From Ignavibacteriota bacterium (lineage in GTDB: Bacteria > Bacteroidota > Ignavibacteria > Palsa-1295): 64,000 bases of DNA. Location: positions 124,001 to 188,000 of the forward strand of contig PLYO01000047.1 of NCBI GenBank assembly GCA_003151825.1, given 5' to 3'. How positions within the stretch are numbered: the first letter of the stretch is position 1; each line of letters opens with the position of its first letter. The position numbers were made by a program, and so were the translations under genes. Under the pieces are notes generated by a model. The model searched no databases. It worked only from the letters and a program-made list of their open reading frames with translations, and had not been told where the DNA came from. This document shows, piece after piece, positions 1 through 64,000 of the stretch.

Positions 1-370
1 CTTGATCTTTCGAGGCATTGCCGTTGCCGACGACGGCGCGCTTTATTTCGCGCGGGGAATACTCGGCAGCCGTCAAATCTTTTAAAATTCCCGAAAGCAT
101 GGCGACCCCGCGCGCATGACCTAACTTCAGAGTCGATTGCACGTTCTTATGATAAAACGCCGATTCGATGGCCACTTCGTCGGGCCGCACGCGCTCGATA
201 ACGGCCGTTAATCTGGTGAAGATAACGCGCAGGCGCGCGGGAAGGGTCGCAATTTTTTTCGATTCGATCGTCCCATATTCCACGAGCGTCATCTTCGAGC
301 CTTTCGCGCTCGTGGCGATCACGCCATAGCCGGTAATCAGCGTACCGGGATCGATGCCGAGAATCGTCAT
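1..370 (-). CDS. ruvC: Crossover junction endodeoxyribonuclease RuvC (3' part cut by window edge)
   Basis: RuvC resolves Holliday junctions together with RuvAB by paired nicks. Reading leftward from the ATG at 370 gives MTILGIDPGTLITGYGVI, with the first catalytic Asp at residue 7 in the GIDPG signature. VAIESAF around residue 66 carries the next acidic residue, and QSTLKLGHARG matches the following conserved block. About 123 residues are visible; the C-terminal third, with the remaining catalytic Asp residues, lies outside the window. The start is fixed by an ATGA overlap: the ATG at 370-368 shares bases with the TGA stop (369-367) of the upstream hpnD-like gene, so translation is probably coupled. 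Confidence is high from the N-terminal signature. Confidence 0.93.
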   Translation of the reverse strand, partial: MTILGIDPGTLITGYGVIATSAKGSKMTLVEYGTIESKKIATLPARLRVIFTRLTAVIERVRPDEVAIESAFYHKNVQSTLKLGHARGVAMLSGILKDLTAAEYSPREIKRAVVGNGNASKDQ

Positions 371-1206
371 GTGGATAAAGTAAGATGACTTCCGAGCCAA
401 AATCTCAGCGCGATAAGTATCTTACGTGGGGTCGAAACTGCGATTCGCTCCGTAAAAACATCGTATCGCGCACGCTCAATTTTGTTAAGAAGGCGAAAAT
501 AAATTGCGTCCATGGTCTGGGCGGCGAACATGGCCGCTCGCTCGTCGCGTTGCAACAAAGAACGCGCCTGCGTATAGTATTGTCGCGCACGAGATACTTC
601 GAATTTCATAAGCGCTATGAAACGCTCGTCATATCGCGAAGCCAAAAGGCTCGTTTCATCATAATGAAAGCGACGCAAATCTTCCAGCGGAAGATAAATG
701 CGCCCGTTCGCGGCGTCTTGCTTTATATCTCGCAGGATATTCGTCAGTTGCAGCGCATAACCAAGATTAATCGCATACTCACGCGTTTCCTCGTGCTTAT
801 ATCCGAAGACCTGAATCGAAATTAACCCGACCGTGCTCGCGACGGCATAGCAATATTTCTTTAATTCTTCAAAGGTTTCGTAGCGCGTTTTGGTTAAGTC
901 CATTTCCACGCCATCGATAAGCGTGAGCAAATATTCTTTCGGAATATCGAAGCGATCGAGTACGCTTTTCAAATCACGGAGAATGGGATGCAAAGCGTTT
1001 CCATGATAGCAAGCCTCCACTTCTTCGCGCCACGTTTGTAGCCGCTCTCGCTTTATTTCCAACGGTACGTTTTCCGCATCGGCCAAATCATCGGTATGTC
1101 GGCAAAAATCGTAGATGCGGCGCATGGCCTCGCGCTTCTCGTTCGGAAGAAGTGAGAGCGCATAAAAGAAATTACTCCGCTCGGGCGCTACGAGGTTAAG
1201 TGACAT
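367..1206 (-). CDS. hpnD: Squalene/phytoene synthase family protein, HpnD-like
   Basis: This head-to-head prenyl synthase (279 aa) most probably condenses two farnesyl diphosphates to presqualene diphosphate. The two Mg-binding aspartate motifs are visible: DDLAD at residues 39-43 and RDIKQD at 159-164, the latter in the conserved frame NILRDIKQDAANGRIYLP. The length is typical of HpnD and bacterial phytoene synthases (about 280 aa). The gene follows hpnC with a 57-base gap and ends in an ATGA overlap with ruvC. The third gene of the usual squalene set, the flavoprotein HpnE, is not visible, so the hpnD assignment rests on pairing with hpnC; a phytoene synthase cannot be excluded from the motifs alone. 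Confidence 0.85.
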   Translation of the reverse strand: MSLNLVAPERSNFFYALSLLPNEKREAMRRIYDFCRHTDDLADAENVPLEIKRERLQTWREEVEACYHGNALHPILRDLKSVLDRFDIPKEYLLTLIDGVEMDLTKTRYETFEELKKYCYAVASTVGLISIQVFGYKHEETREYAINLGYALQLTNILRDIKQDAANGRIYLPLEDLRRFHYDETSLLASRYDERFIALMKFEVSRARQYYTQARSLLQRDERAAMFAAQTMDAIYFRLLNKIERARYDVFTERIAVSTPRKILIALRFWLGSHLTLST

Positions 1207-1263
1207 GGACTATTGCAACAAAGAAGCTATAGTGGCATGGTTCCCGTGCCCTCTGCGCCGATG

Positions 1264-2145
1264 TCACGAGATTGGCTGTTTATTATCGGAATTGCGAAGC
1301 GCGGAAACGAGAATATGCAAATGCTCGAACCGTGAAAGCTTTGGCCATTCGTAAAAAATCTCTTCTTTCATTGAGCGGATTTTGCCAAGCATAAATCTTG
1401 CACCCGCGAGGACAGCTCTCAATTCCAGCTTCAACCGGCCCTCGACACTTTCAGCAAGCGGTTTTCCACTATCGAGCAGCGATTGGATTCGGTCGCATTC
1501 GTAAAGAATGAGTCTGGGAGTCTGTGAGGAGTTTTGAAGATCGGCAGTGTTTTCGATTCCGAACGCATGGCAATCTTCGGCGGGAAAATAACAGCGGCCT
1601 GCGGCAAGATCGTCGCCAGCATCCTGAAGGAAATTTATGAGTTGCAGAGCCGTACAAATATCGTTCGACCACGCTATTCGTTCCTCATCGCGGTAACCAA
1701 AAAGTGCCAGCACTAACTGTCCCACCGGCTCGGCCGAGCGCATCGTGTACCAATGCAAATCGTCGTAAGTCTCGAATTTAACATCGCCGCACGCATCGAA
1801 TTCAAACGCATCGAGAAGCAAATCGAATGGCTCGATGGCAAGATTGAATTTTCGAATGGTATCTTGCAAAGCTAGAAAGATGGGATCGTTGGGTTGCTCA
1901 TTCTTGTAGATAGAATGAAGTTTCTCGCGCCATTCGCCGAGCAATGTAAGCCGTTCTAAGCTTGAACGGTGAGGCAGATCGGCAAAATCATCCGCCGTGC
2001 GCATGAAGGCATAAAGCGCGAAAAAATGCTTCCGCAACTTGCGCGGGATAAGCAAGGAGCCGACGGGAAAATTCTCATAATGGCTCTGCGCGATCTTGCG
2101 GCAATGATGGTAAGCTTCGGTGAGGGAGGGATTTGTCACGCCCAA
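1264..2145 (-). CDS. hpnC: Squalene synthase HpnC (hydroxysqualene synthase type)
   Basis: Second head-to-head prenyl synthase, 293 aa. The N-terminus (AYHHCRKIAQSHYENFPVGS) is the HpnC signature, followed by the first aspartate motif ADDFAD (residues 51-56) and the second, LQDAGDDLAAGRCYFP (Asp 175, 178, 179). In the established bacterial route HpnD makes presqualene diphosphate, HpnC turns it into hydroxysqualene and HpnE reduces that to squalene. The gene lies two bases downstream of the PIN-domain gene and upstream of the hpnD-like gene, all on the minus strand. No cyclase (shc) is in the window, so hopanoid synthesis is an inference. Confidence 0.88.
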   Translation of the reverse strand: MGVTNPSLTEAYHHCRKIAQSHYENFPVGSLLIPRKLRKHFFALYAFMRTADDFADLPHRSSLERLTLLGEWREKLHSIYKNEQPNDPIFLALQDTIRKFNLAIEPFDLLLDAFEFDACGDVKFETYDDLHWYTMRSAEPVGQLVLALFGYRDEERIAWSNDICTALQLINFLQDAGDDLAAGRCYFPAEDCHAFGIENTADLQNSSQTPRLILYECDRIQSLLDSGKPLAESVEGRLKLELRAVLAGARFMLGKIRSMKEEIFYEWPKLSRFEHLHILVSALRNSDNKQPIS

Positions 2146-2147
2146 TC

Positions 2148-2549
2148 CTACTTCAATAACGCCACAAATCCGGCCTGCTCAAAATGTTTATCGCCGGTGA
2201 GCGCTTCTTTGATACCCTGATCGCGCATGACGACGAAGGAAGTGCAATCGGTGAGAGACCACTCTTTATCTATGTGCTTATTGTAGTAGTCGAGAGCGCG
2301 GTCGAATAGATCGTCTGAGGCTCGAACACACTCAAACTTCTCAATGGAAAGTAGGTGCTTGAAGTAATCCCGCACTCGACCGCGAATCGCGGAAGATGCG
2401 AACGCATCGGCGACCTCGGTTAACACCCAATCCGTGGTGACGATGCGACCGTCGAAGCTCTTATTGAATGCGATGACTTGATCTGCGTACTGGTCTCGTC
2501 GATTCAATATGCCCATAAAATAAAAGGCGTCTCCAAATAAGACTCTCAC
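2148..2549 (-). CDS. PIN-domain ribonuclease toxin (VapC-like)
   Basis: A 133-residue PIN-domain protein when read from GTG 2549. The acidic residues of the PIN active site are all in place: Asp7 (VRVLFGDAFYFMGIL), Glu45 (WVLTEVADAF), Asp101 in the classic EWSLTDCTSF block and Asp120 (TGDKHF). An in-frame ATG further upstream would add about 33 residues translated out of the antitoxin gene. I prefer GTG 2549 because it forms a GTGA overlap with the antitoxin stop and puts the first catalytic Asp at residue 7, as in the family. PIN toxins cleave RNA, often tRNA. The pair sits directly in front of hpnC, so it may share its transcript. Confidence 0.8.
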   Translation of the reverse strand: MRVLFGDAFYFMGILNRRDQYADQVIAFNKSFDGRIVTTDWVLTEVADAFASSAIRGRVRDYFKHLLSIEKFECVRASDDLFDRALDYYNKHIDKEWSLTDCTSFVVMRDQGIKEALTGDKHFEQAGFVALLK

Positions 2550-2767
2550 TTTTTTGGAGCTCCGTGAAGATAATGATCGTGATTCATGGCGAGATCGGAC
2601 GGCATATCGTCCGCGATGCCGGTATAGTCCTTCATGATGTCCGCCCATGTGCGCGGCCGCTCCTCAATGGGTTGAATCTCGAGCTTAATCCCGTTCGGCC
2701 AATCCACATCAGGTGGCAGAACGACGGTGCCTTCTTCGTATTTCGCTGTTATTGGTTGGTATGTCAT
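2546..2767 (-). CDS. Putative antitoxin of the PIN-domain pair
   Basis: A 73-residue acidic protein that begins MTYQPITAKYEEGTVVLPPD and ends in a polar tail (NHDHYLHGAPKK). The opening resembles short antitoxins that have an N-terminal beta-strand DNA-binding part ('PITAxYExGxLxLpeD', a form often seen upstream of PIN toxins). The C-terminal half would then wrap the toxin. The stop codon overlaps the GTG of the PIN gene by four bases, the usual coupled arrangement. I do not recognise a specific antitoxin family with certainty, so the role is inferred from position, size and opening motif. Confidence 0.65.
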   Translation of the reverse strand: MTYQPITAKYEEGTVVLPPDVDWPNGIKLEIQPIEERPRTWADIMKDYTGIADDMPSDLAMNHDHYLHGAPKK

Positions 2768-2810
2768 AATTTCACCTCATCCGCACTAACGTAAGAAACG
2801 CCTGGGAAAT

Positions 2811-2894
2811 TCAATGCACAATGACAAGCTTTGCCCACGTCACACCGGCAGCGAGCAGCCAAAAAATCGTTATGCAAAAACTCATTCTCATCAT
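2811..2894 (-). CDS. Possible 27-residue signal-peptide-like small ORF
   Basis: A short frame starts at ATG 2894, which shares an ATGA overlap with the stop of the upstream T9SS-cargo gene. It encodes a short polar start, a hydrophobic run (ITIFWLLAAGVTWA) that looks like a membrane segment or signal peptide, and a tail KLVIVH before the TGA. The tail resembles the last residues of T9SS sorting domains (KLVIEH or KLVVEH elsewhere in this window), so it could be a collapsed remnant: signal peptide joined to the end of a sorting domain. It may also be chance. It lies between the T9SS gene and the antitoxin. Confidence 0.3.
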   Translation of the reverse strand: MMRMSFCITIFWLLAAGVTWAKLVIVH

Positions 2895-4648
2895 TGGAGC
2901 AATGCTAACTTGTAGGTATAGACTTTATCATCCGTAAGGATCGTGAGCACATACGCGCCGGCAGCATGAGGGGGAATTGGCATTTGCCAGTCGATGAGCG
3001 GATGCGTCTCTTCGGCAGTCACGATCGCGCGACCGAGAATGTCGTGAAGTATGGCGGTAGCATGAACGAACATGCCGTGCCACGCATGGACGAAGAGCGT
3101 ATTGCCATCCGCACTTTGCGTCACCGAAAAAGGATCGGTAGTTTCCTGCTGCGGCACGGCGGTAGCAACCGATTGACCCACCGCCGGAATCTGATGCGAG
3201 CCGTGAACGAAGAGAACGGAACCATTATACTGCATTCCATTGGTGATTAGCGCAGGAAATGCCGGGGCGCCAATCGCAATGTCCTGCAAATTATCGCCGT
3301 CTAAGGTCGCCGTATCGATGGTGCCGCCTCCGTAGGGATATTCCGCAAAATACATATCGACTTTTTCATCGAATGAATTGCCTAGAACATAAAAGGTGAA
3401 GAAACTTCCATCATCGCCGAAATTTCCAGTCACACCGAGCACATGGTCGCCGGTTCCCGCCATATTGCCGCAATCGGCTACGTCTAAGCCCCATCCACTT
3501 TCTCGAAAATTGCCGCCGTCAAAAAGTGCTGGTGTATGAATAGTGAGTGTGTTATCGAATGTAAAGGGATGAGAACCAAAAGTGGGACCTCCTTCGAAAA
3601 TTCGCGCTTGTGCCCAGTCGCCTTGCAAATATGCCGAATCGAGAAGAAATATAAAACTCTGGGAACCACCGTCATGCATTCGTATGGTGGTAGGAACTAA
3701 ACCAAAATAAGCTGGATTGACCCATGAGGGCGCGGAGTATATCGAAAATAGAGTATCGGTTTTAAGAGCCGTGATGAATTTGTCCAGGGTAAATGGAGTA
3801 TCATTAGAGTAAAAGAGCATATTGCGGGAGCTATTGAACAATCCAACCATATCCTCGCGCCCTGTGCCGCGAAAATCGCCAATGTTAACTAAAAAGGCAG
3901 AACCCGGAGTAACGTTCTTAGTGCTATCGAAGAAGGCTTTCGAATCAGGCAAAACCGTATCTCCCGGATGAAAAAGGTTTGCACCACCTATGAAGAGGCA
4001 GGCATTTTCGCTATCGGCCAAGGTGATACCATCTCCCTGAAGGTATAGTATCACAATATCTTCAACCGAATCGGAAGTGAGATGTGCATGATAAGGAGGG
4101 TTTAAGCCCTCCAAATAGGTGGGATCAATATAGCGGTACAAGTCTGCATCCGGCAGGAGCGTAGTGCAAAAGGAAGAATCATACGTTCCATCGTCCTTTT
4201 GCCAGTAGATGCGGGGAAGGTGAAATTCAGGATTCGTGCTTTCGGTCCTGACGAGCATATCCATATATTGCGACGAACGGAAATGGCCCATAATAGGATT
4301 ATCGGGTTTGAATCCGAGCATCTTCGTGATGTTGAGATTTGCCGGGTTGAAGTTTGGGCCAACGGTGAGAATGGCAGCGGAGGAATCTCCGAGGGTTCCC
4401 GGCATGCCGTACATCATGAGCCTTCCCGGTCCGCCGGTATCGTTCGGGCTTGGGCCGATATTGATAAGACCCTGACCAAGTCCCTGCCCGTTCGCTCCCA
4501 TGATCGTATCGATCACTCCCGGCGTTCCGATTACCGGCTGGTAGCAATGGGGATCGAAGGCCGGTGAATTAATTTGGGCACGAAGAGCCACAGGGCTGGC
4601 AGCACCTGCCCAAACGAGAAGAAAAACCCACATTCGGAGATTTCTCAT
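2891..4648 (-). CDS. Secreted FG-GAP-like protein with T9SS C-terminal sorting domain
   Basis: About 585 residues from ATG 4648. This start is preferred over an ATG 26 codons upstream because it puts the signal peptide at the very N-terminus (MRNLRMWVFLLVWAGAASPV, cleavage near LRAQ). The body contains recurring G-D-x-x-G-x-G-x-D-x-x-x-G/A-x-P pieces such as LDGDNLQDIAIGAPAF and DFRGTGREDMVG, like FG-GAP/integrin-alpha beta-propeller blades. The C-terminus (HDILGRAIVTAEETHPLIDW, then PPHAAGAYVLTIL and a basic KVYTYKLALLQ end) has the layout of a type A T9SS sorting domain. It is probably exported through the Sec system and then T9SS to the surface. Function unknown. Confidence 0.75.
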   Translation of the reverse strand: MRNLRMWVFLLVWAGAASPVALRAQINSPAFDPHCYQPVIGTPGVIDTIMGANGQGLGQGLINIGPSPNDTGGPGRLMMYGMPGTLGDSSAAILTVGPNFNPANLNITKMLGFKPDNPIMGHFRSSQYMDMLVRTESTNPEFHLPRIYWQKDDGTYDSSFCTTLLPDADLYRYIDPTYLEGLNPPYHAHLTSDSVEDIVILYLQGDGITLADSENACLFIGGANLFHPGDTVLPDSKAFFDSTKNVTPGSAFLVNIGDFRGTGREDMVGLFNSSRNMLFYSNDTPFTLDKFITALKTDTLFSIYSAPSWVNPAYFGLVPTTIRMHDGGSQSFIFLLDSAYLQGDWAQARIFEGGPTFGSHPFTFDNTLTIHTPALFDGGNFRESGWGLDVADCGNMAGTGDHVLGVTGNFGDDGSFFTFYVLGNSFDEKVDMYFAEYPYGGGTIDTATLDGDNLQDIAIGAPAFPALITNGMQYNGSVLFVHGSHQIPAVGQSVATAVPQQETTDPFSVTQSADGNTLFVHAWHGMFVHATAILHDILGRAIVTAEETHPLIDWQMPIPPHAAGAYVLTILTDDKVYTYKLALLQ

Positions 4649-4746
4649 ACTAAGAAGACCCGCAAAGGGTCGAAAGGTTACAATGATTGAGAACAAAGGT
4701 GGGGGAGAAATTCTTGCATGAATCATTTTAATGGGCTTTCCAGATT

Positions 4747-4877
4747 GTCATCCCGAGCGGAGTTCTTCCGACCGAAGGGAGGAAGAACGGAGTCGAGGGA
4801 TCTCGTGCTATCGACGCGAAGATTCTTCGACTCCGCAAAACTCCGCTGTCGCTCCGTTCTGCTCCGCTCAGAATGAC
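4747..4877. repeat. Dispersed palindromic repeat, 'CATCCTGAGCGGAG' family, copy 1
   Basis: The outer arms gtcatcccgagcggag and ctccgctcagaatgac are inverted complements. An inner arm pair (gaacggagtcgagggatct / agattcttcgactccg) makes a second nested hairpin. A copy of the same family with the same arms is at 34006-34146. It fills most of the gap between two divergent genes and creates a spurious open upstream extension of ctaA. Confidence 0.8.
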
Positions 4878-4952
4878 ATGGATAACAAAAGCCACTCTCC
4901 ACGGTACAATTGGAGCCGAACGCTATTCATTTGCGTTTTAGGCATTTCATCT

Positions 4953-5948
4953 ATGGAAGCTCGACGAAACGCCGTTTGGATTCACTGGTTCGCTATTTTC
5001 ACAGCAGCCTGCTGTTTCATTCTTCTTTTTATTGGCGGGCTTGTCACGAGCCATCAGGCGGGGCTTTCCGTCCCCGACTGGCCGACGAGCTACGGGTGGA
5101 ACATGTTCACCTTTCCGATGAAAGATTGGACGGGTAACATTTTTTACGAGCACACTCACAGGCTGTTTGCATCGTTCGTCGGTTTTCTGATTCTTGCACT
5201 CGCTATCGTTCTGCAAATGTATGAGCCGCGCAAGTGGGTGAAACGGCTTGGATGGGCGGCGCTTGGCTGCGTGGTATTGCAAGGCATTCTCGGGGGAATT
5301 ACCGTGCTCATGTATCTTCCGCCGGCAATTTCCAGCGCCCATGCGGGGCTGGGGCAAGCAGTGTTTTGTTTGACCATTGGCATTGCAATGGTTACCGGGC
5401 GCGCTTGGGAAAACCAAACGACAAGAAAGACAGAAAGGACAAAAATTGGGGTAAGGGTGCTTTCGCTTGTTACCGTGATTGCGATTTTTACGCAGCTTAT
5501 GATTGGCGCGGTTATGCGGCATACGTTCTCAGGTCTTGCGATACCGACGTTTCCGTTTGCGCCGAATGGAAGTTTAATTCCGGATTTCACCTCGTTCGGC
5601 GTGGCAATCAATTTTGCTCACCGCGTGGGCGCGTTTGTCGTTACGATCATGATGTTCCTGACTGCTCGGACCCTCTTTCGATGGTATCCACGAGAGAAAT
5701 CGCTCGTTTTTCCAATGATGTTCGCTATGCTTTTGCTCGGCATTCAGATCACACTCGGAGCCATAACGATCTGGAGCCAGAAAGCGGTTACTCCAACGAC
5801 ACTTCACGTCTCCTGCGGCGCGGCCATTCTGGGAACGATGGTTTATATTATGGTAAAGAGTCGGCATCTTTTTCTTCCGAAGAATGCCCATGCGACCCAT
5901 GCGTCACATGGCTTAGATGACACAATGGTTACCGCCGGAATCAAGTAA
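4953..5948 (+). CDS. ctaA: Haem A synthase (CtaA/COX15 family)
   Basis: A polytopic membrane protein of 331 aa from ATG 4953 that oxidises the C8 methyl of haem O to a formyl group, giving haem A for the terminal oxidase. Recognisable COX15/CtaA blocks are GGLVTSHQAGLSVPDWPTSY near the N-terminus, the haem-ligand histidine regions EHTHRLFASFVGF, ISSAHAGLGQ and INFAHRVGAFV, and TTLHVSCGAA in the last helices. The frame stays open 74 codons upstream, but that part translates a palindromic repeat (CHPERSSSDRR...), so I start at MEARRNAVWIHW. The stop TAA abuts the ctaB ATG with no gap, so the two are co-transcribed. Confidence 0.92.
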   Translation: MEARRNAVWIHWFAIFTAACCFILLFIGGLVTSHQAGLSVPDWPTSYGWNMFTFPMKDWTGNIFYEHTHRLFASFVGFLILALAIVLQMYEPRKWVKRLGWAALGCVVLQGILGGITVLMYLPPAISSAHAGLGQAVFCLTIGIAMVTGRAWENQTTRKTERTKIGVRVLSLVTVIAIFTQLMIGAVMRHTFSGLAIPTFPFAPNGSLIPDFTSFGVAINFAHRVGAFVVTIMMFLTARTLFRWYPREKSLVFPMMFAMLLLGIQITLGAITIWSQKAVTPTTLHVSCGAAILGTMVYIMVKSRHLFLPKNAHATHASHGLDDTMVTAGIK

Positions 5949-6854
5949 ATGGAAAGTACTGCAAGACTTGATTCCCAAGTTGCTCCGCCATCCTTCGATT
6001 GGCGGCAGCTGCTGCGCGATTTTTACGATCTCTCGAAACCGGGTATTGGCTTTTATTCGCTGCTGACGACGGCTACCTCCTTTTGGCTGGCTTCCGTGGA
6101 ATTTAACGCTACGCTTTTTATTCATACGATGATCGCCACCGGTCTGGTAACCTGCGGCGGCGGAGCACTGAACCAAGTCCTCGAAATCGAGGCCGATTCA
6201 AGAATGCGGCGAACGGAAAAACGACCGCTTCCATCCGGAAGAGTGTCTCCGACGGCTGGACTTCTGTTTGGCGCGCTCACATCGCTCGCGGGAGCCGCCT
6301 ATATGCTGGCGTTTGTCGGGAGCCTTGCGAGCTTGCTTGCAATCGTTACACTATGCGGATATTTATTTGTTTATACTCCGCTCAAGAAAAAGACGCATCT
6401 ATCGACGCTGGTGGGCGCGTTTCCCGGCGCGGTTCCCATTTTGATTGGATGGGCCGCGGTGCGCGGCTCGCTGGGCCTCGAAGCATGGTCGCTCTTCGCA
6501 ATTTTATTCTTGTGGCAAATCCCGCACTTCCTCGCAATCGCGTGGATGTACCGCAAGGACTACGCGCGCGCGGGGTTCCCAATGCTGACCGTCATCGATC
6601 CCGAAGGTTCGCGCGTTGCGTTTCAGGCTTTGAGTTACACATTGGTACTAATTCCGGTTAGCTTGCTGCCGTCGCTCCTGAAGATGACGGGTCCGCTCTA
6701 TTTTGGGGGTGCGCTGCTGTTAGGAATCGGATTCGTTGTGGCCGCCATTCGGATAGCGAATGCGCGCACCAATACGACGGCAAAACAACTGCTGTTTGCC
6801 TCGATTATCTATCTGCCCGTTCTCCTGGCTCTCATGGCAATAGATAAACTCTGA
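5949..6854 (+). CDS. ctaB: Protoheme IX farnesyltransferase (haem O synthase)
   Basis: A UbiA-superfamily prenyltransferase of 301 aa that adds farnesyl to the haem B vinyl group, making haem O, the substrate of CtaA. The first prenyl-diphosphate motif is at about residues 75-98: LNQVLEIEADSRMRRTEKRP followed by LPSGR, with Glu replacing the first Asp as in many COX10 proteins. The second conserved block is YTPLKKKTHLSTLVGAFPGA followed by PILIGWAA. About nine hydrophobic helices can be traced. It starts at the base after the ctaA stop, and ccmE follows after 95 bases. Together they supply haem A to an aa3-type oxidase that is not encoded here. Confidence 0.95.
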   Translation: MESTARLDSQVAPPSFDWRQLLRDFYDLSKPGIGFYSLLTTATSFWLASVEFNATLFIHTMIATGLVTCGGGALNQVLEIEADSRMRRTEKRPLPSGRVSPTAGLLFGALTSLAGAAYMLAFVGSLASLLAIVTLCGYLFVYTPLKKKTHLSTLVGAFPGAVPILIGWAAVRGSLGLEAWSLFAILFLWQIPHFLAIAWMYRKDYARAGFPMLTVIDPEGSRVAFQALSYTLVLIPVSLLPSLLKMTGPLYFGGALLLGIGFVVAAIRIANARTNTTAKQLLFASIIYLPVLLALMAIDKL

Positions 6855-6949
6855 GTGCTCCCGGGAATCGGATAATGAATAATTGCTCTCGAACTTAGAC
6901 CTTAAACCCCCTGTTTCGTGTCCTATCATAAAGGAAAGAAGCATTCAAA

Positions 6950-7339
6950 ATGAAACGTAAGCATATTATCGCTCTTATCGTCGCTGTTGGATTTATCGGT
7001 ATCGCGGCATTCGCGCTGGTCGATAACAAGATCGACTATTCCGATTTTGAAAAAGCGCAGGCGAGCGGGCGGCGAGCGCAGGTCTCCGGCACCTACGATA
7101 AAGACAAAGGCTCTCGGTACGATGTGAATTCCAATACCTTTTCGTTCTATATGAAAGACCGGCAGGGCCACGAAATGCCCGTGAAATACGCCGGCATTCG
7201 TCCGAACAATTTCGAGATTGCGCCGAGCGTGGTCTGCGTCGGCAAGGTAGAAGGCGGTGTGTTCGAAGCGTCCGATATTCAAACGAAATGTCCATCGCGC
7301 TATGAAGGGTCGGGGAAAATGCAAAATCCTAATTCTTAG
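6950..7339 (+). CDS. ccmE: Cytochrome c maturation protein CcmE (CxxxY-type haem chaperone)
   Basis: A 129-residue periplasmic haem chaperone with one N-terminal membrane anchor (IIALIVAVGFIGIAAFALV), followed by the OB-fold domain (GRRAQVSGTYDKD, FYMKDRQGHEMPVKYAG, VVCVGKVEGGVFEASDIQTK). The usual His of HxxxY CcmE that binds haem covalently is a Cys here: KCPSRYEG near residue 113, so the motif reads CxxxY. Cys-type CcmE proteins are known from some sulfate reducers and archaea. A purine-rich stretch (aaaggaaagaa) ahead of the ATG could be a ribosome binding site. ccmF follows 51 bases downstream; ccmA, B, C, G and H are not in the window. Confidence 0.9.
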   Translation: MKRKHIIALIVAVGFIGIAAFALVDNKIDYSDFEKAQASGRRAQVSGTYDKDKGSRYDVNSNTFSFYMKDRQGHEMPVKYAGIRPNNFEIAPSVVCVGKVEGGVFEASDIQTKCPSRYEGSGKMQNPNS

Positions 7340-7390
7340 TAGAACTTATACGTCCCATGGGACGCAGGGGTCCCAGCGACCATACAAAAC

Positions 7391-10087
7391 ATGTTAGGTA
7401 ATATCGCTCTCGCACTCACTCTTACCGCCTCGGTCACGGGGATGGTGCTCTATATCCTGGCCGCGCGGGGAAGAACAGAGCTAACGATCGCCGCCCGCCG
7501 CTCGACCCAGCTTGCAATTGTGGGGATGCTCGTCGCGTGCGGTACGCTTCTTTATTATATCTTCAATTATCACTTCGATATCAATTATGTTTATGAACAT
7601 GCGTCTCGCAAGCTGAGTAAATTCCTTCTCTTCTCGACGTTTTACGCAAGCCAGGAAGGCAGCTTCATGCTATGGGGATTGTGGACTTCTCTCATCGCCC
7701 TATTCCTTATTGGCTATGCTCGCCGCCAGCGATATGAAGCGCATGTGATGGCGATCTTCCTTTCGGTGCTCGTTTTTATCTCGATCATGCTGCTGGCAAA
7801 AAGCCCGTTCGAGACGATTTACGCAGCAAATCCTGGCCAAGCCATGAAAGGATTTATTCCCGCCGATGGTAAGGGGCTGAACCCCTCGCTCGAAAATCTT
7901 TGGATCGTGATTCATCCGCCGATGCTGTTTCTCGGCTTCTCGCTGCTCGCCGTGCCGTTTGCGTTTGCGCTTGCGGGACTCATCAAGCGCGATTATCAGG
8001 GGTGGGTTGTTACCTCGATGCCGTGGACGCTTGGCGCGGCGATGGTGCTTGGTTTTGGCGTAATGCTCGGCGGTTTCTGGGCATACGAAACGCTCGGCTG
8101 GGGTGGATTCTGGGCGTGGGATCCGGTTGAAAACGCAAGTTTACTTCCCTGGCTCGTGACCGTCGCCGTTGCGCACTCGATGCTGACGCAAAAACGAACG
8201 GGCGGACTCATTCGAACGAACATCGCGCTGACGCTGCTCGCGTATGCGCTGGTATTATACGGATCGTTCCTCACGCGCTCCGGTGTGCTTGGCGATGCCT
8301 CGGTGCATTCGTTTGCCGATCCGGGTTTTCTGGCATTTAACATGCTCGTTATCGCGCTCGGACTTTTTATCGTTGTGCCATTCGGCATGTTCTTTTGGCG
8401 CTGGCGCGAGATGTCCGGCTTCGCACAGGATTACAAAATTCTCTCGCGCGAAACAGGACTTTCCATCGCTTCGGCGCTTTTAGGCGCAAGCGCGCTCGTT
8501 GTTTTTATCGGAACGAGCGCGCCGCTATTAAAAAAGAAAGTCGAGACGGGTTTTTACAATAACCTTCACATTCCACTCATCGTTGTTTTGCTCGTTGTCA
8601 ATGGGCTTTCGCTCTTGCTCAAGTGGCGGCAATCGAATTGGAGTGAGGTGATGAAAAAGTCTATCTCCGCGCTGGTGGCCGCAGCTATTTTCACCATAGG
8701 GGTGGTATTGCTCGGCGTACACGATCCTCGTTTTATCGCGGTGTGCGCGGCGGCGTTTTTCGCGCTCTTCGTCAATCTTGAAATTGGCTGGAAAATTTTG
8801 CGCGGACATTGGGCTGTGTCGTTCGATCGCTCGCCGCCCACTCGGCAGGATTATGTTCGCCGTCTTTCCACCGCGCTGGGAGTGACCGCACTGCTTAGCT
8901 TGGCGTCTCTTCTCATTGTTAGTTCCGGGGATTACAATCGTTTTGCCGATATCGTTGGACAGTATTGGACGTATTGGACATTGCTCTTTGCCTTACTACT
9001 CTCGGTCTTCGTTTTGATGGGCTATCCCAAGTTTATTTTCGACACCAAATTTCTTGGCGCGTATGTCGCACATATCGGATTGGCGGTTTTCGTGATCGGC
9101 GTTATTGCGGCGAACGGTTACACGAAGCATGACATCCTTCGATTACCGATTAACAAGCCGGTGCCCGCCTTCGATGGCAAATACATGCTGACCTTTCACG
9201 GAACCCAGGAAGCGCCGAACGAACACACGTATTGGATTATCAATATCGCCGATAAGCATGGTTATGTGGGAACCGCACGACCGCTCACCTTCATGACGGA
9301 CTTCAATCAGCATCAGGAGCCGATCCGAAACCCCGGTATTGTAAAATACGCTTCGCGTGACCTTTACTTCACTCTGAATGCCGCAGAGTACGAAGGCGGC
9401 GTGCCAAAGGATACGCTTGGAAAGCTTCAGGAAGTAAACGTTCTGGACGGCAAACTCAAAATAAAATTTATCAATTTCGATTTCCCGCCATCGGAACGAG
9501 CGAAGATGCTTTCGCAGCAGCCGTTTCATGTAAAGGCAACCGTTGTTGCATACCCCCTCCTTTCCAAGGAGGGGGAAGGGGGTGGTCAACAAGACAATCA
9601 ACCACCCCCCAACCCCCACCTTGGAAAGGCGGGGGAGATCGGCGATACGCTGATCTTAGGCGTCACGCGAAACCCGGCGACCGATGAAGCGAAGGAAGAT
9701 GACGTACTCGTTCCCGGCACAAGCTTCCATGTGCAACTCGGGCAGCTGATGCCGGACATGCAAAATCCCGCGAATTCGAAAGTCGTCCTCCGTTATTTCG
9801 ACGATCAACATTTGCCTCCGCCGCCAACGGCCGTCATCACCGTCGAAGCATTCGTGAAGCCGTTTATCAATCTCGTGTGGGCCGGTATTCTCACGCTTGT
9901 CCTTGGATTTGGCTTCTCGGTTATTCGCCGGCGCAAAGAGGCGCTGGTCGCTATCGAGCGTGCAGAACGAGCTTACGAAAAGCTCCTCGCAAGCGATCAT
10001 GCGCCAATGAATCCGGACGCACCGGCGTTAGAAAATCCACGCGAACAACCACTCTTAATCAAAAAGAAACACGACTTTAGGGCGTAA
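7391..10087 (+). CDS. ccmF: Cytochrome c haem lyase subunit CcmF
   Basis: A large polytopic protein of 898 aa that ligates haem, delivered by CcmE, to apocytochrome c on the outer face of the membrane. The tryptophan-rich WWD haem-handling motif is at about residues 236-254 (WGGFWAWDPVENASLLPWL). Further family blocks are NLWIVIHPPMLFLGF and TLLAYALVLYGSFLTRSGVL. Family members are usually 650-900 aa, and this one is long because of a big periplasmic segment before the last helix. Residues about 721-749 (YPLLSKEGEGGGQQDNQPPP followed by NPHLGKAGE) are encoded by an in-frame palindromic repeat at 9553-9637 and are not expected in the family. A strong terminator follows the gene. Confidence 0.93.
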   Translation: MLGNIALALTLTASVTGMVLYILAARGRTELTIAARRSTQLAIVGMLVACGTLLYYIFNYHFDINYVYEHASRKLSKFLLFSTFYASQEGSFMLWGLWTSLIALFLIGYARRQRYEAHVMAIFLSVLVFISIMLLAKSPFETIYAANPGQAMKGFIPADGKGLNPSLENLWIVIHPPMLFLGFSLLAVPFAFALAGLIKRDYQGWVVTSMPWTLGAAMVLGFGVMLGGFWAYETLGWGGFWAWDPVENASLLPWLVTVAVAHSMLTQKRTGGLIRTNIALTLLAYALVLYGSFLTRSGVLGDASVHSFADPGFLAFNMLVIALGLFIVVPFGMFFWRWREMSGFAQDYKILSRETGLSIASALLGASALVVFIGTSAPLLKKKVETGFYNNLHIPLIVVLLVVNGLSLLLKWRQSNWSEVMKKSISALVAAAIFTIGVVLLGVHDPRFIAVCAAAFFALFVNLEIGWKILRGHWAVSFDRSPPTRQDYVRRLSTALGVTALLSLASLLIVSSGDYNRFADIVGQYWTYWTLLFALLLSVFVLMGYPKFIFDTKFLGAYVAHIGLAVFVIGVIAANGYTKHDILRLPINKPVPAFDGKYMLTFHGTQEAPNEHTYWIINIADKHGYVGTARPLTFMTDFNQHQEPIRNPGIVKYASRDLYFTLNAAEYEGGVPKDTLGKLQEVNVLDGKLKIKFINFDFPPSERAKMLSQQPFHVKATVVAYPLLSKEGEGGGQQDNQPPPNPHLGKAGEIGDTLILGVTRNPATDEAKEDDVLVPGTSFHVQLGQLMPDMQNPANSKVVLRYFDDQHLPPPPTAVITVEAFVKPFINLVWAGILTLVLGFGFSVIRRRKEALVAIERAERAYEKLLASDHAPMNPDAPALENPREQPLLIKKKHDFRA
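9553..9637. repeat. Palindromic repeat inserted in frame inside ccmF
   Basis: An arm that starts cccctcctttccaaggagg is followed, after a short AT-rich spacer, by the inverted arm accaccccccaacccccacc and ttggaaaggcgggggaga. The smaller hairpins ctcctttccaaggag and cctttccaagg-like ends lie in each arm. The sequence keeps the ccmF frame open. A half-unit of the same family lies inside the reductase gene at 25465-25504. It is G/C-homopolymer rich, unlike the surrounding coding sequence. Confidence 0.8.
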
Positions 10088-10111
10088 AACTAAATTTTGA
10101 TGTGTTCAAAG

Positions 10112-10146
10112 CCAGGTCTGTTATTTTGCAGACCTGGTTTTTTTTA
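10112..10146 (+). terminator. Rho-independent terminator after ccmF
   Basis: A perfect 9-bp stem, ccaggtctg / cagacctgg, with an 8-base AT-rich loop is followed by a run of nine T (tttttttttattttt). It lies 24 bases after the ccmF stop and closes the ctaA-ctaB-ccmE-ccmF block. Confidence 0.88.
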
Positions 10147-10183
10147 TTTTTGAGAATCGCAAACTGAAGTTTGCGCTACATTC

Positions 10184-11935
10184 ATGAGCTTTGTACGCGA
10201 CGCCCTCAGCCTTCCCCGCCGCTTAAGCTATGCCGACCTCGTCGTCTTCGGCATTCTTGGCGGCGTGATGTATTGGCTCGTGCTCGTCTCGCGGGAGTGG
10301 TCGCAGGCATTGCAGCCGCATACGATCATCCATTCGGAGTTCCGTTATCTTCCGATTTACACGCTCTATTCGCTCGCTCGCGGGCTTGGCGCGTATGTGA
10401 TTTCGCTGCTATTCACAATCGCGTATGGCTATGTGATGGCGCACTCGCGGCGCGCGGAAAAAATCATGCTCTCGCTGCTCGACATTTTGCAAAGTGTGCC
10501 GATTGTTGCATTCCTGCCTGAGTTGGTGCTCGTCTTCGTGTTTCTTTTTCCGCACTCGAATTTCGGACTCGAAATCGCCTCGGTCATCACCATCTTCACG
10601 GGCCAGGTCTGGAATATGACGTTCGCGTTTTATCATTCGATAAAATCTATCCCGCAGGATTTACGCGACGCCTCGGAAAGCTACCATTTGAGCAAGCGCG
10701 AAACGCTCACGCGCTTAGAATTGCCGGCCAGCGCGATTCCGCTGATATGGAACTCGATGATGTCCATGGCGGGCGGATGGTTTTTTCTATCGCTCAGCGA
10801 GGCGTTTACCGTCGGCGGGAAGGATTTCCGCTTGCCCGGGATCGGCAGCTACATGGCGATGGCGGTCGATCAGGGTAACGTGCCCGCCATGATCGGCGCG
10901 GTCGTCGCGATGGGACTCATGATTATTTTTCTCGATCGCGTGCTCTGGAAGCCGCTCGTGATTTGGAGCCGGAAATTCCGCGTCGAGGAACTTTCGAGCG
11001 AGCCGGAAGGAAAATCCTTTGTGCTCGCGATTGTGCAGCGCTCGGAACTCATCCAGTCGATCAGCCGCCGCCTCCAGCGCCGGCGCAAGAAAAAAACCGG
11101 CGACGACGAAACGGAATTCCTTGCCGCTAAAGAAGCTCTCCAGCGAGAAGCATTCGAACCAAAAGTGGAAACCGATTCACAACTGCGGAAAGTCATTGGA
11201 TTCGCCTTTATGGCGATTGTGCTGGGGCTGATGGCCTACGGCGTGTTCCGGCTCTATCTCCTCTTCACGCAGGATGTGACGGGCGCCGAGTGGCTCATGA
11301 TTCTAAGCGACTCGCTGCTGACGCTGCTGCGCGTCATCGCTGCCCTTATCATCGGCGCGGCGTGGGCCGTTCCGGTCGGAGTGATCATTGGAATGAATGC
11401 GCGGTGGTCGCATCGGCTGCAGCCGGTGGTGCAATTTCTTTCGTCGTTTCCTGCGCCGATGTTCTTTCCGCTCTTTATTTTTCTGTTCCGCGCATGGGGC
11501 ATTTCGATCGAATATGGTTCCGTTGTGCTCATGCTGCTGGGCACGCAATGGTATCTGCTGTTCAACGTGATTGCCGGGGCAAGTGCCATTCCGACTGATT
11601 TACAGGAGATGTCCGAAAGTTATCGGATCACGAGAAGGTCTCGCTGGAGAAAGCTGTTGCTTCCGGCGGTCTTTCCATCCATTGTCACGGGCGCAATCAC
11701 TGCGGCCGGCGGCGCGTGGAATGCCAGCATCGTCGCGGAATTCGTCGCCTATGGTCATGAGAAATTTGCCGCACACGGAATCGGCGCCTTGTTGACGAAG
11801 GCTTTCGACGATGGCCATTACGCGCTGTTAGGCGCGGGCATCTTCTCGCTGTGCGTCATGGTCATCTCGCTCAATAAATTCGTTTGGCGCAAACTCTTTG
11901 CCATAGCGCAGGATCGGTATGCGTTGAATGTCTGA
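10184..11935 (+). CDS. ABC transporter permease, two fused BPD_transp_1 domains
   Basis: A 583-residue inner-membrane protein with two tandem permease domains of the nitrate/sulfonate/taurine (SsuC/TauC) type. Each half has an EAA-type cytoplasmic loop for docking the ATPase: LRDASESYHLSKRETLTRLE and LQEMSESYRITRRSRWRKLL followed by LPAVFPS. The halves are joined near residues 275-330 by a charged cytoplasmic linker (RRLQRRRKKKTGDDETEF). A fused permease would form the whole membrane pore from one chain. No ATP-binding protein or solute-binding protein gene is adjacent: upstream is the ccmF terminator and downstream the convergent polyprenyl synthase. The substrate cannot be deduced from the sequence. 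Confidence 0.87.
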   Translation: MSFVRDALSLPRRLSYADLVVFGILGGVMYWLVLVSREWSQALQPHTIIHSEFRYLPIYTLYSLARGLGAYVISLLFTIAYGYVMAHSRRAEKIMLSLLDILQSVPIVAFLPELVLVFVFLFPHSNFGLEIASVITIFTGQVWNMTFAFYHSIKSIPQDLRDASESYHLSKRETLTRLELPASAIPLIWNSMMSMAGGWFFLSLSEAFTVGGKDFRLPGIGSYMAMAVDQGNVPAMIGAVVAMGLMIIFLDRVLWKPLVIWSRKFRVEELSSEPEGKSFVLAIVQRSELIQSISRRLQRRRKKKTGDDETEFLAAKEALQREAFEPKVETDSQLRKVIGFAFMAIVLGLMAYGVFRLYLLFTQDVTGAEWLMILSDSLLTLLRVIAALIIGAAWAVPVGVIIGMNARWSHRLQPVVQFLSSFPAPMFFPLFIFLFRAWGISIEYGSVVLMLLGTQWYLLFNVIAGASAIPTDLQEMSESYRITRRSRWRKLLLPAVFPSIVTGAITAAGGAWNASIVAEFVAYGHEKFAAHGIGALLTKAFDDGHYALLGAGIFSLCVMVISLNKFVWRKLFAIAQDRYALNV

Positions 11936-11936
11936 A

Positions 11937-12911
11937 CTATTGTTCCCGCTCGATCACATAGTGCGCGAAGTGCCGCAGCGCCTCGCACGATTCGGATTCT
12001 GGCAAGACCATTAGTTCCTCGTGTGCTTTCGCTGCATATTCTTCCGCCTTTGCGCGCGTGTAGGCGATGCTGCCATTCGAGGTAACGAAGTCCATCACCT
12101 CCTGGTACGATTCCTTCGCGGCTTTGCCGTTTTTCACAAGCCCAATGATTCTCTTCTTCTCGCTTTTACTGGCTTTCGATAGCGAGTGAATGATGGGAAG
12201 CGTAAGCTTCTTCTCTTTTAAGTCGGCCTCGACAGGCTTGCCGATTTTGCCGCTCGAAGATTCGAATCCAAAAAGATCGTCACGAATTTGGAAGGCGATG
12301 CCGACATATTCGCCGTAATTTTTTAGTGCTTCACGATACGGAGTTCCCGACACCGACGCAGCGCCCAATTCGCAGCAGGTGCTGATGAGCGAGGCCGTCT
12401 TGTCGGCGATGATGCGGAAATACGCCGCTTCATCAATATTGAGCTGTCGCGCTTTTTGAAGTTGATAAAGCTCGCCTTCCGACATTCTCCGAACGGCGTT
12501 CGAGGTGATTTCCAAAAAATGATACTCGTTGGTTTTTACTGTTCGCAGTAAACCTTGCGCGAGAAGGTAATCGCCCATGAGCACGCCAACCTTATTCTTC
12601 CAGAGCGCTTTTATGCTTGCGAGACCGCGGCGTAGTTCGGAATCGTCAATCACATCGTCGTGAACAAGCGTGGCCGTGTGCAAAAGTTCCACAAGCGTAG
12701 CGGCACGATAGGTGGCGTCGTTCACTTCGCCGCAGGCTTTTGCCGAAAGCAGCACAAGCATCGGGCGCAATTGCTTGCCCTTGGTGCGAATGAGATACTT
12801 CGCGACGAGATTGACGAGCGGCACGTCCGAAATCATCGCGCGGCGGAATTCCGCGTTGAATTCCTTCATCTCGCGCTCGACCGGCTGAATTATTTCCTTG
12901 AGTTGGGACAT
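11937..12911 (-). CDS. Polyprenyl diphosphate synthase (IspB-like)
   Basis: A trans-prenyltransferase of 324 aa from ATG 12911 that elongates an allylic diphosphate with isopentenyl diphosphate, most likely for quinone side chains. The first Asp-rich motif is LVHDDVIDDSELRRG and the second is FQIRDDLFGF. Conserved GKQLRPMLVLL, MGDYLLAQ and KEKKLTLPIIHSL are also present. The open frame runs 53 codons further upstream into tatC, but MSQLKEIIQPVEREM is the normal family start and lies 7 bases after the tatC stop. Chain length is not decided by what I can see; IspB/HepT-type enzymes with this opening usually make long chains (C35-C40). Confidence 0.9.
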   Translation of the reverse strand: MSQLKEIIQPVEREMKEFNAEFRRAMISDVPLVNLVAKYLIRTKGKQLRPMLVLLSAKACGEVNDATYRAATLVELLHTATLVHDDVIDDSELRRGLASIKALWKNKVGVLMGDYLLAQGLLRTVKTNEYHFLEITSNAVRRMSEGELYQLQKARQLNIDEAAYFRIIADKTASLISTCCELGAASVSGTPYREALKNYGEYVGIAFQIRDDLFGFESSSGKIGKPVEADLKEKKLTLPIIHSLSKASKSEKKRIIGLVKNGKAAKESYQEVMDFVTSNGSIAYTRAKAEEYAAKAHEELMVLPESESCEALRHFAHYVIEREQ

Positions 12912-12918
12912 GAATCCT

Positions 12919-13698
12919 CTATGACATGACCGCAGCTTCTGCTTTACGGCGCTGCCGCGTGGCAATCGCTGTTGCGGCAATCGAAAGCTCGAAAAGCGCC
13001 CACAGGGGACCGAACAAAATGAGCTGCAAAATGGGATTCCCGCCCGGCGAGAGCACCGCCGCGATCGCAAGTAAAATCACGATGGAATGACGACGGTAAT
13101 GGCGCAAGAAGGTTGGAGTCAGAATCCCCAAGCGTCCGAGAAAATACGCGACGAGCGGTAATTCAAAAACAATTCCCGAAAGTAAAACGATTTCTAAGAA
13201 TACCGAAAGATATTTGTCTATCGCGATCATGTTCTGAACGTTCCCGATTACAAACCCCATCGAAAAACTCAGCACCATCGGCAGCATCACCCAATACGCA
13301 AACGCCAGCCCGCATACAAAACTGAACGCTGTAAAAAACGAGATTTGTCCAACATACTTCCGCTCTTTATCTTTCAGGCCGGGCGCGACAAATTTCCATA
13401 TTTGCACGAGCGTATATGGGAACGAAACAATCACGCCGCCCCACAGCACAATTTGCATCCAGACCGAAAGCTGGCCATACACCTCCGTGTTCAGCAGTTT
13501 CATCGGAGGATTTGTTTGTGTGGTCGGACGAAGAATAACGAAGTCGGTAATTTGATCGAAAAAAATCGCGCAGAGTGCCATCCCGACGCCGATCCCGATC
13601 ACCGCGCGCACCACCACCCAGCGCAACTCTTCGAGATGTTCCCACACGGACATCTCCAGATCGGCTGTTTTCGGTTCGTTGTTATCCTGTTCGCTCAT
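12919..13698 (-). CDS. tatC: Sec-independent protein translocase subunit TatC
   Basis: TatC is the twin-arginine signal receptor, with six membrane helices and 259 aa. The family hallmarks are MSVWEHLEELRWVVVRAVIG at the N-terminal cytoplasmic face, VSFPYTLVQIWKFVAPGLKD with the conserved FP and the P-G-L-x-x-x-E pattern, and GIVFELPLVAYFLGRLG, with the conserved Glu in the fourth helix. The last helices contain LSPGGNPILQLIL. It is followed after 7 bases by the polyprenyl synthase. No tatA/B gene is visible nearby. The length is typical. Confidence 0.95.
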   Translation of the reverse strand: MSEQDNNEPKTADLEMSVWEHLEELRWVVVRAVIGIGVGMALCAIFFDQITDFVILRPTTQTNPPMKLLNTEVYGQLSVWMQIVLWGGVIVSFPYTLVQIWKFVAPGLKDKERKYVGQISFFTAFSFVCGLAFAYWVMLPMVLSFSMGFVIGNVQNMIAIDKYLSVFLEIVLLSGIVFELPLVAYFLGRLGILTPTFLRHYRRHSIVILLAIAAVLSPGGNPILQLILFGPLWALFELSIAATAIATRQRRKAEAAVMS

Positions 13699-13800
13699 TG
13701 CCCGCGATAAACGTATTCGAACATCCTTTTGTCACCGAAGCCGCAGTGAAAGGGCCGTAGGCCCGGCCAGTTTGTAGAAATTTGTTTTTATATAATGAAA

Positions 13801-13845
13801 CAAGCTCCGGAGGAGCGACCTTTTTAGGCCGCTCCTACGGAGCTT
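13801..13845. repeat. Imperfect inverted repeat
   Basis: The arms caagctccggaggagcgacc and ggccgctcctacggagcttg are near-complementary, separated by a short T-rich loop (tttttag). The gap 13699-13913 between tatC and the HNH remnant holds this hairpin and nothing else that I recognise. Confidence 0.65.
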
Positions 13846-13913
13846 GTTTGATCTAAAAAATAATGTCCTTCTACAAACGGGCCACGGCTACGCCGTTTAT
13901 CATGACACCGCGA

Positions 13914-14063
13914 CTATTCGATATTACTCTTCCCCAAATTACAGGTAGCACAGAGCGTTTGCAAATTCTCCAGCACCGTCTCGCCGCCTTTCGACCACGG
14001 CTTGATATGATCGATATGAGAATAATCTTCGATTTCGCTCTGTATGATTTTTATAAGAGACAT
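13914..14063 (-). pseudogene. HNH endonuclease remnant (C-terminal HNH motif)
   Basis: Reading leftward from ATG 14063 gives 49 residues ending in a canonical HNH tail: [20 protein letters not shown] followed by [13 protein letters not shown]. It has the DHI histidine, the NLQTLC asparagine/cysteine block and the C-x-x-C pair. The upstream half of the HNH fold (the first CxxC and strand) is absent. The frame could extend a few codons further (EENHYRE), but it then overlaps the end of the neighbouring T9SS-cargo gene, whose TAA shares a base with this ATG. I read it as a truncated gene left after rearrangement; a tiny functional protein is unlikely. Confidence 0.6.
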
Positions 14064-14713
14064 TATCTCGCGATAATGATTCTCCTCCAAATAACGAATT
14101 GCTCTCCGCTATTAGACTCGCCTACAATTCGGACGAAATAAGAGCCTGTTGCAATACTCGAGGCATCCCAATTCCAGGTCGTCGTATTCGATGAAGCGAT
14201 CTCTTTGCCGAGCAGATTGTAAATTCCGATCTCTGCCGTGAGAACACCGCTGGACAGGATGTTGACGTTATCCGTCGCTGGGTTCGGAGTAATGGTGAAC
14301 GAGACGTTGCTCGGAAGCGAGTTCGCGACTCCCGATGCTGCGACAGTGCCTACTAATTCGTATGTTTTGCCGCAAGGGCAGGCCACTGTTCCCTTAAATG
14401 TTCCGGTGGCGTTTGCGCCAGGTGTGAAGGTAATCGTAAAATTAGCCGTATCACCCGAAAAATTACTGATCGGCATTTGACTGACGGTAAATACATCCGA
14501 TCCGGCGGTAATAGTAACGGTTATTATATCCCCTCCACCAGCACTGTACGCGGTCCACGTTAGGGTCTGCGAGCCTCCGGGTGCGGCAGTAAATGATGTC
14601 GGTCCGCCAACCCCATCTGGACAAGCTGTTGCTGTCCGACTAAAAATGGACATGGAGCACAGCAGCATGAGAAAAGCCCCCACGCTTAAAAACGAAGTGC
14701 GATTAGTTTTCAT
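14063..14713 (-). CDS. Small secreted protein with T9SS C-terminal sorting domain
   Basis: A 216-residue exported protein from ATG 14713, chosen because the signal peptide begins there: [20 protein letters not shown], with cleavage near RTATA. A beta-rich, Thr/Ser/Gly-rich domain of about 110 residues follows ([20 protein letters not shown] and similar). The C-terminal T9SS type A sorting domain has [29 protein letters not shown] and the end G-S-Y-F-V-R-I. The middle domain contains a CPCGKTYEL cysteine pair and has no recognised fold. An in-frame ATG 26 codons upstream gives a non-signal N-terminus. Expected location is the cell surface or medium. Confidence 0.75.
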
Positions 14714-14884
14714 ATTTTTTCTTAACAAAAGTGAATGAAACCACCAAAGATTAACCTGAATTGAACGTGCTTCTCTGGTACAAAGTTTCACTTTTCAAGC
14801 GCAGTTTGGTGAGCAGTTCGGCCTGCTCGCGGTCTTTCGTCCCGAATTTATAGAAAGACCTCCACTCTTGACGAGAACCACAAT

Positions 14885-14965
14885 GTCATTCCCGCGAACG
14901 CGGGAATCCAGGTCTTGAGATTACTCTGAATTCGGGGCCTGGATTCCCGCGTTCGCGGGAATGAC
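14885..14965. repeat. Palindromic repeat 'GTCATTCCCGCG' family, copy 1
   Basis: The outer arms gtcattcccgcgaacgcggg and its inverted partner cccgcgttcgcgggaatgac flank an inner arm pair aatccagg/cctggatt. The arms themselves contain the smaller palindrome cccgcgaacgcggg. The central part (cttgagattactctgaatt) is shared with the second copy at 51524-51604. It lies upstream of the T9SS gene in non-coding DNA. Confidence 0.82.
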
Positions 14966-15002
14966 ATATCACAAGTTTGCCAAATACATCGAATCGAGAT
15001 TA

Positions 15003-15066
15003 CGCATAAAGCGGGAACCGGCTCGTCAGCTGTTTCACTTCATCGCGCACGGCGGCGATCGTTTTT
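15003..15066 (-). pseudogene. Displaced second copy of the glyA 3' end
   Basis: On the minus strand this piece reads [21 protein letters not shown] and then a stop. The intact glyA gene 0.6 kb away ends [21 protein letters not shown] and continues GMKSE. A 17-base block (cgcataaagcgggaacc) is identical in both copies, and the rest differs mostly at synonymous positions. So this is a homologous but diverged 3' end of glyA with no gene body attached. It lies immediately beyond the DUF2442 gene, so the DUF4160/DUF2442 pair is bracketed by two glyA 3' ends. Confidence 0.7.
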
Positions 15067-15079
15067 GGTTACAGCAACA

Positions 15080-15403
15080 TTAAGTGCGAAGAGCAACATT
15101 TCTCGTCGTAGCAGGGGTGCGAATCTTATGTGGCTTTGCGCCATTCGTTCTTTCAACGAAGTAGGGCGTGTTTCGTATGAATCCCGCGATGGAGAGATGT
15201 TCGTCCAGATCGGGCCACTCGATGCCGATGCCCTCGCCGATCCACTGCCAACGGAGCAGCTTTTCGATAGGAGCATTTTTGAGCGCAGGAAAGAGCTTAG
15301 TCGGAATTCGCATCATACGTCCGTCATCGAGTGCTACATCGAGATAATCCCTCGAAACCGAGAGACTGCTTGCTCTAACCATTTTTTCGTCGTTTGTTTT
15401 CAT
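15080..15403 (-). CDS. DUF2442 family protein
   Basis: A 107-residue protein with the DUF2442 pattern: LDVALDDGRMMRIPTKLFPA, then NAPIEKLLRWQWIGEGIGIE followed by WPDLDEHLSI. DUF2442 proteins are small and very often follow a DUF4160 gene, in pairs that behave like toxin-antitoxin or other accessory modules; their biochemical role is not established as far as I know. The start overlaps the DUF4160 gene by 29 bases; a second ATG eight codons in (MVRASSLSV) is also possible. The C-terminal 20 residues are basic and not typical of the family, so they may be read from sequence at the insertion boundary. Confidence 0.75.
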   Translation of the reverse strand: MKTNDEKMVRASSLSVSRDYLDVALDDGRMMRIPTKLFPALKNAPIEKLLRWQWIGEGIGIEWPDLDEHLSIAGFIRNTPYFVERTNGAKPHKIRTPATTRNVALRT

Positions 15404-15626
15404 TCCACCTTTCTGTTATTAACTCACGATTCATTTCAATAATTCGCTCTATTTCTCGAAGCTCTTTTGAGCGAAATTTATGATTGTATTGCAGCCGGAG
15501 CGGCGTTTCCATCCAATATTTTGCGGATCGCTCTGCCTGCTCGACATGAATATGCATCGGTTCGTCACTCTCGTTCGAGAAAAAGAAGTATTTCCGCGAA
15601 TATATATCTCTAAAAATCTCTCCCAT
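15375..15626 (-). CDS. DUF4160 family protein
   Basis: An 83-residue protein with the DUF4160 hallmarks: YFFFSNESDEPMHIHVEQAE (aromatic strand, then the conserved E-x-x-x-P-x-H-I-H-V), AKYWMETPLRL and ELREIERIIEMNRELITERW followed by NE. DUF4160 is usually encoded with DUF2442, as here. The gene begins 14 bases after the glyA stop on the same strand, so it is probably read from the glyA transcript. Its function is unknown; the pair is commonly regarded as a candidate toxin-antitoxin-like module. Confidence 0.8.
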   Translation of the reverse strand: MGEIFRDIYSRKYFFFSNESDEPMHIHVEQAERSAKYWMETPLRLQYNHKFRSKELREIERIIEMNRELITERWNENKRRKNG

Positions 15627-15640
15627 ATCTCGCTTTGTAA

Positions 15641-16930
15641 CTATTCGCTTTTCATCCCCGCATAAAGCGGGAACCTGCTCGTCAAACTCTTCACTTCCCC
15701 GCGAACATTCGCAATCAATTTCTCATCCGTTGGATTGGAAACCACGCGGTCGATCATCCCGGCGATGGCATCCATTTCAGATTCTTTCATTCCTCGCGTG
15801 GTGATAGCGGCGGTGCCGATGCGAATGCCGGATGTGACAAGCGCGGGTTTATCGTCGTAGGGAACTGCATTTTTGTTTACAGTGATGGCGGCTTTGTCTA
15901 AGGCTTCTTCGGCGGCTTTGCCGGTAATGTTTTTGCCACGCAGATCGGCGAGCATAAGATGGTTATCCGTTCCGCCGGAGATAATGTAAAATCCTCGCTT
16001 CACAAGTTCGGAAGCCATGCGCTTGGCATTGCGAATAACCTGCGCGCCGTATTCGGTAAAGCTATCTTCCAGCGATTCACCAAACGCCACTGCTTTCGCC
16101 GCAATAACATGCATGAGCGGCCCTCCCTGTATGCCTGGCATGACGGTAGAATCAATAAGCTCGGAGACCATTTTCGTGCGTCCCGATTTTGGCGCAACCG
16201 CGCCCCAGGTGTTTTCGAAATCCTTCCCAAGCAGAATAATTCCCCCGCGCGGGCCGCGAAGCGTTTTATGCGTCGTCGAACTGACGACATGGCAGTGGGG
16301 AAGCGGGCTGGAGAGATGTCCTTTTGCGATGAGTCCGGCGGGATGCGCCATATCGCAGAAGAGAAATGCGCCGACGGAATCGGCAATCTCGCGGAATCGC
16401 GCAAAATCCATATCGCGCGAATAGGCGCTTGCGCCAACGGTAATCATTTTCGGCTTTACTTCATGCGCTTTTCGTTCCACATCTGCATAGTCGATATATC
16501 CCGTCTCTTTCGAGACTCCGTACGCATGAAATTCATAAAGCTGTCCGGAGAAATTAGCAGGGTGTCCATGCGTGAGATGTCCGCCTTGCGAAAGATTCAT
16601 TCCCAATACGCGATCGCCGGGTTTTAAAAAGGTGAAATAGACGGCCATGTTCGCCTGGGAACCGGAATGCGGCTGTACGTTCGCATATTCCGCGCCAAAG
16701 AGCTTTTTCACGCGGTCACGCGCAAGATTTTCGACGACATCGACGAACTCGCAGCCACCGTAGTAGCGCTTGCCGGGATAACCCTCCGCATATTTATTCG
16801 TGAGCACGCTTCCCTGCGCGCGCATCACGGCTTGCGAAGTGAAATTCTCGCTCGCAATTAGTTCCAGTCCGTGCTGCTGGCGCTCAAGTTCAAGTTCGAT
16901 AGTGTTGAATACTTCTGTGTCGTTCTTCAT
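15641..16930 (-). CDS. glyA: Serine hydroxymethyltransferase
   Basis: A PLP enzyme of 429 aa that interconverts serine and glycine with transfer of a one-carbon unit to tetrahydrofolate. Clear family blocks are [15 protein letters not shown] at the N-terminus, [36 protein letters not shown], the loop [14 protein letters not shown] and the PLP lysine in [13 protein letters not shown] (near residue 222). The length is normal. The last residues, GMKSE after SRFPLYA, are probably not ancestral: a second diverged glyA end downstream stops right after FPLYA. This suggests the 3' end was replaced when the adjacent DUF4160/DUF2442 pair arrived. Confidence 0.97.
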
Positions 16931-16952
16931 AGTAATGATATATTATTATGCT

Positions 16953-17055
16953 GTCATTGCGAGGAAACCCCGGAGGGGTGACGAAGCAATCTCGTGAGAG
17001 CAAGTGTAATCTCAAGGGATTGCTTCGTCGCTCCTACGTCGCTCCTCGCAATGAC
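16953..17055. repeat. Palindromic repeat 'GTCATTGCGAGG' family
   Basis: The outer arms gtcattgcgagg and cctcgcaatgac and inner arms acgaagcaatctc / gggattgcttcgt form a nested hairpin between rpiB and glyA. The layout (gtcat ends, inner palindrome) is like the other dispersed repeats in this window, although the sequence differs. Confidence 0.78.
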
Positions 17056-17067
17056 GATGGAATAGGT

Positions 17068-17502
17068 TTATTCATTGCTCATCATTTTTGCAATGCGCGC
17101 GATGTGCCGCCCTCCATCGAACGGCGTTGCAAGCCAAATCTCGACAATGCGAAGCGCTATTTCTTTCGAAATCATCCGCTCGCCCATCGAAAGCACATTG
17201 GCGTCGTTGTGATGTCGGGAAAGACTCGCGGTTTCGTCATTCCAGCAGAGCGCACACCGTACGCCTCGCACTTTGTTCGCGACCATCGCTTCGCCATTGC
17301 CGGAGCCACCCAGAACAATGCCGCGCTCGCACTCGCCGTTTGCTACAGCCTGAGCGGCGGGTCGAATAAAATCGGGATAATCCACGGGCGCGGTGCTCGA
17401 TGTGCCGAAATCCGTCACGTCGTAACCGGCGGCAACAAGCCATGCTTTAATGGCTTCTTTATACTCGAAACCGGCATGATCGCTGGCGATGGCAATCTTC
17501 AT
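17068..17502 (-). CDS. rpiB: Ribose-5-phosphate isomerase B (Glu-type active site)
   Basis: A 144-residue RpiB that interconverts ribose-5-phosphate and ribulose-5-phosphate. Family blocks are MKIAIASDHAGFEYKEAIK, DYPDF, GIVLGGSGNGEAMVANKVRG followed by VRCALCW, and SRHHNDANVLSMGER. At the position of the E. coli-type catalytic Cys (ICGTG) there is Gly, and a Glu follows in GSGNGE. This is the arrangement of the mycobacterial enzyme, where that Glu acts as base. The phosphate-binding and ring-opening His residues are in place. It works downstream of the oxidative pentose phosphate enzymes encoded at 38 and 46-49 kb. Confidence 0.92.
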   Translation of the reverse strand: MKIAIASDHAGFEYKEAIKAWLVAAGYDVTDFGTSSTAPVDYPDFIRPAAQAVANGECERGIVLGGSGNGEAMVANKVRGVRCALCWNDETASLSRHHNDANVLSMGERMISKEIALRIVEIWLATPFDGGRHIARIAKMMSNE

Positions 17503-17598
17503 TGGACAATGATGAATTATGAATGATGAATTATGAAAATTCTCCCTAAAAAAACCGGCCTGCGAATTTGCTCACCTTCCCTCATCATTTGTCATTGA

Positions 17599-18888
17599 CT
17601 ATTGCCTTCGCATTGGCACGAACCATTGCTCGGAAAAGCTCACGTCTGCACCTATACGCACGAAGGTCTCCTTCGGTGCGGAACCGGTGTTCACCGGCTG
17701 GCGCTGACCGGCAACGACCGAAAGATTGAGCAAGGTTTCAAGGCTGATAGGAATACCGAATCCAGCTGAAACCGAAAGCTCGTTGATACCGCCGGTGCCG
17801 GAAGGATATAAACGAATATTTGTTGGCGGCAGGATCGGAAGTTTACAATACGAGAACCCTAATCGAAGACCCCATCGGTCGAAACCGGAAGACGAGCCGA
17901 ATTCACCGCTCACATTCGGGAGCCGCTCGATACCGACTGCGATACGATTACTCGAACCTAATACCGTGTCGCTGGAAATGGCCTGCGGAGCATACACATA
18001 AGCCGAGGAAAAGTTCTGCGCGAAATAATCGGCCTCAGCGCGGTATCTTCGGCTTAGATGAACGGAGATTCCGGCGGAAAGCGATGCGGGATAACGCCCC
18101 ACGCCGCCCTCGTCAACCGTCGTATCGAGCGTCGAGGTGATCGGCGTGGTGATTGTTTCATACGTGGAGTTGAGCTTAGTAGCAAAGCTATAAGACGCTC
18201 CGATCATTACACCGCTCAGGGCATCGGCGATGGAGTCCCCGATGATTTCAAATCCGAGCGTAGGCCGTACTCCATAAAAGATATAATCCCGCTCGAACTG
18301 GCCGGTCCCTGCCGTCGTATCGGTGTACGTGACCTCGTCGATATGCCGGATATCGCCTGTCACGAGGTCGAGCCGGGCGCCAAATGCAAGCGAAGGAATG
18401 GGCCGGGCGGCGACGCCTCCGAAAACAAGATTCGTACCGCCGCGAATAATATAATTCCGCGTGCCTGTCGAATCGGTTATATTTATATCGTTGCTGGCAT
18501 TCGTGAGCGGCACATATCCGAGCGAGATGACCGCATGCATCTGGTTCCAGACCGGCGCGGCGAACGAAGCTCCGCTGAATTGGATATTTTGCTGTACGTC
18601 TTGACTATATCCGGGCTGCGTTGCATTGCTTAAATCATAATGCAGCGAGGCCCCGAAACGTGTGCGCGTAATCCACGTCCAGTCGGCGGGATTGAGATCG
18701 TTGACCGTCCGGCTGGCATCCATGGCCACGCCCGTGCCGCCTAAAGCGTCTTCGACAGCGTTTCCCGAACGCACCGGGAGGCCGAAGCCGATATTGTCAT
18801 AAGGCGAGCCTTGCGCATGGCCCATTTTTGAAAATGCCAGCAGGAATAGGACAACAATAGCCCATCGCGTCTTTGGGTGATGGTGCAT
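17599..18888 (-). CDS. Probable outer-membrane beta-barrel protein
   Basis: A 429-residue protein with a signal peptide (WAIVVLFLLAFSKMGHAQG) and alternating hydrophobic/polar strands throughout (for example HAVISLGYVPLTNA, MIGASYSFATKLNSTYE, WGLRLGFSYCKLPI). It ends in an aromatic strand (FVRIGADVSFSEQWFVP), consistent with a BAM-assembled barrel. The early region LPVRSGNAVEDALGGTGVAM followed by DASRTVNDLNPADWTWI is reminiscent of FadL/OmpP1- or PorV-like proteins of the FCB group, which have N-x-A-x-L-G-x-x-G followed by a NP motif. The ATG overlaps the stop of the upstream lipoprotein gene by one base (TAATG), so the two are translated together. Cargo or substrate is unknown. Confidence 0.68.
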   Translation of the reverse strand: MHHHPKTRWAIVVLFLLAFSKMGHAQGSPYDNIGFGLPVRSGNAVEDALGGTGVAMDASRTVNDLNPADWTWITRTRFGASLHYDLSNATQPGYSQDVQQNIQFSGASFAAPVWNQMHAVISLGYVPLTNASNDINITDSTGTRNYIIRGGTNLVFGGVAARPIPSLAFGARLDLVTGDIRHIDEVTYTDTTAGTGQFERDYIFYGVRPTLGFEIIGDSIADALSGVMIGASYSFATKLNSTYETITTPITSTLDTTVDEGGVGRYPASLSAGISVHLSRRYRAEADYFAQNFSSAYVYAPQAISSDTVLGSSNRIAVGIERLPNVSGEFGSSSGFDRWGLRLGFSYCKLPILPPTNIRLYPSGTGGINELSVSAGFGIPISLETLLNLSVVAGQRQPVNTGSAPKETFVRIGADVSFSEQWFVPMRRQ

Positions 18889-20192
18889 TACTTCAGTTTG
18901 GAATAAGAAAGGATGAAATACGGGCGTTTCGTCGAATCGGAGTGACTCATGCCGTAGTTCGGGCCGTAGAACGTCCAGCGGTTCAAGGTATTATCTTCGA
19001 CTCCGATCGACTCCAATGCACCGAAGCTGTGATCATCGAACCCGGAGCGTAGCTCGAAACCAAGATTCTGCGACGGATTCCGAAGCCACTGCTCGATGAG
19101 CGTCCGCACCTGAAAACGATAGGTGGTATTGGTCGGGTCCGTGGGATCCAAGTATCCGTTGCTTTCGTAATGATCCGCGGAATCGACCGTGCCAAGCAGC
19201 ACCACATCCGGGCCCGCCGTATCTCCCTGGATATTGGAATGGCTTGAATTATTCGGATCGATATGAAGCACCAGCGTGGCATTATTAATGGTGGTAAACC
19301 CATTGAGCTGCGCGGTATCCGTGGGCCGCGTGAGGTTTAGCGTGATCCGCTCGCGTTTGCCCATGCTGCCGCGCAGGGTAAATTCATTTGTCGGGGTGAT
19401 GCTCATATCATGCACGATATGAAAATCGAGCGTGGGAGTGGCGACGACCGAGTTTCCATTCTTTAAATAATATATCATTTGAGGGATGGAACTTGCGTCG
19501 GAATAACTATGGATCGTTCCAAAGCCGCGCGCGTTGGTCATGGTCGGTTTTGGGATAATGACAAATGCGTTAAAGCTCTCGGTTAGCAAAGGAATAACGG
19601 CGTTCGAATTTTGATTTAGCGTGATTGCCAATTCACGATCGGTTGAATCGGGGAAGAGCGTATCTATTGAACCAACGAGCACACCACCATTCGGAGGGTT
19701 AGCGGTTGGAAACGAATCCATCGCATCGAACACCGCGTTGTAAACCGCATAGACGCTAAGGTCCACCATGCTGCTCGTGGCACTCGTGCTATCGCCATAC
19801 TTGTAAAGATGGTCTTTGAGAATTAACCGAACTCCGGTAATATTGTTAACCGAATCCAACGGAGGGAATGCCAGGAATCCCCAGGATTCGAGATTCTCCG
19901 TATTACTCGGGGGATAGGGATTATTGACCTTCCCGATAATCATGAGCGTGGTGGAATCGTTAAGCCCATAGTCCACGCCATTAGCCGCGACGAACGGCCG
20001 GAGCGTGTCGGCAAATTGGATGAAGCCGGGATCGTTTCGGATACTGGTTTCGGTCGAGATGGTGTCGGAGTAATATTGCGCTCCGAGCGTGGAAATCTTA
20101 TCCTGGCAGCCCGCGAGCGCAAGGCCTGCGGCAAGGAGGAGGAATGCGTACTTTAGCAAGGCGTGATGTGCAATGTGCCGCCCCAGCGGCAC
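18888..20192 (-). CDS. Secreted lipoprotein, DUF4270-like
   Basis: A 434-residue lipoprotein: the N-terminal segment AFLLLAAGLALAGC ends in a clear lipobox (L-A-G-C, Cys about 28). The body consists of two beta-rich halves, each with a statement-like strand pattern (GVRLILKDHLYKYGD... and NNATLVLHIDPNNSSHS...) followed by FxVRTLIEQWLRNPSQNLGF and a terminal RPYFILSYS. This resembles Bacteroidota DUF4270 lipoproteins or DNRLRE-type modules; I cannot decide between them. It is translationally coupled to the downstream beta-barrel gene, suggesting the lipoprotein and barrel act together at the outer membrane. Confidence 0.6.
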   Translation of the reverse strand: MPLGRHIAHHALLKYAFLLLAAGLALAGCQDKISTLGAQYYSDTISTETSIRNDPGFIQFADTLRPFVAANGVDYGLNDSTTLMIIGKVNNPYPPSNTENLESWGFLAFPPLDSVNNITGVRLILKDHLYKYGDSTSATSSMVDLSVYAVYNAVFDAMDSFPTANPPNGGVLVGSIDTLFPDSTDRELAITLNQNSNAVIPLLTESFNAFVIIPKPTMTNARGFGTIHSYSDASSIPQMIYYLKNGNSVVATPTLDFHIVHDMSITPTNEFTLRGSMGKRERITLNLTRPTDTAQLNGFTTINNATLVLHIDPNNSSHSNIQGDTAGPDVVLLGTVDSADHYESNGYLDPTDPTNTTYRFQVRTLIEQWLRNPSQNLGFELRSGFDDHSFGALESIGVEDNTLNRWTFYGPNYGMSHSDSTKRPYFILSYSKLK

Positions 20193-20239
20193 GATCGATG
20201 GAAATTACTAACGAGTGGTGGTTTGGAGAAAACAGGCGA

Positions 20240-21844
20240 TCATGACCCCTCCTGTAAGGATGATAAGGGGATGGTCGTTCCCGGCTGCTGCTTTAGGTGC
20301 GATTTGGGTTGTTTAAGAATTTTTTCATAAACCTGCCCATATTCGATGGCCGAGCGATCCCACGAGAAGTCTTTTTTCATTCCATTGATTTGCAATTGAC
20401 GCCACAGCGGCTTATCCTCGCGATAGATTCGTAGCGCGCGCGAGAGCGCTTTCCAAAACGCGCGCGGATCGTATTCTTCGAACGTAAATCCGGTCGGATG
20501 ACTGTGTTCGGGTCGCTGGCGATCCTTCGCCGTTCCGGCGTCGATCACGGTATCGGCCAGCCCGCCGGTCTTTCGAACAACGGGGATCGTCCCATAGTGC
20601 ATGGAATACATCTGATTGAGTCCGCACGGTTCGTAGGCGCTGGGCATGAGATACATATCGCTGCCGGCTTCGATCTTATGCGCAAAATTATCGTGGAAGC
20701 CAAAATAAATCCCGATCTGCTCCGGATGGATCGCTTGCAGGCGGGTAAAAAGTTCCAGATATTTTTTATCCCCTTCGCCGAGAATGACGAGCTGCGCGTC
20801 CGCCTCCAGAATTTTATCGAGGATGGCCGCAACTAAATCGAAGCCTTTTTGATCGATGAGCCGCGCGATCATGCCCAGCACCGGACGGCCCTCGGTATAG
20901 GGAATGCCCATATCGAAGCACAGGTCTTGCTTGCACGCCTCTTTCGCGGAAAAATCTCCTTCTTCAAAATCGTCCGTGTTGTAGGGCCGGGCGATATTTA
21001 TATCGTTTTCCGGATCCCACACAAGGATATCGATCCCATTCAATATTCCATGAAGATCGAGCTTGCGCTTCGTGAGCATGTCTTCCATGCCGAATCCAAA
21101 TTCGGGCGTGCGAATTTCTTCGGCGTAGGTTTGGCTCACGGTCGTGATGGCGTCCGCATAAGCAATCCCGGCCTTGAGATAGGAAACCTTCCCATCGAAT
21201 TCCATACCCTCCGGCGTGAAAAATTCCGGCGGTAGCCCGAGCTTTGCAAACGTCTCGGCAGGAAAATTTCCCTGATAAGCAAGATTGTGAATGGTAAAAA
21301 CTACTTTCGTATCCTTGAAAAACGGATCGTCCTTGAACGGGCCTTTGAGCAGCGCAGGTATAAGACCGCCTTGCCAGTCGTTGCAATGAATGATGTCCGG
21401 CTTCCACAGCAATCGTTTGCACATCTCGAGCGCCGCGAGCGAATACAGAAGAAATCGCTCGTCGTTGTCCGGATAGTCCTCGCCGGTGACGGGATCGACG
21501 TAAAGGCCCAATCGATGGAAATATTCTTCGTTCTCGAGAAAATAAATCTGGATGCGCGTCTTATTCGTAAGAATAGCGGAGGATTTTATATTACTGACGA
21601 TATATTTCCCCGCGATCTCGAACTCGATGCCCTGTAGCCGGTTGACAATGTAGATTTTTTGTTTTTTTTCTCCAATGAATCCATACTGCGGCATCATCAC
21701 GCGCACATCATGGCCGAGTTTGCACAGCGCCTGCGGCAGCGCGGCGCTGACATCGGCAAGCCCGCCCGTCTTCGCGAACGGATACACTTCCGTCGAAAGA
21801 AAAAGGACGTTCCGAGGAGTAAATAGCGATCGTGGAGAGGTCAT
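20240..21844 (-). CDS. glgA: Glycogen synthase (ADP-glucose, GT5)
   Basis: GlgA, 534 aa, transfers glucose from ADP-glucose to the non-reducing end of alpha-1,4-glucan. The N-terminal nucleotide-sugar motif KTGGLADVSAALPQAL is clear, as are the domain pieces PDIIHCNDWQGGLIPALLK, VFTIHNLAYQGNFP and TTVSQTYAEEI. The second Rossmann half has MIARLIDQKGFDLV, LVILGEGDKKYLE and the acceptor loop MPSAYEPCGLNQMYSMHYG. It is slightly longer than usual (about 480-500) because of an insertion around residues 270-300. The matching branching enzyme of family GH57 is 8 kb away on the other strand. Confidence 0.95.
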   Translation of the reverse strand: MTSPRSLFTPRNVLFLSTEVYPFAKTGGLADVSAALPQALCKLGHDVRVMMPQYGFIGEKKQKIYIVNRLQGIEFEIAGKYIVSNIKSSAILTNKTRIQIYFLENEEYFHRLGLYVDPVTGEDYPDNDERFLLYSLAALEMCKRLLWKPDIIHCNDWQGGLIPALLKGPFKDDPFFKDTKVVFTIHNLAYQGNFPAETFAKLGLPPEFFTPEGMEFDGKVSYLKAGIAYADAITTVSQTYAEEIRTPEFGFGMEDMLTKRKLDLHGILNGIDILVWDPENDINIARPYNTDDFEEGDFSAKEACKQDLCFDMGIPYTEGRPVLGMIARLIDQKGFDLVAAILDKILEADAQLVILGEGDKKYLELFTRLQAIHPEQIGIYFGFHDNFAHKIEAGSDMYLMPSAYEPCGLNQMYSMHYGTIPVVRKTGGLADTVIDAGTAKDRQRPEHSHPTGFTFEEYDPRAFWKALSRALRIYREDKPLWRQLQINGMKKDFSWDRSAIEYGQVYEKILKQPKSHLKQQPGTTIPLSSLQEGS

Positions 21845-21911
21845 GGTTTCGAGCTTTTAGGCAATGGCTGACCGGCCATTCCATGTAAGTTCCGTTACCC
21901 GCAAAATTCGA

Positions 21912-21933
21912 TTTTCACGCCGAGGCGTGAAAA
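21912..21933 (-). terminator. Possible hairpin terminator between the RpiB-like gene and glgA
   Basis: A perfect 10-bp stem ttttcacgcc / ggcgtgaaaa with a 2-base loop lies about 110 bases after the RpiB-like gene and 68 bases before the glgA start. The A/T ends of the stem give a short T-run on either strand, so it could terminate weakly. It could also be a regulatory palindrome. Confidence 0.4.
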
Positions 21934-22044
21934 ATGTTGTAATTTAGATTGTTGGTTTGTGTGCCTTAAGTCCTATGACAAGACACAAACATCTACAAAA
22001 ATACGGAATTTTCGGGATGCACTACTTAAATCGGCAAAAATGTG

Positions 22045-22500
22045 TTATCGCTCTAACGCCGCGACGCGGGCAATTTGCTCCACATTCCACGCGTTTTGCG
22101 CCTCGCCGGACTCTGTTGGAGTCGAAAACCACGCATCCAAAATTTCCTTCATAACGGGAATTGGCGTGGCGCGAAGGCTGAGCGCAAGGACATTCGCGTG
22201 ATTATAGACGCGCGCGCCGCGAGCCGTTTCCGCATCCTGAGCGAGCGCGCAGCGAATGCCTCGGATTTTATTCGCCGCGATGGCCACGCCCGTTCCTGTC
22301 CAACAGCAAACGATGCCTTCATCCGCGCCGCCATCCACGACAGCCCGCGCGACATCTTCGGCCACGAGCGGCCAATCGCGCTCCGCCTCACCAACCGTGA
22401 GCGGCCCGAACGCAAACAGCCGGTGCCCGCGCCGTTCCAGCTCGGCTTTCAGCGCCTCGGTAAGTTCTGTCGCGGCATCGCTGCCGATGGCTATGCGCAT
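22045..22500 (-). CDS. RpiB/LacA/LacB-family sugar-phosphate isomerase (Cys-type)
   Basis: A 151-residue RpiB homologue from ATG 22500, chosen because MRIAIGSDAATELTEALKAE is the normal family N-terminus; an open frame 34 codons longer has no family similarity. It keeps the SD of the first strand but lacks the His that follows in RpiB (SDHAG). It carries a Cys at the catalytic position in GIVCCWTGTGVAIAANKIRG, followed by RVYNHANVLALSLR. It is therefore clearly distinct from the Glu-type rpiB at 17068. Its substrate may be a different sugar phosphate. It is followed, after the convergent T9SS-type gene, by glgA. Confidence 0.8.
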   Translation of the reverse strand: MRIAIGSDAATELTEALKAELERRGHRLFAFGPLTVGEAERDWPLVAEDVARAVVDGGADEGIVCCWTGTGVAIAANKIRGIRCALAQDAETARGARVYNHANVLALSLRATPIPVMKEILDAWFSTPTESGEAQNAWNVEQIARVAALER

Positions 22501-22544
22501 GGTATAAGCATCAAAGTAAAACGGCGCGCATAAAGTGCCGTGAA

Positions 22545-23756
22545 TTACCTTGCAACCACCACCGGCACGCGCATAACCTGGCCATTCATTCTCACAATGC
22601 ACTCATACGCGCCGGATGCAGCCGCGCTCGCATCCCATGTGAAGGAGTGCTCGCCCACCGCAAGCTCGCCCGAAAATATCCGCGCCACCGGAGCGCCGAG
22701 AAGATTTACAATACTCACATCAGCCTCTCCGCTATTTAGCGATGTGAAGCTAATGATTATCGATCGAGAGAATGGATTAGGATAAGCAGCAAGTACTGAA
22801 CTTGATGCAGGCGTGAATTCCACCACATTTGAGCCAATCCCCGAAAGAGGTCGGCGCCAGATGCCGTTTTGAGCTCCTGCAAATAGATACCCTCCATCGA
22901 CGGCGAGGGATTTAATATTGGTGTCGGGCAAACTATTACCGATACTCGACCAATTCATACCACTGTCACTTGAAACCAGCACACCCCCACCCTTTGTGCC
23001 AGCAAAAATCACCGAATCGAAATTCGCTAAAGACAGAAAACCATCGGTCGCAGTCACGAAAGAGAGAAGCTGCGCCCATGTTGTTCCCGTATCGGAGGAT
23101 TTATAAATACCTCCAAAACATCCAGCATAAAGTGTACTCCCAACAATGAGGAATGCATTGATATCGGGTGGCCCACCGGATGACCAGGTTCCGCCGCTAT
23201 CGTCAGAAAAATAGGTAGCACCATAGTCGTTAACAAATGTTTTCGTGCCAAGGAATACTATAGGGTAAGCATAGCCTTCCGTAGGTAATCCCGTGTTCAC
23301 ACTGTCCCATGACGCTCCACGATCCGTAGATCGAAAAACCCCGTCGCCAGCCGTACCGGCAAACAAAAGATTCCCACTCGCGCACAGCCCCCAAACATAA
23401 CGATACGTCAATCCTGTGCTAATCTCTGTCCATTGTTTGCCATAATCGGTCGATTCGTACACGCCTGCAAGTATTACGCCCGCATACAAGGTCGAGTCAT
23501 CTTCGGCAATCGAAGTGACATACCTGAAATAGGACTGGGGCATCAGGCCACTATCCGACGCGATCCAGCTCGATCCACTATCAGCGGAAGTGAAAAATCC
23601 CGATGGAGTTCCCGCAATGAGAATTCCGCCACTTGCTACCAAAGCGTTGACGGTACCTATGCTCGTATCGCTTACTTTGACCCACTGTGCGCGGCAAAGA
23701 TCGCTTTGCACGACAAGAAGCATAGCGAGACCGGTAATTGCAAGGGATCGTAGCAT
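22545..23756 (-). CDS. Secreted beta-propeller (BNR/YCF48-like) protein with T9SS sorting domain
   Basis: A 403-residue exported protein from ATG 23756. This start puts the signal peptide (MLRSLAITGLAMLLVVQSDL, cleaved near CRA) at the N-terminus; the longer open frame reads through a repeat. The body has about six blades, each with S-x-D-x-G-x-x-W units: FTSADSGSSWIASDSG, YESTDYGKQWTEI, FRSTDRGASWDSVN, YFSDDSGGTWSSGG, YKSSDTGTTWAQ and LVSSDSGMNWSSIG. The C-terminal sorting domain has AAYPNPFSRSIIISF, NLLGAPVARIF, HSFTWDASAAASGAYECIV and a short basic end. It is a sister of the 43825 gene. Its ligand is unknown. Confidence 0.8.
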   Translation of the reverse strand: MLRSLAITGLAMLLVVQSDLCRAQWVKVSDTSIGTVNALVASGGILIAGTPSGFFTSADSGSSWIASDSGLMPQSYFRYVTSIAEDDSTLYAGVILAGVYESTDYGKQWTEISTGLTYRYVWGLCASGNLLFAGTAGDGVFRSTDRGASWDSVNTGLPTEGYAYPIVFLGTKTFVNDYGATYFSDDSGGTWSSGGPPDINAFLIVGSTLYAGCFGGIYKSSDTGTTWAQLLSFVTATDGFLSLANFDSVIFAGTKGGGVLVSSDSGMNWSSIGNSLPDTNIKSLAVDGGYLFAGAQNGIWRRPLSGIGSNVVEFTPASSSVLAAYPNPFSRSIIISFTSLNSGEADVSIVNLLGAPVARIFSGELAVGEHSFTWDASAAASGAYECIVRMNGQVMRVPVVVAR

Positions 23757-23907
23757 GGATGGATGGTTAAATGACAGGGAAGCGATACACGGGTGGAAGA
23801 GTGCCCAGTTTGTTTTGGGGTGTGGGGCGAAATGTCCGCCGCGGCGGATTCGCTCTTTCTTTGTGGATCGAAATATCATTTCGATCCACACACACAAAAG
23901 TCGCAAC

Positions 23908-23975
23908 GTAGCCGTGACCTTCAGGTCACGGTCGCGGAGCGTAACGACACACCGTGACCTGAAGGTCACGGCTAC
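23908..23975. repeat. Palindromic repeat 'GTAGCCGTGACC', copy 1
   Basis: The arms gtagccgtgaccttcaggtc (continuing acggtcgcgg) and ccgtgacctgaaggtcacgg (continuing ctac) are inverted complements. Each arm also contains the small palindrome gtgacctgaaggtcac. A second copy is at 43036-43101. It lies directly before the methyltransferase 3' end. Confidence 0.85.
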
Positions 23976-23978
23976 ACG

Positions 23979-25178
23979 TCACGGCGATACCAGCACTCCG
24001 CCGGAGGCGACTTTTCCATTCGTTTGAAGATCGCGCTCGCCTAAATTCACGCCGCCGAAAAAACGAGGACGGTTATAGGTATCGAGATTTTTATTGCAGA
24101 CAATCTGGAAGCACGTCGAATTGCCCTGCTTCGCAATATCGACCGACCATGCGAGAAATACTTCCCAGCATCGGAACCACCACTCGTTATATGCGGCGAG
24201 AATCATCGCTTTGTTGGACTGCCAGTTGTTGTACCATTTCTGGATCGTGTAGGAATAATGGATGCCGACATTTTCGACGCTGTGAATTTCAAATCCCGCG
24301 CCCTCCAAACGCTTGACGACAAAACTGAGCGGCATGCTCGCGTCCGCGCCGGGGAAAATATATTCGGCCATGAATGCGCCCCATATCAGCGATTCCTTGT
24401 GATAGCCCGCACGGAGTCCCGCGATTTGGAGATAAAAAAGACCATCGTCTTTTAAGAGGCCAGCGATTTGCTTCATAAACCGCTGGAAATATTTTACACC
24501 GACGTGCTCCGCCATTTCGAGACAGGAAATTTTATCATATTTCGCGGGTGGAATCGAGCGATAATCCATCCGCAGCACGCGCGCGCGGTCGGCCACACCC
24601 CAGCGCTTGATCTGGTCATTCGCGTAGTCGGCGCCTTTTTGCGCGATGGTGATGCCGGTGGAATCCGTGCCGTAATATTTCGCGGAATGCGCCGCAAGGG
24701 TTCCCCAGCCGCAGCCGATATCGAGCATTTTCTCGCCTGGTTTAAGCTGCAATTTCTGGCAGACGAGGTTAAGCTTTTGGTCCTGCGCCGTTTCTAAATC
24801 TTCAAGACCCGTTTTGAAAAACGCGGAGGTATAGACCATCCTATCGCCCAAAAAGCCGCCGAAGAAATCGTTGCCGCGATCGTAATGACTTCGGATAACG
24901 CGCTCGTCCTGCTTTTTCGAGTGGATCGTCACCTCGGGAATAAATCGAGAGAAGAGAAATTTAAGGTGATGCCCGACGAACTCATAATTGAAAAAGAGCG
25001 TCCGGTTTTGGATCAGCTCCTGAAGGTCGCAGGTGATGTCCACCAGACCGTTCATGTAGTCCTCGATGAAATCGGTGATGGACGTTTTCTCGCCATTTTT
25101 ATAGCGGGAATCAACGCGATTATCGCGGATAGTGACGAGATCGCGGATTTTTTTCGATTGCAGCGTTGTCGAGGGCAT
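23979..25178 (-). CDS. CFA-synthase-family SAM methyltransferase resembling sphingolipid C9-methyltransferases
   Basis: A SAM-dependent lipid methyltransferase of 399 aa from ATG 25178. Family blocks are VIRSHYDRGNDFFGGFLGDR (the CFA synthase substrate loop), MVYTSAFF, the SAM motif EKMLDIGCGWGTLAAHSAK, TGITIAQKGADYA and CLEMAEHVGVKYF. The C-terminal part reads IWGAFMAEYIFPGADASMPL, NVGIHYSYTIQKWYNNWQ, EVFLAWSVDIAKQGNSTCFQ and IVCNKNL. From memory, that half is closer to fungal sphingolipid C9-methyltransferases than to bacterial cyclopropane synthases such as Cfa. An N-terminal extension without an obvious membrane anchor is present. The substrate could be an acyl chain or a sphingolipid; not decided. 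Confidence 0.83.
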   Translation of the reverse strand: MPSTTLQSKKIRDLVTIRDNRVDSRYKNGEKTSITDFIEDYMNGLVDITCDLQELIQNRTLFFNYEFVGHHLKFLFSRFIPEVTIHSKKQDERVIRSHYDRGNDFFGGFLGDRMVYTSAFFKTGLEDLETAQDQKLNLVCQKLQLKPGEKMLDIGCGWGTLAAHSAKYYGTDSTGITIAQKGADYANDQIKRWGVADRARVLRMDYRSIPPAKYDKISCLEMAEHVGVKYFQRFMKQIAGLLKDDGLFYLQIAGLRAGYHKESLIWGAFMAEYIFPGADASMPLSFVVKRLEGAGFEIHSVENVGIHYSYTIQKWYNNWQSNKAMILAAYNEWWFRCWEVFLAWSVDIAKQGNSTCFQIVCNKNLDTYNRPRFFGGVNLGERDLQTNGKVASGGVLVSP

Positions 25179-25287
25179 ACAGAATGAATACTTGTTTGAA
25201 CAGGAATGGACTACGGGAGTCCACGGAATTAATTGATGGACAGGTAACAGAAATATCCGAAGATAATTCGGGTAGAGTTCCTCTCCA

Positions 25288-26043
25288 TCAATATCCCGGA
25301 AACTCCTCGAAGCGGATATTGTCCTCATCGACTTTTGCTTCGACAAGCATCTTGCGCATCGCCGTGACGAAACCCGCTGGGCCTGCAGTGTAGTATATTG
25401 GCGTAGTAAGATCGCTCACATGCTGTGCTATCATCTTTTTATCGACAAAGCCCCGCTCGCCATCCCAACCACCCCCCGGCCCCCGCCTTGAAAAGGCGGG
25501 GGAGTTTACTTCGGAATTCATATCGGTCATCGTCGGAATGTAATGGATGTTCGGATTTTGTTTTGCGAACTCGGTAAGATCGGCGAGAAACGGCGCATCT
25601 TCCGGTGTATGGTTCGAGTGGAAGAGATAAATCTGGTGTGGCAATTTTTTATGTCCGGCGCTCTTCACCATACTCATAAAGGGCGTTATGCCAATGCCTC
25701 CCGCAAGAAAGACCGCTGGCTTCGACGCATTTCTGTGCATGATAAACGAGCCATACGGCCCGTCCCACGTAAGCTCCATTCCAGGCGGCGCATTTTTCAG
25801 CGCGCGCTTGAAGGCAGTGTCCCTCATGCGCGTGGCAAACATAAGCTGCGGTTCGTGCGGCGCGCTCACGAGCGAGAACGTGCGGACAGGCCCTTCGGCA
25901 TCCATCTCCTTCGGATCGATAAGGGTAAGATCGATCGTCTGGCCCGGTTCGTACTCGAAACCATCAGGTTTCGAGAGATGAAATGCGCGCGTACCGGTTG
26001 CGATTGCTTCACTTCGTAGGAGTTTCAATTTCTTATCTGACAT
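25288..26043 (-). CDS. Ferredoxin-NADP+ reductase-like flavoprotein
   Basis: A 251-residue FAD/NAD(P) oxidoreductase. The start ATG 26043 is preceded by ggggaaata, a possible ribosome binding site. The FAD domain has PVRTFSLVSAP (R-x-F-S flavin motif) and the NAD(P) domain has AVFLAGGIGITPFMSMVKSA, YLFHSNHTPEDAPFLADL, YYTAGPAGFVTAMRKML and the C-terminal DEDNIRFEEFPGY. The layout is that of stand-alone FNR-like reductases (about 230-250 aa). Residues about 180-193 (FSRRGPGGGWDGER) come from an in-frame G-rich palindromic repeat at 25465-25504. It is close to the methyltransferase gene on the same strand, which may be chance. Confidence 0.85.
   Translation of the reverse strand: MSDKKLKLLRSEAIATGTRAFHLSKPDGFEYEPGQTIDLTLIDPKEMDAEGPVRTFSLVSAPHEPQLMFATRMRDTAFKRALKNAPPGMELTWDGPYGSFIMHRNASKPAVFLAGGIGITPFMSMVKSAGHKKLPHQIYLFHSNHTPEDAPFLADLTEFAKQNPNIHYIPTMTDMNSEVNSPAFSRRGPGGGWDGERGFVDKKMIAQHVSDLTTPIYYTAGPAGFVTAMRKMLVEAKVDEDNIRFEEFPGY
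25465..25504. repeat. Palindromic repeat half-unit inside the reductase gene
   Basis: ccaaccaccccccggccccc, then gccttgaaaaggcgggggag: the same elements (accaccccccaacccccacc, ttggaaaggcgggggag) that form one arm of the ccmF repeat at 9553-9637. The gcctt/aaggc hairpin lies within it. It keeps the frame of the enzyme open. Confidence 0.75.
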
Positions 26044-26086
26044 GTTATTTCCCCAAGTGTGTTGGATGATAACACGGCAGCTATTG

Positions 26087-28360
26087 TCAATGTTCAATTA
26101 CAAGTTTTTGTGTTTCTACCATTCCCGCAGACTCGATTCTACAATAGTATGTACCCGGAGCGAATGAAGAAAGATCGAATGAGCCAGTATGGGTTCCTTC
26201 ATCGAACGTTCCCTGAATGGGGGATGCGATTTCCTGCCCAAGTACGTTAAAAATAGTTGCCTGAATCATATTTCTTTCGCTCATCGTAAAGCTTATCTCA
26301 CCCTTGCCGGTGCTGGGGTTGGGCATGATTGAAAATGCATTATTCGGCGAGATAGCCTGTGACACTCCCGCGCTGCCTGGAACGAAATAATACAGGCCCT
26401 TGCCACTATTCAGGCCATACGTTGTATCTCCAAACGAAGCCATCGCGCCGAAGTTGAGGCTGTCCCCTGCCGCTTCAGTCCAATGCGATCCGAGATCGGA
26501 TGTCCAATACGTGCCAGTGGGCGTCCAGCCGTTATTGGGGACAAAATTCCCGAAGATTACCCATAGCCGGCCCGACGAATCGACACTTTCCGGCAAACCG
26601 TAAACATTCGTTAGTCCTGCGGGATTGGGAATGACGGTCCAGGTAGTACCGTCATAATAACCGAGCGCGGTACTGTCATTGCCGCCGACAAGCTTGCCGT
26701 CTTTCGTCGCTGTGAATACATTCGGGACTCCGATCGAAGAATTCGTTGTAACCTCGGACCATGCGGTCCCACTGGCAATTGGCCGCTTTAGAAGACGGTT
26801 GCCATTCGTGCTATTCGTGATCGCTAAGTAGAGCGATCCATTGCGGTCCGAGGCGAAGGCGCTCGCTCCATCTCCACTCTTCGAAGTATAGCCACTCGAA
26901 TCGCCCTGCCACGCACCACCCAGTGCTCTGAAAAATAGACTCGGTGGCTTGGTATTCGTTGCGAGATGCTGATTGCCACGCTCATCGATGAATTGGATTC
27001 CGCTGCCGACCGCAGTATTACCGGCAGTGTCGGGAAGCCATGTGGTTCCGTGGTCTGTCGAGATGTAAAGGTCCTTCGGCGCATTTTGTGGGTTGAACGC
27101 AAAAGAGCCATTTTTATGACGGCTGCTCCCAAGCGCATAAAGATGTCCGGCATTGTCTTCGGTCAAGGGAATAGCACTTTCATAGGAATTCGCTGGAAAA
27201 CGCTTCGTCCATGAAGTGTCGGTTGGGTCTTTCGTAAAAAGTCCGAGGTCGGTCGTCGTAACTTTTCTCCCATTCGAAAGTTCGAGGAATGAATAAATGT
27301 TCGAAGCGGGAACTTGCGCGATCGGAGTCCATGTCGCGCCGCCATCGCCGGAATAAAATTCACCATACTGCGTGGCAAGATAAAAACCAGAATCCACGAG
27401 CAAGTCATTAATGATGAATCGAGCCGTGGGATCGCCAGAAAGAATAGAACCCGTGCCGATCGGTTGCCACGCGCCGCCTCTCGGTTGCTTCCATAAGTGA
27501 TCGCCAGTGAATTGATCCTGAGTGATGGCGTATAGCGTTCCGGCTGAGTCATCTGTGATGCTCACGTTGGTAGAGGGCGACATTCCGAGTCCCGCGCTGT
27601 CCGATGTCCACGTCGCACCGAGGTTTGTGCTCATCATAAGGCCGGTAAATCCATTCGCAAAGATGCGGCTGTCCCGCGTCGAGGAAATATATTGGAAAAA
27701 ACCGCTCGTCAGCATCTGCCACGGGTTCGCTGCACCTAAAGCTTGCTTCAATATCCCTTTCGAAGTCGCAAGATATACGGTCTGACTCGAATCCAGCGCG
27801 GCGTCATAAGCATGTGCGCCATTCAGCCCTATGGTATCCACTTGCCACGTCGTGTCGTTGTGTGTCACTTGGACGGAGCCATCACCCATGATGGCGTATA
27901 GATCGTCACCTTTGATTGAGCTGAAAGGGTTCGGAGGAGGAGTCACTTCTTCAGAACTTGAGACGTAATAGTGATCGTTAGCATCGGAAGCTAAATGAAT
28001 CCGATACAGATGATGGCCCGGCTTAGTTATCACGTAATAAGTATTTATTTGTTCATAAAAGCTGCCATAATGTTTTGAAAAAAATGAAATCCCCTCTCCC
28101 TGGGGAGGTGTCCAAATTTTTGTTGTGGTAATCACCAGAATTCCATTTATCCAAATCTTATCGTTGCTATAGACCGAATTCTGAGTATAGAAACCTTCTC
28201 CATCGCCACTGCCGCCGAAAGTGCCCATTGCGGTCTCCCCTTGTGGAATTTGAGAGAAATCAAAAGCCTGCCCATGAGCAGCCGCGTGCGGCCAAAGCAG
28301 CGCCGCCGCAGTCGCGATGGCAATAATAACGGGCGAAAAAGCATTTCGAAGATTTTTCAT
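26087..28360 (-). CDS. Large secreted beta-propeller-like protein with T9SS sorting domain
   Basis: A 757-residue exported protein. ATG 28360 is chosen over an upstream ATG because the signal peptide begins there (MKNLRNAFSPVIIAIATAAA, cleaved near AHGQA). The body contains many T-x-D-x-G-x-x-W/T blade units (MSTNLGATWTSDSAGL, YSGDGGATWTPIAQV, YISTDHGTTWLPDT, YWTSDLGSHWTEAAG) in a sialidase/BNR-like propeller arrangement. The C-terminal sorting domain is FSIMPNPSTGKGEISF, NVLGQEIASPI, G-S-F-D-L-S-S-F-A-P-G-T-Y-Y-C-R-I and the end KLVIEH. It is probably exported by T9SS. A TAnnTTTG promoter box lies 44-51 bases upstream of the ATG. Confidence 0.82.
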   Translation of the reverse strand: MKNLRNAFSPVIIAIATAAALLWPHAAAHGQAFDFSQIPQGETAMGTFGGSGDGEGFYTQNSVYSNDKIWINGILVITTTKIWTPPQGEGISFFSKHYGSFYEQINTYYVITKPGHHLYRIHLASDANDHYYVSSSEEVTPPPNPFSSIKGDDLYAIMGDGSVQVTHNDTTWQVDTIGLNGAHAYDAALDSSQTVYLATSKGILKQALGAANPWQMLTSGFFQYISSTRDSRIFANGFTGLMMSTNLGATWTSDSAGLGMSPSTNVSITDDSAGTLYAITQDQFTGDHLWKQPRGGAWQPIGTGSILSGDPTARFIINDLLVDSGFYLATQYGEFYSGDGGATWTPIAQVPASNIYSFLELSNGRKVTTTDLGLFTKDPTDTSWTKRFPANSYESAIPLTEDNAGHLYALGSSRHKNGSFAFNPQNAPKDLYISTDHGTTWLPDTAGNTAVGSGIQFIDERGNQHLATNTKPPSLFFRALGGAWQGDSSGYTSKSGDGASAFASDRNGSLYLAITNSTNGNRLLKRPIASGTAWSEVTTNSSIGVPNVFTATKDGKLVGGNDSTALGYYDGTTWTVIPNPAGLTNVYGLPESVDSSGRLWVIFGNFVPNNGWTPTGTYWTSDLGSHWTEAAGDSLNFGAMASFGDTTYGLNSGKGLYYFVPGSAGVSQAISPNNAFSIMPNPSTGKGEISFTMSERNMIQATIFNVLGQEIASPIQGTFDEGTHTGSFDLSSFAPGTYYCRIESAGMVETQKLVIEH

Positions 28361-28403
28361 AATTGTATTCAAAAAAGACGTGAAAATGATTTCGATGAAA
28401 ATA

Positions 28404-28411
28404 CAAATATA
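28404..28411 (-). promoter_or_regulatory. Candidate Bacteroidota -7 box (TAnnTTTG)
   Basis: On the minus strand the site reads TATATTTG, matching the Bacteroidota/Chlorobi -7 consensus TAnnTTTG, 44-51 bases upstream of ATG 28360. I do not see a good TTG at the usual -33 spacing, so this is weak evidence. The gap to apt is only about 80 bases, so divergent promoters must overlap here. Confidence 0.35.
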
Positions 28412-28490
28412 CGGCAATTTTTAAGCGTTCCTCGTAATTTTTCCCGTGGAGTACGAAATCCTTCGTATATTGCAGGTTTTCAGACAAAAA

Positions 28491-29033
28491 ATGTCATCCG
28501 AAATAGTGAAAAACACACTCCTCGCCGCTAATCTCATCCGCGACATCCCCGATTTCCCGCGACCGGGAATAATGTTTAAGGACATCACGCCCGTGCTCGC
28601 CAATCCGCAAGCGATGCGCGAGATAATTGACCGCTTCCTCGAATTTTCGATTCCGAAAAAACCGGATATTATCGTCGGAATCGAATCGCGCGGGTTTGTT
28701 TTCGGGATGCCGCTCGCGCTGGAAATGGGCTTGCCGTTCGTGCCGGTGCGCAAGCTTGGGAAGCTTCCTCACAGCACTATTCAGGAAGAATATGCATTAG
28801 AATATGGCATGAACACCGTCGAAATGCACACGGATGCCATTGCGCCCGGCAACCGCATAATTATCGTGGACGATCTGCTCGCAACCGGCGGCACGGCTGC
28901 GGCTGCGAAGCGGCTCGTGAACCGGCTTGGCGGACGTGTCGAGGGATTCGCGTTCCTCATCGAGCTTTCCTTCCTGCATGGCCGGCTTGCGCTGGCGAAT
29001 GATGACGTGCTCGCGCTGATTGCCTCTGAATGA
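28491..29033 (+). CDS. apt: Adenine phosphoribosyltransferase
   Basis: A 180-residue type I PRTase that salvages adenine with PRPP to give AMP. Visible motifs are IRDIPDFPRPGIMFKDITPV (the typical Apt N-terminus), GIESRGFVFGMPLAL, VPVRKLGKLP and the PRPP-binding loop IIIVDDLLATGGTA. ATG 28491 is preferred over ATG 28446 (15 codons further upstream), because Apt proteins begin shortly before the IRDIPDFP block. The gene is divergent from the T9SS gene and convergent with msrB. The length matches the family (about 170-180). Confidence 0.93.
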   Translation: MSSEIVKNTLLAANLIRDIPDFPRPGIMFKDITPVLANPQAMREIIDRFLEFSIPKKPDIIVGIESRGFVFGMPLALEMGLPFVPVRKLGKLPHSTIQEEYALEYGMNTVEMHTDAIAPGNRIIIVDDLLATGGTAAAAKRLVNRLGGRVEGFAFLIELSFLHGRLALANDDVLALIASE

Positions 29034-29074
29034 TTATTTTATTCGCACAAATTAAAGCGCATGACCATGTGCCT

Positions 29075-29461
29075 TTACTTCTTCTCAAAATCCAGCGAAG
29101 CGGAATTAATGCAATAGCGCAGGCCCGTCGGCGCGGGGCCATCGTCGAAGACGTGGCCGAGATGCGCGCCGCAATTGGCGCAGGTCACTTCCGTGCGTGG
29201 CATCCAACCGGAGCGATCGGTATGCTCCTCGATTTGGGCATTTGCTTTCGGCGCGTAAAAGCTGGGCCATCCGCAGCCTGCGTCGAATTTCGTATCGCTT
29301 TCGAAGAGCGGCGCGCCACACGCGCCGCATTTATAGACGCCACCCTCCCAAAAGGCTTCGTACTTGCCGGTGAACGGGCATTCCGTCCCTTTTTGGCGCA
29401 TGACGCGAAATTGCTCGGGAGTTAGATCCCGTTTCCATTCTTCTTCGCTTTTCTTAACCAT
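29075..29461 (-). CDS. msrB: Peptide-methionine (R)-S-oxide reductase MsrB
   Basis: A 128-residue stand-alone MsrB that reduces methionine-R-sulfoxide. The four zinc cysteines are visible as [11 protein letters not shown] and [14 protein letters not shown], the strand [11 protein letters not shown] contains the Cys that recycles the enzyme in many members, and the catalytic Cys is in [12 protein letters not shown] near the C-terminus. Thioredoxin (trxA at 34 kb) would be the electron donor. It is convergent with apt, with no shared operon. The 29468-29695 inverted repeat begins seven bases upstream of its start. Confidence 0.94.
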
Positions 29462-29467
29462 TGCCTG

Positions 29468-29695
29468 AACCTGGATTACGCGGATTTTTACGGATTACGC
29501 GGACGATTTATGGATTTACGTGAACAAAAGCTTCAGGATTCAGAAGACCGAGTCGTTTTGGTCGCTGCTGTCACTTTTCATTTGTGCTGCAAAGTTGGAT
29601 TTGACAATTCACACTCATTTTTTGTTGTAAATATTCAAGAACACAAAATCCAAAAATCGTCCGCGTAATCCATCCAAATCCGCGTAACCCAGGTT
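29468..29695. repeat. MITE-like element with long terminal inverted repeats
   Basis: The ends are aacctggattacgcggattt and, inverted, aaatccgcgtaacccaggtt. A second inner arm pair (cggattacgcggacgattt / aaaatcgtccgcgtaatcc) extends the complementarity to about 48 bases on each side, with roughly 130 bases of AT-rich, non-coding DNA between. There is no transposase gene. It occupies almost the entire gap between msrB and the GH57 gene. Confidence 0.68.
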
Positions 29696-29703
29696 CTTCC
29701 CCC

Positions 29704-31494
29704 ATGCTCGGCAGCTTCACCTTCATCCTTCACACGCATTTGCCGTATGTGCTGCGCCACGGCAAGTGGCCGCATGGCTCGGACTGGCTTTCGGAGGCCG
29801 TGGCCGAATGCTACCTTCCCATTTTAGGGGTGCTTGAAAGTCTCCGCGAAGATGGCCTGAAACCACACATTTCGATGGACTTCTCGCCCATCAATCTGGA
29901 ACAGCTTTCCGATCCGGAGTTCGCGCCTGTCTTTATCGCGTATTGCAATGAAAAAATTACGGCGGCGGAAAAAGACTATGTTGGTTTTTCTCAGGATGGT
30001 GCGCAGCAGCAGGATGGTGCGCAGCAGTATAAGCAGCTCGCGGAATATTGGCGGGAATTATATTCACGAACGAAAACGCTCTTTACGGAAAAATATCATG
30101 GCAATGTCGTCACCGGATTTCGACAATTATCGGATGCCGGAGTGATCGACGCGATGACCTGCGGAGCCACGCACGGATATTTCCCGCTGCTACTTCGCGA
30201 TGATAACATCCGCGGGCAGATCAACTGCGCGATCGAAACGCACGAGCGCCATTTTGGCAAACGCCCGCGTGGAATTTGGCTGCCGGAGTGCGGATACCGT
30301 CCGCGCTATACTTGGTCACCGCCCGTTGGGCCGGAATTGTACCGTCGTTCGAGCGAGGAACGCGCGGGTATCGAAGAATTAGTAGCCGAAGCAGGACTGG
30401 AATATTTCATCGTCGATGGCGCGCTCACGAAAGGCGGAACGATAGACGGTGCATTAGATCCCAAACGTTCGCTTACGGATATTTATTGGGTAGATTCCTC
30501 CAAGTCCACTGGATTACCAGCCAAAAACGTTCCCGCGATATTTTCCAGAGACGCGGAAAGCGCTTCGCGCGTGTGGGATGCGGAGAAAGGTTATCCGGGC
30601 GCGAGGCCGTATCTCGATTTTCATAAAAAACATGGTATTTCCGGCTTGCGCTATTGGAAAGTGACCAGCATAAAAACCGATATGGCCGATAAGCTGCCCT
30701 ATGTGCCGGACGATACCGAACGGCAACTGGGTCTTCAGGCAGACGATTTCGTTTCGCTCGTCCGGCACGAACTGGAGGAGTTTGCGAAGACACATAACTA
30801 TCCGGGTATTGTCGCCGCGCCGTTCGACACGGAACTATTCGGACATTGGTGGTTCGAAGGGCCGCGATTTCTCGAAAAAGTCATGCGGCGGTTAAGGAAC
30901 CCTCACCCTACCCTCTCCCAGGGGGAGAGGGAAAAAATCTTGTTAACCGATTGCGCGGAAGCGCTCGACAACTATTCCGCGCCTCGCGTAACCATTTCGC
31001 TTCCGGAAGGCTCGTGGGGCTTTGAAGGCCAACATTCTGTTTGGACGAATAACGAAGTAGCTTGGATGTGGGATATAATTTATCCCCTCGAAGACCGGTT
31101 CCTGAACGCACTCCACTCTATCGGTATTGCGAACATGGACGAAACGCTTTCCACCATCCTTGAACAAGCGGCCCGCGAGCTTTTGCTTCTCGAAGCAAGC
31201 GACTGGCCGTTCGTAATCTCCACGAAGGGAGCAATCGAATATTCCAAAACACGCTTCGCCGGACACGCCGATTTTCTCACGAAGCTGCTCGATCTCGCCG
31301 AGCGATATAACGCCGGCGATGGATTGGACGAGCCGGATGCGGAAGTGCTTCTACTATCGAGCCTCACGGATCGGGTGTTTCCGGCGATTGACCTTCGCTG
31401 GTGGGGAAAAGGCATGAATCCTGATGACGGTATCCGCTCCGCCCACGGCGGAATAAAGCCGGGAGCGGAAATGAACCGAATGTCGTTACATTAA
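29704..31494 (+). CDS. GH57 1,4-alpha-glucan branching enzyme
   Basis: A 596-residue GH57 (DUF1957-type) branching enzyme that makes alpha-1,6 branches in glycogen. The N-terminus FTFILHTHLPYVLRHGKWPH is the GH57 His motif, the nucleophile Glu is at about residue 195 in GIWLPECGYRPRYTW and the acid Asp at about 374 in APFDTELFGHWWFEGPRF. The C-terminal helical part includes WPFVISTKGAIEYSKTRF. Residues 398-412 (NPHPTLSQGEREK) come from an in-frame repeat at 30898-30936. The segment QDGAQQQDGAQQ near 98-110 looks like a short tandem duplication. It probably works with glgA. Confidence 0.9.
   Translation: MLGSFTFILHTHLPYVLRHGKWPHGSDWLSEAVAECYLPILGVLESLREDGLKPHISMDFSPINLEQLSDPEFAPVFIAYCNEKITAAEKDYVGFSQDGAQQQDGAQQYKQLAEYWRELYSRTKTLFTEKYHGNVVTGFRQLSDAGVIDAMTCGATHGYFPLLLRDDNIRGQINCAIETHERHFGKRPRGIWLPECGYRPRYTWSPPVGPELYRRSSEERAGIEELVAEAGLEYFIVDGALTKGGTIDGALDPKRSLTDIYWVDSSKSTGLPAKNVPAIFSRDAESASRVWDAEKGYPGARPYLDFHKKHGISGLRYWKVTSIKTDMADKLPYVPDDTERQLGLQADDFVSLVRHELEEFAKTHNYPGIVAAPFDTELFGHWWFEGPRFLEKVMRRLRNPHPTLSQGEREKILLTDCAEALDNYSAPRVTISLPEGSWGFEGQHSVWTNNEVAWMWDIIYPLEDRFLNALHSIGIANMDETLSTILEQAARELLLLEASDWPFVISTKGAIEYSKTRFAGHADFLTKLLDLAERYNAGDGLDEPDAEVLLLSSLTDRVFPAIDLRWWGKGMNPDDGIRSAHGGIKPGAEMNRMSLH
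30898..30936. repeat. Palindromic repeat 'CCCTCTCCCAGGGGGAGAGGG' inserted in frame in the GH57 gene
   Basis: aaccctcaccctaccctctc is followed by ccagggggagagggaaaaaa. The arms ccctctccc / ggggagaggg are complementary. It translates as NPHPTLSQGEREK inside the enzyme between FLEKVMRRLR and ILLTDCAEALDNY. This is a sequence type widely seen as a dispersed intergenic repeat, and the predicted enzyme remains in frame. Confidence 0.75.
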
Positions 31495-31527
31495 TAGCGA
31501 TTCGTTAATCGTCTCGTAAGAATCGCG

Positions 31528-31535
31528 TATTTTTG
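31528..31535 (+). promoter_or_regulatory. Candidate Bacteroidota -7 box (TAnnTTTG)
   Basis: TATTTTTG, matching TAnnTTTG, lies 104-111 bases upstream of the T9SS gene start at 31639. No clear -33 TTG is seen at normal spacing. It is a weak candidate only. Confidence 0.3.
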
Positions 31536-31638
31536 TGTTTCAGGAGGCGAAACGACCCCGCTGGAGGCGAATTATTGAAACGCCTCCGGCGGAAAAAGTT
31601 TTCAACATTATCGTTTTCGAACTTATTGCTTAAGAACC

Positions 31639-33978
31639 ATGAAACCAGCACGGATTTTCCCCTTACTTCTTCTGACCATCGTCCTCACCGCACCGCACAC
31701 CGCGAGCGCGCAGCAGCCTCATGTGGATACGTTAAGAATTTCCGTCGATTGCGGGCAAGGCCCGGGATATGATTTCTCACTTACAAATTGGGACCTGCAA
31801 TTCATTACTCTAATCCAGCTCGTCTCGCTAACGGATAGCGTCACCTTCGCAATTGATGGTACTGCCGAGGTCTCAAATGACAATGGTCGTTGGTATGACA
31901 GCACAAACTACGAGGACGGCAATGGCAACTCCGATACGGCAACGTATTATGGTTCGGGGAGTACTATCGGAATCGGCTATGGAGTAGATGACACTGGTCA
32001 CTATTTCCTCCTCGGTGGTCCCGGAGGCTCCCCATTTACGAGGTTCGACCAGCCGGTTACGCTCGAGTGGTTCTCAGAGATCATCTCCGGAGGCAAAATC
32101 AAGGTTGTCAACTCGGGCTATATCTATCTCCTCCCTACTTCTTTTCAGGGCATTTGCAAGTTTGACACGGTAACCGCCACCGGCGCCACGGTGGGCTGTG
32201 ACCCGCAATTCAATTTCCACGTGTTCAACCGAAACGGCGAAGAGGCATCCATTAACGCGATGAAGTTCGAGGTGGAGGGTTTTTCAGCAGGCTCGATGCG
32301 GCCTTCGGAAATTCAGCCGCCGGCGGGATGGAAAATCGATTCGGTAACACAGTCCTCGGTCTATTTTTCATCGGGCGACCCAAATGGTATACCCTGGCAT
32401 GGGGATCTCAACGGATTTATCGTTTCCCTGCTTGCTAATCCCAGTGTGGACAATTTTACGTTCGTTTGGACCGCCTATAATAATGATCCTGCGGCGGGTT
32501 CAACTTCCCTCATCGATCGCGACACGGTACGGAATATTCCCGCCACGCCGCAGCCATGCTCCAGTAATCCCAGCCTGGACTCCGTGATTATCAGGAGCGA
32601 CTCCGGTTGCTACTTCACCATTACTGCTAAAAATTATCACTCGGGTGCTATCGATACCGTATCGCCCATTACGAAATATGCTTTAAAGATTACGACGCCC
32701 GGCGTAAACTGGGATACGGCATTTTTGCCGCCGCTGGCCCAGGGCAAATGGCAATATAGCGGTCTGCATACACCCACGCTCATGTTTTTTCTGCAGCCAA
32801 GGTACGATAGCAACCTTGCCTACGGCCAGCCCGGCGGAACGATCTGGACGATGCAAGCTTCAATCGAAGATACGATGAATCTCGGCGGACAGGTGACCGT
32901 TCAATGGACCGATTCGATCCTCTCGAATAGCATCTCGAGCGGAACAGAGACGATCCGTTGCAAGAACGGGTTTTCCGACATCGCCTTGCTCGAGCCGCCT
33001 GGCGCGGAGTGCAGCTATGCGCTTATTGTCCAAAACCGCCACACAGCCCCTTCATCGCCCATTCACGCCATATCGCTTCAAACAAGCTCTGGCACGTTTG
33101 CAAGGATTACAAGCTGTTATTGGGCGAGCAATGGATGGGGTTCAAGTGGCATGGGCACGTCCTCCCTTACTTTTACGTCGTCGTCGTCAAATAACGACCT
33201 TGACAGCGGAAAATACGACACGCTTCATTTCTGCATCGATCCCGTGGCGCCTAATAAACCAGCAACGCTTACATGGAACACGCTCGGTATTCCGGATACT
33301 CTGATTACTTCTGGTCAGCTCCCTCTCGCCGGCTGTACTCCGCCGCTCATCTGCGATTCGGTGCAGCATAGTAAATCGGCTCCAAATACCTGTGTGGACA
33401 CCATTACCGTTCTGAATGAGCGCGAAGGCGGCGCGGGGCTCGACACAATCGTTGTTACGCCTGCGTCTGGAACAACAATCAATTCGGCCAACGCCATCAC
33501 CAGTAAATGGACCAAAACCATTGCTACTGGCAATGCCAGTGTGCTTTTTACGGGACCAGCTATTTCATCGGGATCAGCGGGCAGGTTTGTCGTCTCCTAC
33601 ACGGGCGATACAGCCATGTTCGGTGTAACCGTCACGACATATTCTGCCGGAGTGACGTGCGTTAAAACGGACACTCTTTCATGCGCGAGCGCCGGGGTTT
33701 CCCCACTAAACCTGCCGCAATCGTTCGATGTCACCGTCGTTCCCAATCCAATGCGGAACGAAGCGGAGATTTCGCTCACGACGAGCACATTCGACCGTGT
33801 TCAGATGGTGCTCTTGGATATACTGGGCCGCACGGAAAGAACCGTCGTCGATGGCACACTCGCCGCAGGCGATCACGCGTACACACTCGATGTCAGTCAG
33901 CTTCCACCGGGAACGTATTATCTTCGCATTGAAGCCAGCGGAGCGACTGTAACGAAGAAGTTAGTGGTCGAGCATTGA
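31639..33978 (+). CDS. Large secreted protein with T9SS sorting domain
   Basis: A 779-residue exported protein: signal peptide RIFPLLLLTIVLTAPHTASA, cleavage before QQPHV. The body is beta-rich and built from repeats of roughly 150 residues with conserved CDS..SDSGCYFTITAKN / CSYALIVQNRHTAPSSPIHA / CVDTITVLNEREGGAGLDTI units, each beginning with a Cys followed by a P- or N-rich stretch. This suggests tandem Ig-like or similar modules. The C-terminal sorting domain is clear: VTVVPNPMRNEAEISL, LDILGRTERTVVDG, D-V-S-Q-L-P-P-G-T-Y-Y-L-R-I and KLVVEH. It has no catalytic motif that I recognise. Confidence 0.78.
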   Translation: MKPARIFPLLLLTIVLTAPHTASAQQPHVDTLRISVDCGQGPGYDFSLTNWDLQFITLIQLVSLTDSVTFAIDGTAEVSNDNGRWYDSTNYEDGNGNSDTATYYGSGSTIGIGYGVDDTGHYFLLGGPGGSPFTRFDQPVTLEWFSEIISGGKIKVVNSGYIYLLPTSFQGICKFDTVTATGATVGCDPQFNFHVFNRNGEEASINAMKFEVEGFSAGSMRPSEIQPPAGWKIDSVTQSSVYFSSGDPNGIPWHGDLNGFIVSLLANPSVDNFTFVWTAYNNDPAAGSTSLIDRDTVRNIPATPQPCSSNPSLDSVIIRSDSGCYFTITAKNYHSGAIDTVSPITKYALKITTPGVNWDTAFLPPLAQGKWQYSGLHTPTLMFFLQPRYDSNLAYGQPGGTIWTMQASIEDTMNLGGQVTVQWTDSILSNSISSGTETIRCKNGFSDIALLEPPGAECSYALIVQNRHTAPSSPIHAISLQTSSGTFARITSCYWASNGWGSSGMGTSSLTFTSSSSNNDLDSGKYDTLHFCIDPVAPNKPATLTWNTLGIPDTLITSGQLPLAGCTPPLICDSVQHSKSAPNTCVDTITVLNEREGGAGLDTIVVTPASGTTINSANAITSKWTKTIATGNASVLFTGPAISSGSAGRFVVSYTGDTAMFGVTVTTYSAGVTCVKTDTLSCASAGVSPLNLPQSFDVTVVPNPMRNEAEISLTTSTFDRVQMVLLDILGRTERTVVDGTLAAGDHAYTLDVSQLPPGTYYLRIEASGATVTKKLVVEH

Positions 33979-34005
33979 TTTTGGAAGCTCAACTTAGGAC
34001 TTTAT

Positions 34006-34146
34006 GTCATCCTGAGCGGAGTTCGCTCCGACGAAGGAGGAGCGAACGGAGTCGAAGGATCTCGTGAAGTCTCCAAAGATCCTTCGACTCCGCAATTCTC
34101 CCAGCATCGTCGGCGATGCGGGTCGAATTGCTCCGCTCAGGATGAC
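34006..34146. repeat. Dispersed palindromic repeat, 'CATCCTGAGCGGAG' family, copy 2
   Basis: The outer arms gtcatcctgagcggag and ctccgctcaggatgac, with inner arms gaacggagtcgaaggatct / agatccttcgactccg, repeat the structure of 4747-4877. The central part differs: here it includes catcgtcggcgatgcgggt. Confidence 0.8.
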
Positions 34147-34166
34147 ATGAATATAAAAAGGTATTT

Positions 34167-34200
34167 AAAAAAGAGGCATTCGCTATTGCGAACGCCTCTT
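34167..34200 (-). terminator. Rho-independent terminator after trxA
   Basis: On the minus strand, the stem aagaggcgttcgc / gcgaatgcctctt has one mismatch and a 4-base loop and is followed by TTTTAAATACC. It lies about 25 bases after the trxA stop. The T-run on the plus strand is poor, so I assign it to trxA-dnaE, although it may also act on readthrough from the T9SS gene. Confidence 0.78.
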
Positions 34201-34224
34201 ATAATTCTATCCTCTGAATTCAAG

Positions 34225-34566
34225 TTAAGCCATGTGCGGCCTGAGCTTCGCAAGAATCTTTTCTTTGCCTGTGGCGCCGATAATCTGATCGACGACCTGT
34301 CCGCCCTTGAAGATCAGGAGCGTTGGCACGGAGCGAATACCGAAATTCATCGAGGTTTCCGGATTTTCATCGACGTCTAATTTTCCGATCGTGGCTTTGC
34401 CTTCGTATTCGTTGGCAAGCTCTTCCATGATCGGCGCGATCATGCGGCATGGGCCACACCACGTCGCGGTAAAATCGACGAGCACGGGCTTATCGTTCTT
34501 TAAAACATCCTTTTCAAACGTCGCGTCCGTCAAGTGAAGTGGTCCCGTCATTGTAGCAGTACTCAT
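34225..34566 (-). CDS. trxA: Thioredoxin
   Basis: A 113-residue thioredoxin with the active site WCGPCR in LVDFTATWCGPCRMIAPIME, the cis-Pro loop IRSVPTLLIFKGGQVVDQII and the end KILAKLRPHM. It donates electrons to MsrB, ribonucleotide reductase and other targets. It lies 11 bases downstream of dnaE, so the two are co-transcribed. ATG 34566 gives a slightly long N-terminus; an in-frame ATG five codons later (MTGPLHLTD) is equally plausible. Confidence 0.95.
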   Translation of the reverse strand: MSTATMTGPLHLTDATFEKDVLKNDKPVLVDFTATWCGPCRMIAPIMEELANEYEGKATIGKLDVDENPETSMNFGIRSVPTLLIFKGGQVVDQIIGATGKEKILAKLRPHMA

Positions 34567-34577
34567 AATAATCTCCC

Positions 34578-37500
34578 TTATCGCGTAAATAACAATCTAT
34601 TCGTCCCGAATGCTTCTCCAAATTCGCGTACCAAGTCATCGCCCGGTTCGATCTGATATTTATTCGGCAGCTTATATTTACGGCTAAGCCCGGCGGCTGT
34701 TTCAATCGAGACGAAGGTCGTGCAATTGCCGTGAAAGCGCGCGCAAATGCGCTCGATCTGCTGAATGGCGTTTGCCGGATTTTCGCCATCGAAGAGCCGA
34801 ACAAGTACTCCGCGCGTCATCCGTTTTCGCATGGCCGGAATTTCGTAGGCTTCCTCGACAATCACCGTGGGTGCCTCATCCGGCCCGTTTTTGCGGATTT
34901 TGCCTCGAAGAAAGAGCGGCTTTTCATCCACGACAAATTGCTGAAATTGCCGAAATGCTTCGCTCCAAAAAACACATTCGATCTTTCCGGTAAAATCTTC
35001 GAGTTTGACAATGGCGAAGGCATTACCATTGCGGTCGAGCTTTCGTGTGAGACCCACAATTACACCGCCGACGAGCACAGCGTCGTTTTGCTTCGTGCTG
35101 TTAATATCTATCGCTTTGTGCGTGACGAAACTCGTTACATCGATGCGGTACGGTTCGAGCGGGTGTCCGCTGATGTAATATCCGACCGCTTTCTTTTCGT
35201 GCGAGAGCATTTCAAGCTCAGTCCACCGCTTTTCGGCGTCGGTGATGGGCGGCGGAGCAAGCACATGAGGAGTATCGTCGCCGCCAAAGAGGGAGTCCTG
35301 CGGGCTGGCGGCTTCGTCACGAACTTTCTGGCCATATTGCAGGGCGCGCTCGATGTTCTCGAACAGATCGGAGCGGAATGCGGGCGCAACGCGCTTATCG
35401 TCATTGCAGGAATCGAACGCGCCCGCTTCGACAAGGGCCTCGATCGCGCGTTTGTTGACAAGCCGCGTATCGAGCCGGGAAGTAAAATCGAAGAGCGATT
35501 TAAAACGCCCGTTTTCCCCTCGCTCCCGGACGATTTCATCGACCGCTTTTTCGCCCACGCTTTTAATTCCCGCAAGACAAAAACGAATCCCTTCGGACGT
35601 GGCCGAGAAATAAACGTAACTGAGATTCACATCCGGCGGCAGCGTACGGATGTTGTATTTCTTCGCCTCGTCGATAAGCTGAACGACGTAATCAGCGTCG
35701 TTCATCTCGTGCGTCATGTTCGCAGCGAGGAGTTCGGAAGTGTAATTCGCTTTGAGCCATGCCGTTTGGTAACTAATGAGCGAATAGGCAAGACTATGCG
35801 ATTTATTGAAACCGTAAGAAGCAAACTTTGCGAGCCGGTCGTATAGCTCGTTCGCAATCTTGTCCGAAATCTCGTTCGCGATGCAACCATCTATAAATGC
35901 CTCTTTCATCGCCCGCATCTTGGCCAGATCTTTTTTGCCCATCGCGCGGCGCATCTCATCGGCTTTGGCGAGCGAAAAACCAGCGAGATCGCGCGCAATG
36001 CGCATCACCTGCTCCTGCACAACGACCACGCCATACGTCTCCGCTAAAATCGGTTCCAGCTTCGGATGGAGATATTCTACTTTTCGCCGGCCATGCTTGC
36101 GGTCGATAAATTCGGGTATGAATTCCATCGGCCCAGGACGGTAGAGTGCATTCATCGAAGAGAGATCTTCCAAATTCTCCGGCTTCAGCGCGCGCATGTA
36201 ATTCTGCATCGGCGGCGAATCGAACTGAAAGACTCCGATGGTGTCGCCGCGGCCTAATAGCTCGTAGGTCTTTATGCAAGTTGGGTCATTCGGATCGTCA
36301 AGTGGAATAGTGTCGATGTCGATCTTGACGCCATGATTTTGCTCGATGAGCGCAAGCGCTGTGTCGATGATCGAAAGCGTTCGAAGGCCGAGGAAGTCCA
36401 TTTTCAGAAGTCCGACTTCTTCGACATCCTTCATGTTGAACTGCGTGACGGCATCGTCAAGCGATGGCGTTTTGTAGAGCGGGACGTAATTCGATATATC
36501 GCTCGGCGCAATGACTACTCCGGCAGCATGTTTCGAAGCCGACCGCGCGAAGCCTTCCAAAATCAGCGAATACTCGATGAGCTTGGCTACAAGCGGATCG
36601 CCCTTTGCCAAGATCGCCTTCACTTCGGGTAGTTCGATTGCTTCCGCGAGCGGCGTCACGCGCCCCATAATGACGGGAATGTTTTTCGTCAGCTCATTTA
36701 TCGTTCCAAGTGGCACACCTAAAACGCGACCCACATCCTTCAGCACCGCACGCGCGGAAAGCGTCGAAAACGTGATGATCTGCGCGACGGAGGAGCGGCC
36801 ATATTTTTCGCGGACATACTCGATTACTTTCTCGCGCTTGTCGTCCGAAAAGTCGATGTCTATATCGGGCATCGAAACGCGTTCGGGATTCAGGAACCGC
36901 TCAAAAAGCAAATTGTACTTGATCGGATCGACGTTCGTTATGCCGAGTGCATACGCAACGAGCGAACCCGCCACAGAGCCTCGTCCCGGCCCTACGCTCA
37001 CGCCCATCTTACGCGCGGCTGCGATGAAATCCTGAACGATGAGAAAATATCCCGCATAACCCATCTTGTTGATGACGTTCAGCTCGAATGCGGTGCGATC
37101 CTCGATCTCGCGAGTCATGGTGCCGCTGAATCTGCGGTCAAGTCCGCTTTTCGTCAGGTGATCGAGATATTCTTCGAGGGTTGCGGCACCGGAATCCGGC
37201 GGGATGGGGAACGCCGGCATTTTGAAATCTTTCGAGAGCGTAATATTACACTTCTCTTCGATCTCCAGCGTCGTTTCGATCGCTTCGGGCCACTGGGCGA
37301 AGAGCTTATGCATCTCCTTCGCGCTGCGGAAATAATTTTGGTCGGTGCCGTACTTGAGCTTATTAACGTCGGGCGTTTCTTTACCACCGGCATCACGAAT
37401 ATGCAGGAGCACGTTATGTGCGATAGCGTGTCGTTGCTCGATATAATGGCAATCGTTCGTGGCAACGAGCTTTATGCCAAGCTCGCGGGCAAGCTTCGGA

Positions 37501-38084
37501 GCGGATTCACGAACCCTCACTTCAGGCTCAAGTCCATGATCCTGTATCTCGATATAAAAATCGTCTTCGAACAGGTTTTTGAATTTGGATGCGATGCGTT
37601 TTGCCTTGTCGTAATCGCCGGAGATAAGATGCGGACTGATAATCCCGCCCGCGCAGGCTGTCATGGCGATAAGGCCATCGTGATTTTCCTCCAGCATCGA
37701 AAAATCAATGCGTGGCTTATAGTAAAATCCTTCCGTGTGCCCGCGGGTCACGAGCTTCATCAGATTCTGGTAGCCGGCCTCATTCTTCGCCAGCAATATC
37801 AGATGATTGTATGCCTTGTTCTTCCCTTCCGCGTCCTGAAATCGCTCGCGATCGGTCGCGAGGCCATCATTTACGAAATACACCTCACAGCCAATGATCG
37901 GCTTAACGCCGGCAGCCTTTGCGGTCTTGTAAAACTCGAATGCGCCGAAGAGCACGCCATGATCGGTCAGCGCAACGGACTTCATCCCGTTCTCTTTCGC
38001 AGCCTCGACGAGCGACGTGACGCTGCACGCGCCATCCAAAAGCGAGTAATAGGTGTGATTATGAAGATGGATGAATTCGGGCAT
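34578..38084 (-). CDS. dnaE: DNA polymerase III subunit alpha
   Basis: The replicative C-family polymerase, 1168 aa. The N-terminal PHP domain is clear (FIHLHNHTYYSLLDGACSVT, SVALTDHGVLFGAFEFY, GCEVYF), with HNH-type metal ligands preserved. The polymerase active site is near residues 400-410 in MPDIDIDFSDDKREKVIEYV, followed by SFSTLSARAVLKDVGRVLG-like helices, GFARSASKHAAGVVIA, and the thumb/finger blocks QFDSPPMQNYMRALKPENLE and SFNKSHSLAYSLISYQTAWL. The C-terminal OB fold has VLVGGVIVGLTRKLDRNGN. The length is usual for DnaE1. trxA follows in the same operon. Confidence 0.97.
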   Translation of the reverse strand: MPEFIHLHNHTYYSLLDGACSVTSLVEAAKENGMKSVALTDHGVLFGAFEFYKTAKAAGVKPIIGCEVYFVNDGLATDRERFQDAEGKNKAYNHLILLAKNEAGYQNLMKLVTRGHTEGFYYKPRIDFSMLEENHDGLIAMTACAGGIISPHLISGDYDKAKRIASKFKNLFEDDFYIEIQDHGLEPEVRVRESAPKLARELGIKLVATNDCHYIEQRHAIAHNVLLHIRDAGGKETPDVNKLKYGTDQNYFRSAKEMHKLFAQWPEAIETTLEIEEKCNITLSKDFKMPAFPIPPDSGAATLEEYLDHLTKSGLDRRFSGTMTREIEDRTAFELNVINKMGYAGYFLIVQDFIAAARKMGVSVGPGRGSVAGSLVAYALGITNVDPIKYNLLFERFLNPERVSMPDIDIDFSDDKREKVIEYVREKYGRSSVAQIITFSTLSARAVLKDVGRVLGVPLGTINELTKNIPVIMGRVTPLAEAIELPEVKAILAKGDPLVAKLIEYSLILEGFARSASKHAAGVVIAPSDISNYVPLYKTPSLDDAVTQFNMKDVEEVGLLKMDFLGLRTLSIIDTALALIEQNHGVKIDIDTIPLDDPNDPTCIKTYELLGRGDTIGVFQFDSPPMQNYMRALKPENLEDLSSMNALYRPGPMEFIPEFIDRKHGRRKVEYLHPKLEPILAETYGVVVVQEQVMRIARDLAGFSLAKADEMRRAMGKKDLAKMRAMKEAFIDGCIANEISDKIANELYDRLAKFASYGFNKSHSLAYSLISYQTAWLKANYTSELLAANMTHEMNDADYVVQLIDEAKKYNIRTLPPDVNLSYVYFSATSEGIRFCLAGIKSVGEKAVDEIVRERGENGRFKSLFDFTSRLDTRLVNKRAIEALVEAGAFDSCNDDKRVAPAFRSDLFENIERALQYGQKVRDEAASPQDSLFGGDDTPHVLAPPPITDAEKRWTELEMLSHEKKAVGYYISGHPLEPYRIDVTSFVTHKAIDINSTKQNDAVLVGGVIVGLTRKLDRNGNAFAIVKLEDFTGKIECVFWSEAFRQFQQFVVDEKPLFLRGKIRKNGPDEAPTVIVEEAYEIPAMRKRMTRGVLVRLFDGENPANAIQQIERICARFHGNCTTFVSIETAAGLSRKYKLPNKYQIEPGDDLVREFGEAFGTNRLLFTR

Positions 38085-38172
38085 GCGACTCTCTCAACCA
38101 CAATCGAGAACAAGTAGTGCAATTTTGGTGCGGAATTCATTTTAAATAATGTGCGCACAAAAACAGATCTGT

Positions 38173-38889
38173 TTACGACATTGCAGTTTCATCCACAAAC
38201 CAAACAAGCTCGCTACGCGGGCTGACGCGGGCTGCGGGATATTTCGAATCGGCATTCCCCGCGTCCGTCAGCACCGCTTTCAGTATTTCCTTCTTCCCTT
38301 CACCAGCAACAAGAAAAAAAACATTGCGGACATTATTGATCACAAACAGTGTGAGCGATACCCGTTCGAGCGGAGGTATCGGCGAATGGGTTGCTATCAC
38401 AACCCCATTATTCATTTCATGCTCGGACATTCCTGGAAACAATGATGCCGTATGCCCATCATTGCCAAGCCCCAGAAGAATGAGATCGAATTCTGGGATA
38501 CCCTGTCCGAACATCTTCTGGATAACTGCCGCATATCGCGTTGCAACCGTAGCGGCCGTATCCTCCATCAGAATGGGAACTGCATGAACATTTTCCAGCG
38601 GGATCTCGATACGGTCGAGCAATGATTCTTTCACCATGCGATAATTGCTTTCCAGATCACTGTGAGGAACATTTCGCTCGTCGCCCCAGAAGAGATGTAC
38701 CTGGCTCCAATCGATGACTGTTGAATAATCCTTCGCTAATATTTCGTAGAGCGCACGTGGAGTTTTGCCGCCGGAAAGCGCAAGTGTAAATCGGCCTCGT
38801 TTGGCTATTGATTCTTTGGCTAAACGTGCAAGCTCTTGTGCAGCGGTGGCGCTGAGGGACGCAAGTGACGGAAATGACCTAAGTGTCAT
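38173..38889 (-). CDS. pgl: 6-phosphogluconolactonase
   Basis: A 238-residue lactonase that hydrolyses 6-phosphogluconolactone, the step between zwf and gnd (46-49 kb). Family signatures are FTLALSGGKTPRALYEIL, DWSQVHLFWGDERNVPHSDL followed by ESNYRMVKESLL, and the active block FDLILLGLGNDGHTASLFPG. ATG 38889 is chosen because MTLRSFPSLASLSATAAQEL is the typical start and lies 4 bases after the hldD stop; an open frame 15 codons longer would overlap hldD. It is probably co-transcribed with hldD and the DHS-like gene. Confidence 0.93.
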   Translation of the reverse strand: MTLRSFPSLASLSATAAQELARLAKESIAKRGRFTLALSGGKTPRALYEILAKDYSTVIDWSQVHLFWGDERNVPHSDLESNYRMVKESLLDRIEIPLENVHAVPILMEDTAATVATRYAAVIQKMFGQGIPEFDLILLGLGNDGHTASLFPGMSEHEMNNGVVIATHSPIPPLERVSLTLFVINNVRNVFFLVAGEGKKEILKAVLTDAGNADSKYPAARVSPRSELVWFVDETAMS

Positions 38890-38893
38890 GCTG

Positions 38894-39856
38894 CTAATAA
38901 TAAGGGTTTGGCTGCATGAGATAATTTCGGGCATAATCGCGCACGGAATCCTCTAACGATTGAAATGGCTTCGTGTATCCTGCAGTTCGCAGCTTCGACA
39001 TTTCTGCTTCCGTGAAATATTGATACTGCTTGCGGACATTTTCCGGCATATCAATGTAGATGATGTTCAGTGGCATATTCATCGCGTCGAACATGGCGGC
39101 GGCAAGGTCATTCCACGAACGCGCTTTGCCCATGCCGAGATTGAAGATGCCATTCACCTTCGGATGTTCGAGCGACCACATCAGCACATCCACTGCGTCC
39201 ATCACATAAATAAAATCCCTTTTGAACTCGCCATCTTTATACCGTGCATCGGCGGACTTGAACAAACGAATCGCGCCCGTTTCCAATATCTGATGATATG
39301 CCTTGAACACAAGGCTCGCCATTGCTTCTTTGTGATATTCATTCGGTCCGAAGACATTGAAAAATTTGAATCCGCATGCACGGGCATCATTCCCATTCTG
39401 AATCAGCCATGCATCAAATTTGCGTTTCGATTCTCCGTAGAGATTGAGCGGTTTTATTCGCGCGGTCATCTCATTCGCGTCGCTGAAACCCAGGGTGCCA
39501 TCCCCATACGTTGCGGCGCTGGAGGCATAAATGAATCGCGTACCATGCTCGAATGCCCACTCCGCAAGCGATTTGCTGTATTCGAAATTATATTTTGTGA
39601 GAAGTGCCTTGTTCGCCTCCGTCGTCGAAGTAATGGCGCCAATATGAAGTATAGCTTCGACATCCGATGCCTTGAACAATTTCAGGAAATTAAATAAAGA
39701 ATCCCGTTCTTCAAATTTGTAACTTTTTCCCTTCAAATTCGGAGAATTTTCCATTGCTGCCCGATCGACTACGAGCACGTCCTTATGCCCAGCTTCATTG
39801 AGCTTGCCGAGCATCACGCTGCCAATGAAGCCGGCTCCGCCGGTGAGAATGATCAT
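38894..39856 (-). CDS. hldD: ADP-glyceromanno-heptose 6-epimerase
   Basis: A 320-residue SDR epimerase that converts ADP-D-glycero- to ADP-L-glycero-D-manno-heptose for LPS inner core. The Rossmann motif is MIILTGGAGFIGSVMLGKLN, the catalytic Tyr-x-x-x-Lys is in LNLYGESKRKFD, and HldD-specific parts are YKDGEFKRDFIYVMDAVDV and MPENVRKQYQYFTEAEMSKL. The presence of this gene supports an outer membrane with heptose-containing LPS. It lies 2 bases from the DHS-like gene and 4 bases before pgl. Confidence 0.94.
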   Translation of the reverse strand: MIILTGGAGFIGSVMLGKLNEAGHKDVLVVDRAAMENSPNLKGKSYKFEERDSLFNFLKLFKASDVEAILHIGAITSTTEANKALLTKYNFEYSKSLAEWAFEHGTRFIYASSAATYGDGTLGFSDANEMTARIKPLNLYGESKRKFDAWLIQNGNDARACGFKFFNVFGPNEYHKEAMASLVFKAYHQILETGAIRLFKSADARYKDGEFKRDFIYVMDAVDVLMWSLEHPKVNGIFNLGMGKARSWNDLAAAMFDAMNMPLNIIYIDMPENVRKQYQYFTEAEMSKLRTAGYTKPFQSLEDSVRDYARNYLMQPNPYY

Positions 39857-39858
39857 TG

Positions 39859-40887
39859 CTAAACGAGGACTTCCGCAAAATTCAAAGCCAGCTTCCGTGC
39901 TTCCCGCGATTTCCAGCCACCTTTATGAAACGCATAGCTTGCTAAGAGCGGCAGCGCGACCGTCGCCTCGCAATACACCATCTGCTCATAAGACGTGGAG
40001 ACTTTCCCCCACGAAGACGCCTCGCGCAGCGTCGAGCCGGAAAGCGCGCCATCGCGCTCGTCGGCAACGGTGACTTGAATCGCGTACTTGTGCATCGGAG
40101 CTTCCTCGCCCAAAAGTTCCGCAGCTACGACGATGTCCTGCGCGAAATTTTTCGGCACTCCACCGCCGATCATGAGTAATCCTGTTTCTTTGCTTGCTAA
40201 CTTGAGTTGCGTAAGTTCTAAGAAATCTTTCGCACTGTCCAGCGAAACGTGCTCATCCGGATGAGCGGTCTGATGCATCACCAGCCCAAAACCCGCGCTG
40301 CAATCGCTGAAAGCCGGAACGAAGATCGGAACATCGTTCCGAAACGCGGTGAGCACAATGGAATTCGCACCCGCATGGCGCTCATCCAAAAATTTTCCCA
40401 TCTCGAAAATAAATTCACGCGAAGAATACGGTCGCCGTTCGAGCGAATCCGCAATTTCGCCAATGGTATGATCGCAGACGCGGAGTTCATCTTCATCGAT
40501 CAGCGTATCGTAAATGCGGTCGATGGCCAGATCGCGCAGCGTATTATCATCGAGCATCGCCGAGCCTTGATAATGCCGGAAGCCCAGCGCCTCGAAAAAA
40601 TCCTGATCGACGATATTTGCACCCGTCGATACGATAGCATCCACCATCCGGTTTTCAAGAAGATCGATGATGACCTGCTTCAGCCCCGCGCTGATGAGCG
40701 AGCCGGCGAGGCACAGAATGATCGCGCAGTCTTCGTCTTCGATCATTCTATTATAGATTTCTGCCGCGCGGTTCAGATTTCGCGCCTGAAACGCCATTTT
40801 GCCCATAGCCTCGACCATCGGCACGGCATTCATCCGCTTAATGTCTATATGCTCGACTGTTTTGGTAAATAATTCTTGCTTTTTCAT
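39859..40887 (-). CDS. Deoxyhypusine synthase-like protein
   Basis: A 342-residue member of the deoxyhypusine synthase (DHS) family. DHS transfers the aminobutyl group of spermidine to a lysine of eIF5A in archaea and eukaryotes; bacterial members are believed to act in polyamine synthesis (homospermidine or related). The recognisable elements are LCLAGSLISAGLKQVIIDLL, AIVSTGANIVDQDF, FVPAFSDCSAGFGLVMH, LLMIGGGVPKNFAQDIVV followed by AAELLG, YAIQVTVADERDGALSGSTL and SSWGKVSTSYEQMVYCEATV, the last with the Lys that forms the covalent intermediate. ATG 40887 gives the typical MKKQELFTKTVEHIDI start. No eIF5A-like partner is seen. Confidence 0.86.
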   Translation of the reverse strand: MKKQELFTKTVEHIDIKRMNAVPMVEAMGKMAFQARNLNRAAEIYNRMIEDEDCAIILCLAGSLISAGLKQVIIDLLENRMVDAIVSTGANIVDQDFFEALGFRHYQGSAMLDDNTLRDLAIDRIYDTLIDEDELRVCDHTIGEIADSLERRPYSSREFIFEMGKFLDERHAGANSIVLTAFRNDVPIFVPAFSDCSAGFGLVMHQTAHPDEHVSLDSAKDFLELTQLKLASKETGLLMIGGGVPKNFAQDIVVAAELLGEEAPMHKYAIQVTVADERDGALSGSTLREASSWGKVSTSYEQMVYCEATVALPLLASYAFHKGGWKSREARKLALNFAEVLV

Positions 40888-40914
40888 CGTGATGTTTGGA
40901 TTGAGGGACTGCAA

Positions 40915-41457
40915 AACGGTAAAATGAGGCGGGGGGTTCGAAAGAAATTTTACGGATGTTCATTCGTTAGTAGAAAACGGTGCTCATTTTCTTAAAGAAA
41001 TAGAGCCTGCCCTGAGCTTGCCGAATGGGTGCCGTTTTTTTTCTTACGAGTTCCCGACCAACTCTCGTTTCCGAGCCAATTTCGTCCGCGGCGGCGGATT
41101 GCCACTAAAGCGGCTAATGACCTGCTACATAGTACACTACAACAGGCCACAATACATTTTCAAAGAACTCCGGTGATCGATGTCCCCCAAGCTAAGGGTA
41201 TACCCGCCCAGGACTTTTCGATCGCCCCCAGTGCGCCATTTGATTTCATTGTGCAGGGATCATACATGCCTATACTGGCAGCGGTCTGTTTACACTCTCA
41301 ACGCTCGCAATCAACCATTACGCATGAATATCAAAAATGTTTCATTTTCTATAAGAAAATATCATATTAAATTTTATTCTGAAATGCATTTCCTTATGAA
41401 AAAACGCAGCCACCTCTTTCATAATTCATACTTCATAATTCATACTTGCCCAAAGGC
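40915..41457. other. Non-coding, AT-richer gap without a supported gene
   Basis: About 540 bases with no open frame that has family similarity. One 113-codon plus-strand frame (41029-41370) has no recognisable motif and low-complexity composition. The tandem cataattcatactt / cataattcatactt at 41421-41449 is the only local repeat. I see no promoter box with confidence, and composition shifts toward A/T near 41300-41420, just before the toxin-antitoxin island. Confidence 0.5.
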
Positions 41458-41524
41458 GCTCGCTTGGAATGAAGCTCTCGGTGGAAGCGGTTGAGGTGCA
41501 GGCTTCGAGGAACGCTCGTGTTTG
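41458..41524 (+). repeat. Island repeat R1 (imperfect direct repeat, coding-like)
   Basis: This begins gctcgcttggaatgaag and continues ctctcggtggaagcggttga, then ggtgcaggcttcgaggaacg and ctcgtgtttga. In frame it reads SLGMKLSVEAVEVQASRNAR then V and a stop. Copies R2 (42327-42376) and R3 (43106-43170) share the core tcggtggaagcggt and the reading frame. The repeat precedes the HicB-like/MazF cassette. Confidence 0.68.
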
Positions 41525-41565
41525 ACGGCTGGAACATTCCCTGAACCACGCCGTGTTGAATTAAT

Positions 41566-41734
41566 ATGATGCAACATAACTTCACACTCGAATACTGGGA
41601 AGAAGATGACTGGCTCGTGGGACAACTTCTTGAAATACCGAGTGTATTTTCTCAGGCCAAGACCCTCCCGGAACTCGGGGGCGAACATTCAGGAAGTATA
41701 TGAGTTGCTTTTCGAAGGTAGAATAAATAAATGA
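41566..41734 (+). pseudogene. HicB-like antitoxin with a one-base frameshift
   Basis: From ATG 41569 the frame reads MQHNFTLEYWEEDDWLVGQL, LEIPSVFSQAKTLPELG, a HicB-like antitoxin N-terminus (short beta strand, 'D-G-x-x-V-A-x-x-P-x-x-x-S-Q-G-x-T-x-E-E-A' pattern), then goes off in GEHSGSI. Dropping one G from the run of five at 41677-41681 restores the family ending ANIQEVYELLFEGRINK to the stop at 41732-41734, where TGA overlaps the next ATG (ATGA). The frame is therefore broken by a +1 indel in a homopolymer. Either a pseudogene or a sequencing/assembly error. Confidence 0.65.
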
Positions 41735-41952
41735 ACAAAGTAAGATCTAAACGCCCTGCCACGACGCGAATCGGCAGAAAAGCTCCCGGCAAAACGGCGC
41801 GACCGCAAGAGGAAATTTCGGATCGCGAACTTACCAGGCTTGCAACGTCTTCCCGCGCTCACGAATGGCTACGAGACCCCGCCGAAGACATTTACACCCT
41901 CAGCGACGGCACGCCAGCCTCATGGCCGAAACGTACAAACGGGCGAGCGTAG
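41731..41952 (+). CDS. Small basic protein upstream of MazF, probable antitoxin
   Basis: A 73-residue protein with a very basic N-terminus (MNKVRSKRPATTRIGRKAPG) and an acidic C-terminal half (SSRAHEWLRDPAEDIYTLSD, GTPASWPKR). I do not recognise the family. The start overlaps the stop of the HicB-like gene by 4 bases, and the end overlaps mazF by 31 bases. The position immediately upstream of the toxin and the WLRDPAEDIYTL... helix argue for an antitoxin. Confidence 0.55.
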   Translation: MNKVRSKRPATTRIGRKAPGKTARPQEEISDRELTRLATSSRAHEWLRDPAEDIYTLSDGTPASWPKRTNGRA

Positions 41953-42287
41953 CACTCGTTCGGTTCCCTTATACGGACTTGAGCGATTCGAAAGTCCGCC
42001 CGGCTGTTATCGTTACCGCCGATACGTATCTCGCGCGCGCGGAGGATGTACTGTGTGCCTTTATTTCTTCCGTGCTACCCGACCCGCTCCTGCCGACCGA
42101 TATTATTATTAGCTCAACCCATCCCGATTTTTCGCGAACGGGTTTGAAGCGAAGCTCCGTCTTCCGCACACACAAGCTCGTGCTACTCGACCGGGAACTT
42201 GTCTATTCGAAATTAGGAGACCTTGCGCCAACCCTGGTCAAGCAAATGAACACCGCGTTAGCTGATGCCTTGGGATTGGCAGGGTAG
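41922..42287 (+). CDS. MazF/PemK-family endoribonuclease toxin
   Basis: A 121-residue PemK/MazF-type toxin from ATG 41922 (the open frame is 19 codons longer, but MAETYKRASVALVRFPYTDL is the natural start). Typical strands are VALVRFPYTDLSDSKVRPAV, CAFISSVLPDPLLPTDIIIS and RSSVFRTHKLVLLDRELVYS. KVRPAVIV contains the conserved arginine/proline pair. MazF toxins cleave mRNA at short sequences. Downstream, repeat R2 begins 39 bases after the stop. Confidence 0.88.
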   Translation: MAETYKRASVALVRFPYTDLSDSKVRPAVIVTADTYLARAEDVLCAFISSVLPDPLLPTDIIISSTHPDFSRTGLKRSSVFRTHKLVLLDRELVYSKLGDLAPTLVKQMNTALADALGLAG

Positions 42288-42326
42288 GGCAACTGAGGCT
42301 TGCCCAGATGGGGGCAGCCGTCCTGC

Positions 42327-42376
42327 GCTCGCTGGGATTGAAACTCTCGGTGGAAGCCGTTGGGGTTCGAACTTAA
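42327..42376 (+). repeat. Island repeat R2 (imperfect direct repeat)
   Basis: This begins gctcgctgggattgaaactc and continues tcggtggaagccgttggggt and tcgaacttaa. In the shared frame it reads SLGLKLSVEAVGVRT and a stop; further in-frame codons reach back to about 42295 (RLAQMGAAVLRSLGLKLSV). Its end overlaps the stop codon of the convergent PIN gene. Confidence 0.62.
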
Positions 42377-42762
42377 ATCGTTTCGACGTGCGGGTAAGCA
42401 AGAATTCTTCCATCCACCGTTAAGAGCGTTGCCGCGTGAACTCGCGCGGTTGCAACGATAATGCAGTCGGCAGGATCGCGGTGAAATTCGCCGGGCAAAT
42501 GATTCGCTTCAATCGCTATTTGGGGAGTAAGCGGCAACAGACGAATTCCGCTCGCTCCAAGCGCTCCGGCAAACCATTCCGCCATGGGACGGTGAAGTGT
42601 TAAACGACCCTGAGACACAAGCTTTGTGATTTCCCAGCACGAAATCGCGCTGACGCAAATCTCCGAGGCGTCCGTTTGTTCTAATAATTTGCGATGGACC
42701 CGGCTCAGGCGAGCATCGTTGTGAACAGACCAAACCCACACATGGGTATCAAGCTGAAACAT
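42373..42762 (-). CDS. PIN-domain toxin (VapC family)
   Basis: A 129-residue VapC. The N-terminal Asp (MFQLDTHVWVWSVHNDARLS) and the central Glu (ISCWEITKLVSQGRL) match the active site. The third and fourth acids are in FHRDPADCIIVATARVH and LLTVDGRILAYP. Pattern and length match the VapC subgroup that has a D-T-H-V-W start. Its antitoxin gene precedes it with a 14-base overlap. It lies tail-to-tail with R2. Confidence 0.9.
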   Translation of the reverse strand: MFQLDTHVWVWSVHNDARLSRVHRKLLEQTDASEICVSAISCWEITKLVSQGRLTLHRPMAEWFAGALGASGIRLLPLTPQIAIEANHLPGEFHRDPADCIIVATARVHAATLLTVDGRILAYPHVETI

Positions 42763-42979
42763 TGTTCATTACTTCCCAATCTTCCGGCGGAACGGCTGGC
42801 TCGAACGGATCCATGTACTCCACGGGAACACCCGCTAAAGGAGTACGGAATATCTGGCCACGCGCGGTGATCTTCGACTCCACCGTCACCTCGACCTCAT
42901 CGCCGGCAGAAAACGGCAAGCCCGTGATTACGAGCGCGCCATTTTGCGAAATCTTCGAGGTCGTGTGATAGGCTTGCAT
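42749..42979 (-). CDS. Putative antitoxin of the VapC pair
   Basis: A 76-residue protein. The N-terminal half (ISQNGALVITGLPFSAGDEV, EVTVE) looks like a swapped-hairpin AbrB-type DNA-binding domain. The C-terminal half (VPVEYMDPFEPAVPPEDWEV) is acidic and proline-rich, as in toxin-binding tails. It overlaps the toxin start by 14 bases. Its start is ATG 42979. Confidence 0.68.
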   Translation of the reverse strand: MQAYHTTSKISQNGALVITGLPFSAGDEVEVTVESKITARGQIFRTPLAGVPVEYMDPFEPAVPPEDWEVMNNVSA

Positions 42980-43035
42980 GATAGTAGTCTAACGAGATAA
43001 CAACGTGGCTGGTTTCGCTCGCTTGACATGAATTC

Positions 43036-43101
43036 GTAGCCGTGACCTTCAGGTCACGGTGTATTTCCGCTCCGCGACCGTGACCTGAAGGTCACGGCTA
43101 C
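43036..43101. repeat. Palindromic repeat 'GTAGCCGTGACC', copy 2
   Basis: The arms gtagccgtgaccttcaggtc (then acgg) and ccgtgacctgaaggtcacgg (then ctac) enclose a short centre that differs from that of copy 1 (23908-23975). It lies between the VapBC pair and repeat R3. Confidence 0.85.
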
Positions 43102-43105
43102 AAAG

Positions 43106-43170
43106 GCTGGGGTTTGAGATGCTCGGTGGAAGCGGTCGAGGTGCGGGCTTCGAGGAATGCTCGTGTTTAG
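43106..43170 (+). repeat. Island repeat R3 (imperfect direct repeat)
   Basis: This begins gctggggtttgagatgctcg and continues gtggaagcggtcgaggtgcg, then ggcttcgaggaatgctcgtg and tttag. The frame is GLRCSVEAVEVRASRNARV and a stop. It is closest to R1 in its right half. It marks the end of the repeated part of the island. Confidence 0.66.
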
Positions 43171-43223
43171 GCGAATGTCTCGAAAAAACGGGTTCTGTCT
43201 AATTTCTCGGAGGCGGTTTTATT

Positions 43224-43769
43224 TTATAGTTTTTGTTGTTGAAACTTACTGCTCTCATTTTGCTTGGCTTTTCGCGCTGCGTTTTCCATTATTGTCTCGG
43301 TCATTACTTGGTGTAACTCCGGTCGAATTTTGTTCTCCAGGTCATCTTGAACTCGCCGCGCAGCATCATGAAGCTCTTTGGGGTTTTCAGTCCCTTCAAA
43401 ATGAGCGACCACTTTGTAAATCTCACTGATTTCGTCTTTCTTCATTATTGTAGGACGGCTCAAAAGTTCTCTAACCTTTTGTTTGATCGGGATTGCTTCC
43501 GTCATATCTATATCTATGAGGGGCATATCCGTTGGCTGAGATATAAGAAAATAATAATTTACGAGATCCTTTAGAGCAAGATATATCTCATATCGCTGTT
43601 CGGCGAGAGCCTGATCCTGTCTCTCTTTTCGAGCCTCACGAGCCTGTTCTTGCATGAGGCTTATAGTTCTTCTTCCCACCCGAAGAGTAACGATCACTGC
43701 AACGATTGAAACGATGAGCGAGGGATTTTGAAGTGTCCAATTGACCGTCGCGTTAATTACTTCGCACAT
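43224..43769 (-). CDS. Membrane-anchored protein of unknown function
   Basis: An N-terminal membrane segment (LIVSIVAVIVTLRVG) is followed by a charged coiled-coil-like helix (LMQEQAREARKERQDQALAE) and a mostly helical cytoplasmic domain with 'VRELLSRPTIMKKDEISEIYKVVAHF'-type segments. I do not recognise the family. ATG 43769 (181 aa) is preferred over 43808, which would add 13 non-membrane residues. It is divergent from the neighbouring T9SS gene and lies just beyond repeat R3, so it may be part of the accessory island. Confidence 0.55.
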   Translation of the reverse strand: MCEVINATVNWTLQNPSLIVSIVAVIVTLRVGRRTISLMQEQAREARKERQDQALAEQRYEIYLALKDLVNYYFLISQPTDMPLIDIDMTEAIPIKQKVRELLSRPTIMKKDEISEIYKVVAHFEGTENPKELHDAARRVQDDLENKIRPELHQVMTETIMENAARKAKQNESSKFQQQKL

Positions 43770-43824
43770 ACCAAAGGAACGCCTGAGATTAGTGGCTCGT
43801 TCGCACAAAATTCTCTTTTAAGAC

Positions 43825-45132
43825 ATGAAAAATAAATTCCTCGTTATAGCTTCGGTTCTTACACTCTCAGTCTCCACCATCCCGAACGCGCATGCACAGT
43901 GGGTAAAGCTGAATGGGTCTGATCAAGGTGGGAATGGATATATTAACGCTTTGGCCGCGATCGACTCGACTCTTTTTTCGGGCGACGCCGCTTACGTTTT
44001 CGGCGGCGGCAGCGTTTGGCGCTCGACAAATAGCGACACGACCTGGACTTTGGTCGATTCTGGTCTGATAGCGAATGAGAATAATTCAGTCAATGCCTTA
44101 CAAGTTCTTGGCACAAACCTTTTCGCAGCCACCGATTCAGGCGTTTTCCGTTCTACAAACAACGGTACAACATGGATCAATGTCATGGACACTGCGGTCA
44201 GTTCATTTGCAGTGGTGGGAACACTTCTTTTTGCGGGAACTGAACATAGTGGCATTTTTCTATCGACGGACAATGGAACAAACTGGACAGCTGTGAATAT
44301 AGGCTTGCGTTATGATTCAACTGCTGAAGAGTATTGGAATGTCGATGCTTTTGCGGTGAGCGGCACATACCTCTTTGCAGAAGAAAATGGCTTTTTTCTT
44401 TCGACCAACAACGGCACAAGCTGGAGCAATGTCAGCGACTCTTTCCCAGGCAATTCTACACCCAACAACCTTGCTGTGATCGGTACGAACATTCTTGCAG
44501 GAACCAATTATGGCGTTGTTATTTCAACCAACAATGGGACAAGCTGGAAAGCGGCTAATTCCAGCTACGCGAAGTTATCTTCGGTCAATGTCCATGCCTT
44601 TGCTGTGGTCGGCACGAATATTTTCGCGGGGGGATTTCTCTTAGACACTGGCGGTGTAATATTTCTCTCCACCGATAGCGGTGCAAGCTGGACTTCGGAG
44701 AGTTTAGGCTTGCCGTACGTTGAAATCCGTGCCTTTGCTGTAGTCGGCGAGAATCTGTTCGCAGGGGCATATGGCACTTCCGGGTTTCCATTCGGGGAGG
44801 TTCCAGGCGGCGTTTTTAGCAGACCGCTATCTCAGATGATTGCTTCAAGTTCGGTAGCTGATCCGAAAGCGACTTCACCCGAAATTCAAAGCTACCCCAA
44901 TCCCCTCTCTCAATCCACCACCATTCGCTTTACCTCGGCGGAAAGCGGAGCGGCGCGCGTTACGGTTGTGAACCTTCTTGGGGAGGAAGTTGCGCGGGTG
45001 TTCGAGGGCACGCTCAGTGCCGGCGAGCATTCCTTCGAATGGGATGCCAGCGGCGCGGCGCCGGGGATGTATGAGTGCGTTGTGGAGATGAACGGAAGCG
45101 TTCAGCAGGTGCCGGTGATGGTGCAGCCGTAG
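43825..45132 (+). CDS. Secreted BNR/YCF48-like propeller with T9SS sorting domain
   Basis: A 435-residue exported protein: signal peptide FLVIASVLTLSVSTIPNAHA, cleavage before QWVKLN. About seven blades carry S-T-N/D-x-G-T-x-W units (WRSTNSDTTWTLVDSG, FRSTNNGTTWINV, FLSTDNGTNWTAVNIG, FLSTNNGTSWSNVSD, VISTNNGTSWKAAN, FLSTDSGASWTSESL). The C-terminal sorting domain has IQSYPNPLSQSTTIRF, VNLLGEEVARVFEG, HSFEWDASGAAPGMYECVV. Its last 45 residues are almost the same as an orphan CTD fragment at 45637-45825. A close paralogue lies at 22545-23756. Confidence 0.82.
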   Translation: MKNKFLVIASVLTLSVSTIPNAHAQWVKLNGSDQGGNGYINALAAIDSTLFSGDAAYVFGGGSVWRSTNSDTTWTLVDSGLIANENNSVNALQVLGTNLFAATDSGVFRSTNNGTTWINVMDTAVSSFAVVGTLLFAGTEHSGIFLSTDNGTNWTAVNIGLRYDSTAEEYWNVDAFAVSGTYLFAEENGFFLSTNNGTSWSNVSDSFPGNSTPNNLAVIGTNILAGTNYGVVISTNNGTSWKAANSSYAKLSSVNVHAFAVVGTNIFAGGFLLDTGGVIFLSTDSGASWTSESLGLPYVEIRAFAVVGENLFAGAYGTSGFPFGEVPGGVFSRPLSQMIASSSVADPKATSPEIQSYPNPLSQSTTIRFTSAESGAARVTVVNLLGEEVARVFEGTLSAGEHSFEWDASGAAPGMYECVVEMNGSVQQVPVMVQP

Positions 45133-45165
45133 GAATTTTTCAGCAGCTTCGGGGTTATTACAAAT

Positions 45166-45360
45166 ATGAAAGGCATCAAATATGTTACCGACGATACGGG
45201 CGCTCGAGTTGCCGCGCAGGTCGATCTCGCTCAATGGGGCGAGGAGTGGCGCGATTTTTTGGATGGACTTGAAGCAGAAAACGAACCGAAAGAGCCCAGT
45301 GTCCCGTGGAGCGAGCTAAAGGCCGAAATGGAAGGCGCCTCTCGCCGTGTACGAGCTTAA
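45166..45360 (+). CDS. Putative antitoxin upstream of a broken relE
   Basis: A 64-residue acidic protein: MKGIKYVTDDTGARVAAQVD, LAQWGEEWRDFLDGLEAENE, PKEPSVPWSELKAEME. The V-A-x-Q-V-D-L-x-x-W pattern resembles small antitoxins that lie upstream of RelE-type toxins. It overlaps the RelE frame by 14 bases. The family is not certain. Confidence 0.6.
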   Translation: MKGIKYVTDDTGARVAAQVDLAQWGEEWRDFLDGLEAENEPKEPSVPWSELKAEMEGASRRVRA

Positions 45361-45597
45361 ATTCACACCTGCCGCCATACGAATTGGCGCAAGTTTCCGC
45401 TTCTTGTTCAGCAACAGATTGCTCCACATCTCGATGGGCTTTCATCGGACCCTCGCCCTTCTGGCATAAAGAAATTGAAGGGATTCCAAAACCTTTACCG
45501 TATTCGTACCGGTGATTATAGGGTCATCTACGAGATCGAGGATGCTTCGAAGACCATTTGGATCACAAAAATAATGGATCGAAAGGACGAATATTAA
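45347..45597 (+). pseudogene. RelE-family toxin with a frameshift
   Basis: From GTG 45347 the frame reads VYELKFTPAAIR, the RelE N-terminus. One base is missing near 45382-45384, and after the shift the frame continues NWRKFPLLVQQQIAPHLDGL, SSDPRPSGIKKLKGFQNLYR, IRTGDYRVIYEIEDASKTIW, ITKIMDRKDEY to the TAA at 45595-45597. The second half contains the family core (KKLKGFQNLYRIRTGDYRVI). Inserting one A (cga a-a-t tgg) makes it complete. Either a pseudogene or an assembly error. Confidence 0.7.
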
Positions 45598-45636
45598 GCA
45601 TGGGTTTTCTTTCCATACTAAAATCGCTCTCGCTCG

Positions 45637-45825
45637 GTGTGCGGCGTGGCGCGCGTTACGGTTGTGAACCTTCTTGGCGAAGAAGTTGCGCGGCTCTTCG
45701 AGGGTGAGCTCGCTGCCGGTGAGCATTCCTTCACCTGGGATGCCAGCGGCGCGGCGCCGGGCGTTTATGCGATGGAAGTTACTTCAAGCAACGGAACGAA
45801 TTTCGTGCGGATGGTGAAGAATTAA
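45637..45825 (+). pseudogene. Orphan T9SS sorting-domain fragment
   Basis: Reads ARVTVVNLLGEEVARLFEGE, LAAGEHSFTWDASGAAPGVY, AMEVTSSNGTNFVRMVKN: the last 60 residues of a T9SS type A sorting domain, with no signal peptide or body. It matches the end of the 43825 gene almost residue for residue in its first 45 residues; a 30-base block (ggcgcgcgttacggttgtga and accttcttgg) is identical. The antitoxin/relE pair lies between the two copies. Probably the displaced 3' end of the neighbouring gene. Confidence 0.72.
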
Positions 45826-45879
45826 TGTTATCGCCGCATGTCGGGCACTTTAGGGTAATGGAAAGGAGTTGGTAATTTT

Positions 45880-46122
45880 ATGGACAGAGCACATGAAACA
45901 CTACGCCAGGAAGTATTCGAACTCGATCCTCACGAGCAGGCATTGCTCGCCGAGGAGATCGCTGTAAATCTTTCGAAGGACGAGAACATGAAACTGTGGC
46001 TCGAAGAGGCCAAGCGGCGGTTGGAAGAACACCGGCGCGGCGAAGGAACGACCGTGAGCCGCGAGGAAATGATGGCCAAAGGAAGAAAAATGATTGAAGA
46101 AGCACAACGGGCGAGGCAATGA
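45880..46122 (+). CDS. Antitoxin, addiction-module component family
   Basis: An 80-residue helical protein: VFELDPHEQALLAEEIAVNL, MKLWLEEAKRRLEEHRRGEG, TTVSREEMMAKGRKMIEEAQ. This matches the 'addiction module component' family that accompanies ParE/RelE toxins (leucine-rich first helix and an EEA-x-x-R-L-x-E-x-x-x-G region). Its stop overlaps the ATG of the toxin by four bases (ATGA). Confidence 0.78.
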   Translation: MDRAHETLRQEVFELDPHEQALLAEEIAVNLSKDENMKLWLEEAKRRLEEHRRGEGTTVSREEMMAKGRKMIEEAQRARQ

Positions 46123-46412
46123 CAATTCGAATCCGCTCACATGCCGAGCTGGAATATTCAGAAGCACTTGCCTATTATATCGATGAGCATACTCCCCAAT
46201 CCGCCGAGCGATTTGAACGTGAAATTGATCTGGCGCTTGAGGCAATACTCCAAAACCCTCAATTATATAGTCTTATAGATTTCAATGTCCGGGCCAAAAG
46301 CCTTAAACATTTTCCCTACTCGATACTTTATTCGATAGAAGGCGAGGAAATCGTCGTCCTTGCAATCGCGCACCAAAAACGCAAGCCTGGTTATTGGCGC
46401 GACAGGCTCTAA
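46119..46412 (+). CDS. ParE/RelE-superfamily toxin
   Basis: A 97-residue toxin-fold protein: IRIRSHAELEYSEALAYYID, AERFEREIDLALEAILQNPQ, LYSLIDFNVRAKSLKHFPYS, ILYSIEGEEIVVLAIAHQKR, KPGYWRDR. The R-x-x-x-x-x-F-P-Y-x-I-x-Y pattern and the HxKRxPGYWxDR ending are typical of ParE-type proteins. The first coding frame is coupled to the antitoxin by an ATGA overlap. Convergent with zwf, whose stop is 3 bases away. Confidence 0.88.
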   Translation: MTIRIRSHAELEYSEALAYYIDEHTPQSAERFEREIDLALEAILQNPQLYSLIDFNVRAKSLKHFPYSILYSIEGEEIVVLAIAHQKRKPGYWRDRL

Positions 46413-46414
46413 TT

Positions 46415-47839
46415 TTACATCTTCTCCGCTTCCTTCGGCCCCCAGGAGCCGGCGGGATAGGGATGAACCGCCCGATGCGCGTGGAGCACCGGCGTGTAAA
46501 GCTGCCACGATGCAAGCGTTTCGTCCGCCGAAACGAAGAGTGTTTGATCGCCGCGCATCACGTCGAGCAAGAGCGTGTGATACGCCTCCGGAATCGGTCC
46601 GAACGCTTCGGAATAGGAGAAGTGCATCCATTCGGATTGCACGGCCATTTCCGGGCCCGGCTGCTTGACCTGGAAAGAGATGCGAAAGCCTTCGTTCGGC
46701 TGGATGGCGATAACGAGCACGTTTGGCTGCGTCCCTTTGCCTTCGGACGACTTGAACAGCGCGACCGGCGGACATCGGAACGTAACAACAATCTCCGACA
46801 TGCGATCTTTCAATCGCTTGCCGGTCTTGAGATAAAATGGCACGCCATGCCATCGCCAATTCTCGACTCGCATTTTTAATGCGACAAAGGTCGGCGTCGT
46901 CGAATCGCTGCGAACGCCTTCTTCCTGCCGGTATCCACGGACCCCATTTCCTCCGATTTCGCCTTCCGTGTATTGGCCGAACACGACATCCTCCGCGCGG
47001 ATCGGCGCAATCGAGCGGAGAACTTTTACTTTTTCGAAACGCAAATCATCGGATTGGAATGCGAGCGGGATTTCCATTGCGGTCAGCGTGAGAAGCTGCG
47101 TGAGATGATTTTGCACCATATCTCGCAGTGCGCCGCTTTTTTCGTAATAGTCCGCGCGCGATTCGATGCCAAGCTCTTCGGCAACGATGATCTCGACTTT
47201 CTCTATTTTCTCGCGGTTCCAGACTGACTCGAACAGCGAATTTCCGAAACGGAACGCCAGTAAATTTTGAACGGTCTCCTTGCCGAGATAATGGTCGATG
47301 CGATAGACCTGCTTTTCCTCGAAATATTTGTGGATCAGATCGTTTAATTCCCGCGCGGATTGAAGGTCGCGCCCAAAGGGCTTTTCGATGACGAGCCGCG
47401 TCCAGCCAAGCGATTTGTTTAGTTCGGATACGCCGAGCGATTTAATCGTCGGTCCAAATCCCTCCGGCGGAATGGCCAGATGAAAAATCCGGTTGCCATT
47501 CAGCTTGTGCTTTTTTTCAAGACTTGTGATTTTCGCGTGGAGCTTCGAAAATTCCTCGCGCGTCCCTTTGCCAATGCCTTGATAAAATATTCGCGTGTCG
47601 CACCATTTCGTAATGGCGTCCGCATCGCTCACGCCCGATTTTTCAATCGATTGGTTCACATCCTGCCGAAATGCGGCGTCGGATTTGCCTTTATTCCGCC
47701 CCACGCCGAGAATGAGCGTCTGCTCGGGCACTTGGCCCTCGACCGCCATCTCATAGAGCGCGGGAAGTATTTTGCGGTGCGCGAGATCGCCGGTCGCGCC
47801 AAAAATAACGATGAGGGTGGGTTCGAGTTTGGTTGACAC
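46415..47839 (-). CDS. zwf: Glucose-6-phosphate 1-dehydrogenase
   Basis: A 474-residue enzyme that oxidises glucose-6-phosphate to the lactone with NADP. The N-terminal Rossmann motif is LIVIFGATGDLAHRKILPAL, the catalytic block is VYRIDHYLGKETVQNLLAFR and further conserved parts are WTRLVIEKPFGRDLQSAREL, VPFYLKTGKRLKDR and YHTLLLDVMRGDQTLFV. The length is typical (about 480-500). It is followed 14 bases away by gnd in the same direction (gnd is upstream), so zwf and gnd form an operon; pgl is elsewhere at 38 kb. Confidence 0.97.
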   Translation of the reverse strand: MSTKLEPTLIVIFGATGDLAHRKILPALYEMAVEGQVPEQTLILGVGRNKGKSDAAFRQDVNQSIEKSGVSDADAITKWCDTRIFYQGIGKGTREEFSKLHAKITSLEKKHKLNGNRIFHLAIPPEGFGPTIKSLGVSELNKSLGWTRLVIEKPFGRDLQSARELNDLIHKYFEEKQVYRIDHYLGKETVQNLLAFRFGNSLFESVWNREKIEKVEIIVAEELGIESRADYYEKSGALRDMVQNHLTQLLTLTAMEIPLAFQSDDLRFEKVKVLRSIAPIRAEDVVFGQYTEGEIGGNGVRGYRQEEGVRSDSTTPTFVALKMRVENWRWHGVPFYLKTGKRLKDRMSEIVVTFRCPPVALFKSSEGKGTQPNVLVIAIQPNEGFRISFQVKQPGPEMAVQSEWMHFSYSEAFGPIPEAYHTLLLDVMRGDQTLFVSADETLASWQLYTPVLHAHRAVHPYPAGSWGPKEAEKM

Positions 47840-47853
47840 TTGCTATTCCTTTA

Positions 47854-48759
47854 TTATTCTTTCGTTATGGCATGACCGCCAAATTCATTGCGCAGCGCAG
47901 AGAGAAGTTTATCGCCGAACGATTCCACTTCTCGCGAGCGGATACGCTCGAGGAGCGAAAGCGTGATGATGGGCGCCGGCACATCGTTGTCAATGGCCTC
48001 GAAGACCGTCCAGCGGCCCTCGCCGGAATCGGCGACGACCGGCGCAATGCCTTCGAGATTCGGATTTTTTGCGAGCGCATCCGCCGCCAAATCGAGCAGC
48101 CACGAACGGACGACGCTCCCATACCGCCAAATTTCAGCCACTTGATGCGCATCGATAGTAAACGCTTTCTTATGTTTGATAATCGAAAATCCCTCGGCAT
48201 ACGCCTGCATGAGGCCGTATTCGATGCCGTTATGGACCATCTTCACAAAATGTCCCGCACCGCATGGCCCGACGCGACCCCATCCTTTATCTTTCGCTGG
48301 CGCGAGCGTCTCGAAAATCGGGCGAAGCGACTCGACAACATTTGTATCGCCGCCAATCATCATGCTATAACCCTCTTCGAGACCCCAAATTCCTCCGCTC
48401 GTTCCGCAATCTACGTAGGCGATGTCATTTTTCTTCAGCGATTCCGCGCGGCGCATGGAATCCTTGAAATTCGAGTTCCCGCCGTCGATAAGAATATCAC
48501 CCTTACCGAGAAGCGGTAAAAGAGATTCGATCGTCTCATCGACCGGCGCTCCCGCCGGAACCATCATCCAGAGAATCTTTGGTTTTGGAAGAGCCTGCGC
48601 CAACGAGGCGAGGGACGAAACGGACGCCCCCCCCTTCTGTTCGAAAAGCTTTCGAGCATCTTCATTTGGATCGAAGCCGGCGACCTCGTGGCCGCCTCGA
48701 ATAAGCCGCTCGGCCATATTCGCGCCCATCCGGCCTAAGCCGATCATTGCTAATTTCAT
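47854..48759 (-). CDS. gnd: 6-phosphogluconate dehydrogenase (decarboxylating), short form
   Basis: A 301-residue enzyme from ATG 48759. The N-terminal MKLAMIGLGRMGANMAERLI is the NAD(P) motif, ILIDGGNSNFKDSMRRAESL the conserved GGNS region, AYVDCGTSGGIWGLEEGYSM the GTSGG loop, and FVKMVHNGIEYGLMQAYAEG the K-x-x-x-N catalytic helix. It belongs to the shorter (about 300 aa) GndA/YqeC-type form. The upstream open frame (33 codons) has no similarity. It sits upstream of zwf and downstream of the COG4705 gene on the same strand, so all three are probably co-transcribed. Confidence 0.95.
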   Translation of the reverse strand: MKLAMIGLGRMGANMAERLIRGGHEVAGFDPNEDARKLFEQKGGASVSSLASLAQALPKPKILWMMVPAGAPVDETIESLLPLLGKGDILIDGGNSNFKDSMRRAESLKKNDIAYVDCGTSGGIWGLEEGYSMMIGGDTNVVESLRPIFETLAPAKDKGWGRVGPCGAGHFVKMVHNGIEYGLMQAYAEGFSIIKHKKAFTIDAHQVAEIWRYGSVVRSWLLDLAADALAKNPNLEGIAPVVADSGEGRWTVFEAIDNDVPAPIITLSLLERIRSREVESFGDKLLSALRNEFGGHAITKE

Positions 48760-48854
48760 TGCTTGAATTGTTTCGACTCTCGATTTCGTGTCGAGTCCTT
48801 TAATTTTTCTCGCCTTCGAACATTCGGAAGGTATGGAATGGTTGTTAGCGCGCA

Positions 48855-49631
48855 TCACGCCAAACGCCGCTCTCGCTTCGCCCGTTGTGTTATGATTATG
48901 AGTATGACCATGACGACCGCAATAACAAGCGAGGATGCGATGCGGCTAAGATTCAACCCACCTTGCGCCGTGGGCTTGGTAAGCGTATCGCCGAGCGTTG
49001 CTCCGAGCGGCCGCGAAAGCACATACGCACTCCAAAAGAGCACGCTCGTCGAAATTCGGGTGGTATAATGCAGCATGGCCACGATCACGAGCAGCGCAGA
49101 AAAAATGAGCGCACCATTTTCGAATCCAACACCGGCTGACGATGCAACAAAATCGCCAAGCGCCGTGCCGAGCGTGTTGGAAACAAGAATCGTGATCCAA
49201 TAGAAAGTCTCATTTTTGCGATCCGTAACATGATCGACTCGAACCCGGCCTGTCGAGAAATGCCAGGCGGTCAATATTATCAGCACGAGCGTAAATAGCA
49301 AGATCGAAGATAAGACATATCCCAATCCGAGCGTGCGGTCGATATAATCCGACGTTGTGGTTCCCACCGTGGTTGTTGCCACGACGACCGCCCAATAGAA
49401 CGCCGGATGGTAGCGCGTCGCCTTGAGTTGCGCCGTGAGCGTGATCGCGAAAAAAGCCAAAAAGATCAGCGTGCTTACTGCATAACCCAAATTGAGCTGC
49501 ATCGAAAGCGCATCGCCGCCCGTTTCGCCAAGCGTCGTGGCGCAAATTTTCACGATCCAGAAAGCGATCGTTACTTGCGGAACTTTATTGAGAGCGTCCG
49601 ATGCGGTACTGCTCGCGTGTTGTGATTTCAT
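48855..49631 (-). CDS. COG4705-type membrane protein, four-repeat
   Basis: A 258-residue polytopic membrane protein. The sequence has four related segments, each with a central T/S-x-L/V-G-x-x-x-G/S-D motif: KVPQVTIAFWIVKICATTLG..GD, HPAFYWAVVVATTTVGTTTS..D, ETFYWITILVSNTLGTALGD and STSVLFWSAYVLSRPLGATL..GD. These come two helices apart, so the protein is a fourfold internal repeat, typical of COG4705 proteins. The function is not established. It is 95 bases upstream of gnd on the same strand. Confidence 0.78.
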   Translation of the reverse strand: MKSQHASSTASDALNKVPQVTIAFWIVKICATTLGETGGDALSMQLNLGYAVSTLIFLAFFAITLTAQLKATRYHPAFYWAVVVATTTVGTTTSDYIDRTLGLGYVLSSILLFTLVLIILTAWHFSTGRVRVDHVTDRKNETFYWITILVSNTLGTALGDFVASSAGVGFENGALIFSALLVIVAMLHYTTRISTSVLFWSAYVLSRPLGATLGDTLTKPTAQGGLNLSRIASSLVIAVVMVILIIITQRAKRERRLA

Positions 49632-49705
49632 CGTTACAAAAGGAAGCGAAGTCTGCGATATTCCATTGCCTAAACGGACGGGATAGCAACGATAGTGCCG
49701 AACCC

Positions 49706-50482
49706 CTACTCGACCAACACCTGCAATCCAAGATACGCGACATATTCGTTATAGGAAGAAGGCGTTAGGTTCTTCCCGGCCGAGCCGATAAAATAGAGCG
49801 CATCGGTGATCTTCGAGTGGCATCCTATATTAGCCATGACTTCCGTTGCCGTGCCGGTTTGTGAAGTGGCATGGAGTTCCGCTAACCATTGGAACGCCGA
49901 TGAACTATTGTACCCCCCGACGACGCCGTAATTCCACTGGCCCGGCTGATCGACTATGAAGTCGATTCCCACTTCCGCATCTAATTGAACATTGCCAAAG
50001 GTGCGCGCAACTTCGAGCGGAAGAAAAAATTGGTTACCAAATAAAATGCTCGAGATGTTGGTGTAATTAAAGCGATAGGATGGATACGTAGCGACATCGA
50101 CTCCGAAGGAATCCTCATCCAAAAACCTTATTTTTATACCCGGATCGATATTGGCAAGCCCGGTCACTGCTTTTTCGCCTGGTGTTTTTACCACGACCCA
50201 CGGCACTTCGAGCTTAAGCTGCACGCGCGAACCCCAGCCATAATTAAGATCGACAATCGGCGTTTCGTAGAGATGCTCGGAAGGAGTATTATCGAGCGCA
50301 AACGCGAAATTATTTTCCCAATGGCCCGTGCCCGGCGTGCCGGGATCGTCAGTAATCATCGGCGGGCCACCCTGAGCGAATACATCTGCGGGATGACCCA
50401 TCATCCCCATCGCTTCCAAAAAAAGAACCGCTAAGAGAACGACCGCGAATGATTTCCCGGTATTCCTTCTATTGTTCCGCAT
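49706..50482 (-). CDS. Putative outer-membrane barrel protein (transporter-like)
   Basis: A 258-residue exported protein with signal peptide (SFAVVLLAVLFLEAMGMMGH, cleavage near VFAQ). The first mature part PPMITDDPGTPGTGHWENNF is a motif common to small beta-barrel 'transporter' proteins of many Proteobacteria and Bacteroidota. Alternating strands follow (WGSRVQLKLEVPWVVV, GVDVATYPSYRFN, LDAEVGIDFIVD, LYFIGSAGKNL). It ends in a short aromatic/aliphatic strand (YVAYLGLQVLVE). The substrate is unknown. Confidence 0.72.
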   Translation of the reverse strand: MRNNRRNTGKSFAVVLLAVLFLEAMGMMGHPADVFAQGGPPMITDDPGTPGTGHWENNFAFALDNTPSEHLYETPIVDLNYGWGSRVQLKLEVPWVVVKTPGEKAVTGLANIDPGIKIRFLDEDSFGVDVATYPSYRFNYTNISSILFGNQFFLPLEVARTFGNVQLDAEVGIDFIVDQPGQWNYGVVGGYNSSSAFQWLAELHATSQTGTATEVMANIGCHSKITDALYFIGSAGKNLTPSSYNEYVAYLGLQVLVE

Positions 50483-50515
50483 TAACTATTACGACCAGAC
50501 GCGCTGTTTCTGCGA

Positions 50516-51454
50516 TTAGTTCGCAATATACATTTTCGCTAACGAGCTACCCAGCCTCACAAAATAAAATCCCGCCGGAAGATGCGGAAGTGATGCTCCC
50601 GTTTGTCCCGGCGAGACGGTAAAGCTTGCTTCTCTAATTCCGAGCGGAGAAAATATTTCGAGATCTCTCGCATGATCCGAGACATCGAACGAACAGGCGA
50701 TGGAACCATTCGATGCGTAAATGGCGAGATTATTCGGTTGCGGCGTTTCGGTAACTATTGATGGCGGATCGGAAAAAGTAGCGGGACGGAAAATTCCGGA
50801 AAGCGTGACGGAGGATGCGGTGAAATCAGCATTTGTATAATCATAATAATTTTGACCATAATACTGATCTTGAAAGCTACGCTCTGAAAAGGAAATAGTA
50901 TGTTCGGAAAACGATGAATCGGTAGTAAAAATAGAGGTATCATCAAAGTTCAAAGATAGTATTTTAAAGGAATCGATGATTTGGGAAGTTTGCAGATATT
51001 GGAAATTTTGCGTAGATGGGGAAGTGTCTATCGCTACGCCAGTCATAGAAATAATCGAATCGGTTCCAGGTGCAAACGTGATAGTGAGTGTATTCATTTG
51101 GTAAATTGGATAAGAGCTAGGAGGTAAAGAATCTAAGGGAACCATAAAAGTATAACTCAGAACATCAGAACTCAAGGAGAATGTAGTTGAAGCATATATG
51201 CCAGGATGATATGTGGTATCGACTCTGATACTAAAGTTTGCATTGGAATTGAAAGTCCAATAATTTGTATCATCGTCCACATATCCGCCCCTGACCGGAT
51301 CAGGTGTCCGCGAACTTTCTCCATTTAGAGTATTACCTACTCCATTAACGGTTATCGTAAACGGCAACTTCCACGGACACTTCCCGCTATCCGCCGAAGA
51401 GGCGAATGCGTTCGTTGCAAAGAAGCAAAAGAGAACCACCACGAATTTCTTCAT
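50516..51454 (-). CDS. Secreted protein with T9SS sorting domain
   Basis: A 312-residue protein: signal peptide KKFVVVLFCFFATNAFAS. It is asparagine/serine/tyrosine-rich with a beta-rich body (VRVDTTYHPGIYASTTFSLS-type strands). The C-terminal part (IVTETPQPNNLAIYASNGSI, FSPLGIREASFTVSPGQTGA, LPHLPAGFYFVRLGSSLAKM) has the G-x-Y-F-V-R-L signature of a T9SS sorting domain, though the Pro-Asn-Pro motif is weaker than elsewhere in the window. Function unknown; no homologue recognised. Confidence 0.65.
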   Translation of the reverse strand: MKKFVVVLFCFFATNAFASSADSGKCPWKLPFTITVNGVGNTLNGESSRTPDPVRGGYVDDDTNYWTFNSNANFSIRVDTTYHPGIYASTTFSLSSDVLSYTFMVPLDSLPPSSYPIYQMNTLTITFAPGTDSIISMTGVAIDTSPSTQNFQYLQTSQIIDSFKILSLNFDDTSIFTTDSSFSEHTISFSERSFQDQYYGQNYYDYTNADFTASSVTLSGIFRPATFSDPPSIVTETPQPNNLAIYASNGSIACSFDVSDHARDLEIFSPLGIREASFTVSPGQTGASLPHLPAGFYFVRLGSSLAKMYIAN

Positions 51455-51523
51455 GCTAAACCAAACGGAGGGGGTTCGTAAGGGGTTCGCAGGGGATTGA
51501 AAAGTGACCTACCCGAGAGAGAT

Positions 51524-51604
51524 GTCATTCCCGCGAAAGCGGGAATCCAGGACTTGAGATTACTCTGAATTTGAGATCTGGATTCCCGCTTTCGCGGGAA
51601 TGAC
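51524..51604. repeat. Palindromic repeat 'GTCATTCCCGCG' family, copy 2
   Basis: The outer arms gtcattcccgcgaaagcggg and cccgctttcgcgggaatgac match the copy at 14885-14965 over most of the 81 bases, including the centre cttgagattactctgaatt. Compensatory changes keep the hairpin: gaaagc/gctttc here, gaacgc/gcgttc in copy 1. It lies upstream of the plus-strand alaS and downstream of nothing (divergent intergenic). Confidence 0.85.
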
Positions 51605-51661
51605 AATGCAAAAGAGTAATTTGTTGAACATTCCCTAAACATTCGTGTTTTTCCGTGACGC

Positions 51662-54259
51662 ATGACTTCCAAAGAAATACGCCAATCTTTCCTCGACTTT
51701 TTTGCGGCGCGCGGGCACGAGATCGTCCCCAGCGCGCCGGTGATTCCGCATGGGGATAAGACCCTCCTGTTCACCAATGCCGGCATGAACCAGTTCAAGG
51801 ATGTTTTCTTGGGCGTTGGCTCGCGCTCCTATACCCGCGCGGCCGATACGCAGAAAGTGATCCGCGTGTCCGGCAAGCATAACGATCTGGAAGAAGTTGG
51901 TCACGATACATACCACCACACGTTCTTCGAGATGCTTGGGAACTGGTCGTTCGGCGATTATGGAAAGAAGGAAGCCATCGCGTGGGCGTGGGAACTGCTG
52001 ACGAGCGTGTGGAAGCTCGATAAATCGCGTCTCTACGCAACCGTTTATGAAACGGACGATGAATCCTTCGAACTGTGGAAAGCTGTAACCGACATCGACC
52101 CCACGCACATCATGCGTTTCGGCGCAAAAGATAATTTCTGGGAAATGGGCGAAACGGGGCCATGCGGTCCATGCTCGGAGATCCATTACGATCACACGCC
52201 GGATAAATCCGGTGGCGCGCTTGTGAATTCCGGAGTTCCCGAAGTGATAGAGATATGGAACCTTGTTTTTATCCAATACAATCGCAATCCCGATGGCTCG
52301 CTCGAAGAGCTGCCGATGAAGCATGTCGATACCGGGATGGGATTCGAACGAGCGTGTGCTGTGCTTCAACAGAAAGCGTCGAATTACGACATCGATGTTT
52401 TTGAGCCTTACATAAAATGGGTTTCTAAAAGGACGAACAGGACATACGGGACGGATGAGCGCGGCGATATTGCAACGCGCGTCATCGCCGATCATGTGAG
52501 AACGCTAACCGCTGCTATCGCCGACGGCGCTCTCCCAAGTAACGATGGGCGTGGCTATGTGCTTCGCCGAATTCTTCGCCGTGCTGCGCGATATGGAAGG
52601 AATCTTGGATTGCGCGATCCATTTCTATTTGAACTTGCTGCGGTTGTATCAGAGCAAATGTCGCACGTCTTTCCAGAAATGCGTGACCGCCTCGATCTCG
52701 TGCAAAAAGTTATTCGTGCCGAAGAGGAAAGCTTTAACGTAACGCTCGATCGCGGTCTTGCGCTCTTTGAAGAAGTTGCAAGTTCGATTGAAGATTCGGA
52801 ATCTCCGATCATCGCTGGTGAAGATGCGTTTAAGCTATACGATACTTTCGGGTTCCCAATTGATCTTACTGAAGTTTTAGCAAAAGAACGCGGGTTGACT
52901 GTTGATTTAGAACAGTTTAGTAAACTTCTTGGAGAGCAGAAATCAAGGAGCAGAGCTGACAGAAGGAGTAAAAGCAAACCAATCGTAAGATTTCTTACCG
53001 GCGACACTTCATGGGAAACCTTTGAACATCATCGGACAGACTTTACAGGTTATGATGAATTCGAAACTCAAGCCACGATTATTGAAGGGGGTTTTGATTA
53101 TGTTGTATTAGATAGAACACCATTCTATGCTGAATCAGGTGGGCAAGTTGCAGACACTGGAATTCTGGAACTTGGTGAATACAGCCCGATCGTTCGAGTT
53201 ATTAATGTCAGGAAGGAAGGAGAATCATTCATTCACGAGTTTGAGACTGAGACGAATGACCTTGGAGAAACACAGCAAGTGATGGCCAAAATCGACCGCC
53301 CCCGCCGCATTGACATCATGCGGAATCATTCCGCGACGCACCTCATGCACTCTGCGCTTCGTAAAGTGCTTGGCGAGCATGTGCATCAGGCCGGTTCGTT
53401 GGTAACTCCCGACCATCTGCGTTTTGATTTCAGTCATTTCCAAAAAGTAAGCGCGGAAGAATTGCGGGAGATCGAAGCGATTGTGAATGAGAAGATCAGG
53501 GAGACGATCAAGCTGATTCATCATCGCAATATTCCGTTCGAGGAAGCGAAAAAGATGGGCGCGCTCATGTTCTTTGGTGACAAGTATGGATCACTTGTAA
53601 ATGTCGTTCAGTTCGGGACATTCTCAACGGAGTTTTGCGGCGGCACGCATGTTGCCAACACTGCGGAGATTGGTCTTTTCAAATTCACGAGCGAGTCCAG
53701 CATTGCGAGCGGCGTTCGCAGAATTGAAGCTGTAACAGGCCGAGGTATCGAACAATGGCTTCTCGCCGAGGAAAAGAAATACTCGGAACTCAGTCGTGAG
53801 CACGAAACGCTGCTTGCCGAAAAACAAAAGTTGGAGAAAGATCTGACAAAACTTCGCTTAGAAGCTCGGCGCGATGAAATACGAAACCTTTCAAAGACAG
53901 CGAAGCCACTTGGCGTCACTTCCGTCCTTTTAGTCACTGCTGAAATCAAAGCGCGTGATGCCGCCGAATTGCAATCGCTCGGAGAAATGCTTCGCGAAGA
54001 AATGAAGGGTGGCGTAGTCGCTGTGCTTGGCGCGAAACTTGCAGAGGATAAAGTATCGTTGGTAGCAATGGTTTCGGATGATCTCGTGAAAGAAAAGAAG
54101 ATCAAAGCCGGCGACATCATCGGAAAAATCGCGGAGATTGTCGGCGGACGTGGCGGCGGACGGCCGCAGCTCGCGCAGGCCGGCGGAAAGTATCCCGAAA
54201 AACTTTCGGAAGCGCTGAAGAATGCCGAGAAGGTTATTCGGGAAGGTTTAGAACGTTAA
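51662..54259 (+). CDS. alaS: Alanine-tRNA ligase
   Basis: An 865-residue class II synthetase. The start is MTSKEIRQSFLDFFAARGHE, with the class II motifs LLFTNAGMNQFKDVFLG and NLVFIQYNRNPDGSLEELPM, GYVLRRILRRAARYGRNLG, the editing zinc site HSATHLMHSALRKVLGEHVH and FCGGTHVANTAEIG, and the coiled C-terminal domain with ARRDEIRNLSK. The length is normal (about 870). From about 52730 to 53280 codon use changes markedly (AGA/AGG, TTT/TTA, AT-rich), returning at ATGGCCAAAATCGACCGC. This suggests a mosaic gene. An overlapping minus-strand frame is antisense to it. Confidence 0.96.
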   Translation: MTSKEIRQSFLDFFAARGHEIVPSAPVIPHGDKTLLFTNAGMNQFKDVFLGVGSRSYTRAADTQKVIRVSGKHNDLEEVGHDTYHHTFFEMLGNWSFGDYGKKEAIAWAWELLTSVWKLDKSRLYATVYETDDESFELWKAVTDIDPTHIMRFGAKDNFWEMGETGPCGPCSEIHYDHTPDKSGGALVNSGVPEVIEIWNLVFIQYNRNPDGSLEELPMKHVDTGMGFERACAVLQQKASNYDIDVFEPYIKWVSKRTNRTYGTDERGDIATRVIADHVRTLTAAIADGALPSNDGRGYVLRRILRRAARYGRNLGLRDPFLFELAAVVSEQMSHVFPEMRDRLDLVQKVIRAEEESFNVTLDRGLALFEEVASSIEDSESPIIAGEDAFKLYDTFGFPIDLTEVLAKERGLTVDLEQFSKLLGEQKSRSRADRRSKSKPIVRFLTGDTSWETFEHHRTDFTGYDEFETQATIIEGGFDYVVLDRTPFYAESGGQVADTGILELGEYSPIVRVINVRKEGESFIHEFETETNDLGETQQVMAKIDRPRRIDIMRNHSATHLMHSALRKVLGEHVHQAGSLVTPDHLRFDFSHFQKVSAEELREIEAIVNEKIRETIKLIHHRNIPFEEAKKMGALMFFGDKYGSLVNVVQFGTFSTEFCGGTHVANTAEIGLFKFTSESSIASGVRRIEAVTGRGIEQWLLAEEKKYSELSREHETLLAEKQKLEKDLTKLRLEARRDEIRNLSKTAKPLGVTSVLLVTAEIKARDAAELQSLGEMLREEMKGGVVAVLGAKLAEDKVSLVAMVSDDLVKEKKIKAGDIIGKIAEIVGGRGGGRPQLAQAGGKYPEKLSEALKNAEKVIREGLER

Positions 54260-54269
54260 AACAAGCTTA

Positions 54270-56132
54270 TTGTCATTGTTGAAACACTCAAAAAAGCATT
54301 CTTTTCGCAACCGGCTTCCGACATTGGGCGCGCTTGCGTCACTTGCGCTCTTGGTGGTACTTTCCATTGGCGCGAATAACTTTTTTACGGCGAATAACTT
54401 TTTTGCATCGAGTAAAAAACTCGCGTCGAATGATTCCCTGCACTTCGTGGATACCTCCGCGCATCCCATGCGCGTATCCTTCAACGGATGGTCGGGCGAT
54501 ACGGCGGGCGCCTTGAATAATCTTCGAGCGCAGCTTTCGGATATTTTGGATGGCCGCGAAATGAGACATAGTATCGTAAGTACAAAGATCGTTTTCTTCG
54601 AACCGAATGATTCCCTCCATAATATTTATTCATTCCATCCCGATGAGAGCGTGCTGCCAGCCTCGACCGAAAAACTCTTTACCTCATCCTCCACGCTCTG
54701 GGCGCTCGGATCGAAATATGCATTTACCACGAAGCTTGATCTTGCGCCAGGCGCAAAAATCGAAGGCGACCGGATTGTTGGGAATGTTTATCTTCGGCCC
54801 AGCGGCGATCCGACGCTACGCTCCGCGGATCTCGATCTCGTTGCAAGCGGGCTGCAAAGGAGAGGCATTACGAAAATTCAAGGGGACATCATCAGCGATT
54901 TGGGTGGCGAAAACCCGCTCAGTCCGGAAGCGAAGGAGTATATGGCTGCGCACAATTCATCCGAGATCGCCGTGCATGATTCTGTCGTCGGTGAAAATGG
55001 AACGATTGCCAGCGTTGATTCCACTGCTGCCGATGATGAAGAGAACGAAGATGAAGCCGAAGCCGGCGCGCTTTCAACATTCCCAAATTTTTCGCTCGAT
55101 CGTAATATCGTAACCGTGACGGTCATCGGTGGGCATAGTAAGGGTTCCCCGCTCGGTATCCGAGTAAATCCTTCCATCGCCTCGATTGTCGTTGTCAATC
55201 ATGGCAGATCGAGCGCGCCAGCTTCGTATCGCGTGCGAAGAGTTGGCCGGGGCCGACATCGCAGAACGATTCGAAGGCTCGTTCGCGGCACGATGACGCT
55301 GCATGTCAGTTCTTCCGGCGAGCCGATGGATGCCCGGCAGACGATCGTTATTTCCGGCCAGTTCCCGGCGCGCGCACAACGGACGTATGGATTCCCGATA
55401 AAGAATGTACCGCTTGCGATGGCTTCCGTGATGAAATCGCGTTTGCAACAAAATGGGATCGCGGTTACAGGCCAGCCGCGTGTCGAGCGTGTATCTATAG
55501 ACACCAATTCACGAACCATTGCTGAAAAGCAAACGAGCCTGATCGACTTGCTGGCTTATATGAATAAACACAGCGATAATTATTTGGCCGAGAGCATGTT
55601 CCGCAAGCTTTCGACCATCTCGCAGATTGCGGCATCTGCGCCGGACGAGCGCGCGCGAAAACTCATGCGTTCCTGGCTTGAGGTGTGCAATGTCGATGGA
55701 ACGGATTGTACGCTCATCGATGGTTCCGGGCTTTCACGATCGAATCAGGTGAGTGCAAATTCGGTCATTAACTTGCTGGCTGGAATTAAACAACGGGGTA
55801 TGTTCAGCCTGTTTACGCATACGCTTTCCGTTGCTGGCTACGATGGCACGTTGCGAAATCGGATGAAGGGTACTGCTGCACAATTCAATGCACACGGTAA
55901 AACGGGAACGTTGAATGGTGTCACCGCGCTCGCCGGATACGTTACGACCGGCGATGGTCAGCTTGCCGCCTACTTCATCACCATGCAGCATTTTCGCGGC
56001 GGTCCGTGGGTGTATAAGCGAGATCAGGATAAGATCGTCGAAGCGCTGGCGAGTTTTAAGTATGCGGATTATCAGAGTGCAATGAACGAGCCATCGCTTA
56101 GAACGATGGGAAGTAAAAGCGCGAAGCAGTAA
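54270..56132 (+). CDS. dacB: D-alanyl-D-alanine carboxypeptidase/endopeptidase (PBP4 type)
   Basis: A 620-residue S13-family penicillin-binding protein with a TTG start at 54270 (no ATG near; the first hydrophobic segment follows at LGALASLALLVVLSIGAN). The active-site Ser is in VLPASTEKLFTSSSTLWALG (SxxK), the SxN motif is YMNKHSDNYLAES and KTG is HGKTGTLNGVTALAGYVTT. The long second domain insertion and an acidic run (AADDEENEDEAEAGAL) are typical of PBP4. It trims or cleaves peptidoglycan crosslinks in the periplasm. It follows alaS by 10 bases and is probably co-transcribed. Confidence 0.92.
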   Translation: MSLLKHSKKHSFRNRLPTLGALASLALLVVLSIGANNFFTANNFFASSKKLASNDSLHFVDTSAHPMRVSFNGWSGDTAGALNNLRAQLSDILDGREMRHSIVSTKIVFFEPNDSLHNIYSFHPDESVLPASTEKLFTSSSTLWALGSKYAFTTKLDLAPGAKIEGDRIVGNVYLRPSGDPTLRSADLDLVASGLQRRGITKIQGDIISDLGGENPLSPEAKEYMAAHNSSEIAVHDSVVGENGTIASVDSTAADDEENEDEAEAGALSTFPNFSLDRNIVTVTVIGGHSKGSPLGIRVNPSIASIVVVNHGRSSAPASYRVRRVGRGRHRRTIRRLVRGTMTLHVSSSGEPMDARQTIVISGQFPARAQRTYGFPIKNVPLAMASVMKSRLQQNGIAVTGQPRVERVSIDTNSRTIAEKQTSLIDLLAYMNKHSDNYLAESMFRKLSTISQIAASAPDERARKLMRSWLEVCNVDGTDCTLIDGSGLSRSNQVSANSVINLLAGIKQRGMFSLFTHTLSVAGYDGTLRNRMKGTAAQFNAHGKTGTLNGVTALAGYVTTGDGQLAAYFITMQHFRGGPWVYKRDQDKIVEALASFKYADYQSAMNEPSLRTMGSKSAKQ

Positions 56133-56138
56133 ACTCGC

Positions 56139-56585
56139 CTAAACCCCAAATTGCTGCAAATGATGATCGGTGTGCTTGTAGCCGAGCTTGCCATATTGGT
56201 CACCTGTCATCTTGCCGAAGAACGGATGGATAGGCCATTCGGCTGATTTAGATTTGGATGCAACGCGCTCCAGCAGCTCAGCAAACCGCGTTTTCTCCGT
56301 TTGAATATTGTACGTTCCTTCCGAGACCAGCGGCGGAGCGGTTTTTCCTTTCTCTCTTGGGATGGGTATGGGCGAGAAGGTAATGAGCTTAAAGATCGCC
56401 GACTTTAAGGCATTGCCATGATAGGGTGAGGTTACTTCACCAAGATACAAGCGAAACGCTTCATTAATATGGTGCAAGCCTTGCTCAGGCCGCATGTTAC
56501 CGAACACCCGCAGCGAGTGTACCGAAAGTTTGCTTACCCTGTCGATTAATTCTTTTCTTACCGCCGATTCAAAGATGGTCTTCAT
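56139..56585 (-). CDS. DUF1569 family protein (DinB-like)
   Basis: A 148-residue protein from ATG 56585. The end HPFFGKMTGDQYGKLGYKHT, DHHLQQFGV has the DUF1569 signature (H-x-x-x-G-x-x-x-x-x-x-W/Y-G-x-L-x-Y-x-H-x-D-H-H-L-x-Q-F). DUF1569 proteins are four-helix DinB-like folds with a possible metal-binding His set. The open frame extends 40 codons upstream, but that part lies within the promoter of the divergent MFS gene. Function not known. Confidence 0.82.
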   Translation of the reverse strand: MKTIFESAVRKELIDRVSKLSVHSLRVFGNMRPEQGLHHINEAFRLYLGEVTSPYHGNALKSAIFKLITFSPIPIPREKGKTAPPLVSEGTYNIQTEKTRFAELLERVASKSKSAEWPIHPFFGKMTGDQYGKLGYKHTDHHLQQFGV

Positions 56586-56643
56586 TTTGTCGTATTTTTG
56601 AAAAGAAATCAACCACTTCTTACCCGATAATCGTTTCATAAAC

Positions 56644-57906
56644 ATGGATTTTATCGCACCCAATCGTTCGGTTCTTCGAAGCATCCTGAGCGGCGCCGTA
56701 ATCATATCGGCGCTTGGATATTTCGTCGATATTTACGATCTCGTTTTGTTTTCGATCATTCGGGTGCCAAGCTTAAAATCGCTTGGGCTGACGGGCGCGG
56801 CGCTTCTCGATACGGGAATTTATCTCTTGAATCTGCAAATGGCCGGAATGCTCCTGGGCGGCATTGCGTGGGGAATGCTCGGCGATAAGAAGGGAAGGTT
56901 ATCGGTGCTCTTCGGCTCGATCATTCTATACTCCCTCGCGAATATCGCGAATGGCTTCGTGCAAACGGTCGAGCAATATGCGATCTTCCGATTCATCGCG
57001 GGGATTGGCCTTGCCGGTGAACTTGGCGCCGGTATTACGCTCGTTTCGGAACTGCTTTCGAAAGAATATCGCGGATATGGAACGGCGCTTATCACATCCA
57101 TCGGAGTTGCGGGCGCGATGCTGGCGTGGTTTATCGCGCAGGCATTTGGATGGCAAACCTGTTTTTGGATCGGCGGCGCGCTTGGGATTGTGCTGCTCAT
57201 TCTTCGCATCGGCGTACTCGAATCCGGCATGTATAAAAAAATTGCAGCGACGACTGCTCGGCGCGGCAGTTTTTTAAGTCTCTTCAGTAATCGAAAGCGA
57301 TTCGCAAAATATGCGCGTTGCATTTTGATTGGATTGCCAACATGGTATCTCGTTGGAATTCTGATGACGCTTGCGCCGGAATTCTCGAAAGCGATGGGCG
57401 TCACGGGCGAAATCACCGGAGGGGAATCGATTTTCTGGTTTTATCTCGGACTCACCTTCGGCAACATGGCGAGCGGTGTGCTAAGCCAGGCGATGAAGAG
57501 CCGGAAAAAAGTGCTGCTCCTGTTCATGCTTGCTACCTGCGCGCTGGTGGCTGCGTATTTGCTTCAGCGCGGAACAACGCCGCAAATATTTTATTCGATC
57601 TGCGCGATATTAGGTATTGCCAATGGCTACTGGGCGCTCTTCGTAACGATTGCCGCCGAGCAATTCGGGACAAATCTCCGCGCAACCGTGGCTATTACCG
57701 TTCCCAATTTCGTTCGTGGAGCGCTCGTTCCGATTGCACTCGCATTTCAATGGCTGAAGGATGTGCTCGCGAAAAATTATGCGCCCGGCGATGCGCTAAT
57801 CTATTCCGCCGCGATTGTGGGCGCGGTAACGCTCGTCATTGCTATCGTTTCGCTCTCCGGCCTCGGCGAAACCTTTGGGAAGGATTTGGATTACGTGGAG
57901 ATGTAA
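56644..57906 (+). CDS. MFS transporter
   Basis: A 420-residue major facilitator, 12 hydrophobic helices. The loop 2-3 motif GMLGDKKGRLSVLFGSIILY matches the G-x-x-x-D-R/K-x-G-R-R/K motif, and helix 4 FRFIAGIGLAGELGAGITLV followed by SELL matches the family R-x-x-x-G-x-G-x-G pattern. It is of the sugar-phosphate/metabolite-proton type (MHS family-like), but the substrate is unknown. It is divergent from DUF1569; the stop is two bases before the DUF3467 gene on the other strand, so convergent. Confidence 0.88.
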   Translation: MDFIAPNRSVLRSILSGAVIISALGYFVDIYDLVLFSIIRVPSLKSLGLTGAALLDTGIYLLNLQMAGMLLGGIAWGMLGDKKGRLSVLFGSIILYSLANIANGFVQTVEQYAIFRFIAGIGLAGELGAGITLVSELLSKEYRGYGTALITSIGVAGAMLAWFIAQAFGWQTCFWIGGALGIVLLILRIGVLESGMYKKIAATTARRGSFLSLFSNRKRFAKYARCILIGLPTWYLVGILMTLAPEFSKAMGVTGEITGGESIFWFYLGLTFGNMASGVLSQAMKSRKKVLLLFMLATCALVAAYLLQRGTTPQIFYSICAILGIANGYWALFVTIAAEQFGTNLRATVAITVPNFVRGALVPIALAFQWLKDVLAKNYAPGDALIYSAAIVGAVTLVIAIVSLSGLGETFGKDLDYVEM

Positions 57907-57907
57907 A

Positions 57908-58264
57908 TTAATGCACTATTTCCCCTCCCGTGCTGGGAAGCTGGGTCGGGCCTGAGGTGCGGAAACCGAAAGGATGCTCGCCCTGCCCGGTTTTGATTTC
58001 GCCGTATTGCTGCTCGAAGCGTTCGATGTTTTCGCGCATGGCGTTGAGCAAAAGTTTGAAGTGCTGCGGCGTCATGATGATGCGCGAAAGCACACGCGCG
58101 CGCGGTACACCGGGCGTGACGCGCGTGAAATCAATGATGAACTCGGCTGGAGAGTGGGTGATGATCGCGAGATTGGAATAAATTCCCTCCGCTTCTTTTT
58201 CGCCGAGTTCGACCTGGAGCTGCTGCTGGATCGGGGGTTGTTGAACGGGGTCTTGGTTTGCCAT
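57908..58264 (-). CDS. DUF3467 family protein
   Basis: A 118-residue protein from ATG 58264. Conserved blocks: LEVELGEKEAEGIYSNLAII-like (here VELGEKEAEGIYSNLAIITH), SPAEFIIDFTRVTPGVPRAR, VLSRIIMTPQHFKLLLNAMR, ENIERFEQQYGEI. The pattern is that of DUF3467, a small family with unknown function. A perfect 38-base palindrome lies 17 bases upstream of its start. It is downstream of the TPR lipoprotein gene on the same strand. Confidence 0.87.
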   Translation of the reverse strand: MANQDPVQQPPIQQQLQVELGEKEAEGIYSNLAIITHSPAEFIIDFTRVTPGVPRARVLSRIIMTPQHFKLLLNAMRENIERFEQQYGEIKTGQGEHPFGFRTSGPTQLPSTGGEIVH

Positions 58265-58280
58265 GATATTTTTTTGAGAA

Positions 58281-58318
58281 ACGTGTAGCACCGGGAGTAT
58301 ACTCCCGGTGCTACACGT
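58281..58318. repeat. Perfect 38-base palindrome
   Basis: acgtgtagcaccgggagta followed by its exact reverse complement tactcccggtgctacacgt. The centre is agtatact. It sits between the TPR-lipoprotein stop (58329) and the DUF3467 ATG (58264). It could be a terminator-like hairpin of the TPR gene or a protein-binding operator. I find no other copy in the window. Confidence 0.85.
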
Positions 58319-58328
58319 GCAAATACTG

Positions 58329-59816
58329 TTAATGACCCGCTTGTTTTAATTCGTCGGATTTTTTGTAAGCGGCCTGCGCGTCGGCGGAGCGGTTGGCGCG
58401 TGCATAGACGCGAGCGAGTAAGTCCCAGTATTCATGGGAGTTTGCCGCATCGCTTGTTTTCAGTGCTTCGAGATCCGCGACGAGCGAGATGACCTTATCT
58501 TTTTGGCCAAGAATATCGTAGTTCTCGACCAAGTTCATCAGCGTGGCAGGATCGCTCTTATTGATGGCGCGCAGTTTCTCGAAATAATCGGTGGATTGTT
58601 CAAGCTCGGTCTTATATTCGGGCTTTTTATCCTTCTGGTCCGCAGCGGCTAAGTTCTTATACGCTGCGGCGATGTTGTATAGTGCGGATTCGTCCGCCGG
58701 CGCGAGGGCCAGCGCTTTTTGGTAGGCCGTGATCGCGTCCTGATAATCATTCGATTTGAGCAGCAGCGTGCCATAGGAGATGTACATCTCTTTCGAAGGA
58801 TGGTCGGCCAGAATGCGCTCGTATTCCTGCTTGGCTTTTTCCGTGCGTTCCATGCGCGTGTAGATGTCCGGAATGGCTTGGGAAGCAAAATCATTCGAAG
58901 GATCGATTTGCTGGAGCGTCATCAGCAGTGGAATGGCCTTTTCGAACTGCGCGTTCGCCGCGGCTTTGTCGCCGCTCCGCTGCGCGGCAAGACCCTTTTG
59001 GTAATAATCGTTGGCAACGAATTCATACGGCTGTGTCAGGACTTGCAGAGGCTGCATGCCGTCGACCTCCGATGCGGTAACGCGCCAGCCGGTAAGCTCC
59101 CAGGCATGGGGCGGCTTCACTTGACGCTCAAAATAAATATAGGCCTGCTTGTTGGGGTAGATATAAACTAACGCGCTGTCCGTCCCGCCAATGGAGACGG
59201 TCTGCTTTTTTGCCGGCGCGCCACCCACGGCCCGCTCGACGGCTTCCGGGGTCATATGCAGCATCAGGCCCATCGTGACACCCTGATCGTAGGAGGCGCT
59301 CACTTCATTGATCTCGGCAAGATAATTACCCAAGCCTTTTGCCGTGTCACCGGCGGCATAATAGACCTCGCCCAAAAGCTCGTAGGTTTCGGGCTGTTCC
59401 GGTTCGAGCTTTTGCGCGCTCTCCAAATAGCCGATGGCGTTCTGCTGCGCTTCTTTAGATTCGGGGTTGGCATTGTAAGCGCCCGCGCCGCCATTATAGA
59501 GCTCGATCCACGTGTTATGCCGCAGGACCCGCAGTTCTTCCCGGTGGGTAATGGAGTAGAGCATGGCGGTGTCGATGATGGATGCTATTTTTTCAAATTC
59601 CTTGAGGTCGTTCAGATTCTCGGCATAGAGATACCACGCCTCGTCGTTCGTCGGATCTTCGGTGATGGCGCGCTGGAGCATTTTATCCGCCATAGGGTAA
59701 TCGCGCCGCTGCCGGTAGAGCTTGGCAGATTGCACGTCGGCCGCGCCGCAGCCGGCAAGCTCGAATGCGAACGTGGCAAGCACCGTCAGAAGGAGGGTTC
59801 GTTGGATGGTCTTCAT
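58329..59816 (-). CDS. TPR-repeat lipoprotein
   Basis: A 495-residue lipoprotein: LLLTVLATFAFELAGCGAAD has a lipobox (L-A-G-C, Cys about 23). The body contains several TPR units: LYRQRRDYPMADKMLQRAIT, AIGYLESAQKLEPEQPETYE, LLKSNDYQDAITAYQKALAL, DLLARVYARANRSADAQAAY and others, with an intervening beta-rich segment (KQTVSIGGTDSALVYIYPNK, YIYFERQ). It probably acts as a scaffold at the periplasmic face of a membrane. Partner unknown. Confidence 0.85.
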   Translation of the reverse strand: MKTIQRTLLLTVLATFAFELAGCGAADVQSAKLYRQRRDYPMADKMLQRAITEDPTNDEAWYLYAENLNDLKEFEKIASIIDTAMLYSITHREELRVLRHNTWIELYNGGAGAYNANPESKEAQQNAIGYLESAQKLEPEQPETYELLGEVYYAAGDTAKGLGNYLAEINEVSASYDQGVTMGLMLHMTPEAVERAVGGAPAKKQTVSIGGTDSALVYIYPNKQAYIYFERQVKPPHAWELTGWRVTASEVDGMQPLQVLTQPYEFVANDYYQKGLAAQRSGDKAAANAQFEKAIPLLMTLQQIDPSNDFASQAIPDIYTRMERTEKAKQEYERILADHPSKEMYISYGTLLLKSNDYQDAITAYQKALALAPADESALYNIAAAYKNLAAADQKDKKPEYKTELEQSTDYFEKLRAINKSDPATLMNLVENYDILGQKDKVISLVADLEALKTSDAANSHEYWDLLARVYARANRSADAQAAYKKSDELKQAGH

Positions 59817-59898
59817 AAAAATTATTCAGATAAATAGCATATCGGAGAAGTGAAATGCTTCGAATTTCAGCACTCAGCACTTTAGCACTCAGCACTTC

Positions 59899-61413
59899 CT
59901 ACGCATTCGCTTCTTCCTTTAACATACGCGTCAAAAGCCGGACGCCTACCCCGGTGCCGCCTTTGGGGATATAATCCCCGGCAGTGTCCGAGATCGCGGT
60001 CCCAGCGATGTCTAAGTGTACCCACGGGTAATTGGTGAAGCGCTTTAAGAACATCGCCGCTGTAATCGCTCCGCCCCAGCGTCCGCCCACGTTTTTAATA
60101 TCGGCCACGTCGGATTTGATAAGCTCGTCATATTCGTCGTAAATCGGCAGTTCGCACACGCGCTCGTAGGTGGCATCGCCGGCGCGCTTCAAACGCTCCA
60201 TCATCGAAGTATCGTTGCCCATCATGCCGGTGGTGACGTGTCCGAGCGCAATGACGCAGGCGCCCGTCAGCGTAGCCAGATCGATGACCGATTTCGGCTT
60301 GTATCGTTCCGCCCAGATGAGCGCGTCCGCAAGCACAAGACGGCCTTCGGCATCCGTGTTATCCACTTCAACAGAAAGTCCGTTAGAATAAGTCAAAATA
60401 TCGCCGGGGCGCATGGCAGTGCCGGAGGGCATATTCTCCGCACTCGATACCAAGCCAACCACGTTGACCGGAAGCTTTAGCGAAGCCACGGATTTCATTG
60501 TCGCGATCACCGTTGCGGCGCCGGACATATCGCCTTTCATTTCGCCCATGCCGGGAGCCGGTTTGATGGAAATGCCGCCCGTATCGAATGTAATTCCCTT
60601 ACCGACGAGCACGATGGGAGGTGTGTCCTTCTTCGGCGCGCCCATATATTCCATCATGATGAACCTGGCCTCTTTCGCGCTTCCCTGATTGACGCCGAGG
60701 ATTCCGACCATTTTATTTGCCGCAAGTTCCTTCGGTCCGAAGATGGTTACCTTCACGCCATGCGCTTGCCCGACTTCTTTCGCCCAGTTCGCGAGCGTCT
60801 CGGGAAATTTATTATTCGAGGGTTCATTTTCCATTTCGCGCGCGAAGATGGTGGCGTTTGTAATGGTTTGCGTCTCTTCGATTGCGGCTTTCACTTCCGC
60901 TGCGCTCGATCCGCGAAGGCTCGTGCCATCGTCAATAATGACGACATTTTCGATCGGAACCGTCGGCTCTTCTTTCTTGAAAAATTTATCGAATTTATAA
61001 AGACCGAGCAGAATTCCCTCCACCGCTGCCGAGGCGATTTCCGCGCCCGAAGCGCCCTTCACGGCCGGAAGCACGATGGCCAGCGATTTCGATTTCATCT
61101 TCTGAGCTTTCTTTGCCGCGCAGGCGGAAGCCCGCCGGACGGTTTCGAGCGAAAGCTTGTCCGCCTTGCCCAGCCCGACCAAAAAAACGCGCTTTGCCGC
61201 CGATTCGCTTCGCCGAGGATAAAGGACGAAAATCTCGTCCTTTTTGCCGGCCATGTCGCCGGTTGCAAGCAGCGTTTCGGCGGACGCGCCGGCGCTCGTG
61301 CGCCCCAGACCCTTGATGGTGGCCCGGATACCGCGTTTCTCTTCCGTTTGAAAAAATGCGACCGTAGTGGCGCGGACTTTTTTCCAGGTGGTGGTTTGTA
61401 CGTTGAAATTCAT
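59899..61413 (-). CDS. pepA: Leucyl aminopeptidase (M17)
   Basis: A 504-residue M17 metallopeptidase from ATG 61413. The metal/catalytic blocks are PIVLVGKGITFDTGGISIKP, GDMSGAATVIATMKS, VDNTDAEGRLVLADALIW (NTDAEGR) and VIDLATLTGACVIALGHVTT. C-terminal GGRWGGAITAAMFLKRFTN and VHLDIAGTAI. M17 enzymes remove N-terminal residues in the cytoplasm, and PepA in E. coli also binds DNA. The longer open frame (18 codons) extends through a hydrophobic run that is not family-like. A small HTH gene is upstream on the same strand. Confidence 0.95.
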   Translation of the reverse strand: MNFNVQTTTWKKVRATTVAFFQTEEKRGIRATIKGLGRTSAGASAETLLATGDMAGKKDEIFVLYPRRSESAAKRVFLVGLGKADKLSLETVRRASACAAKKAQKMKSKSLAIVLPAVKGASGAEIASAAVEGILLGLYKFDKFFKKEEPTVPIENVVIIDDGTSLRGSSAAEVKAAIEETQTITNATIFAREMENEPSNNKFPETLANWAKEVGQAHGVKVTIFGPKELAANKMVGILGVNQGSAKEARFIMMEYMGAPKKDTPPIVLVGKGITFDTGGISIKPAPGMGEMKGDMSGAATVIATMKSVASLKLPVNVVGLVSSAENMPSGTAMRPGDILTYSNGLSVEVDNTDAEGRLVLADALIWAERYKPKSVIDLATLTGACVIALGHVTTGMMGNDTSMMERLKRAGDATYERVCELPIYDEYDELIKSDVADIKNVGGRWGGAITAAMFLKRFTNYPWVHLDIAGTAISDTAGDYIPKGGTGVGVRLLTRMLKEEANA

Positions 61414-61492
61414 GCGAAATCGTGTAAAAAAATAGAAAAACAGTGATGCCCAAATGGCCGAAAACATGACCGCGCGGGCTTCCCCCGCACCC

Positions 61493-61891
61493 TCATGCCC
61501 AAATTATTCCTACAAAGTTACGAAATCTTTGGGCCGTCCTTCGCGGATAGCCTCTTGCGGCGGGATTTTCCGGGATTGGGAGATAGCGAATCGATGCTTC
61601 GCTTGTAAGGCTGTGGAGGTAGGGCAGAAGCATATCGCTGCCCGATAAACCGAGTTTGGGCCAAAGCTTCGACAGGGCGGAATAGATGCTTGGGACATGG
61701 GAACCGGTTACATCGGCGATAGCCTCAACGCTTAACTCCAGCAGCGTATAAGCGCAGAGCCTTCTATCGTGTTTGCCGAGGTTCAGATGCTTGCGGGCAA
61801 GGTTGCCGGAAAAGTGAGGATACATGCGGACAAGCCGCTCCTCGTAGTCTAACCACCCTCCCTGATCTTTGTCAATCACAGTAAAATGCAA
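61493..61891 (-). CDS. Small protein with LuxR-like helix-turn-helix
   Basis: A 132-residue protein; HLNLGKHDRRLCAYTLLELS, VEAIADVTGSHVPSIYSALS, KLWPKLGLSG is an HTH similar to the LuxR/DNA-binding regions of Bacteroidota triple-A signal proteins (L-T-x-x-E-x-R-x-x-A-x-x-x-x-x-L-S-x-x-x-I-A-x-x-x-x-x-S-x-x-x-V-x-x-x-x-x-R-x-R-x-K-L). There is no sensor domain; the N-terminus (YEERLVRMYPHFSGNLARKH) looks like a short linker. It is upstream of pepA on the same strand. Perhaps an autonomous regulator. Confidence 0.55.
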   Translation of the reverse strand: MHFTVIDKDQGGWLDYEERLVRMYPHFSGNLARKHLNLGKHDRRLCAYTLLELSVEAIADVTGSHVPSIYSALSKLWPKLGLSGSDMLLPYLHSLTSEASIRYLPIPENPAARGYPRRTAQRFRNFVGIIWA

Positions 61892-62176
61892 CGTCTAAAC
61901 GAATTAATTAATTCAAACGATGAATTAACCAATTTAGACCGAGAATATCATTATCCCGTTCCAGCCCCGAATATGCATATAGCTAACGATTACCCGCTCC
62001 ATCATAAAAAAATCGATGAAAATAGTAGGGTTTGTCGAGAGGATATCTATGCTCCGGTTTTGTAATTTTGCACTGTAATTAATGCCGCCGACCGGGAGGA
62101 AAGCCAAACTCCTAAATATCGTTTAGTTTACCACTCCCGGCTGCGGACCTACTAACCAAATCAACTTCTTACGACG

Positions 62177-62713
62177 ATGAAAAATTCATTCTTAAAACAA
62201 AAACTCACCGCATTCGCTGCTGCGGCGCTCCTCGGTTGCAGCGTGTTATGTATTCATTCAAGCGCAAGGGCGCAGCCATGCAATCTTCATTGCGGGTGGA
62301 TCACTATTCTTCTTGACACTGGAATGGATCTTGAGTGCCCTTGTACTCCAGAAGATACATGCGATGGAGGGGTTTGTACTTCTGCACCTTATTTTATGAT
62401 CCTTTTAAACGACTCAGCAACTTGCTACGTCGATAGCATTACGATAACTCCTCCACTTGGAGTATGCTGGCAAACCTGTCTGGCTATTGTTGCACCTACC
62501 CCTCCCCCTCCCCCTATTTACTGGGAGATGGGATCGTTAGGTACTGCTTCGGTTTGTAGTGCAGGGCCTGGCAATTTGATCGGAAGCACAGGCATCTATC
62601 TTATGCATGGCGGTACGCTCTTTGGTAACATGTGTAACACCAATGGAACGTTCACAAACTTTATATTTACGATCTATTATAGCGATGGCACATCATGCGT
62701 TTTCCGCCTATAG
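62177..62713 (+). CDS. Secreted protein of unknown function
   Basis: A 178-residue protein with a signal peptide (LTAFAAAALLGCSVLCIHSS, cleavage near ARAQP) and a Cys-rich mature part with CNLHCGW, ECPCTPEDTCDGGVC, SVC..GNMC, forming possible disulphides, and a proline run (APTPPPPP). There is no recognised domain and no sorting domain. The 285-base gap before it (61892-62176) is AT-rich and non-coding, with a TAATTTTG box at 62063-62070 as a weak promoter candidate. Confidence 0.6.
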   Translation: MKNSFLKQKLTAFAAAALLGCSVLCIHSSARAQPCNLHCGWITILLDTGMDLECPCTPEDTCDGGVCTSAPYFMILLNDSATCYVDSITITPPLGVCWQTCLAIVAPTPPPPPIYWEMGSLGTASVCSAGPGNLIGSTGIYLMHGGTLFGNMCNTNGTFTNFIFTIYYSDGTSCVFRL

Positions 62714-62806
62714 TTCCATCGCATATTCATAATTATCAGACCGCCGGGCCTTATGTTCGATGGTTGGATTTTTAGCTCAAATGGTTTTTGTACATGCTAT
62801 GCACGC

Positions 62807-62844
62807 AAAACGCCTGCTCTCGACCGGATCGAGGGCAGGCGTTT
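62807..62844 (+). terminator. Hairpin terminator-like sequence
   Basis: aaaacgcctgctctcga and tcgagggcaggcgttt form a 15-bp stem with one mismatch and a short ccgga loop. It lies about 100 bases after the secreted-protein stop. The T-run is only three bases on the plus strand, but the A-run before the stem gives four T on the minus strand. The gap 62714-62970 contains this and no other feature that I recognise. Confidence 0.65.
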
Positions 62845-62970
62845 CGTGGGAATGACAATTGCATGCTAATTCTTTTTTCATTTTCCTTGTAACGTTTGGG
62901 GTATCTGGCGTGTCGTTCCATTAGGGTAATAAATGAATTTTTGGATATTTAACCAATTTCCCACACAATC

Positions 62971-64000
62971 ATGAAACGCAACCACATCATCATCTCTGCA
63001 TTCGCGGCCATCGCGCTGCTTTCGCTCATTCATTCAACTGCATCGGCTCAAACCGCGCCCACCATTTCCTATCAAGGTGTCCTCCAAAATAATGGAGCTA
63101 ACGTCAACGGTACGGACACGCTTAAAATTCTAATTTATACCGCCCAAACCGGCGGTTCGCCGATTTATTCCGAAACGCAAATCGTCCCGGTTCAGAACGG
63201 GATTTTCAACATGGCGATTGGGAGCGTGACGCCGCTCTTGCCCTCGCTCGATTTTACAAAGCAGTATTATCTCGCCGTTTCGGTGAATGACGCGCCGGAA
63301 CTATCTCCGCGTTCCGAAGTGGGCTTTGCGCCGTATGCATTTCGGGCATTGAATGCCGATACGGCAAGTTATGCCACGAATGCTGCAAACGCCACCAATG
63401 CCACGCGCGCGTCCATCGCTAACACGGTTTCCGGCGGCGTGGTAACCAGCGTGAATGGATTTTATGGCGCGTTGACGCTTTCGGGAACTAACGGGATCAC
63501 CATCGCTAATAGCGTTGGAAATCTTACCATTGGTAATAACGGGGTGCAATCTGTCAATACGGCGGGCGGAAAGCTCACGCTTGTCGGTTCGGGAGGAACG
63601 ACGATCGCCGATACGGGAACGACCATAACCATTCACTCCGCTACTTTTACCGGTGGAACAGGAATTCAGGCAGTGCAGAATTCGGATAGTTCCATTACGA
63701 TCACGAGCGGGAGCGGCCCAATCGCAACGATCTCGCTTGGTAAACAAAATGCGTCCTCGGGCCAGGTTCTCGAATGGAACGGTTCCGCATGGAAACCGGC
63801 AACGATCTCGGTTAGCAATACCGGCATTCAGTCGATTCTGAATTCCGATAGCACGATAAAAATAACGAATCCCAACGGCCCGGCGGCAACTATTGGGTTT
63901 GCGAGCCAGAATGCCACCTCGGGCCAGATCCTCGTATGGAGCGGTTCGGCATGGCGGCCTGAGAGTGTAACCGGGGTTGCAGCGGATTCTATTAAAGACC
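62971..64000 (+). CDS. Secreted repeat protein, partial (tail-fibre/trimeric-like)
   Basis: A frame that starts at ATG 62971 and is open to the window edge (343 residues visible). The signal peptide (IIISAFAAIALLSLIHSTAS) is followed by TISYQGVLQNNGANVNGTDT, a domain shared by many FCB secreted proteins with 'ISYQGxL' starts, then APYAFRALNADTASYATNAA and a Gly/Thr/Ser/Asn-rich set of beta-helix-like repeats (NGFYGALTLSGTNGI, GTGIQAVQNSDSSITI, NTGIQSILNSDSTIKI; SGQVLEWNGSAWKP, SGQILVWSGSAWRP). Probably a surface fibre or adhesin; the C-terminus is outside the window. Confidence 0.75.
   Translation, partial: MKRNHIIISAFAAIALLSLIHSTASAQTAPTISYQGVLQNNGANVNGTDTLKILIYTAQTGGSPIYSETQIVPVQNGIFNMAIGSVTPLLPSLDFTKQYYLAVSVNDAPELSPRSEVGFAPYAFRALNADTASYATNAANATNATRASIANTVSGGVVTSVNGFYGALTLSGTNGITIANSVGNLTIGNNGVQSVNTAGGKLTLVGSGGTTIADTGTTITIHSATFTGGTGIQAVQNSDSSITITSGSGPIATISLGKQNASSGQVLEWNGSAWKPATISVSNTGIQSILNSDSTIKITNPNGPAATIGFASQNATSGQILVWSGSAWRPESVTGVAADSIKD

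Follow-up and report, generated by a model that had tools for sequence, protein, structure and literature searches.

In the window, the 64,000-nucleotide stretch of DNA analyzed here, a beta-propeller gene beginning at position 43825 (the 43825 gene) is followed by a toxin-antitoxin (TA) pair and then by a fragment (the orphan) that resembles the gene's own coding end. How did a second gene end come to lie behind a TA cassette, and is the arrangement peculiar to one locus? The earlier note, pointing to the same geometry at glyA, had proposed a common way of acquiring such cassettes at gene 3' ends. That general idea was strongly extended, by three ends of an HI1420-type antitoxin gene and by eight further loci in three genomes. 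The pattern is real and recurrent, but the flagged locus itself exemplifies it only weakly, and the special pairing of the orphan with the 43825 gene did not appear in a tree. The source lineage of the DNA is Bacteroidota/Kapabacteria-like.

DNA self-comparison at the flagged locus revealed an ungapped direct repeat of 129 nt and 86% identity (44945-45073 and 45641-45769), within which the claimed block of 30 identical bases was found at 44952-44981 and 45648-45677. Both copies belong to type IX secretion system (T9SS) type A sorting domains, with TIGR04183 scores of 32.0 bits for the 43825 gene and 24.1 bits for the orphan against a cut-off of 23. The likeness stops about 20 residues ahead of the stop codons. 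The material between the repeats is a predicted ParE/RelE-type TA remnant. Its 70-amino-acid unbroken downstream part (45385-45594) matches ParE_toxin (PF05016, 3.4e-8), which upholds the frameshifted relE described earlier as a broken toxin of the ParE/RelE superfamily; the 64-amino-acid open reading frame described as its antitoxin had no match in Pfam or NCBIfam. A second TA pair (Unstab_antitox and ParE), apparently intact, follows the orphan at 45880-46412. No second DNA copy of the flagged cassette was found in the genome, an Rfam search of 40000-48000 gave no match, and a promoter and terminator scan of 43800-46500 gave no excess over chance.

The surroundings of the 43825 gene are themselves an insertion. 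In the window, zwf (46415-47839, minus strand) and the next gene (39859-40914, minus strand) are 5.5 kb apart, while in two genomes of the same genus (G005 and G006) gnd, zwf, and the homologue of the latter gene are adjacent, with a zwf/39859 gap of approximately 0.1 to 0.3 kb. In a blastn comparison with G005, similarity ended at 40943 and restarted at 46419. Because this block is missing between the two genes in G005 and G006, the 43825 gene arrived as part of the inserted block rather than being a resident host gene. Its paralogous beta-propeller/T9SS family is large, with 83 family matches in its own genome and matches in 39 of 41 genomes, the best at about 50% identity; a search for its orthologue in 40 relatives yielded paralogues only. 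The region is a nest of TA modules accreted between two housekeeping genes (Table 1). Three diverged tails, all finishing in a stop codon, are 3' ends of the HI1420 antitoxin gene, full versions of which with the same C terminus occur in G002 and G001 (PF21716, 2.3e-18), and they alternate with a PemK-type and a PIN toxin in the order end, TA, end, TA, end. No tail originating from zwf was found within the block, and no tyrosine or serine recombinase was found among the open reading frames read in the block or in sampled cassettes. Directly behind the first tail lies a short HicB-like frame, apparently frameshifted when judged by eye (41566-41733), a 45-amino-acid part of which had no Pfam match. 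The repeats at 41456, 42325, and 43122 were also considered as a dispersed or attC-like element, which was ruled out: they are confined to the block and are coding ends of the HI1420 antitoxin.

Table 1. Coordinates of features in the window (plain numbers) and of host genes with displaced 3' ends in sampled genome stretches (with contig label)
Feature	Coordinates	Strand	Basis or remark
Displaced glyA 3' end, ends in stop	15003..15065	-	75% over 63 nt to 15659-15721
DUF2442 protein (TA-like cassette)	15080..15403	-	PF10387, 2.6e-14
DUF4160 protein (TA-like cassette)	15375..15626	-	PF13711, 1.6e-16
glyA with functional 3' end	15641..16930	-	orthologues in 14 relatives
TA-rich block between zwf and 39859-40914 gene	40944..46418		missing from G005, G006
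Tail 1, dnstrm_HI1420 antitoxin 3' end, ends at stop	41448..41525	+	direct repeats; C terminus as in full genes
PemK/MazF-type toxin (true start probably 41925)	41865..42287	+	PF02452, 1.2e-11
Tail 2, HI1420 antitoxin 3' end	42299..42376	+	direct repeats; C terminus as in full genes
PIN-domain (VapC-type) toxin	42373..42762	-	PF01850, 1e-16
Probable VapB-type partner of PIN toxin	42749..42979	-	by position; ORF overlaps toxin start
Tail 3, HI1420 antitoxin 3' end	43102..43170	+	direct repeats; C terminus as in full genes
Beta-propeller (BNR/sortilin-like) protein with T9SS type A sorting domain	43825..45132	+	PF15902, PF18962, TIGR04183
Repeat copy A	44945..45073	+	within sorting-domain 3' end of 43825 gene
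RelB-like antitoxin ORF, 64 aa	45166..45360	+	assigned by position and look only
ParE/RelE-superfamily toxin gene, frame broken near 45384	45347..45597	+	PF05016
Displaced sorting-domain 3' end (orphan)	45641..45825	+	repeat copy B plus different last 20 residues
Unstab_antitox antitoxin	45880..46122	+	PF09720, 5.7e-8
ParE-family toxin	46119..46412	+	PF05016, 7.5e-10
DUF455 gene, then MNT and HepT-like	C38:117485-118927		displaced 3' end downstream
208-aa gene, then PIN	C38:19632-20258		displaced 3' end downstream
rpoN, then HicA	C38:38991-40601		displaced 3' end downstream
ABC transporter, then FkbM-like ORF (no Pfam match)	C38:50924-52774		displaced 3' end downstream
Outer-membrane gene, then PIN_3	C43:125980-127512		displaced 3' end downstream
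AAA ATPase, then BrnT, second 3' end, PIN, third 3' end	C50:64846-66423 (locus G000:C50:63251-66423)		BrnT = PF04365
GH1-like gene, then ORF6N	G004 C15:71297-72442		displaced 3' end downstream
mutS, then Unstab_antitox	G001 C1:126820-129711		displaced 3' end downstream

At glyA, the geometry described earlier was confirmed, with a 63-nt repeat around the DUF4160/DUF2442 pair. In most relatives read, glyA is closely trailed by a tatC-like start with no cassette, and in G001, G005, and G006 a LigT-like gene likewise comes immediately after the AAA ATPase gene, as read from the sequences. In these insert-free relatives, the 3' ends of both genes are present once.

Recurrence was assessed by a scan for displaced 3' ends across 704 kb of the genome itself (G000) and 371 kb each of G004 and G001, approximately 1.45 Mb of sampled stretches from congeneric genomes, with simple longest open reading frames as gene calls. 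Besides the 43825 gene, nine host genes (glyA and eight more) had a same-strand displaced 3' end downstream that lay outside any gene. The cargo was mostly TA, the one exception being the FkbM-like open reading frame at the ABC transporter. Three mirror searches served as controls, for 3' ends lying upstream and for 5' ends lying downstream or upstream. They picked up tandem paralogues or intergenic repeats in nearly every case, plus about one displaced 5' end that may be real (G001 C1:101624-103483, without TA), and a control with shuffled neighbors gave two weak matches. Flanking direct repeats were on the order of 100 bp, at 129 nt for the T9SS locus, 63 nt for glyA, and 143 and 93 nt for the AAA ATPase gene. 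At the mutS locus (G001:C1:125966-129711), mutS is accompanied by a HicB-like fragment, an Unstab_antitox/ParE-like pair whose ParE is apparently interrupted by a stop, and then the second mutS 3' end.

Divergence between functional and displaced ends ranged from approximately 3% (AAA ATPase, third 3' end, 113/117 identical) to 25% (glyA, 43/57 identical), the latter being approximately the distance of glyA ends from other species of the genus. Neutral decay after a duplication should leave roughly one in four changes synonymous. Outside the T9SS locus, 52 changed codons in displaced ends were synonymous and 15 were nonsynonymous. For example, glyA had 6 synonymous and 3 nonsynonymous changes, all 6 changed codons were synonymous at the DUF455 gene, and all 7 were synonymous between the AAA ATPase functional end and its third 3' end (42-codon part compared). 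Protein-based discovery favors synonymous pairs, and the same loci were also recovered by a DNA-only scan. In a duplicate that lost its function at insertion, the ratio would be reversed; the divergence is therefore older than the insertion, and the two ends derive from homologous functional genes. In four pairs, 37 to 45 of the 45 nt preceding the stop codon were identical (82 to 100%), compared with 9 to 13 of the 45 nt following it (20 to 29%), so that homology ended at the stop in the cleanly measured cases; the boundary was not clean for glyA, the ABC transporter, the 208-amino-acid gene, and the fused AAA ATPase end versus its third 3' end. For glyA and the AAA ATPase gene, neither copy was consistently nearer to relatives when native and incoming ends were compared.

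The reading preferred here, at a probability of about 55%, is that foreign pieces made up of a homologous gene 3' end and a TA module entered by a homologous crossover combined with an illegitimate joint. A small donor piece would contain a homologous gene's 3' end, its stop codon immediately followed by the TA module. A homologous crossover would then occur inside the 3' end of the recipient gene, and the other end of the donor would be joined illegitimately; alternatively, the donor piece may first have circularized and then inserted through a single crossover. The recipient gene would stay whole, keeping or gaining a complete 3' end with the TA module right behind its stop, and the second 3' end would be left as a useless tail of approximately 36 to 185 nt. 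Addiction to the TA module may then help the insert persist. We infer the crossover and joining steps, as well as the role of addiction; the donor molecules themselves were not seen. In Escherichia coli, small molecules with a lacZ end integrate mostly by single crossover, duplicating 109 to 950 bp of that end (PMC3240628). This single-crossover, or homology-facilitated illegitimate, integration produces the same order of host gene, insert, and displaced partial gene-end copy, but it involved laboratory plasmids and selection, whereas the loci described here arose naturally and repeatedly, carry TA cargo, and have diverged ends.

For the flagged locus alone, a different origin of the orphan has to be weighed. 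It could be the decayed remnant of a different, unrelated T9SS gene's end, once present in the fast-changing block, with its likeness to the 43825 gene being a family resemblance, an explanation that is a real possibility at somewhat less than even odds. The earlier note had accepted that equally similar DNA in unrelated sorting domains would point this way, and the data came close: orphan DNA matched approximately 20 other sorting domains, and those on C3, C13, C24, and C9 reached 82 to 83% over 107 to 136 nt, compared with 86% for the neighbor. A tree grouped the orphan, the 43825 gene, C3, and C13 with support of 95/92 for the four and without pairing the orphan with the 43825 gene, the last 20 residues of the orphan are unlike those of the other three, and free-standing sorting-domain stubs occur elsewhere in the genome. 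The neighbor nevertheless remained the best match of the orphan (74.4 bits, compared with at most 66.3 elsewhere) when 103 sorting-domain places of the genome, as well as 14 relatives, were compared, and the same geometry recurs at many unrelated genes. Judged from sequence, the likeness of the orphan and the 43825 gene is not chance. Along its whole length, the tail of this pair has 6 synonymous and 19 nonsynonymous changed codons (5 and 7 in the conserved part), which fits a paralogue rather than an allele. The orphan is thus a displaced end of the same sorting-domain subfamily as the 43825 gene, any member of which may have been the homologous partner. Most likely it records one acquisition event, in which a further sorting-domain 3' end was left as a scar behind a TA cassette.

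Across all loci, the closest known process is insertion with long target duplication, in which the TA unit would insert and copy approximately 40 to 190 bp of its target, a mechanism put forward for restriction-modification systems of Helicobacter. The anatomy and size range agree: in PMC3874152, which cites Nobusato et al. (2000), restriction-modification units are addictive, lack a recombinase of their own, and insert with variable duplications of approximately 100 bp taken from the target. Relative to that description, the cargo here is mostly TA, the repeats lie at gene 3' ends with hardly any at 5' ends, and the copies differ mainly at synonymous sites. The last point is unexpected for a duplicate that has been functionless since insertion, as a second copy of the recipient's own target with neutral later differences would be. 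Because the differences are mainly synonymous, the copies were separate alleles before insertion, unlike those of a restriction-modification target duplication. The pattern is therefore related to, yet distinguishable from, insertion with long target duplication, which is unlikely as the explanation of these loci.

Genomic islands can replace a gene 3' end at integration, as at tRNA genes and by e14 in icd. A site-specific recombinase acting in trans that used gene 3' ends as attachment sites, with the cassette bringing a replacement end, would account for the preference for 3' ends, the preserved functional end, and the diverged replacement end, but this is quite improbable given that no recombinase gene was noticed in any cassette examined, the cassettes lie at unrelated host genes, their ends showed no common sequence by eye, and tail lengths vary from approximately 36 to 185 nt. 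Such islands likewise keep a functional 3' end and displace a second one downstream; here, in contrast, no integrase was seen, inserts are approximately 0.5 to 1 kb, and many unrelated genes are targets. The TA cassettes of super-integrons (PMC2654758) also form arrays of small TA-rich units separated by repeats, whereas here the repeats vary between loci and consist of the coding ends of specific host genes.

In the literature searched, no description of a displaced-3'-end footprint for TA modules was found. Crossover and illegitimate joining at gene ends, if correct, bear on the open question of how TA modules in chromosomes spread when no mobile element carries them, and suggest TA entry without a dedicated integrase. 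Diverged 3'-end tails form a readable footprint that marks the junction, suggests a homologous gene end on the incoming DNA, and gauges the distance of the donor. The question is thereby testable, since automated counts of this footprint can be obtained for any genome. A bolder proposal is doubtful: that in this lineage TA modules move as a recognizable unit with a homologous gene 3' end, landing on the 3' ends of core genes in a repeated, integrase-free, and possibly dedicated process, and that such units can pile up behind a single gene (host end, BrnT, end, PIN, end).

Two kinds of minor features were also recorded. The free-standing sorting-domain stubs of the genome are at C9:44569-44712, C11:50000-50164, C21:30778-30909, and C27:25912-26040; with gene names assigned by eye, those on C11, C21, and C27 are near TA or helix-turn-helix (HTH) genes, and the C9 stub adjoins a restriction-like gene. 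The window also contains two families of near-perfect REP-like hairpin repeats, one at 14881-14970 and 51519-51608 (ATGTCATTCCCGCG...) and the other at 23907-23976 and 43033-43104 (GTAGCCGTGACCTTCAGGTCACGG...), with one hairpin beside the displaced glyA end and one beside an HI1420 tail.
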